Virus record (IMG/VR): IMGVR_UViG_3300032308_000779
Location: 1 to 24,287 of that record
DNA: 24,287 bases
Source of the DNA: a virus
Direction: 5' to 3' (one strand)
In this document: positions 1 to 24,287 of the stretch, one piece after another
Layout: every line of letters begins with the position of its first letter
How positions within the stretch are numbered: the stretch's first letter is position 1
Program-made: the position numbers and the translations under genes
The notes under the pieces: model-generated
What the model was told of the DNA's origin: nothing
Seen by the model: only the letters and a program-made list of their open reading frames with translations
The model's database searches: none

Positions 1-25
1 AAATTAATGTTTTAAATATATTCAT
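1..25 (-). CDS. Start of a gene running off the left edge (partial)
   Basis: Only the first eight codons are in the window (MNIFKTLI), so no function can be given. The start is supported by a strong ribosome binding site, AAAGGAG, seven bases before the ATG, and by a sigma70-like promoter about 22 bases upstream of the start codon. It lies downstream of the PD-(D/E)XK nuclease gene in the same direction, with its own promoter. Confidence 0.55.
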
Positions 26-46
26 TTTATATCTCCTTTATAATAA

Positions 47-75
47 TATATAGTATAATTTTCTGCAAAAATCAA
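47..75 (-). promoter_or_regulatory. Sigma70-like promoter with upstream ACTTATTT box
   Basis: On the minus strand the -35 is TTGATT (70-75) and the -10 is TATATA (47-52), with a 17-base spacer. A variant of the ACTTATTTCTTT box seen at three other promoters lies just upstream (83-94). It would drive the gene starting at 25, which has a strong ribosome binding site. Confidence 0.55.
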
Positions 76-167
76 GTTAAATAGAAAAATAAGTTAAAAA
101 TAAGATTTTTTTTTAAAATTTTAAAAAATTATTCTATTTTGCAAAAATTTATTAAAATAATTTACTA
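76..167. other. AT-only intergenic stretch with an inverted repeat
   Basis: This gap holds long A and T runs. Arms at 79-90 and 128-139 (AAATAGAAAAAT and ATTATTCTATTT) can pair with one mismatch. It may act as a weak terminator for the nuclease gene, but AT-only sequence makes chance pairing likely. Confidence 0.25.
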
Positions 168-848
168 CTAGGATTTTTGTTTATTATTAAAATGTGTGTA
201 AAAGTTTTGTACTGATTCTATAAGTTTCTTTTCATAGTCTGCTTTATTTTTAATAAAGCACTGAGCTATACCATCTTCACAGGCCAATATAACTACTAAT
301 TGATCTATTTTCTCGCCATATAATTCTTCATACATCATGGCATAGGCTGTAGTTTGTAAGAAGTAATTTTCTATCCAACCTTCTTCTCTTTCTTTATTAG
401 CCGACTTGAAATCTATTACAGACAATTTACCATTATATTCAGCAATACAATCCACCTGTCCAGCAAGTGTTAACTTTTTACTATACATAATAGTTTCTAA
501 CATTTTTATATTATCAATTTGATCTACATAAGGTCTTATAAGTTTAAATAAACCTAATGGTAATACATCTCTGATTGATGGTGTTAAATTTTGTAAATAT
601 TGTTCAACTAATGTGTGCATTGCTTTACCACGTCTAGCAGCTCTGCCCATTTCCCAATTGGCAACAGATTCGCCAACTTTATTTCTCCATTCTTGTAATG
701 AATCTTTTTTAAGTAAAGACAATACGGAAGTAACTGATGGATATGATTTACCATCTATTTCATAGAATCTTATACCGTCTATATTTTTACCTTTAGTATC
801 AGGTAAAACTTTAGGATCAACTTTAACAAATTTAAATTCTTTAGGCAT
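168..848 (-). CDS. PD-(D/E)XK nuclease, RecB/MGME1-like exonuclease
   Basis: This 226-residue protein is predicted to be a DNA exonuclease of the PD-(D/E)XK superfamily, similar in layout to Cas4/RecB-type and MGME1-type nucleases of T4-like phages. The core is visible in order: a His in an amphipathic helix (H78), D133 in AGQVDCIAE, the D146-F-K148 signature in VIDFKSA, and the motif Q165-TTAY. No Cas4-type cysteine cluster is seen, so there is no sign of an iron-sulfur domain. It would act on DNA during replication or recombination. It has its own consensus promoter (857-885), whose -10 ends eight bases before the ATG, and no ribosome binding site. Two stop codons in tandem close the gene. 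Confidence 0.8.
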   Translation of the reverse strand: MPKEFKFVKVDPKVLPDTKGKNIDGIRFYEIDGKSYPSVTSVLSLLKKDSLQEWRNKVGESVANWEMGRAARRGKAMHTLVEQYLQNLTPSIRDVLPLGLFKLIRPYVDQIDNIKMLETIMYSKKLTLAGQVDCIAEYNGKLSVIDFKSANKEREEGWIENYFLQTTAYAMMYEELYGEKIDQLVVILACEDGIAQCFIKNKADYEKKLIESVQNFYTHFNNKQKS

Positions 849-856
849 ATTCTAAT

Positions 857-885
857 AATATATCATAATATAGGTGGTTTGTCAA
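857..885 (-). promoter_or_regulatory. Consensus sigma70 promoter for the nuclease gene
   Basis: Minus-strand -35 TTGACA (880-885) and -10 TATATT (857-862) are separated by exactly 17 bases. The -10 lies only eight bases before the nuclease ATG, so transcription would start almost at the start codon. The -35 abuts the stop codon of the M15 peptidase gene. Confidence 0.7.
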
Positions 886-887
886 GC

Positions 888-1349
888 CTATATCATAGGT
901 TCGTACTTAGTCTTACCGTTTTCTGTTATGGCTCTTAGATATTGTTTTCTATTCAATCCTTCGCCTTTATAAGAACAGTGTACCCAACCGCTATTAGGAT
1001 CTTCTGGTTTCCAAAATTCCAGTATTAATTGATCGTAGTCAAGGTTTTGGTGAATCCAATCGCTTAAATCTTTATTAGCAATACCACCAATTTCAAAATC
1101 CGCAGCCTGGCCTTTAGTGTGTTGGCTGGTTGTTGTACTTCCTATTTTTACACAAAGTTCTGGCGACCTATATCCTGAAGTTATAATTAAAGGTTTACCA
1201 AAATTATTTCTAACTGGTTGAAGTATATGTGTTGCTAATTTTTGTAAATTTTCTAAAGCTTCTTCTGTTGGTTCATTTGAAATGCCAAATCTTGTTGCTG
1301 ATTCACTTTTAGTTAATTCTTTAAGTGATACGTTTTCCGTTAAGTTCAT
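888..1349 (-). CDS. M15-family zinc peptidase, probable cell-wall peptidase
   Basis: This 153-residue protein matches the peptidase M15 (D-Ala-D-Ala carboxypeptidase or L-Ala-D-Glu endopeptidase type) fold. Visible motifs are SGYRSPEL (58-65), SQHTKGQAADFE (75-86) with zinc ligands H77 and D84, a likely catalytic E111, and WVHCSY with the third ligand H124. The enzyme would cut peptide crosslinks or stems of peptidoglycan, so it is a candidate endolysin or virion lysozyme. It has no signal peptide or membrane segment, so it would need a holin or a tail to reach the wall. The start has the site AGAGGAT. A second wall hydrolase is at 4648-5349. Role assignment beyond the fold is inference. Confidence 0.85.
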   Translation of the reverse strand: MNLTENVSLKELTKSESATRFGISNEPTEEALENLQKLATHILQPVRNNFGKPLIITSGYRSPELCVKIGSTTTSQHTKGQAADFEIGGIANKDLSDWIHQNLDYDQLILEFWKPEDPNSGWVHCSYKGEGLNRKQYLRAITENGKTKYEPMI

Positions 1350-1350
1350 A

Positions 1351-1749
1351 TTATCCTCTTGTTAATTTTAATATCTTTTCTATTTGTGCCTTTATAATAG
1401 GCCCCCTATTAGGCCAATGTATATATGGTTCATCACTCTTACTTAAATTATATAGAAATGGTAGTATAACCTTTTCAATATCTTTGAATCTTTGAATTGT
1501 ATTAGCATCTATAACTTCTTTAGAAACAGAATCTTTTTCATTAACAATGTCCATTATTTCATTCATCATGGATTTAATAGATGATACATCTGATTTAATT
1601 TTAGAAATTTCTACGTTACTAGATTCTATTAAACTAGGATCAATAGTTGGTTGTTGTGGTTGAGTTGGTGTTGTATTAACTGGTGTAATACCCCAATCAT
1701 CATTTAAATCAAAACCACGCATGTAATCTGGAATATTATTATCTACCAT
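1351..1749 (-). CDS. Conserved-looking phage protein, unknown function
   Basis: A 132-residue soluble protein. The first 45 residues are acidic and then Pro/Gln/Thr-rich (TPTQPQQPT), suggesting a flexible tail. Residues 46-85 look helical and may form a coiled coil. The C-terminal part carries EPYIHWPNRGP followed by a basic helix, which looks like a conserved motif. I do not recognise a characterised family. It is separated from the M15 gene by one base and overlaps the upstream gene by 11 bases, so the genes are co-transcribed. A structural or assembly role would be a guess. Confidence 0.7.
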   Translation of the reverse strand: MVDNNIPDYMRGFDLNDDWGITPVNTTPTQPQQPTIDPSLIESSNVEISKIKSDVSSIKSMMNEIMDIVNEKDSVSKEVIDANTIQRFKDIEKVILPFLYNLSKSDEPYIHWPNRGPIIKAQIEKILKLTRG

Positions 1750-2047
1750 TTTTTCTTTTCCTATGTTTATTTATTATCTCTTTTGTTTTAACTTCTTTAA
1801 TAGATTTCTTTTTATATCTTTCAGCTAATGGAGATCCTGGATGAGCTTCTGCTATTCTTTGTAGATTGTCTTGCCAACCACTGTCTGTTTTATGAGTTAA
1901 ACCGGATACACCACCTACAATATTTAGAGAAGTAAATACTTGCCTAACGTTTTTGTTTTTTTTTAAATATGTTTCAAGTTCTGACATTGATAAATGTTCT
2001 GTATATTCTTCACCTGTTTTAATATTTTCAAAACTGTATATTGGCAT
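1739..2047 (-). CDS. Small protein with FmdB-like N-terminus, no zinc cysteines
   Basis: A 102-residue protein starting MPIYSFENIKTGEEY, which follows the pattern of FmdB-type zinc ribbons (normally MPxYxYxCxxCG) but has no cysteine at all. The middle resembles the linker to a GG/SG-rich loop (NIVGGVSGL). The C-terminus is strongly basic (KHRKRKNGR), suggesting nucleic-acid or protein contact. The start forms a TAATG overlap with the upstream stop. The function is unknown, and the FmdB resemblance is by eye only. Confidence 0.7.
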   Translation of the reverse strand: MPIYSFENIKTGEEYTEHLSMSELETYLKKNKNVRQVFTSLNIVGGVSGLTHKTDSGWQDNLQRIAEAHPGSPLAERYKKKSIKEVKTKEIINKHRKRKNGR

Positions 2048-2307
2048 TAGTTTATTGTTTGTTTATCCTTAGATTCCAATTCATCATAAGGTCTAATATT
2101 ATTTGCCGATTCTGGTATTGATTTCAACATTCTTAAAAAATCAGAATCATTTAAAGATGATTTATATAACCTTAACGCTTGTGCTAATAACGTTGCGGCA
2201 ACTATTTGTGTTTGTTTTTTTTCAACCAATATTAAACGAGCAACTTCTTGAAATACTATATTATAAACTTCTTTTAATTCTTTATCATCTTTAGATGGCA
2301 TTTTCAA
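2047..2307 (-). CDS. Small helical protein, unknown function
   Basis: An 86-residue, mostly helical, soluble protein with no motif that I recognise. If translation begins at the first Met (2307) it overlaps the upstream gene by 17 bases. The third residue is also a Met (2301), which would shorten the overlap to 11 bases. Its stop forms a TAATG overlap with the next gene, so translation is probably coupled. Confidence 0.65.
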   Translation of the reverse strand: MKMPSKDDKELKEVYNIVFQEVARLILVEKKQTQIVAATLLAQALRLYKSSLNDSDFLRMLKSIPESANNIRPYDELESKDKQTIN

Positions 2308-2860
2308 TACCTTTTTTGTACCAGTTTGGCATTACTGCTGGATATTTCCAAGTAGCAAAATCTTTTTTCTTCATTATATAATATTTTCTATAACTGGCCA
2401 CTGAATCGCCTGGCACTTTACACTCATCTGGCATTGCCGGTGTAGGTTCTTTTGAATCTCTTACTGGCAATCTTCTAGGAGCATCTTTTAATATTGCGCC
2501 TAGTTTTTGTATAGTCATGTGATCTTCAGATTTATTATATCTTAATTTGAATTGTGAGTGTAATGCCATCATGTGTCTATACAACCATACATAATTTTGT
2601 AAATTATACATTACCCATTGTGTGCTTGGATGTTTGATATGACTCGCTTTATATAAAATTTTATCTAGATCTTTATCTGGATGTCGCCATCTTTTTATAT
2701 TACGGCCATTTGCCGTTTTATCAGTAAATTCTTGGCCATCTAATACTCTATGTGCTGTTGATAGCATTTGTGCCGATTCTATAATCATTTTACATACATG
2801 TTTATCACAAGACATTTCTGCCGCTTTTATAGGATCTTTATCTAAATAAAATATATTCAT
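2291..2860 (-). CDS. Phage protein with CDKH and NWYK motifs, function not established
   Basis: A 189-residue protein starting MNIFYLDKDPIKAAEMSCDK, a beginning that I associate with proteins common in T4-like marine phages. It is rich in His, Trp and Cys (CDKHVCKM at 18-25, HIKHPSTQW, RRLPVRDS) and ends in MPNWYKKG. The C-terminal W-Y-K faintly resembles the end of pyrimidine-dimer glycosylase DenV (TWYKYYGKA), but the rest does not align by eye, so I do not assign that activity. It is coupled to the 49-codon gene upstream by a TAATG overlap. Confidence 0.75.
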   Translation of the reverse strand: MNIFYLDKDPIKAAEMSCDKHVCKMIIESAQMLSTAHRVLDGQEFTDKTANGRNIKRWRHPDKDLDKILYKASHIKHPSTQWVMYNLQNYVWLYRHMMALHSQFKLRYNKSEDHMTIQKLGAILKDAPRRLPVRDSKEPTPAMPDECKVPGDSVASYRKYYIMKKKDFATWKYPAVMPNWYKKGIENAI

Positions 2861-3009
2861 TAATGTATACCTTTTTTATATCTTTGACACAATTTTTTCC
2901 AAATAGTAAACCAAAAGTTTTTTGCCCATTTAGATTCTGCTTTTTCACAAGCTTTAAATGCGTTATCAATAAGTCGTTGTTGTAATTTATTTGTAAGATT
3001 CAACTTCAT
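2860..3009 (-). CDS. 49-residue basic microprotein
   Basis: This small gene encodes MKLNLTNKLQ followed by a Lys/Trp/Phe-rich amphipathic stretch (WAKNFWFTIWKKL). It looks like a membrane-surface or nucleic-acid binding helix, but no family is recognised. Its stop overlaps the ATG of the next gene as TAATG, the same junction as its neighbours, which supports that it is real. A perfect TTGACA-17-TATAAT promoter ends eight bases before its ATG, and there is no ribosome binding site. Confidence 0.6.
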   Translation of the reverse strand: MKLNLTNKLQQRLIDNAFKACEKAESKWAKNFWFTIWKKLCQRYKKGIH

Positions 3010-3017
3010 ATACTTTC

Positions 3018-3046
3018 ATTATATCATTTAATTTATTTCTTGTCAA
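3018..3046 (-). promoter_or_regulatory. Perfect-consensus sigma70 promoter
   Basis: Minus-strand -35 TTGACA (3041-3046) and -10 TATAAT (3018-3023) have a 17-base spacer: a full consensus match. It sits in the short gap between the lipoprotein stop and the 49-codon gene, and the -10 ends eight bases before that ATG, the same geometry as the promoter at 857-885. Confidence 0.75.
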
Positions 3047-3048
3047 CA

Positions 3049-3186
3049 TTAATTTGGTATTATTATTGCTTTTAAACCATTGATAATTTTATTAAAATCA
3101 GTTTTAGGTTCTGATTGTGTTGTTGTGTTTGTGGTTGTGCAAGCAACAATAATTAATAATAACAATATACTAACTATTTTTTTCAT
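3049..3186 (-). CDS. 45-residue lipoprotein
   Basis: This small gene encodes a typical lipoprotein precursor: MKK, a hydrophobic stretch (IVSILLLLII), then the lipobox I-V-A-C with the acylated Cys at residue 16. The mature part is about 30 residues, starts CTTTNTTTQSEPK and would sit in the periplasm tethered to a membrane. A good ribosome binding site (AAAGGA) lies five bases before the ATG. It overlaps the end of the membrane-protein gene by 17 bases. It could be an outer-membrane spanin subunit or a superinfection-exclusion lipoprotein; both are inference from size and context. Confidence 0.75.
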   Translation of the reverse strand: MKKIVSILLLLIIVACTTTNTTTQSEPKTDFNKIINGLKAIIIPN

Positions 3187-4234
3187 CTTTTCCTTTCTTT
3201 TCATTCCAATCATATATTTGATCTAATTTTATTTTAATTTCATCTGGACTTAATCCTTCAAGTTCTTTAGCACCTATTTCTTGTACAAATTTTTGATAAT
3301 CCCTATCTCTTTCTTTTTGTGATTTGTTTTTATCATTAATTTTTTCTAGAGTTTGTTTTAAAATTATATCTTTAATTGAAGATTTGTTTGTTTTTAATTC
3401 AGTTGAAGTATAATTATTTGTATAATCATTAGTTTTTAAATCTTCGGGATAAGTAATTCTATATTCGTTTTTATAAGTTTCTTTATTATTTAATTCTTTA
3501 TTTTTAAGAGAAGAATTAAAAGCAACTAACATTAATACAGCTAAAGGGTCAAATACCATAATTAAACATATAATAATAAATCTAACGGCTCTATCTAGGT
3601 TACCGTCATCACTATCGCCAAATAAAATTTCGGCAACATATTTAAATGGCCCCACTTCCTTGTCTATAGATAACTGCTCTTTGTCGTATTTAAGTTTTTG
3701 ATTTGATAATTCTGTAATCTTTTTAGATGAATTGGCAATAATGTTATTGGCTCTATTTCTCTCAGTCTGTTGTTTTTGTCTTTCTACTAAACCTTTGTCA
3801 GCGTCTTTGTCTATGACTTTATCTAATGCTTTATCTAGTTGATCTACAATTTTTTGAGCACCATCAATTGTTTTCTTTTCAGACTCTATTTGTCTTTCAA
3901 TATTTTTAACTAATAATCTATTACCAGTATTTGGTGCTGCTGTATCTAAATGTGCTTTAGATAAAAACCCAAATATACCTATTGATGTAATGAACATAAG
4001 CATTAAAACTGCTGATGTCAAGTACATTCTTATTGAATTAGGTAGTTCTTTTAAATTCCAGTTACGATATAACCAAGATACAGTTACCAGTTTTGCAGCT
4101 TCTAGTGTAATACCCATTGTTACCACTGCCCAATATGCACCGGCAAATAAAGATGCTAATCCTAATATAGAATAATAAGCACCTACAATAGATACTGCAA
4201 TACCCGATAAGAATAATAATGTGGTTAATATCAT
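3170..4234 (-). CDS. Polytopic membrane protein with large coiled-coil loop
   Basis: A 354-residue membrane protein. Hydrophobic segments are near residues 3-30, 33-56, 70-92 and 217-240. Between the third and fourth is a highly charged coiled coil (about 108-195, with repeats such as IERQIESEKKTIDGAQK), and the C-terminal 110 residues are charged and probably cytoplasmic. The motif ITLEAAKLVTVSWLYRNW in segment 2 resembles membrane proteins that I associate with T4-like marine phages, whose role is not established. It begins four bases after the preceding gene's stop codon ends the coupled chain from the glucosaminidase, and overlaps the lipoprotein gene downstream. A role in lysis or membrane exclusion is inferred only from context. 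Confidence 0.75.
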   Translation of the reverse strand: MILTTLLFLSGIAVSIVGAYYSILGLASLFAGAYWAVVTMGITLEAAKLVTVSWLYRNWNLKELPNSIRMYLTSAVLMLMFITSIGIFGFLSKAHLDTAAPNTGNRLLVKNIERQIESEKKTIDGAQKIVDQLDKALDKVIDKDADKGLVERQKQQTERNRANNIIANSSKKITELSNQKLKYDKEQLSIDKEVGPFKYVAEILFGDSDDGNLDRAVRFIIICLIMVFDPLAVLMLVAFNSSLKNKELNNKETYKNEYRITYPEDLKTNDYTNNYTSTELKTNKSSIKDIILKQTLEKINDKNKSQKERDRDYQKFVQEIGAKELEGLSPDEIKIKLDQIYDWNEKKGKDEKNS

Positions 4235-4238
4235 TTAA

Positions 4239-4514
4239 TTATTTTTTATTTTCAGAATCAAATTGTTCTAATGTCATTAATTTAGGTGCTTTTATATTTT
4301 TTGGATTTTTAATACCTAAATGTTTTAGTAATAATTTTGTTTCATTTGCTGCTTTTTGCATAAAATGTGTATGTGCCATTTGTGATACGGTCATATCATG
4401 TAAAAATTGCCTTACTTGTTCTTTTAAATTTTTATCAATTCCACTTTTAAATCCCATAAAATAACTTAAACCTATTACAAGAGCTGCGCCACCAAAAAAT
4501 AGTACTTCGTTCAT
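4239..4514 (-). CDS. 91-residue single-pass membrane protein
   Basis: The start is placed at 4514 because the ATG there has a strong AGGAG site and overlaps the preceding stop as ATGA. An ATG further upstream (4559) has neither. The protein begins MNEVLFFGGAALVIGLSYFM, one membrane segment, followed by a Lys-rich helical domain with several His and Met residues. An acidic N-terminus and positive residues after the segment suggest that the C-terminal domain is cytoplasmic, which argues against an inner-membrane spanin. The family is not recognised. Confidence 0.7.
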   Translation of the reverse strand: MNEVLFFGGAALVIGLSYFMGFKSGIDKNLKEQVRQFLHDMTVSQMAHTHFMQKAANETKLLLKHLGIKNPKNIKAPKLMTLEQFDSENKK

Positions 4515-4651
4515 TTTTTCTCCTTTTTTGTTTTTAATAATCTGCCATAATTCGGCCATCCAAACTTATCATGTGATTCATCAACATATCGCCAACGTAT
4601 TACACCAGTATCAGGATTTCTCTCGTATATTTTTGGTCTTTCTTTTGTCAT
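4511..4651 (-). CDS. 46-residue basic microprotein
   Basis: It encodes MTKERPKIYERNPDTGVIRW, then RYVDESHDKFGWPNYG and a Lys-rich tail. It is joined to both neighbours by 4-base ATGA overlaps (4648-4651 and 4511-4514), which is strong evidence for a real, translationally coupled gene. No family is recognised. The charged, aromatic sequence suggests a soluble protein. Confidence 0.7.
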   Translation of the reverse strand: MTKERPKIYERNPDTGVIRWRYVDESHDKFGWPNYGRLLKTKKEKK

Positions 4652-5349
4652 CTTTTAATTACGATCTTTCCATCTTGTCTCAATTTCTTAATTATATTTA
4701 TAACTTGTTGTTCATAGTCTTTTGTAGTACTCCAACTATCAAGTCCACGAGCTAATGCTATACCATCAGGTTTTCCCCACAATCTATTTTGACTATCACG
4801 TATTTTTCTAAATTCAGAATATGCCTGTTTTGTATTAAGAATTGTTATATAATCACGTACTGAAGAACATTTACTAGAATAAGATTTAACTCTCCAAGAT
4901 AATGTATCATTATATCCTTGTGGCAACATGCCTTTGTCTTTATTCCAAACTCTTATTCCGAAGAGGTTATTTCCTTCTTTAGCAAATCTACTTAAACCGG
5001 CATTACTTTCTATAATGGCCTGAGCAATAATAAGTTCATCAGGTATTTGTTCATTTTTATGAAGCTCTAAATTTAAATAAGCAATACATTTTTGCATAGT
5101 TTTGATAAAAATCTCATCACTATAAGTTTCTATTCTAGGTTCCATGAAACCAATTTCTTTGGCCCATTTTATAGTTTTATCTATGGCTTTTTCTTCAACA
5201 TTATGTTTAGATATAAAATTTGGATAAAACGTACCTATACCAAATCCTATTAAAGTAATACCAATAATAGACATTAATTGTCTAATATGATATTTAATTT
5301 TTCTTGGCCACTTATATTTAACGTACCAATACCAAGGTCTAGGTTTCAT
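4648..5349 (-). CDS. Membrane-anchored glucosaminidase (Bax/FlgJ-like)
   Basis: A 233-residue protein of the endo-beta-N-acetylglucosaminidase family (Bax/FlgJ type), which cuts the glycan strands of peptidoglycan. After a basic, aromatic N-terminus comes one Gly/Ser/Thr-rich hydrophobic segment (about 24-42, SIIGITLIGFGIGT), then the catalytic domain from about 77. Visible motifs are QAIIESNAGLS with the likely catalytic E114, GNNLFGIRVW (126-135) and the helical YSEFRKIR region. The weakly hydrophobic segment resembles a signal-anchor-release segment, so export without a classical holin is possible (inference). It heads a chain of coupled membrane genes down to 3049. Confidence 0.85.
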   Translation of the reverse strand: MKPRPWYWYVKYKWPRKIKYHIRQLMSIIGITLIGFGIGTFYPNFISKHNVEEKAIDKTIKWAKEIGFMEPRIETYSDEIFIKTMQKCIAYLNLELHKNEQIPDELIIAQAIIESNAGLSRFAKEGNNLFGIRVWNKDKGMLPQGYNDTLSWRVKSYSSKCSSVRDYITILNTKQAYSEFRKIRDSQNRLWGKPDGIALARGLDSWSTTKDYEQQVINIIKKLRQDGKIVIKR

Positions 5350-5361
5350 ATATGAATATAA

Positions 5362-5691
5362 TTAAAATACTCTTTTACTTACAATATAAGAAAAGTAATG
5401 TTTTGGTTCGTTTAATTCACTAACTTGTGTATTAACGTCATTAATTTTAATTTTCTTTTGTAAAAAAATTAATCTATAATCGTTTAAGTATTTTTTCATA
5501 TTATTAAATATTTCTTCAGATTCTTTATTAGAAAAATTATTTAAAACATCTTCTTGGAAATTACCCTCATAATAAACGATTTGATCTCCTCGTCTCCGAT
5601 TTTTGGTAAAATCTTCTATTGTTTTAATAGAATTTTTAATAGATGATTTAAGATATTCATCTTTAAACTTTTTTGTTATCACTTGTGTCAT
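5362..5691 (-). CDS. Unknown 109-residue protein
   Basis: A soluble, Lys/Asn-rich protein with no recognised motif. The N-terminal half is basic (KNRRRGD), and residues 50-85 look helical. The ATG has a good site (GAAGGAT). It lies 18 bases downstream of the SprT-like gene and 12 bases before the glucosaminidase gene, so it is part of the same operon. Confidence 0.65.
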   Translation of the reverse strand: MTQVITKKFKDEYLKSSIKNSIKTIEDFTKNRRRGDQIVYYEGNFQEDVLNNFSNKESEEIFNNMKKYLNDYRLIFLQKKIKINDVNTQVSELNEPKHYFSYIVSKRVF

Positions 5692-5709
5692 TATATATCC
5701 TTCGGTTGT

Positions 5710-6123
5710 TTATAATTTTAAACCAACATATTTTAGATTAGGTCTAAAACTATAAAATAGTTTGTTGTGGTTACCATTATCGTTTAACTGTGTAAACTGA
5801 TAAAGATGCACCATTTCATGGGCTAACGTCTCCAAGAAATCTTTTTTATTATCGTATTTTGTATCCATTTCCAATTTTAAAGTTCTTGTACCTTTTCTCT
5901 CATAATCAACTATAATAACTTGACCCATACATTTTTGTCTTTTTAATTCTTTAATTTCTATATCGTTAAAAGGTGATAATTTATTGTTAAATAGTCCCTC
6001 ATTGAGTATTTTAAAATATTTTTTGATGTCTTTATATGTGGTAGAATATTTTTCTTTTGAAGATAACAATGGCATAAGTTTCTTTTTAATCGTTAAAACT
6101 TTCTTTTTTGTTACCTTTATCAT
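5710..6123 (-). CDS. SprT-like zinc metalloprotease
   Basis: A 137-residue protein with the SprT/Spartan metallopeptidase core. It has the lead-in LFNNKLSPF (44-52), the zinc motif AHEMVH (H102, E103, H106) and a third likely ligand at H119 in a loop followed by an aromatic strand. Spartan proteins degrade proteins crosslinked to DNA; whether phage SprT-like proteins do the same is not known to me. At 137 residues it is about the size of a bare catalytic domain, without the C-terminal zinc ribbon of cellular SprT. It starts four bases after the stop of the exported protein upstream. Confidence 0.8.
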   Translation of the reverse strand: MIKVTKKKVLTIKKKLMPLLSSKEKYSTTYKDIKKYFKILNEGLFNNKLSPFNDIEIKELKRQKCMGQVIIVDYERKGTRTLKLEMDTKYDNKKDFLETLAHEMVHLYQFTQLNDNGNHNKLFYSFRPNLKYVGLKL

Positions 6124-6126
6124 ACA

Positions 6127-6465
6127 TTACTTACAATCGTCTTGTATCTTTGTATCCTTTAGTAAACTGCATTTATATGATTTATCTGCTTCAAGTCTTA
6201 ATTCAGCGGCCGCTTTATCTAATATAGCAGGTAAATACTTCTGCAATATATTAATACTATCAATAGCGAACAAATGTGCTACTCGTGCCAATTCTTGTTC
6301 CATCAATTTAGAAGCATCAACTGGTTGTTCAGATACCTTTTGTGTAATAACATGGCCTATAACAGCAGTATTATATTCACTAGCCTTAACTGAGTTCATA
6401 AAAACAGTTAAAAGGCCATACACTAGTAAACCTAGTATAGTAATGTAAATCAAAAACTTCTTCAT
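6127..6465 (-). CDS. Exported protein with signal peptide, unknown function
   Basis: The start is set at 6465 because MKKFLIYITILGLLVYGLL is a typical signal peptide. An in-frame ATG 39 bases upstream would put a non-signal extension in front. Cleavage is likely after VKA (about residue 28), giving a periplasmic domain of about 85 residues that is mostly helical and has two Cys near the C-terminus (SYKCSLL and DDCK), which may form a disulfide. The family is not recognised. It is the first gene after the promoter at 6495-6523. Confidence 0.7.
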   Translation of the reverse strand: MKKFLIYITILGLLVYGLLTVFMNSVKASEYNTAVIGHVITQKVSEQPVDASKLMEQELARVAHLFAIDSINILQKYLPAILDKAAAELRLEADKSYKCSLLKDTKIQDDCK

Positions 6466-6494
6466 AATATTTATTATTTGTTGTTTATGTATAT

Positions 6495-6523
6495 AAGGTA
6501 ACACTTTAATGTGTTTAGGTCAA
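6495..6523 (-). promoter_or_regulatory. Sigma70-like promoter with ACTTATTTCTTT box
   Basis: Minus-strand -35 TTGACC (6518-6523) and -10 TACCTT (6495-6500) have a 17-base spacer. An ACTTATTTCTTT box lies at 6535-6546, 11 bases upstream of the -35. The -10 is weak, and it shares TTACCTTA with the promoter at 11974-12002, suggesting an activator-dependent class. Confidence 0.55.
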
Positions 6524-6550
6524 GTGTTATATGAAAAGAAATAAGTCAAT

Positions 6551-6582
6551 TAAATCAACGACTTGAAGTCATTGTTTTTAAA
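6551..6582. repeat. 32-base repeat, copy 1 (inverted relative to copy 2)
   Basis: The reverse complement of this stretch matches 12026-12057 at 30 of 32 positions. The core (6556-6574) is itself an imperfect palindrome around GACTTGAAGTC. It lies just upstream of the ACTTATTTCTTT box of the 6495-6523 promoter. Confidence 0.75.
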
Positions 6583-6603
6583 GGGTTTTTTAGGAAAACC
6601 CTT
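6581..6603 (-). terminator. Hairpin after the DUF6433-like gene
   Basis: Arms AAGGGTTTT (6581-6589) and AAAACCCTT (6595-6603) form a perfect nine-base stem with a five-base loop, six bases after the stop codon at 6610-6612. No long T run follows on the minus strand, so it may be a weak terminator or an RNA-stabilising hairpin. Confidence 0.55.
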
Positions 6604-6609
6604 AAAACC

Positions 6610-7125
6610 TTACATTCTCATAAAATCATCATTCCAGTTAAAAGCTTCTTTTACACAGTTTTCTGTAAGGCCTTTATAAACTAGATTTAGATTTTTTTCT
6701 TTTATAGCAATTAATGCTAAAGCATCATCTTTATGTAATGCTTCTAACATTTGTATATAAAGAGTTTCTTTTTTTACTTTTGGTATATTACTTCCGCCTT
6801 TGATAAAAAGGTAAAGTTTTCTTGATTCATCTAATAAAGATGTATGATCTGTTCCAGCTGGTGCCTCGTTAGCTATGTAAGGAGGTGTTCCTTCTGGTAA
6901 ATCCCAAATAATTTTAGGATCAAAAGCAGCTTTTAATAACTGTCTTAAACCTTGACTGTCGTATTTTCTTAATACTTCAATTTTTTTGGGTTTATCTTTT
7001 GCGTTATTTACTTGCGTAAATATTTCGTGAGCTATTGGTCTAGAATTTGTGGCCGTACGAGCCGTAGCGTCTAAACCTTTTTTACTCATTAAACTAGGAT
7101 GACTAGTTTGTTGTGTTTCTGCCAT
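6610..7125 (-). CDS. DUF6433-like conserved phage protein
   Basis: A 171-residue protein that I recognise as a type common in T4-like cyanophages and pelagiphages, probably the family called DUF6433. The conserved block is LRKYDSQGLRQLLKAAFDPK (52-71) followed by WDLPEGTPPY and NEAPAGTDH. The C-terminal half is helical (TLYIQMLEALHKDDALALIA). The function is not known. It follows the exonuclease gene after 25 bases that contain a 14-base palindrome next to its GGAG site. The family name is from memory of the pattern and should be confirmed. Confidence 0.8.
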   Translation of the reverse strand: MAETQQTSHPSLMSKKGLDATARTATNSRPIAHEIFTQVNNAKDKPKKIEVLRKYDSQGLRQLLKAAFDPKIIWDLPEGTPPYIANEAPAGTDHTSLLDESRKLYLFIKGGSNIPKVKKETLYIQMLEALHKDDALALIAIKEKNLNLVYKGLTENCVKEAFNWNDDFMRM

Positions 7126-7138
7126 AATTATTTACTCC

Positions 7139-7152
7139 AATATTCGAATATT
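7139..7152. promoter_or_regulatory. 14-base perfect palindrome before the DUF6433-like gene
   Basis: AATATTCGAATATT is a perfect dyad overlapping the last bases of the exonuclease stop codon. On the minus strand it directly abuts the GGAG ribosome binding site of the gene at 7125. It could be a protein operator or a small RNA hairpin controlling access to the ribosome binding site; chance is also possible in AT-rich sequence. Confidence 0.35.
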
Positions 7153-7996
7153 AAAAATCACCAATGTTACTCATTAACGATTTTAGTTTATGTTCTATAA
7201 AATAAGGTAACAGTTTGGACCTGCTAGGTACTTTATAGTTCTTATAAGTATTTATAATAGTTCTTTCTAGCTCTTCTGGTATGCAAGAAAGGTCTATTAA
7301 TTTCTTATTTCTTTCATAATATTTACTGGTTTCACTGCCAAGAGGTATATTACTAACATTGGCCCATTCTTCAAGTCGCTTCTTATTAATAGGTCTTTGT
7401 TTTTCACCTGTTAAAAAGATATCATCTGGACTTAATATATTAGGAATACCGTCTGATCGGTCTCCTTTTATAATCTGTTCGTGTAAAAAGTTTTTAGCGT
7501 CTATTCCTTCACCAACAAATACCTTTTGTATAGGACTATATTGTTTAACATTTGATTTTGTTTGTAATTGTATAAAATCTTTATCGCCACTTATAATCAT
7601 AATAGGTTCTTTTGTATGCTTCACAAGTATTGCTATAATGTCATCAGCCTCGGCTTTTTCTACATACATCATAACATAAGGAAAGTTTTCTGCAATTTCG
7701 TGTTTAATTTCTGTAATTAAATTAAATATATTATCCCAATCTGTAGCAGAATCTACACGGCCTTTTCTTCTAGCATGTTTATAATTAGGAAATATATCTC
7801 TACGCCAAGGATCACCAGCGTCGGCACATAAAATTATTTTATCGCCATATTCTTTTTTAAATTTTAAATTAAAACCTCTTAACGAATTAATGACCATATG
7901 CCTAATCATTTCTTTATTAGGTATATTTTCAGCTTTACCTCTGGTTTGCGCCATAAGGTTTGATATTAAAACTTGGTTGAGGTCAATTAAAATCAT
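7151..7996 (-). CDS. rnh: T4 RNase H-type 5'-3' exonuclease / flap nuclease
   Basis: A 281-residue member of the FEN/T4 RNase H nuclease family, which removes RNA primers and 5' flaps during lagging-strand synthesis. The acidic two-metal site is visible in order: D5 in MILIDLN, D59 and D62 in CADAGDPWRRD, E113, E116, D118 and D119 in EKAEADDI, D138 and D140 in ISGDKDF, and D179 and D182 in KGDRSDGIPN, the helix-hairpin-helix region. Length is close to T4 RNase H (about 305). It starts with a TAATG overlap on the preceding gene. With the primase at 22281-23285 it forms part of the replication set. Confidence 0.9.
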   Translation of the reverse strand: MILIDLNQVLISNLMAQTRGKAENIPNKEMIRHMVINSLRGFNLKFKKEYGDKIILCADAGDPWRRDIFPNYKHARRKGRVDSATDWDNIFNLITEIKHEIAENFPYVMMYVEKAEADDIIAILVKHTKEPIMIISGDKDFIQLQTKSNVKQYSPIQKVFVGEGIDAKNFLHEQIIKGDRSDGIPNILSPDDIFLTGEKQRPINKKRLEEWANVSNIPLGSETSKYYERNKKLIDLSCIPEELERTIINTYKNYKVPSRSKLLPYFIEHKLKSLMSNIGDF

Positions 7997-8274
7997 TATG
8001 CTTTATGTTCAAATACTACTGTTTCGTCTCCCATTACTTCATTGTAACTGGTAGTTTTAAATATAAAATCTTTACCGTATTCTTTACCTTTTTTACCTTG
8101 TTCATTAGAATATTTTGCTACTGCTTCTACTATATCATAACCAGCATTTAAGCCGCCACCCTCACCATATTCTTCATTTATTTCTTGTGAGTAAGATTCT
8201 CTATCTGTTAATGAATTAATTTTTTTTTCTACTATTAAACTATCTTTAAATTTTCTTTTTACTTCGTATGCCAT
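7996..8274 (-). CDS. Small acidic-patch protein, unknown function
   Basis: A 92-residue soluble protein with a charged N-terminus, a Gly-rich turn (EEYGEGGGLNAGY) and an aromatic/basic C-terminal part (KEYGKDFIFKTTSYNEV). No family is recognised. It has a strong AAGGAG site five bases before the ATG, just downstream of a GC-rich hairpin, so it can be translated independently. It is coupled to the exonuclease gene by TAATG. Confidence 0.7.
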   Translation of the reverse strand: MAYEVKRKFKDSLIVEKKINSLTDRESYSQEINEEYGEGGGLNAGYDIVEAVAKYSNEQGKKGKEYGKDFIFKTTSYNEVMGDETVVFEHKA

Positions 8275-8293
8275 AAATCTCCTTATTATTTAA

Positions 8294-8327
8294 ATAGAGG
8301 CGAGCGTTATATATTTCTCGCCTCTAT
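8294..8327 (-). terminator. GC-rich 11-bp hairpin after the winged-helix gene
   Basis: Arms ATAGAGGCGAG (8294-8304) and CTCGCCTCTAT (8317-8327) are perfectly complementary with a 12-base loop, about nine bases after the stop of the gene at 8337. It is the most GC-rich spot in the area. On the minus strand a short TTTAAAT follows, so it could be a leaky terminator or a processing or stability hairpin ahead of the next ribosome binding site. Confidence 0.6.
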
Positions 8328-8336
8328 CAACACTAA

Positions 8337-8627
8337 TTAAGCGTTATAAGAGTATAACTCTTTTCCATATAGTTTTTTGATACCAGCAGCAATAATTGCT
8401 TTAGATGGTGTTCCTAATCTATATGAAGTACCTTTAGAAGTTTTATTGATATAAATCATATTTCCTTCTAATCTTAATTTGTCAATCATAGCTCTTGGAG
8501 ATACTAGATCAAATCTGTCTCTCAAAGTTTTCCATGACACTGGTTTCCCAGACGACAATAGGTTAAGTACTTTTTGTGTTTTTGAAGCATTACCACGTGT
8601 AAATGCTCTTTTTAATGTTTTAAACAT
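8337..8627 (-). CDS. Winged-helix-like DNA-binding protein
   Basis: The start is set at 8627 (MFKTLKRAF), where AAGGAG lies eight bases upstream; an earlier ATG (8648) lacks a site. The 96-residue product has a basic N-terminus, a helix (KTQKVLNLLSSG), then a helix-turn-helix (VSWKTLRDRFDLVSPRAMID, about 30-49) and a small wing (GNMIYINKTSKGTSYRLG), ending in a helix AIIAAGIKKLYG. The pattern is like small DNA-binding proteins of T4-like cyanophages. A strong ribosome binding site and a downstream hairpin suggest high expression. A regulator or genome-binding role is inference. Confidence 0.75.
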   Translation of the reverse strand: MFKTLKRAFTRGNASKTQKVLNLLSSGKPVSWKTLRDRFDLVSPRAMIDKLRLEGNMIYINKTSKGTSYRLGTPSKAIIAAGIKKLYGKELYSYNA

Positions 8628-8715
8628 TATATTTTCTCCTTGTTTCAATTGCTATTTTACAACCTGCAAAGGCGATTCCATTAGGAATTTCTATAAAACT
8701 ATTTTTCCCAATCAT
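8620..8715 (-). CDS. Possible 31-residue microprotein
   Basis: An open frame of 31 codons encodes MIGKNSFIEIPNGIAFAGCK followed by a basic tail. It fills the gap between two genes, overlapping the upstream gene by 17 bases and the winged-helix start by 8. The sequence looks protein-like (IEIPNG, AGCKIA), but there is no ribosome binding site and no independent support, so this is tentative. The region could instead be a leader for the winged-helix gene. Confidence 0.4.
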   Translation of the reverse strand: MIGKNSFIEIPNGIAFAGCKIAIETRRKYNV

Positions 8716-9181
8716 CTGGTGTTTCAAAATCTGGTTCAAAATCTGTCCAACCATCATTGGTTCGTTTAATTTCGTCTTTTATATCTTTACTAAAAGGTTT
8801 GTGTGGTTTGTGTTTTTCTTCAGGTAACACTTTATTATAATCAATAATAACTTGTGGGCCAAATCTTGTCATTTTAACATCAGTAATTTTATCGGCTAAT
8901 CTTTGTGCTGGATGATTAACATCAAAGTCTCTATATATCATACCTCTCATAATATCTACCAATAAACCTAAATCTTTTGTAAATTCTGGTTTTTCTGTTA
9001 ACATGGCCATTTGTACAAATTTTCTTAAAATTAACATGGCAATTTCGTCAACATTTCCCTCTACAAATTCTTTTGTATTTTCTAGTCTGATTCTTTCTGT
9101 TGCTTTTGGGTCTTGTTTAGCTGTTTGTTTATTAACAATCCTATCTGTTGGAAATAAAATTACTTTATCTTTATCACTCAT
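8699..9181 (-). CDS. Conserved-looking phage protein, unknown function
   Basis: The start is placed at 9181 (MSDKDKVILFPTDRI), which overlaps the glutaredoxin stop by 8 bases; an ATG at 9199 would overlap by 26. The 160-residue product has a basic N-terminal region, a helical middle (NVDEIAMLILRKFVQMAM) and an acidic, Trp-containing C-terminus (DGWTDFEPDFETPDDWEK). It resembles, by eye, proteins found in T4-like cyanophages whose function is not known. Confidence 0.7.
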   Translation of the reverse strand: MSDKDKVILFPTDRIVNKQTAKQDPKATERIRLENTKEFVEGNVDEIAMLILRKFVQMAMLTEKPEFTKDLGLLVDIMRGMIYRDFDVNHPAQRLADKITDVKMTRFGPQVIIDYNKVLPEEKHKPHKPFSKDIKDEIKRTNDGWTDFEPDFETPDDWEK

Positions 9182-9452
9182 TAATAATTTTACCTTCAAA
9201 ATTAACTAAACCCTTATCGTGTAAATATTCAACTAATTGATTATAACCACCTATAAGTTCTCCATTAATTTTAATCTGTGGCATTGATCTAACATTTTTA
9301 CCTATATCTTCAAATAATGCTTCTGTTGAAGTAAAATCTTCAAATTTCTTTTCTACGTAATTAAGGCCAAGGTTATTTAATAACAACTTAGCCTTAACAC
9401 AATATCCGCAATTATTTTTTGAGTATATTAAAATGCTAGATATATCACTCAT
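9174..9452 (-). CDS. Glutaredoxin
   Basis: A 92-residue glutaredoxin with the redox motif C15-G-Y-C18 after the first strand (SILIYSKNN), the cis-proline in RSMPQI (P58) and the GGY glutathione-binding turn (68-70). It would act in the host cytoplasm to keep a reductase partner in the thiol form. The likely client is the phage ribonucleotide reductase at 19978-22284, whose C-terminal Cys pair needs such a donor. It forms a TAATG overlap with the lipoprotein gene upstream. Confidence 0.92.
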   Translation of the reverse strand: MSDISSILIYSKNNCGYCVKAKLLLNNLGLNYVEKKFEDFTSTEALFEDIGKNVRSMPQIKINGELIGGYNQLVEYLHDKGLVNFEGKIINE

Positions 9453-10075
9453 TAGTTAGCCTTGTTTTCAACGTTCTTAACTGTTTCTTTAAACGCTTGA
9501 TCAGCCTTTTCTTTTAGTTTATAAGAGTTCGCTACTTCTTCAATATTGTAGTGATACATCTTATTATATTCGCCTAAAGGCAGTTTTAAACCAACCCATG
9601 CTCTATAGTAACCTTGATTTGTTGCTGTTACTTCTTGAGCAAATACTTCATAACCTCTTACAGGTGTATTTTGTATTACGTTCACTAAAGTTGATTCAAC
9701 TTGTGATACTACAGTTTTAGTTTCTGATTTACCTAATTCAGTTATAAACTGTTTAGATTGTTTGTTCATCTCACCTTTTATAACATCAGCGATATCCGCT
9801 TTTGCTAACATTCTAGCTTTTTCAATTGCAAGGTTTAAATCAGGCGATACAGCAGTACCTGCACCAAATAAACATAATTTGTCTGTGCCTTTTGACTCTA
9901 TAGAGTTAAGATTACAAACTTCTTTTTGTTTTATTTGATTCATGTACCAAGCAGGAACAACGTCTAACGTTTTTTCTTTTTCTGCTTTAATTTCATAGGT
10001 TTGATTTAAACCAGTATTAGCACATGCTCCCATTAGCATGCCTAATATTACTATCATTATTGTTCTTATCATCAT
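9452..10075 (-). CDS. LPP20-like lipoprotein
   Basis: A 207-residue lipoprotein precursor: a hydrophobic signal (TIMIVILGMLMGAC) with acylated Cys at residue 18. The mature part includes a stretch like the LPP20 family (FGAGTAVSPDLNLAIEKARM, about 70-89, then a helical region and YYRAWVGLKLP). LPP20-type proteins are bacterial envelope lipoproteins, so this is unusual in a T4-like phage. There are two Met codons at the start; the GGAG site fits either. A consensus promoter lies just upstream (10098-10126). It may be placed in the host envelope during infection, for example to block superinfection; that is inference. Confidence 0.75.
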   Translation of the reverse strand: MMIRTIMIVILGMLMGACANTGLNQTYEIKAEKEKTLDVVPAWYMNQIKQKEVCNLNSIESKGTDKLCLFGAGTAVSPDLNLAIEKARMLAKADIADVIKGEMNKQSKQFITELGKSETKTVVSQVESTLVNVIQNTPVRGYEVFAQEVTATNQGYYRAWVGLKLPLGEYNKMYHYNIEEVANSYKLKEKADQAFKETVKNVENKAN

Positions 10076-10076
10076 A

Positions 10077-10217
10077 TTATTTCACACTCCTTTGTACATC
10101 ATATACTATTTCTTGTGTTTTGTCAAGTCCTTTTCTAAGTGTATTAAAAAGTTCATTAACTGACACATTAAATACTAACATGTATAAGAGTGTAGCGATT
10201 ATAATGTTTTTAAACAT
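10077..10217 (-). CDS. 46-residue small membrane protein
   Basis: It encodes MFKNIIIATLLYMLVFNVSV, a signal-like or membrane segment, followed by an amphipathic helix (NELFNTLRKGLDKTQEIVYD). It starts with a TAATG overlap on the upstream gene and ends one base before the lipoprotein ATG. The last third also contains the promoter at 10098-10126 and the lipoprotein's ribosome binding site, so coding and regulatory functions overlap. No family is recognised. Confidence 0.6.
   Translation of the reverse strand: MFKNIIIATLLYMLVFNVSVNELFNTLRKGLDKTQEIVYDVQRSVK
10098..10126 (-). promoter_or_regulatory. Sigma70 promoter for the LPP20-like lipoprotein
   Basis: Minus-strand -35 TTGACA (10121-10126) and -10 TATGAT (10098-10103) have a 17-base spacer. 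It lies within the end of the 46-codon gene and gives a leader of about 15 bases containing AAAGGAG before the lipoprotein ATG. Confidence 0.65.
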
Positions 10218-10855
10218 TATTGCACTCTCCATTCACCGTTCTTGTTTAGGCACGTCTTTCCGAACGATTTAAAGGCGTGATCTGGTCTACTATAATATCG
10301 GCAATATTCAGGAGCCGATACATCTCTATAATAGAATTGTGCAAATAATTCCCAATAGCTAGGTGTAATTAAACCCTTTCTACCGTCAGCACACTCCAAA
10401 ATTTCTTTTTTAACAACACTTTCTCCTTCTTGTGTAATTTTTATAGATACATAACAGTTTTGATTAGCACTTTCTTTTGGTGTTATAGTTCTACTTAATT
10501 CGTATGTATGTTTATTATTTAAATTATCTATATCTTTAATTACCTTTTGATATAAAGCATTATCGTGTTGTTTTTCTTCTTCGGACATTTCTACTTTAGG
10601 CATAACAAAAGTTTCATTTGCTTTCACCTTTGAAATACCAATATGTAAAACAAAATACATTAAAAATATTACTAAAAAATATTTTCGTAAATTAGGTACT
10701 ACTCTTTTCAATCTCCAAGAATATATCATTTGTTTTTTAGGAAATATCAATTTAATACCATTAAAAATATCATTAAGTATAAAGATAGTTGTATCTTTAA
10801 GTTCTATAAAGAATGGTTTTAAAAATTCTGGTAATTTTTTTAAGTTACTACTCAT
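10217..10855 (-). CDS. Membrane-anchored periplasmic protein with surface-antigen-like C-terminus
   Basis: A 212-residue protein with a cytoplasmic basic N-terminus, one hydrophobic segment (about 58-75, KYFLVIFLMYFVLHIGI) and a periplasmic domain. The final part (APEYCRYYSRP and KTCLNKNGEWRVQ) follows the pattern of the C-terminal domain of the 17 kDa surface antigens of alphaproteobacteria (Cys...TAC-QPDG-W). Four Cys in the periplasmic part could form disulfides. It overlaps the 33-codon gene upstream (ATGA) and the 46-codon gene downstream (TAATG). Resemblance is by eye only. Confidence 0.65.
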   Translation of the reverse strand: MSSNLKKLPEFLKPFFIELKDTTIFILNDIFNGIKLIFPKKQMIYSWRLKRVVPNLRKYFLVIFLMYFVLHIGISKVKANETFVMPKVEMSEEEKQHDNALYQKVIKDIDNLNNKHTYELSRTITPKESANQNCYVSIKITQEGESVVKKEILECADGRKGLITPSYWELFAQFYYRDVSAPEYCRYYSRPDHAFKSFGKTCLNKNGEWRVQ

Positions 10856-10953
10856 TTAAATATTACTATTAACATTAAAATTAATATAAAATATAAGCAT
10901 AAGCCTACACATAATGATTCTAATTGTTTTTTTTCTCTAGGATTTAATCCCAT
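10852..10953 (-). CDS. 33-residue single-pass membrane microprotein
   Basis: It encodes MGLNPREKKQLESLC, a short charged head, followed by an almost uninterrupted hydrophobic helix to the C-terminus (VGLCLYFILILMLIVIF). Both junctions are coupled: TAATG with the upstream gene and ATGA with the downstream gene. This makes a real tail-anchored microprotein likely. Function is unknown. Confidence 0.65.
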   Translation of the reverse strand: MGLNPREKKQLESLCVGLCLYFILILMLIVIFK

Positions 10954-11162
10954 TATTCTGATCCATATTTTATTATGTTTTGTGACCAATCTTTATCAAA
11001 GGCATCATATTGATTATAAATTAATGGTTCTTTGTTTTCAAGTTTTTCTAAAGTATCTCTTAGTTCATAAAGTTCATTCTCCAAACTTCTTAGAGGACTA
11101 AACTCCAATTCTTCTATTATAACTTTTTCTCTTGCTTTTAATAATTTAATTTGTTCTTCCAT
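10953..11162 (-). CDS. 69-residue coiled-coil protein
   Basis: A short acidic protein, with heptad-like Leu/Ile spacing over residues 3-45 (EEQIKLLKAREKVIIEEL and LENELYELRDTLEKLE), so probably a dimeric coiled coil. The C-terminal 20 residues are aromatic and acidic. It overlaps the end of the surface-antigen-like gene by 17 bases, and its ATG follows AGAGA. No family is recognised. Confidence 0.65.
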   Translation of the reverse strand: MEEQIKLLKAREKVIIEELEFSPLRSLENELYELRDTLEKLENKEPLIYNQYDAFDKDWSQNIIKYGSE

Positions 11163-11637
11163 AATTATCTCTTTCTACCCACCTTCCATCCGGTTGTTGA
11201 CAAGCAGTACCGAACATTACTTTTCTATTAATACCGCCTATACCAATTAATGGCCATTGGCTTGTTATATCAATTGTTGATTCGTAATCTTTACACTTCA
11301 TGGGGCCCTCCATGTAAGTTGAATATGTTTTTACACTACCTGAATTATTAGTGGCTTCATTATGCCAATTTGTGTATGATGAAGATGAACCTCTATTTAA
11401 ATGATCAACAAATACAGCATTATGAACATCATAATCTGAACCATACATAATGTCAGCACCTACAATAGCGCCACCTACTGCACATGTAGCAGCTACAATT
11501 GGATTATCTGTAAATTGTAAACATGCAGCTGTGGTCGTTGTAGCACCTAAAAAAGCACCAGCGTGAGAACGATTATTCGCACACTGGTTAACTAACAACA
11601 AGATCGCAAGTAAACTAAATATTCGCAAGTTTTTCAT
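11146..11637 (-). CDS. 17 kDa surface-antigen-like lipoprotein
   Basis: A 163-residue exported protein. A signal (LRIFSLLAILLLVNQC) ends in a Cys at residue 19; Gln before the Cys is atypical for a lipobox, so lipidation is probable, not certain. A Gly/Ala-rich helical segment follows (ATCAVGGAIVGADIM), as in the glycine-zipper part of Rickettsia-type 17 kDa antigens. The C-terminus has KCKDYESTIDI and FGTACQQPDGRW, a close match to the end of that family. It therefore looks like a host-type outer-membrane lipoprotein captured by the phage (inference). Confidence 0.75.
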   Translation of the reverse strand: MKNLRIFSLLAILLLVNQCANNRSHAGAFLGATTTTAACLQFTDNPIVAATCAVGGAIVGADIMYGSDYDVHNAVFVDHLNRGSSSSYTNWHNEATNNSGSVKTYSTYMEGPMKCKDYESTIDITSQWPLIGIGGINRKVMFGTACQQPDGRWVERDNYGRTN

Positions 11638-11944
11638 TTTCTAATTCAGCTTCTTCTTCCCACATTTTTTGGTCATAAGTTTTACCAAATACTGACAAAT
11701 AAAAGTAATCTCTAGGATTTTCGCTTTCATAAGCTTTTAACAATTCTTCAAAATTAATATCTAAATTGTCATAAGTTCTAGGGTTAACAGATTTGTTTTT
11801 TATATGGTCTTTAAAGAATTGAATACGATTTGTGTAAATATCAGTTTCTTTATCTTCTAATTTTTTTCTTGTGGACAAAGCAACATCTTTTGCTTTGGCG
11901 TCTTTAAACTCTTTGAACAGAGTGTCTTTATCATAAGTTATCAT
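11615..11944 (-). CDS. Unknown 109-residue protein, first in its operon
   Basis: A soluble, highly charged, mostly helical protein (for example LFKEFKDAKAKDVALSTRKK) with an acidic C-terminus (MWEEEAELENEK). No motif or family is recognised. It is the first gene after the promoter at 11974-12002 and overlaps the lipoprotein gene downstream by 23 bases. Confidence 0.65.
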   Translation of the reverse strand: MITYDKDTLFKEFKDAKAKDVALSTRKKLEDKETDIYTNRIQFFKDHIKNKSVNPRTYDNLDINFEELLKAYESENPRDYFYLSVFGKTYDQKMWEEEAELENEKLANI

Positions 11945-11973
11945 AATATATACTTCAGTTAGTTTATTCTATT

Positions 11974-12002
11974 AAGGTAATACTTTTTTGTCTTAATTGC
12001 AA
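11974..12002 (-). promoter_or_regulatory. Sigma70-like promoter with ACTTATTTCTTT box
   Basis: Minus-strand -35 TTGCAA (11997-12002) and -10 TACCTT (11974-11979) have a 17-base spacer. The ACTTATTTCTTT box (12013-12024) is 10 bases upstream of the -35. The -10, the spacer and the distance to the ATG closely match the promoter at 6495-6523. Confidence 0.55.
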
Positions 12003-12025
12003 GCCTAAAGTCAAAGAAATAAGTA

Positions 12026-12057
12026 TTTAAAAACAATGACTTCAAGTTATTGATTTA
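12026..12057. repeat. 32-base repeat, copy 2
   Basis: It matches the reverse complement of 6551-6582 at 30 of 32 positions; the two differences are adjacent. On the minus strand its palindromic core is followed by five T residues, so this copy could also work as a weak terminator for the gene ending at 12063. Confidence 0.75.
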
Positions 12058-12062
12058 TATAG

Positions 12063-12158
12063 CTATTTAAAATATGACTCAATAACGTCATTTACCACAT
12101 GTTCGTATTTCCAGCCAGCCCATATACCTATAATTAAGCCTAAAAAGAACCAAATCAT
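12063..12158 (-). CDS. 31-residue single-pass membrane microprotein
   Basis: It encodes MIWFFLGLIIGIWAGWKYEH and a short acidic tail. The first 16 residues form a membrane helix. Its ATG overlaps the preceding stop as ATGA, which supports translation. It is the last gene of its operon, ending just before the repeat at 12026-12057. Function is unknown. Confidence 0.6.
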   Translation of the reverse strand: MIWFFLGLIIGIWAGWKYEHVVNDVIESYFK

Positions 12159-12304
12159 TTTTTACTTTTCTTTTTAATTATTGATTGTCCATCTTCATCT
12201 TTATACAAAGTATAAAAACCTGTTTTATCTGAATAATAACCATCTATGGTTTTTTTACCTTTTCTTTTTTTATCTACGTCTTTAAATAAGTCTTTATTTG
12301 TCAT
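12155..12304 (-). CDS. 49-residue Lys-rich microprotein
   Basis: It encodes MTNKDLFKDVDKKRKGKKTI, then DGYYSDKTGFYTLYKDEDGQ and a Lys-rich tail. It is highly basic overall with a central aromatic strand-like part. It is coupled on both sides: TAATG with the upstream gene and ATGA with the membrane microprotein downstream. No family is recognised. Confidence 0.65.
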   Translation of the reverse strand: MTNKDLFKDVDKKRKGKKTIDGYYSDKTGFYTLYKDEDGQSIIKKKSKK

Positions 12305-12603
12305 TATATCTTTCTACCCATTGTTTTAAAATCACTACTATCTACAACTTGATATGCTCCTTTATTATAGGCAATACCAATTGTTTTACCAGCTGGCAAC
12401 TTTGTAGCATAAGTTCTTTTATATGTATCGCCAACTATTCTATCACTTGTCGGTATAGAATCTTTTGTTTTGTAATCAGGTATATCAAAGCCTTTATGAT
12501 TATTGATTACTTTACCTTTATTATTTAATTTTAAACCTAATGACTTTAACCATTTCCGATATTGAGTTAAGGCCAATTCTAATCTTTGTTTATTTGTTAA
12601 CAT
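12304..12603 (-). CDS. Conserved-looking small phage protein, unknown function
   Basis: The start is placed at 12603 (MLTNKQRLELALTQYRKWL), because the frame upstream of it overlaps the newly seen 57-codon gene. The 99-residue product has a helical N-terminus, then STSDRIVGD-like and YKRTYATKLPAGKTIGIAYN segments that look conserved in T4-like marine phages. The C-terminus is basic. Function is unknown. Confidence 0.65.
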   Translation of the reverse strand: MLTNKQRLELALTQYRKWLKSLGLKLNNKGKVINNHKGFDIPDYKTKDSIPTSDRIVGDTYKRTYATKLPAGKTIGIAYNKGAYQVVDSSDFKTMGRKI

Positions 12604-12763
12604 TTTTATTATTTGCGTGTCTGCCAAATGATTTATTATCAGCAACTGATACTTTTCTCATTCTATTGGGGTTTAAACCATTAACTTCTAATACTGTAGT
12701 TATGGTGTTAGTATTGGTATCTAATATAGATCCTTTTTTAATTTTAAAAGTTCTATCACACAT
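12590..12763 (-). CDS. 57-residue basic microprotein
   Basis: It encodes MCDRTFKIKKGSILDTNTNT, then ITTVLEVNGLNPNRMRKVSV and a basic, Asn-rich tail. The pattern suggests a small beta-sheet domain. It begins one base after the stop of the gene at 12765 and overlaps the next start by 14 bases. No family is recognised. Confidence 0.6.
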   Translation of the reverse strand: MCDRTFKIKKGSILDTNTNTITTVLEVNGLNPNRMRKVSVADNKSFGRHANNKNVNK

Positions 12764-12764
12764 A

Positions 12765-12956
12765 TTATTTACCGTATTTGCTTTCGTTTTCTAATTGTAA
12801 CATTACATCAATATCTGACTCTGCTTTATCAACATCTTCTTGTAGTGTATCTCTAAATTTGACCAATGTTTTTCTGGCTGTGTCTATATCTTCAGTATCT
12901 ATAGCATTTATAATTTGGTTAAGTATATCTATTTGTATTAGTTCAATGTTTGTCAT
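12765..12956 (-). CDS. 63-residue acidic helical protein
   Basis: A short acidic protein (MTNIELIQIDILNQIINAID, then DTARKTLVKFRDTLQEDV) that is probably a helical hairpin. The ATG has a strong AGGAGA site. A TTGACA-18-TATAAT promoter lies about 167 bases upstream of the start, within or before the preceding microprotein gene. No family is recognised. Confidence 0.6.
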   Translation of the reverse strand: MTNIELIQIDILNQIINAIDTEDIDTARKTLVKFRDTLQEDVDKAESDIDVMLQLENESKYGK

Positions 12957-12972
12957 TATATATCTCCTGTTG

Positions 12973-13122
12973 TTAATAATTTTTCAATGTTCTTTTCATA
13001 CCATTAATATTTTTAATCATTCTGGTACAAGTTTTTTTCATACTGTTTAATATAAAAATACATTGTATCATACTCATTAAAAAAATTGCAAAAAAGAAAC
13101 CAAATAAAAAAGTTGATATCAT
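12973..13122 (-). CDS. 49-residue membrane microprotein
   Basis: It encodes MISTFLFGFFFAIFLMSMIQ, a strongly hydrophobic segment continuing to residue 26, then a Lys/Arg-rich helix (MKKTCTRMIKNINGMKRTL). The positive tail suggests that the C-terminus is cytoplasmic. AAGGAG lies seven bases before the ATG and the gene begins one base after the preceding stop. Function is unknown. Confidence 0.65.
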   Translation of the reverse strand: MISTFLFGFFFAIFLMSMIQCIFILNSMKKTCTRMIKNINGMKRTLKNY

Positions 13123-13152
13123 ATTATACTCCTTCTGTAGCGTATTTGTCAA
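13123..13152 (-). promoter_or_regulatory. TTGACA-18-TATAAT promoter abutting a start codon
   Basis: Minus-strand -35 TTGACA (13147-13152) and -10 TATAAT (13123-13128) have an 18-base spacer. The -10 touches the ATG at 13122, so transcripts would start inside that gene and serve the gene at 12956. It lies in the end of the 102-codon gene, overlapping the AAGGAG site. Confidence 0.5.
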
Positions 13153-13432
13153 GCTCTACTTCGTCTTGATCGTTTGTGTCTATTATAACTTTGCCTAACA
13201 TTTCTTCAGTTTGATTATCATAACCTGTGTCGTAATAATCCAATTCTAATTGTTCTGAATCTACTTTGATAGCATCTTTAATATAATCACTATTAATACC
13301 ACCATATTCTAAAGAAATATCTCTGGCTTCGTCAGCATTTTTAGCTTTTACATAGTAAGCAACTTGTACAACGTAATCTTGTACAACTCTGTAAACGTTT
13401 TTTCCAATATCGTTTTTATTTAAGTATATCAT
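13124..13432 (-). CDS. 102-residue acidic protein, unknown function
   Basis: A soluble, very acidic protein. The first half alternates strands and helix (NVYRVVQDYVVQVAYYVKAK, then NADEARDISLEYGG); the second half is Asp/Glu-rich. The ATG has an AGAGGT site and lies two bases after the preceding stop. A small acidic phage protein of this kind could be a nucleic-acid mimic or an inhibitor, but nothing here proves it. Confidence 0.65.
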   Translation of the reverse strand: MIYLNKNDIGKNVYRVVQDYVVQVAYYVKAKNADEARDISLEYGGINSDYIKDAIKVDSEQLELDYYDTGYDNQTEEMLGKVIIDTNDQDEVELDKYATEGV

Positions 13433-13434
13433 AA

Positions 13435-13626
13435 TTAACCTCTACTTTCCATTACCCACTCGTAGGCAATATCATCATAATCCATATTTGTAATTAATTC
13501 AATATTTTGAATTTTACTTAACATGTCTACTGCTTGAGATTGTGTAATTTCATTATTAAGTAACAAGTCTTTAACAACGTCAGCTTGTTTTTCTGCAACT
13601 TCTACTGCATAATCTTTTGTTTTCAT
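13435..13626 (-). CDS. 63-residue helical protein, first in its operon
   Basis: A short, acidic, helical protein (MKTKDYAVEVAEKQADVVKD followed by a second helix around SQAVDMLSKIQ). It has a good site (AAAGGAC) and is the first gene behind the promoter at 13658-13686. No family is recognised. Confidence 0.65.
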   Translation of the reverse strand: MKTKDYAVEVAEKQADVVKDLLLNNEITQSQAVDMLSKIQNIELITNMDYDDIAYEWVMESRG

Positions 13627-13657
13627 ATTATAGTCCTTTATTTCAATTTATACACAT

Positions 13658-13686
13658 AATATAACATACCGGAATATACAATACAA
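13658..13686 (-). promoter_or_regulatory. Sigma70-like promoter with ACTTATTTCTTT box
   Basis: Minus-strand -35 TTGTAT (13681-13686) and -10 TATATT (13658-13663) have a 17-base spacer. The ACTTATTTCTTT box (13707-13718) is 20 bases upstream of the -35, one helical turn further than at the two sister promoters. It drives the small accessory genes from 13626 down. Confidence 0.6.
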
Positions 13687-13735
13687 GCGTTATTTTGTCT
13701 TTTTTAAAAGAAATAAGTGTTTATATTCAATTACT

Positions 13736-13743
13736 TATTTATA
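13736..13743 (-). promoter_or_regulatory. T4-type late promoter motif TATAAATA
   Basis: An exact TATAAATA on the minus strand in the intergenic gap 13627-13783, about 110 bases upstream of the gene at 13626. T4-like phages use this motif for late transcription with their own sigma factor. The motif is frequent by chance in AT-rich DNA, so the intergenic place is the main support. Confidence 0.4.
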
Positions 13744-13783
13744 TAATTGTTCACGTTTTGTTCTAATGAAGGTGAAGTGTAAA

Positions 13784-14458
13784 TTATTTCCAGTTATCCT
13801 TTACCCATTTTTGTTCTGATTCATGAGGGTCTGGTTTACCATGAAAAACGGCCACTTTAGCATTCAAGTCTTGTTCAAACGTCCATTCGCTCTTATGAAA
13901 TCTTGGATTGACTCTACTATACCATTTGTAAGAAAAAGTCCATTCATCAGGAAAAACTTTTAAAATTGATTGTTTATTAATTAAATCTGTAATAACGTTT
14001 TGATCGCCTTGTACTTTTCTCCATTTAGGTCTATCTTCAAAATAAGTTTCCCATATTAAAGATGAAGCATTTATATTATTCCATTTCATTATACTGGAGT
14101 TTAATACTTCTTTTCCACTAAAATCATTTATAATTGCAAAAGTATTTTCGTCTCCCCAAGTAGCAAAACAATCTATATTTTTTAATATAACAACATCTAA
14201 ATCAAAATAAAGATTTACGCCTTGTAAACCTGTTTGTGGATGAAATAATTGAAGTTTGTTCCACCAACCTTGCATATCAAATCTTGGAAATGATTTAAAA
14301 TGTATTTTACCATGAACTTGATCAAACAAATTAACATGATCTGTAAAACAATAAAATTCAAAAGGTACGGTTAAATGTCTATTAACCATATTGTACAATA
14401 TTTGTACATATTCTGGTTTATATTTGTTACCATAGTAAACACAACATACATTTATCAT
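13784..14458 (-). CDS. GT-A-like glycosyltransferase
   Basis: A 224-residue protein that looks like a GT-A glycosyltransferase, which transfers a sugar from a nucleotide donor in a metal-dependent reaction. The N-terminal strand INVCCVYYG and the DxD motif in LYFDLDVVI (D86, D88) are visible, followed by acceptor-side residues rich in Trp (KWRKVQGDQNVI and DEWTFSYKWY). It is the last gene in a block joined by ATGA overlaps (14455-14458 with its neighbour). The acceptor, a virion protein, host polysaccharide or lipid, cannot be read from sequence. Confidence 0.7.
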   Translation of the reverse strand: MINVCCVYYGNKYKPEYVQILYNMVNRHLTVPFEFYCFTDHVNLFDQVHGKIHFKSFPRFDMQGWWNKLQLFHPQTGLQGVNLYFDLDVVILKNIDCFATWGDENTFAIINDFSGKEVLNSSIMKWNNINASSLIWETYFEDRPKWRKVQGDQNVITDLINKQSILKVFPDEWTFSYKWYSRVNPRFHKSEWTFEQDLNAKVAVFHGKPDPHESEQKWVKDNWK

Positions 14459-15267
14459 ACATCTTGTTCCTTTAATGTTTTATAAGCTGTGCCATTTCCT
14501 ATTTCTTCAATAGTAAATTGATTTTCTACCACAAACTTTAACCATTCTTCTACTGTTTTTCTTCCTGGTTTTAATGGTTTTTCTATAAATTTTAAATTGT
14601 GTGAAGCAATAGGTGATACTATATTATCAGTATGGCATATAACTGGCACTTGATTTAATACTGCATCAACAGCTGATAAACTCATGTTAGTTACTAGACA
14701 ATGGCAATCTTTTAAATCGTCTTTTATATCTGTTCCCCACCATTTATTATCAGGTCTTGGTTTGTTTCTTACTATTATTTCTCTTTGTGTATATTTTCTT
14801 ATTTCAGTTGTAACTTCATTTATCCATTGTTCTTGTGAAATACCATTAATATGATAAGTTACTGTTTCTGAAGAAGGACATAATAATATGTGTTTACATT
14901 CTCCTGTATACCAACCTTTAAATTCGGCATCTATACCTTTGTGTTTTAATTCGTTAAGTCTTTGACCATTACCTACACTTCCTCTTGTTGTATGTAATTT
15001 GCCTTTTATTATTCTAAAATAAGTTTTATTTTTATCAATTATTCTTGGTTCAGGATATCTTACAATTTGTTGAGTTAAATAACCAACATCTACATGCCAC
15101 CATTCTTCACCTTTATCTATACACTCTTTAATTCTAGGTATATTTTTACCACCTAATCCCCAAAAAAAATTAACTGGTTTATCTGTTTCAGGCCAGCCTT
15201 TTGATATAGCAGGCCAAATTTGATGAGATAAACATTTATCCCAATTCATAAAATGACAAGTTATCAT
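14455..15267 (-). CDS. GT-B-like transferase, paralogue A of a tandem pair
   Basis: A 270-residue protein with a capsule-synthesis or polysaccharide-transferase pattern. After an N-terminal domain with WWHVDVGYL, the second domain holds ILLCPSSE (127-134), REIIVRNKPR (162-171) and CHCLVTNMSLSAVDAVLNQV (188-207), the nucleotide-sugar-binding style of GT-B folds. The same motifs occur in the same order in the upstream neighbour, so the two are tandem paralogues. Junctions on both sides are ATGA overlaps. The donor and product are unknown. Confidence 0.65.
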   Translation of the reverse strand: MITCHFMNWDKCLSHQIWPAISKGWPETDKPVNFFWGLGGKNIPRIKECIDKGEEWWHVDVGYLTQQIVRYPEPRIIDKNKTYFRIIKGKLHTTRGSVGNGQRLNELKHKGIDAEFKGWYTGECKHILLCPSSETVTYHINGISQEQWINEVTTEIRKYTQREIIVRNKPRPDNKWWGTDIKDDLKDCHCLVTNMSLSAVDAVLNQVPVICHTDNIVSPIASHNLKFIEKPLKPGRKTVEEWLKFVVENQFTIEEIGNGTAYKTLKEQDV

Positions 15268-16139
15268 ATATATTTTTCTTTCTGTAGTCTGCCAATAGAT
15301 TTTCTAGCAACTCCACTTATTATTTCCTTCATAGTAAATTGATTTGCTAATAAACTATCTATCCATAAAATTATTTGATCTCTAGTTGGTATAAAAGGTT
15401 TTGAAATATTTAAATCTGTATTTGATACTGGAGCGCATGATGAGGATATATCGCAAAAAGAAGGTATACCATTTAATATAGCTTCAATTGCTATTGTAGA
15501 TTGAAAAGTAACAATGCAATAGGCATCTTCAAAATCTTTTAAAATTGGTGTATTTGTATCTTTATACCTAATTACTATTTGTTTATCTGTTTGTTGTTTT
15601 ATTATATTAATTGTTCTATCTAACCAACCTTGTACTCCTTCTTCTATTTTGTAATATCTAATTAAGGCTTCTGATGGTGGGCAAATTAAAATTTTATTAC
15701 CTGTTGCTTTAAATTGTGAAATATTTTTAATAATAATACTTTTATTATTTTGTATTCTTAATATATCATCTTCATTCATTAATTTATTTACATTAAAATT
15801 TAAATTTTCAGAATTTACACATATTCTGTAAGATTGTTCATTAGTTATTTCATTAGGATTATGTTTTTCTGCTCTAAAAAAATATGCGTGATCTATATAA
15901 TAATAATTTATTTTATGTTCTTTTGCTAGCCATAATAATTTTTCTGTTCCTCTTAAAATACCTAATACAATTATAGGATTTTTTTCTTCAATCCATTTTT
16001 TTATATTGAAATTTGGCCAAAATGTTGTTTCAAATTTATCTACAGTTCTTCTATTATTATAATAAATTCCTTCAAAACTTTTTGTAAAATTTTCTACAAT
16101 ATCATTAGTTGCTATTCTAGTTCCAAAACCATAAATCAT
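15264..16139 (-). CDS. GT-B-like transferase, paralogue B of a tandem pair
   Basis: A 291-residue relative of the preceding entry. The matching motifs are YYIDHAYFFRA (79-89), ILICPPSEA (150-158), QIVIRYKD (187-194), AYCIVTFQSTIAIEAILNGI (206-225) and ANQFTMKEIISGVA (265-278). The N-terminal region begins MIYGFGTRIATND and is quite different, suggesting another acceptor. It is joined to both neighbours by ATGA overlaps. The family placement is by eye. Confidence 0.65.
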   Translation of the reverse strand: MIYGFGTRIATNDIVENFTKSFEGIYYNNRRTVDKFETTFWPNFNIKKWIEEKNPIIVLGILRGTEKLLWLAKEHKINYYYIDHAYFFRAEKHNPNEITNEQSYRICVNSENLNFNVNKLMNEDDILRIQNNKSIIIKNISQFKATGNKILICPPSEALIRYYKIEEGVQGWLDRTINIIKQQTDKQIVIRYKDTNTPILKDFEDAYCIVTFQSTIAIEAILNGIPSFCDISSSCAPVSNTDLNISKPFIPTRDQIILWIDSLLANQFTMKEIISGVARKSIGRLQKEKYI

Positions 16140-16807
16140 AATTGTATTTTAACCATATTATTGTAAACACTATACCATTCACTTGAATAATCACAATCTG
16201 CATATTGTTCAAAATATGGGCCGCCTTCAGTATAATGAATATTTTTTACATCTTCTTTATAAGTATATTCTCCTGCTAACCAATTCCATTCTAAAGGTAA
16301 TGAACCTATTAATTCTTCATTTTCTAACCATTTAAACTGATGCAATTCTAATCCACTGGCCTTATTAACATAATCAGGTGTTAATCTTGTACATTTTTTA
16401 CAATTCATTAACATAAAACTTGACCAATTTTTTTTAGGATAGGCGGTTTGTATATGACCTAAAAATTTTGTTTCAGTTCTAGGCACATAATCATGTTTAC
16501 AAACTTGAACGGCATATTTGTCATCTCTTAATCTCCAAAGTTCTTCAACATCAGCTTTCATTAACATATCGCAATCCATGAATAATGCCCAACCTTGATA
16601 GTTCATAAGGTGAGGTATAATAAATCTACTAAAAGAAAATTCTGTAGATGACAGATTGTTTCTTTCTCTTAAAAAATCATCTTTAATGTTTGGTAAATAT
16701 ATTGGTGTTATAGAAACAGGTTTTGTACTATTTCTTAATATACTTTCAGATAACACATGATATGCTATCTTTTCTTTACTATCATAACCTATAAAAATGT
16801 TTATCAT
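16136..16807 (-). CDS. GT8-like glycosyltransferase
   Basis: A 223-residue protein resembling GT8-type (glycogenin/lipopolysaccharide) glycosyltransferases. It starts MINIFIGYDSKEKIAYHVLS, has SFSRFIIPHLM and the DxD metal motif FMDCDML (D78, D80). The C-terminal part, with LPLEWNWLAGEY and IHYTEGGPYF, contains the His and Gly positions expected of the sugar-binding side. It is joined by ATGA overlaps to both neighbours. Confidence 0.75.
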   Translation of the reverse strand: MINIFIGYDSKEKIAYHVLSESILRNSTKPVSITPIYLPNIKDDFLRERNNLSSTEFSFSRFIIPHLMNYQGWALFMDCDMLMKADVEELWRLRDDKYAVQVCKHDYVPRTETKFLGHIQTAYPKKNWSSFMLMNCKKCTRLTPDYVNKASGLELHQFKWLENEELIGSLPLEWNWLAGEYTYKEDVKNIHYTEGGPYFEQYADCDYSSEWYSVYNNMVKIQL

Positions 16808-17505
16808 ACTCTAGCCTCAGGACTTCTTCCCATTTGTTTTCTTGTAGGACCTTTAGTGTGATCATATAGAGATCCTAATATTGATCTTGCTTGTACATGC
16901 CCTACTTTTTTATCTCCTATATCTATATTAATAGTATTTCTTTCTTTTTCAAATTTTTTTCTTACCAAATCCCATATATAACTATCATGTTGTTCTTTCT
17001 CATTATATATCAAATCTTCATCATACATTTTTTTTATTTCTTTAAAATAATCTAAAGTATCTTTATGTTTTAAATTCCATAATAAAAAACCACATTCACT
17101 GTAATGTTCTCCTCTTCCTAGATACGTCATCATTCTATCTTCTTTATATAAATTAGTATTAATAAAGTCTAATGTTAGAGGTTTATAAAAAACACTATCA
17201 GAATCTACCCATATTAATATATCATAATTGCTATTAATACCTGCCTGAATTACTGAATAAACTTTATAACAAAACCTAACTCCATCAGTTATATAATCTT
17301 TAAATTTTCTATTTTTATTTCTTTCAACAAAAATTTTACAATCATCATTTAACAATTTTATTTTGTAATTGTTATTGATAGTAAAAAATTCTTCAGAATA
17401 TATTTCTAAATCAAAAGGCCAATTATAACTTTGAACAAATCTATGAGCATATTCATTATATAATTTTTTATTAAATGAAGTTATTATTAAAACTTTATTA
17501 TTCAT
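16804..17505 (-). CDS. GT-A-like glycosyltransferase
   Basis: The start is set at 17505 (MNNKVLIITSFNKKLY), which overlaps the FkbM stop by 8 bases; an earlier ATG would overlap by 50. The 233-residue product has the GT-A arrangement, with an N-terminal Rossmann-like strand and a DxD motif in LIWVDSDSVF (D101, D103). Basic residues dominate the C-terminus. It is part of the glycosyltransferase block. Confidence 0.65.
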   Translation of the reverse strand: MNNKVLIITSFNKKLYNEYAHRFVQSYNWPFDLEIYSEEFFTINNNYKIKLLNDDCKIFVERNKNRKFKDYITDGVRFCYKVYSVIQAGINSNYDILIWVDSDSVFYKPLTLDFINTNLYKEDRMMTYLGRGEHYSECGFLLWNLKHKDTLDYFKEIKKMYDEDLIYNEKEQHDSYIWDLVRKKFEKERNTINIDIGDKKVGHVQARSILGSLYDHTKGPTRKQMGRSPEARV

Positions 17506-18187
17506 ATACGAATATTGTCTCTTTTTTAAAATTGCCTTTGCATACATAGTTATATTTTTTTAAATACTCTGTTAAATTATTACGATATTCCTTTTCTTTA
17601 TCGTTTCTAATTGGCAATTCTAAACACAATACAGGTTTACATCTTTGTATGGTTTGTATAGCTCCTTCTACAACTTCTTTTTCGTGATTTTGACAATCAA
17701 CTTTTATAAATCCTATATTGTTAAAATTGTAATCATCAATTTTTTTAACTAAAACTTTAATAGTTTTTAATTGTTTGAAATCAATTTTTCTATTAGTATT
17801 TCCTTCTTGTACTCCAAAATTATTTAAACTTGCGTTACCACATTCATCGGGAGATACATATAAAGTTAATTCTTTGTCTGTAACATTAGAAATAGCATTG
17901 CCGTACAAAGTATAATTTTTAAATTCTTTTAAATTTTCTTTATAACATTCTAAATTATCAGGATGAGGTTCAAAAGCATATACTTGATTAAATTTTTCGC
18001 ACATTTCTTTTGACCAAAAACCCACATTACTTCCTGCGTCTATAGCATTAGTTTTAAATTCTTTTACAAAAGATAAAGCATAATCTCTTTGTGGTTGTTG
18101 ATATTCCCATCTATTATTTTTTTGTTGTAAAAGATTTTCAAAGTGTGTGTCCCAATTTGGTAAATACCATCCTTTTATATTTTTCAT
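17498..18187 (-). CDS. FkbM-type methyltransferase
   Basis: A 229-residue SAM-dependent methyltransferase of the FkbM family, which usually O-methylates sugars. Motif I is AIDAGSNVGFWS (48-59), followed by the acidic ribose-binding E73 in AFEPHP, and the FkbM signature FIKVDCQNHEKEVVEGA near residues 159-175. It overlaps the resolvase gene by ATGA and leads the glycosyltransferase block, so it probably methylates the glycan made by those enzymes (inference). Confidence 0.8.
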   Translation of the reverse strand: MKNIKGWYLPNWDTHFENLLQQKNNRWEYQQPQRDYALSFVKEFKTNAIDAGSNVGFWSKEMCEKFNQVYAFEPHPDNLECYKENLKEFKNYTLYGNAISNVTDKELTLYVSPDECGNASLNNFGVQEGNTNRKIDFKQLKTIKVLVKKIDDYNFNNIGFIKVDCQNHEKEVVEGAIQTIQRCKPVLCLELPIRNDKEKEYRNNLTEYLKKYNYVCKGNFKKETIFVYE

Positions 18188-18747
18188 TTTTTTATACTTT
18201 CATATCCTGCCTTTGCAATATAATAGGCATCTATTATATCTGTTACAGGATTGTTTAGTGTAGGTATGTCAAATGTTTTCATCATGTTTGTGCCAGTATC
18301 AGTTGTAAATTGGTCATACATTTTTTGTTTATCTGCATTACCTTTACCTGTGGCAAATTTTTTAATAACACTTGGTACTAGTATCTTATAATCATATTCC
18401 TTTAATCTATATTTTAATATGCCACCATTTTCTGCTATTTGAAATACGGCCTGACCTTTACTACCAAAAGAATATCCTTCTATAAAAATTTTTGGATCTG
18501 TTAATTTGTTTATAATAGATAATGCCCAAGTTGACAAATTACTAAATCTTTCTATAGGATTTGTGTATTCGGTGTGTTCTGTACCTAATATATTCTTCAT
18601 CATATTGCCTATATGTTTTTTTTTACTTGTTAGGTAAAAAAATTTACAATCTTCAAATTTAAAACTACCGTTACTTACACAGATGGCCGGCGAGTTTAAA
18701 CTAAAATCAATCCCAACTATCGTTATCTGATTCACTTGTTTCCTCAT
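18184..18747 (-). CDS. RuvC-like Holliday junction resolvase
   Basis: A 187-residue RuvC-fold nuclease. Acidic residues of the active site are visible: D14 in GIDFSLNSPA, E90 in FIEGYSFGSKG, and D170 and D173 in DIIDAYYIA, with VPSVIKKFATGKGNADKQ between them as in phage RuvC-like proteins. It would resolve recombination intermediates before packaging, the job done in T4 by endonuclease VII. The ATG overlaps the zinc-ribbon gene by 41 bases; an in-frame GTG at 18735 is an alternative start. Confidence 0.8.
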   Translation of the reverse strand: MRKQVNQITIVGIDFSLNSPAICVSNGSFKFEDCKFFYLTSKKKHIGNMMKNILGTEHTEYTNPIERFSNLSTWALSIINKLTDPKIFIEGYSFGSKGQAVFQIAENGGILKYRLKEYDYKILVPSVIKKFATGKGNADKQKMYDQFTTDTGTNMMKTFDIPTLNNPVTDIIDAYYIAKAGYESIKK

Positions 18748-18865
18748 CTATTTCGTGGCTACAAAATGGACATGTAATTGGATTCATTTCGTACTTTTCA
18801 TAATCCCACGCTATTACATATTTAGTCTCACAGTGAGGACAAGTTTTTGTATGTTTAGTTATCAT
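18707..18865 (-). CDS. 52-residue zinc-ribbon protein
   Basis: It encodes a zinc ribbon with two knuckles, C9-P-H-C12 and C32-P-F-C35, then an acidic tail (EIDEETSESDNDSWD). It starts with a TAATG overlap on nrdB, which supports that it is real, and its last 41 bases overlap the resolvase gene in another frame. Small zinc ribbons of this kind occur in T4-like cyanophages. A nucleic-acid binding or adaptor role is likely but unproven. Confidence 0.7.
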   Translation of the reverse strand: MITKHTKTCPHCETKYVIAWDYEKYEMNPITCPFCSHEIDEETSESDNDSWD

Positions 18866-19968
18866 TATAGTTTAAATTTTTTAAATTGATCTTTTTTAAG
18901 ATCCTGTTTAATACCACCAATAACATAACTTTCTATTTCTGTTTCTTGTGGAGCGTTTTGCATTGATCTACTATTCAACCAATGATCTACCCATGGTAAA
19001 GGATTAATCTTAGTATCATATACAGGATCTAAACCAATGGCCTTCATACGTCTATTTGCCATATATTCTACAAACTGATGTAATAATTTTTCTGATAACC
19101 CTATCATAGAACCTTGAGAGAACAAATAAGTTGCCCACTGTTTTTCTGATTTAACGGCATCATCATACATTTTGTAAACTTCTGCTTCTGTATCTTTAAT
19201 GACCTTTAACATTACTTTATCATTTTCAATATCTTTATAGTTATTAATAATTCTTTGTGATACTGCTAGATGTTGACTTTCATCTCTTGCAATTAAAGAT
19301 ATTATCTTTGCTGAACCTTCTAATAGTTTTAATTCACCAAAAGCAAAACTACATGCAAACGATACATAGAATCTTAAACCTTCTAAAATGTTTACTGTTA
19401 TTAAAGCCTTCCATAATCTTTTTTTCAATTCGTACATATCAACTTTATCTGGTGTTAATTGATACTTGTAACCCATTTCAATTAAATCATCATAACATTT
19501 AGTTACTGACTCTGCACGTTCTTCGATCTTCTTATCTTCAATAATTGTATCAAAAATTTCACCAGGATTTGCATATAAATTTTTTACAATATAAGTATAT
19601 GATCTGCTATGTATTGTTTCCATAAAATCCCATGTTACAATACAACCTTCTAATTCAGGTAAAGAACAGAACGGTAAAAATGCCAAACAAGGCCCACGTC
19701 CTTGTACACTATCTAACATTGTTTGGTATTTTAAATTAGATGTAAATATATTTTTTTGTTCTGGTCTTAGTTCAAGGTAATCATTACGATCTTTTTGTAA
19801 TGATACTTCTTCTGGTCTCCAAAAGAAACCTAATTGTTGCTGTGTTAACTTATCAAAAATAGGATACTTAAATGTATCATATCTTTGAACGGCCAGATCA
19901 TCACCAAAAAACATACTTGCTTTAGTAAAATCTAAACCTTTTGATTTATTAAATACTGATCTACTCAT
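18865..19968 (-). CDS. nrdB: Ribonucleotide reductase class Ia, small subunit
   Basis: A 367-residue NrdB. The subunit holds the diiron-tyrosyl radical used by NrdA to make deoxyribonucleotides. All metal ligands are present with E. coli-like spacing: D86, E117, H120, E196, E230 and H233, and the radical Tyr Y124 in ETIHSRSYTY. Length is close to E. coli NrdB (376). The ATG has a GGAG site, nine bases after the nrdA stop. It is followed by the zinc-ribbon and resolvase genes. Confidence 0.95.
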   Translation of the reverse strand: MSRSVFNKSKGLDFTKASMFFGDDLAVQRYDTFKYPIFDKLTQQQLGFFWRPEEVSLQKDRNDYLELRPEQKNIFTSNLKYQTMLDSVQGRGPCLAFLPFCSLPELEGCIVTWDFMETIHSRSYTYIVKNLYANPGEIFDTIIEDKKIEERAESVTKCYDDLIEMGYKYQLTPDKVDMYELKKRLWKALITVNILEGLRFYVSFACSFAFGELKLLEGSAKIISLIARDESQHLAVSQRIINNYKDIENDKVMLKVIKDTEAEVYKMYDDAVKSEKQWATYLFSQGSMIGLSEKLLHQFVEYMANRRMKAIGLDPVYDTKINPLPWVDHWLNSRSMQNAPQETEIESYVIGGIKQDLKKDQFKKFKL

Positions 19969-19977
19969 TTTTCTCCA

Positions 19978-22284
19978 TTATATTTTACAAGATTCACAGT
20001 CATCATCATCTATAGGTGGTGTTGATTCAGGAACGTTATCCTTAAATCCTATTGGATGTACTGGTTCATCTTCATCTTTCTTACCATCATAAGTATTTTG
20101 ATAATAGGAAGTCTTCCAACCATACTTATACGTTGTTAATAGGTCGTTTATCATAACTGATAAAGGCACCTGTCCTGTGTCGTAATTCTCAGGATTATAT
20201 GACCAGTTACCACTAATTGCCTGATCAAAATACTTCTGCATTACCGCCACTACATTTATATATCCTTCATTTGATTTCATATCCCAAAGTAAGGTATAAA
20301 AATTTTTTAATTGATTATAATTAGGCACTACTTGTTTTAATGGCCCTTTCTTAGACTTCTTAACTGACAAGTAATCTCTAGGTGGTTCTATACCATTTGT
20401 TTCATTAGATACCACGCTTGATGATTCCGATGGCATTTGAGCCGAGAGTGTGCTATGTCGGAGGCCGGCTTCAACTATATCCTTCCTCAATTTCTCCCAA
20501 TTAAATGATAGTTTTCTGGTTACTATTTCATCTACCTCTTTTTTATAAGTATCAATTGGTAAGATACCATCGGAATATTTTGTTCTATTAAAGTATTCAC
20601 ATTTACCTTTTTCTTTTGCAAGTGTATTACTTGATTTTAAAAGATAATATTGAAACGCTTCTGTTAATTCATCTATTAATTTCCACGCACCTTTTTCGTG
20701 ATACATCAATTTATGTCTTGCTAGATAGTGTGCTAAACCAATATAACCAATACCTAAACTTCTTCTGGCCTTTGTTGATATCTCTGCGGCCTTAACTGGA
20801 TATTCTTGGTGATCAATGATTTCGTCTAATGATCTAACTGATAGATCACATAAAGATTCTAATTCGTCTAAGTCTTTTAATATACCTAAGTTGATTGCTG
20901 ATAATATACATAATGCAATCTCTCCATCGCCGTCTATATGTTGAATAGGATTTGTTGGTAGCGTAATTTCTTGGCAAAGGTTTGACATTGTAACTGTGTC
21001 TTTAAATGATGAGTGTGTATTACAATGGTCTATATTCATAAGATATATACGGCCTGTTTCCGCTCTTTCTTTTAATAGACTTTGTATTAATTCTTGAGCT
21101 GATATTTTTTTCTTTTTGATAGATGTTTTCTTTTCATATTCTTCATACAACTTATCAAATTTAGGAGTACCCCATGTTTCATATAAATCAGGAACATCAT
21201 GTGGTGAAAATAAAGTTATTTGTTCATCATCAATAAATCTCTGATAAAATATTTTAGATAATTGAATTGAATAATCTAATTTTCTAACCCTATTATCTTC
21301 TGTACCTTTATTATTTTTGAGAACTAGTATATCCTGTATCTCTTGGTGCCATATTGGAAAGTGAACTGTTGCACTGCCACCTCTTACACCGTTTTGTGTA
21401 CAACATTTAACTGTTGCCTCAAACTTTTTAAGAAATGGAATAACACCAGTGTGTTGAACTTCTCCACCTCTAATTCGTGAATTGATTCCTCTTATACGCC
21501 CAGCGTTAATACCGATGCCGGCACGTTGTGCAATATAACGACCAATAGCCATATCACCACTAAAAATGCTAGGAAGAGTATCATCAATATCAACGAGCAC
21601 ACAACTAGCATACTGCTTAACAGGAGTCCTAACGCCAGCCATAACAGGAGTCGGAATATTAATTTTAAACCTCGAAATAGCATCATAATACTTTTTAACA
21701 TAAGTCATCCTTTTTTCTTTTGAGTATTTTGAAAATATCGTTGCTGATATCATCATATACATAAACTGTGGAGTTTCGTAAACTTCTCCTGAACTTCTAT
21801 CTTGTACTAGGTATTTGTCTATTACTTGTCTTAAACCAGCATATGTAAAATTGTAATCTCTTGTATGGTCTATCCACATATTCATACGATCAAATTCTGA
21901 TTTGTCGTATTGTTTTAATATTTCTGAATCGTAAACTTTTTTATCTACACATTTTTTAGTGTGTTCATATAAGTGTGGATGATCCCAAAGTTTTCTAAAA
22001 ATACTTTTTCTTAAACTGAATAATAATAATCTAGCGGCAACGTATTGATAATTAGGAGTTTCTAATGAAATTAAATCTGAAGCCGACTTAATAAGAATCT
22101 GTTGTATCTCATCTGTAGTTATTCCGTCATAAAATTGTAAACCACTTTTCATTTCAACTTGTGATGCTGAAACGCCTGTTATATCTTCACAGGCAAATTC
22201 AACCATTTGGTGGATTTTTTCTATATTAAGTGTTTCTTTTTCTCTGGAGTTTCTTTTAACAACTAATATTTTTTCAACTGTCAT
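19978..22284 (-). CDS. nrdA: Ribonucleotide reductase class Ia, large subunit
   Basis: A 768-residue NrdA, close to the E. coli length (761). An ATP-cone allosteric domain occupies about residues 4-93. The active site is complete: C228 (SCVLVDID), N435, C437 and E439 in NLCQEI, and C459 in ALCILSAINL. The radical-transfer Tyr pair is Y727-Y728, and the C-terminal redox Cys are C763 and C766 in CESCKI, to be reduced by glutaredoxin such as the one at 9174-9452. Residues about 193-262 have codon use unlike the rest, suggesting recombination. It overlaps the primase gene by ATGA. Confidence 0.96.
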   Translation of the reverse strand: MTVEKILVVKRNSREKETLNIEKIHQMVEFACEDITGVSASQVEMKSGLQFYDGITTDEIQQILIKSASDLISLETPNYQYVAARLLLFSLRKSIFRKLWDHPHLYEHTKKCVDKKVYDSEILKQYDKSEFDRMNMWIDHTRDYNFTYAGLRQVIDKYLVQDRSSGEVYETPQFMYMMISATIFSKYSKEKRMTYVKKYYDAISRFKINIPTPVMAGVRTPVKQYASCVLVDIDDTLPSIFSGDMAIGRYIAQRAGIGINAGRIRGINSRIRGGEVQHTGVIPFLKKFEATVKCCTQNGVRGGSATVHFPIWHQEIQDILVLKNNKGTEDNRVRKLDYSIQLSKIFYQRFIDDEQITLFSPHDVPDLYETWGTPKFDKLYEEYEKKTSIKKKKISAQELIQSLLKERAETGRIYLMNIDHCNTHSSFKDTVTMSNLCQEITLPTNPIQHIDGDGEIALCILSAINLGILKDLDELESLCDLSVRSLDEIIDHQEYPVKAAEISTKARRSLGIGYIGLAHYLARHKLMYHEKGAWKLIDELTEAFQYYLLKSSNTLAKEKGKCEYFNRTKYSDGILPIDTYKKEVDEIVTRKLSFNWEKLRKDIVEAGLRHSTLSAQMPSESSSVVSNETNGIEPPRDYLSVKKSKKGPLKQVVPNYNQLKNFYTLLWDMKSNEGYINVVAVMQKYFDQAISGNWSYNPENYDTGQVPLSVMINDLLTTYKYGWKTSYYQNTYDGKKDEDEPVHPIGFKDNVPESTPPIDDDDCESCKI

Positions 22285-23285
22285 ATATTACATTTCTTCC
22301 AAGAGTTTAATCTACTCAATGCGGATAACTTATTGTGTGTATTGTTACTTATAATAGTTTGAATCTCTGGAATTGTGTTACCAGATATAACTAAATCGTT
22401 AATATCTTTTGATTGAATGTTGTCTGGCCATATAAAAATATTATAATTCTTATCAATCATTTTATACATACGTGTAACTATCTCTTTATTTCTAGGTTCA
22501 TTATCAAAAATATATGTTACATTTTCCGAATTAACTTTTAATATTAAATCTGCACCTGCAGCTGCTAAACAATTATCTATAAACAAACTATCTATTGGGC
22601 CTTCGGTAATGTAAATATGTTTTTGAAAATTTACTCTTTCTAAACCATACACTTTTTGTTTAGTTTCGTCAAGCTTAATTGTTAAATATTTTGGTTGTTC
22701 TTTACCAAACGCTCTACCTTGGATTGCAAATAAATTACCAGTTGTATCATAGAAAGGTATTATTAATCTTGGATGTTCACCTTTAAAATTTTTAAAAGTA
22801 TTTGGTTTAATTTTATTAACCAAAGCCATAAATTCATTTGTATAATAAAGCATATCAAAAAACTTATCTGGTATTTTTCTTTTAATAATATACTTCTTAG
22901 CAGGATGTTCATCAGATAATTCTGATATTGTATCTAATTCTTCTATAATATTTACTTCTTTAAATACTGGTGGTTTAAAATCAAAGTTTGGTTTGGGTGT
23001 TGATGGTGCTGATCCTTTATATCTTTCTAATATAAATTCGTCATGTAATCTGGGGTCTATAAACTTAATAAAGTTGGCCAAGTTTTGGCCCATACCACAG
23101 TTATGGCATTTAAAAAACATATCATTTTTAACTCTATAAAAATATGCTCTAGCTTTACTTTTATTTTTTTGAGAATCTCCACAGTGTGGACATCTGAAAT
23201 TAAATAGATTGTCGTTCTTTCTTTTGAACTTACTCAACTTGGACGATAAAATATTAATAAATTTTAAATCAATATAAGATGACAT
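22281..23285 (-). CDS. DNA primase, T4 gp61-like
   Basis: A 334-residue primase that makes RNA primers at the fork with a helicase of the gp41 type. The N-terminal zinc ribbon has C32-P-H-C35 and C60-H-N-C63, with RVKNDMFFKC between. A linker (90-120) leads to the TOPRIM domain: E228 in YITEGPIDSLF and D261 in IFDNEPRNK, the two acidic positions that bind metal. The -10 of a consensus promoter lies 12 bases before the ATG and there is no ribosome binding site. It is followed by nrdA with an ATGA overlap, so primer synthesis and nucleotide supply are co-expressed. Confidence 0.9.
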   Translation of the reverse strand: MSSYIDLKFINILSSKLSKFKRKNDNLFNFRCPHCGDSQKNKSKARAYFYRVKNDMFFKCHNCGMGQNLANFIKFIDPRLHDEFILERYKGSAPSTPKPNFDFKPPVFKEVNIIEELDTISELSDEHPAKKYIIKRKIPDKFFDMLYYTNEFMALVNKIKPNTFKNFKGEHPRLIIPFYDTTGNLFAIQGRAFGKEQPKYLTIKLDETKQKVYGLERVNFQKHIYITEGPIDSLFIDNCLAAAGADLILKVNSENVTYIFDNEPRNKEIVTRMYKMIDKNYNIFIWPDNIQSKDINDLVISGNTIPEIQTIISNNTHNKLSALSRLNSWKKCNI

Positions 23286-23297
23286 AACACAGTATTC

Positions 23298-23326
23298 AAT
23301 ATACTACATTTTGTCTTATTTGTCAA
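23298..23326 (-). promoter_or_regulatory. Consensus sigma70 promoter for the primase-RNR operon
   Basis: Minus-strand -35 TTGACA (23321-23326) and -10 TATATT (23298-23303) have a 17-base spacer. The -10 ends 12 bases before the primase ATG, so the leader would be only about six bases and lack a ribosome binding site. The -35 abuts the stop of the coiled-coil gene. Confidence 0.7.
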
Positions 23327-23327
23327 C

Positions 23328-23753
23328 CTATTTAAATAATTCTAATAAACTATTGAAGTTTTTTGTTATCATAAAAACAACAACGATACCTGCGCCTAAT
23401 AAAATCCATCTTAATTTTTCAAGCATACTTACTCTACTGCCAATATCGTTTCTTAATGCTTTTATTTCTATAAGTAAACGTCTTTCTACTTGGTTAATTT
23501 CTCTTTGCAACTCTCGATATACACTATCTATTTCATCTGCTCTATCTTTAATTTTTTCAAATATAACTTCATCAGTTTTTTCTTGTTGAGAAATTTTTTC
23601 TTCGTGTACGGCCAACATAGATTTAATAGAAGATGACACGTCGGCTAGTTTATCAATCGCTGTATCTAAGCGTTGATTTATACTACTTACGTTTTCAAGG
23701 TCTTTTTTAATACCTTCTAACTCTACTCTTATATCTAAGTTTTCGTTATCCAT
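23328..23753 (-). CDS. Coiled-coil protein with C-terminal membrane anchor
   Basis: A 141-residue protein with a long charged coiled coil (about 10-108, such as IDKLADVSSSIKSML and ELQREINQVERRLLIEIKAL), then a single hydrophobic segment (about 115-131, RWILLGAGIVVVFMITK) and a short tail. This is the layout of a tail-anchored scaffold. Similar proteins are known in T4-like cyanophages but have no assigned role, to my knowledge. It follows an intergenic gap containing a T4-type late promoter. Confidence 0.75.
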   Translation of the reverse strand: MDNENLDIRVELEGIKKDLENVSSINQRLDTAIDKLADVSSSIKSMLAVHEEKISQQEKTDEVIFEKIKDRADEIDSVYRELQREINQVERRLLIEIKALRNDIGSRVSMLEKLRWILLGAGIVVVFMITKNFNSLLELFK

Positions 23754-23825
23754 ATTTTTTTCTATCTCTCTAGGAGACGTTTATACAGCACTAAAATATA
23801 TTACTTGGTTGTTATTACAACACAT

Positions 23826-23833
23826 TATTTATA
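23826..23833 (-). promoter_or_regulatory. T4-type late promoter motif TATAAATA
   Basis: An exact TATAAATA on the minus strand in the 106-base gap 23754-23859, about 72 bases upstream of the coiled-coil gene. No frame of note occurs in the gap. The same motif occurs by chance in coding DNA, so confidence rests on the intergenic position and orientation. Confidence 0.45.
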
Positions 23834-23859
23834 TTGTACTGTATTAATATTTAGGTAAG

Positions 23860-24066
23860 TTATGCACTCAATGGTAATATTCCTGATTTCATTAATGATA
23901 ATCTTTTAATTTTCCACAACCTTTTAAGTGTCTTTCTTCTTCTTCTGTCTTTTTGTTTTCTGATCAATAACCATTTTTCATTTAATAGATAATATCTTGT
24001 TCTATTATCTTCTCTAATTATTCTTTTTAATACCTTTACTAGTTTACGTTGATGTAATCTGTTCAT
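23860..24066 (-). CDS. 68-residue highly basic protein
   Basis: A very basic protein (about one third Lys and Arg, for example RKQKDRRRRKTLKRLWKIKR), probably a nucleic-acid binding helix bundle. The ATG has a strong GGGAGGT site, which supports the frame. It lies 45 bases downstream of the cyclase gene. No family is recognised; RNA binding or DNA packaging are possible roles but not shown. Confidence 0.65.
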   Translation of the reverse strand: MNRLHQRKLVKVLKRIIREDNRTRYYLLNEKWLLIRKQKDRRRRKTLKRLWKIKRLSLMKSGILPLSA

Positions 24067-24111
24067 TGTTACCTCCCGTTTTTAGTTTATATGATATAAA
24101 ATATTAGTTGA

Positions 24112-24287
24112 TTATTGACCCTCCTTTTTTGTTACTGAATAGATTGATACTTTATTAGATTTACCTTTAACTTGTACCTCATCTAATTTTGAAAAATTGA
24201 ATTTATCTGATACATGATTGTATGTATCTTCTCCAACTACAATCGTTGTGTTGTAGTTCTTACTAACTCCTTCCAATCTACTTGCTA
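24112..24287 (-). CDS. Class III adenylyl/guanylyl cyclase domain, C-terminal end (partial)
   Basis: The 58 visible codons read ASRLEGVSKNYNTTIVVGED, then TYNHVSDKFNFSKLDEVQVK and GKSNKVSIYSVTKKEGQ, a stop at 24112. This is the standard C-terminal part of class III nucleotide cyclases: the A-x-R transition-state motif, the strand I-x-V, a short helix TYNHV, and the VKGKS-x-V-x-IYSV ending. These enzymes turn ATP or GTP into the cyclic form; a few act on pyrimidines. The start, metal-binding Asp residues and base-selecting residues lie outside the window, so activity and substrate are not known. Confidence 0.85.
   Translation of the reverse strand, partial: ASRLEGVSKNYNTTIVVGEDTYNHVSDKFNFSKLDEVQVKGKSNKVSIYSVTKKEGQ

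Follow-up and report, generated by a model that had tools for sequence, protein, structure and literature searches.

A predicted CHASE2-sensor adenylate cyclase of phage curli clusters, with a sensor half that appears to be exchanged together with the adhesin-export system

The window—the whole stretch of 24,287 nucleotides analysed here, from IMG/VR virus record IMGVR_UViG_3300032308_000779—ends within a gene for a class III nucleotide cyclase, and comparison with related phages indicates that the enzyme is the output half of a putative membrane receptor, the sensor type going with the adhesin-export system encoded beside it and the cyclase half with the phage backbone. The explanation that we favour, and regard as reasonably probable, is that of a phage membrane sensor-cyclase belonging to a curli cluster, which would read FecR or adhesin export and make cAMP. 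A cyclase in a phage curli cluster is already a known kind; the exchangeable sensor, the second export system and the pairing with FecR are the parts worth following.

The cyclase fragment and its completion

The C-terminal end of the cyclase (57 codons and stop) occupies positions 24112-24285 of the minus strand, where the frame 24285..24115, followed by the stop at 24112-24114, reads ASRLEGVSKNYNTTIVVGEDTYNHVSDKFNFSKLDEVQVKGKSNKVSIYSVTKKEGQ and is open at the window's right edge. It includes the transition-state Arg (R552, in the numbering of the completed L003 protein) and the VKGK motif (K589). On its own, the fragment scores 17.4 bits against PF00211 (E 0.0035, Pfam), under the cut-off of 21.9 bits, matches PHROG 35576 (E 9e-6) and, by tblastn, the annotated cyclase of Melnitz (Methylophilales phages; E 5e-6), and has relatives encoded on 89 IMG/VR stretches; judged by these relatives, the kinship of the fragment to cyclases is far above chance.

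The gene was completed from L003, the phage contig 3300032309_000433, which is 99.3% identical to window positions 18865-24287 (5,423 bp), agrees in all 174 shared cyclase nucleotides and is the sole match in an exact search with the window's last 48 bases. L003 carries the gene to 606 aa, with matches to PF05226, CHASE2 (E 3.6e-40), and PF00211 (E 2.4e-26, 92.9 bits); the remaining 549 codons are those of this near-identical phage and not of the window's own molecule. Of the metal-binding Asp pair and the transition-state Asn and Arg, R552 alone falls inside the window, and the sensor domain, the setting among curli and FecR genes and the second export system lie beyond what its letters show. 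The first-pass annotation had taken the last 58 codons for a class III cyclase C-terminus; its motifs ASRLEG, VKGKS and IYSV are present in the window frame as it gave them, and the tblastn relatives and the completion by L003 bear the reading out, the 58 codons being 57 residues and a stop. The features of the window needed below, all on the minus strand, are as follows.

24112..24285, minus: CHASE2-sensor class III (predicted adenylate) cyclase, C-terminal 57 codons and stop, identical to L003:6001-6174
23860..24066, minus: 68-aa basic ORF 'dn1', directly 3' of the cyclase and in the same place in many curli-cyclase phages; no family match
23328..23753, minus: 141-aa coiled-coil protein 'dn2', DUF7201-like, conserved downstream of the cyclase; its C-terminal part includes a hydrophobic segment
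22281..23285, minus: primase-like gene, read from its sequence, the first backbone core gene after the cyclase; syntenic in related loci
19978..22284, minus: nrdA, ribonucleotide reductase large subunit, backbone marker
18865..19968, minus: nrdB, ribonucleotide reductase small subunit, backbone marker, with 73% DNA identity to HTVC008M

The curli cluster and its earlier descriptions

In the 99.3%-identical L003, the cyclase closes a curli cluster that itself lies outside the window, the contig order being CsgF, CsgG, curlin, curlin, FecR, curlin-type protein, CHASE2-cyclase, 68-aa ORF, 141-aa ORF, primase-like gene, nrdA and nrdB; the window begins within the cyclase and then runs along the backbone genes. 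Near the dn1 ORF, a GGGAGG-like ribosome site lies at about 24072-24077. To the left of the nrd genes, at 13784-18187 (minus strand), a run of ORFs resembles, by eye, glycosyltransferases and an FkbM-type methyltransferase. The curli operon of L003 is shared by HTVC008M, whose host is Pelagibacter HTCC1062, and in Melnitz, whose host is OM43, both with the cyclase included.

Phage curli genes were described by Zaragoza-Solas 2020 (PMC7029224), and those who discovered the clusters have spoken of them as a mystery. For pelagiphages, Wittmers et al. 2022 (PMC9599517) reported curli (T8SS) clusters in which FecR, a histidine kinase and an adenylate cyclase are encoded, together with a cyclase tree, and the GenBank record of the cultured Pelagibacter phage HTVC008M (KC465899) annotates an 'adenylate/guanylyl cyclase'; the statement of the first-pass annotation that such an enzyme is unexpected in a T4-like phage is thus outdated. 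The published clusters (PMC9599517, HTVC008M) resemble the one described here in their order (CsgF, CsgG, curlin, FecR, curlin, cyclase) and their marine pelagiphage-type setting, and the HTVC008M cyclase is homologous to the completed window cyclase at 40% identity. PMC9599517 differs in that CHASE2, the catalytic residues, sensor exchange and the type I-like system all go unmentioned; the cyclase is not discussed by Buchholz 2022 (PMC9004378), and the word CHASE2 is absent from PMC7029224, PMC9599517 and PMC9004378. The literature searched yielded no account of phage CHASE2-cyclases with a second, type I-like exporter and FecR-cadherin adhesins, of the complete match between sensor and export system, of the cyclase half following the backbone, of the single exchange joint, or of the roughly 40-fold FecR enrichment beside bacterial relatives, all of which are presented below.

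The catalytic half

Profile, residues and fold together make a strong case for a class III nucleotidyl cyclase. The features by which the first-pass annotation proposed to check the family—the metal-binding Asp pair, the Asn and base-selecting residues, a profile search and structure prediction—all point the same way in the L003-completed gene. The catalytic set is complete in L003, with D427 and D473 as the metal-binding pair, K469 and D545 as adenine-selecting residues, and N548 and R552 as transition-state residues, and PF00211 is matched over the whole catalytic domain of the 606-aa protein, well above its cut-off. When 47 curli-phage, 69 further phage and 77 bacterial sequences were compared, the six residues proved invariant in full-length phage homologues, with the exception of the Melnitz lineage, and were likewise found in every bacterial homologue (a single D473 is unreadable); K469 and D545 occur in all members compared, and the HTVC008M cyclase has the same set of six. 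Conservation of D427, K469, D473, D545 and N548 was not forced by the search, since the phage search was seeded within the last 57 residues. Modelled from a single sequence, the protein reached a pLDDT of 39, and a 44-row alignment was used in its place; the resulting AlphaFold2 model (m011e337c1430) has a mean pLDDT of 89. Its cyclase domain resembles Pseudomonas aeruginosa CyaB (3r5g; TM 0.87 by target, 1.7 A), with S. platensis CyaC (PDB) also matched, and the full-length model matches a 'predicted transmembrane sensor domain' protein of an uncultured Caudovirales phage.

The predicted product is, with high probability, cAMP. Published PycC enzymes carry Arg/Gln (CTP) or Asp/Arg (UTP) as base-selecting residues, and because this family has Lys instead, adenylate cyclase is the best prediction; a guanylate cyclase was set aside, the Lys/Asp pair being of the adenylate kind. 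The phage cyclase shares with PycC of Pycsar the class III fold and the metal-binding Asp pair but differs from it in the base-selecting residues, Lys standing at the position of EaPycC R142 and BcPycC D94, in the fused CHASE2 sensor, and in having no cyclic-nucleotide-binding effector beside the gene.

In the Melnitz lineage (L002, which is Melnitz, and L152), Ser replaces the transition-state Asn548 (N548S), and these cyclases may be impaired. The lineage retains the gene despite this substitution, so full catalysis is perhaps not needed everywhere. Its cyclase also has a C-terminal extension.

Sensor half and second export system

CHASE2 spans residues 12-323 of the 606-aa L003 protein, and the model places helices at 307-325, 329-354 and 361-393; CHASE2 and membrane helices thus lie N-terminal to the cyclase domain, in the order of a receptor. 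The close group of the window (L003, L005, L016) has a sensor type of its own, 27-38% identical to other curli-phage sensors.

CHASE2-cyclases also accompany a second export system. On L084, a contig found by genome search that is binned as Rickettsiales and carries phage-type genes, the CHASE2-cyclase comes after genes for a cadherin adhesin and TolC-like, type I permease-like and HlyD-like proteins. Relatives of this cyclase are encoded on at least 302 IMG/VR stretches, and in the 80 loci compared the type I genes recur upstream wherever the contig reaches far enough, a minority having curli genes instead. The type I-like module with its CHASE2-cyclase was seen on large marine phage contigs (L084:3-7715; L188; L209; L266:5158-10245; L267:142-4035, minus strand). 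On three contigs the adhesins combine an N-terminal FecR domain with cadherin domains; FecR genes or domains thus occur in both phage export systems, the curli cluster and the type I adhesins. The permease ORF (L188:4510-5313; L209:4504-5310) matches the membrane half of type I permease/ATPases alone, no ATPase domain being detected in either ORF.

Exchange at a single joint

When one phage is compared with another, identity is often 75-99% in the cyclase half, with 23-40% in the sensor half. The upstream system could be recognised for 71 phage genes (37 curli, 34 type I), loci on contigs that stop at the gene being left out; among these 71, the nearest neighbour shares the export system in 71 of 71 cases by sensor and in 56 of 71 by cyclase, and clusters of mixed system number 0 of 25 by sensor and 2 of 11 by cyclase, all these counts being of sequences and not of independent events. 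These comparisons show, at the level of sequence, that sensor type goes with the export system and the cyclase half with the phage backbone. Across curli phages, sensor identity tracks that of CsgG (rho 0.80) and of FecR (rho 0.77; Mantel p<0.001 for both), both correlations lying mostly between classes and the FecR one being weak inside the long-FecR class (rho 0.16); with the sensor's own cyclase domain, rho is -0.05.

The clearest single case is that of L188 (type I) and L240 (curli), whose cyclases are 98.6% identical and whose sensors are 26% identical; their DNA does not align upstream of the joint and is 95% identical over the 4 kb that follow it. In seven tested pairs the break falls at residues 378-388 of P0003, the end of the last membrane helix; as read from these alignments, the exchanges share a single joint, located in the linker that follows that helix. 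Both export systems occur in one phage, G001, each with its own cyclase, the two sensors being 31% and the two cyclases 82% identical. Two CHASE2-cyclases per phage were seen in L165/G001, L228/G002 and L224/G003, of which one adjoins a type I module and the other an inverted curli cassette, and the paralogous cyclase-coding DNA of such phages is 72-78% identical.

FecR and the bacterial relatives

Bacterial CHASE2-cyclases, mainly from Alphaproteobacteria, are 31-40% identical to the phage proteins, and in the unrooted cyclase-domain tree they fall on one side of a supported branch (99/93). Of 77 bacterial CHASE2-cyclase loci, 23 have a FecR ORF in their flanks. The sampled alphaproteobacterial genomes, with 68 FecR matches in about 116 Mb, would lead one to expect about 0.6; the enrichment is thus about 40-fold, a factor that is only rough because different search models were used. 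Type I secretion genes lie within 3 kb of 15 bacterial CHASE2-cyclases, and the three large FecR ORFs beside bacterial relatives that were examined are FecR-cadherin adhesins. Among the bacterial loci compared, no bacterial CHASE2-cyclase was found in a true bacterial curli operon; the 'bacterial' curlin-bearing matches L083 and L152, the latter of Melnitz type, look like phage contigs binned into MAGs. Together with L084 they had been assigned to Saprospirales, Rickettsiales and Pirellulales MAGs; all three contigs are apparently of phage origin, so bacterial genome collections include phage cyclases.

Comparable pairings have been reported from cells. Sinorhizobium meliloti CyaD1 is, like the phage gene, a CHASE2 receptor-like class III adenylate cyclase adjoining a FecR-domain gene (SMc02177), and without CHASE2 it makes cAMP constitutively (PMC5498481); it differs in being chromosomal and in having its own Crp-family receptor, Clr, whereas no such receptor is encoded in the phage clusters, which bring an adhesin-export system with them. 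The part of PMC9239204 considered here describes Campylobacterota clusters of CHASE2 adenylate cyclase, FecR, TPR and phosphodiesterase genes, which share with the phages the clustering of a CHASE2 cyclase with a FecR-domain protein and differ in being cellular, in including a cAMP phosphodiesterase and, in that part, in having no curli reported.

Proposed mechanism and competing explanations

From its N-terminus, the protein would comprise a membrane helix, CHASE2 in the periplasm, more membrane helices and a linker that leads to the class III cyclase in the cytosol; this cyclase would work as a homodimer converting ATP to cAMP. An infecting phage would add an adhesin-export machine to the host envelope. 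On the periplasmic side, CHASE2 would read either the FecR domain or how that machine stands, and the signal would pass through the linker to change cAMP output. Whichever export system is swapped, curli or type I-like, the sensor half would go with it, while the catalytic half would stay with the backbone. The sequences compared show the family, the complete catalytic set, the order of the domains, the operon, the presence of FecR in both systems and its enrichment beside bacterial relatives. For the sensing of FecR or export by CHASE2 the balance is about even, and the direction of the response is one that we infer. Counting against this explanation, the cyclic-nucleotide-binding domain PF00027 was found in none of 11 phage records, the complete Melnitz genome included, and is absent from 35 of 142 sampled Alphaproteobacteria; those listed all have genomes of at most 2.3 Mb, and some carry rhodopsin, like SAR11, which suggests at most that SAR11 itself lacks cyclic-nucleotide receptors. 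A more far-reaching version, which we put forward tentatively and at somewhat less than even probability, is an interchangeable receptor system: one cAMP output domain and a fixed linker would serve CHASE2 sensors each matched to the installed adhesin-export machine, and with FecR as the common periplasmic cue the phage would monitor its own surface remodelling through cAMP.

The serious rival for the match between sensor and system is linkage alone, from which the match could come because the sensor-coding end abuts the export genes. Export genes and the adjacent end of the cyclase gene would then be swapped as a block by homologous recombination at conserved cyclase DNA, with no sensing involved; the exchange edge lies inside the cyclase gene with everything upstream changing together, the contigs on which two cyclase genes flank a curli cassette offer homology for such exchange, and co-variation within one cassette class is weak. 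We nevertheless consider linkage alone less likely than not, since the bacterial FecR enrichment and the published clusters of FecR and CHASE2-cyclase genes argue for a functional pairing older than the phages, not one of the 71 sensors is cross-matched, and the joint recurs at the natural boundary between sensor and output. Still less probable is that cAMP reprogrammes host physiology in general (energy, envelope, transcription) and that adjacency to curli is incidental: the greater conservation of the catalytic half and the ability of second-messenger enzymes to act in trans speak for this, but across several phage groups and both export systems the gene keeps its place next to export genes, sensor type goes with the export system, and a quarter of the sampled Alphaproteobacteria lack a CRP-type receptor.

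Loss of signalling, with a catalytically reduced cyclase retained as a structural part of the sensor, is suggested by the Ser of the Melnitz lineage and is very improbable as a general account, the six residues being intact in L003 and every other non-Melnitz member. The first-pass annotation had also raised a connection to Pycsar. As a Pycsar-like or anti-Pycsar element, the enzyme would make cUMP or cCMP or act as a decoy in a cyclic-nucleotide defence. PADLOC models of PycC do match the phage cyclase, over the shared catalytic domain alone, but the adenine-type Lys and the Asp are found in every relative examined, the 11 phage records hold no cyclic-nucleotide-binding effector gene, and a CHASE2 sensor and a curli operon stand in place of the Pycsar pair; this connection is so improbable that it can hardly be upheld.

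On the favoured explanation, a sensor-cyclase that is swapped with its export system and recurs beside a second one suggests phage control of host surface adhesion through cAMP, which would act in hosts perhaps without an obvious cAMP receptor. An intact version in cultured HTVC008M, with Pelagibacter HTCC1062 as host, makes this testable, and the natural chimeras mark where working sensor-cyclase fusions can be made.

Contigs carrying the type I-like system

Searches of the largest type I contigs for Terminase_6N, Gp23 and phrog_2 found none of them, and the TolC-like gene of L188 has no relative among 50,697 phage records. The type I contig G004 carries baseplate and tail-fibre families, which support its assignment as a putative myovirus. 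Near the type I module, ORFs resembling 5-aminolevulinate synthase and porphobilinogen deaminase were noticed by eye (L267:6467-7654, minus strand; L268:2219-3424 and 4069-4923, plus strand).
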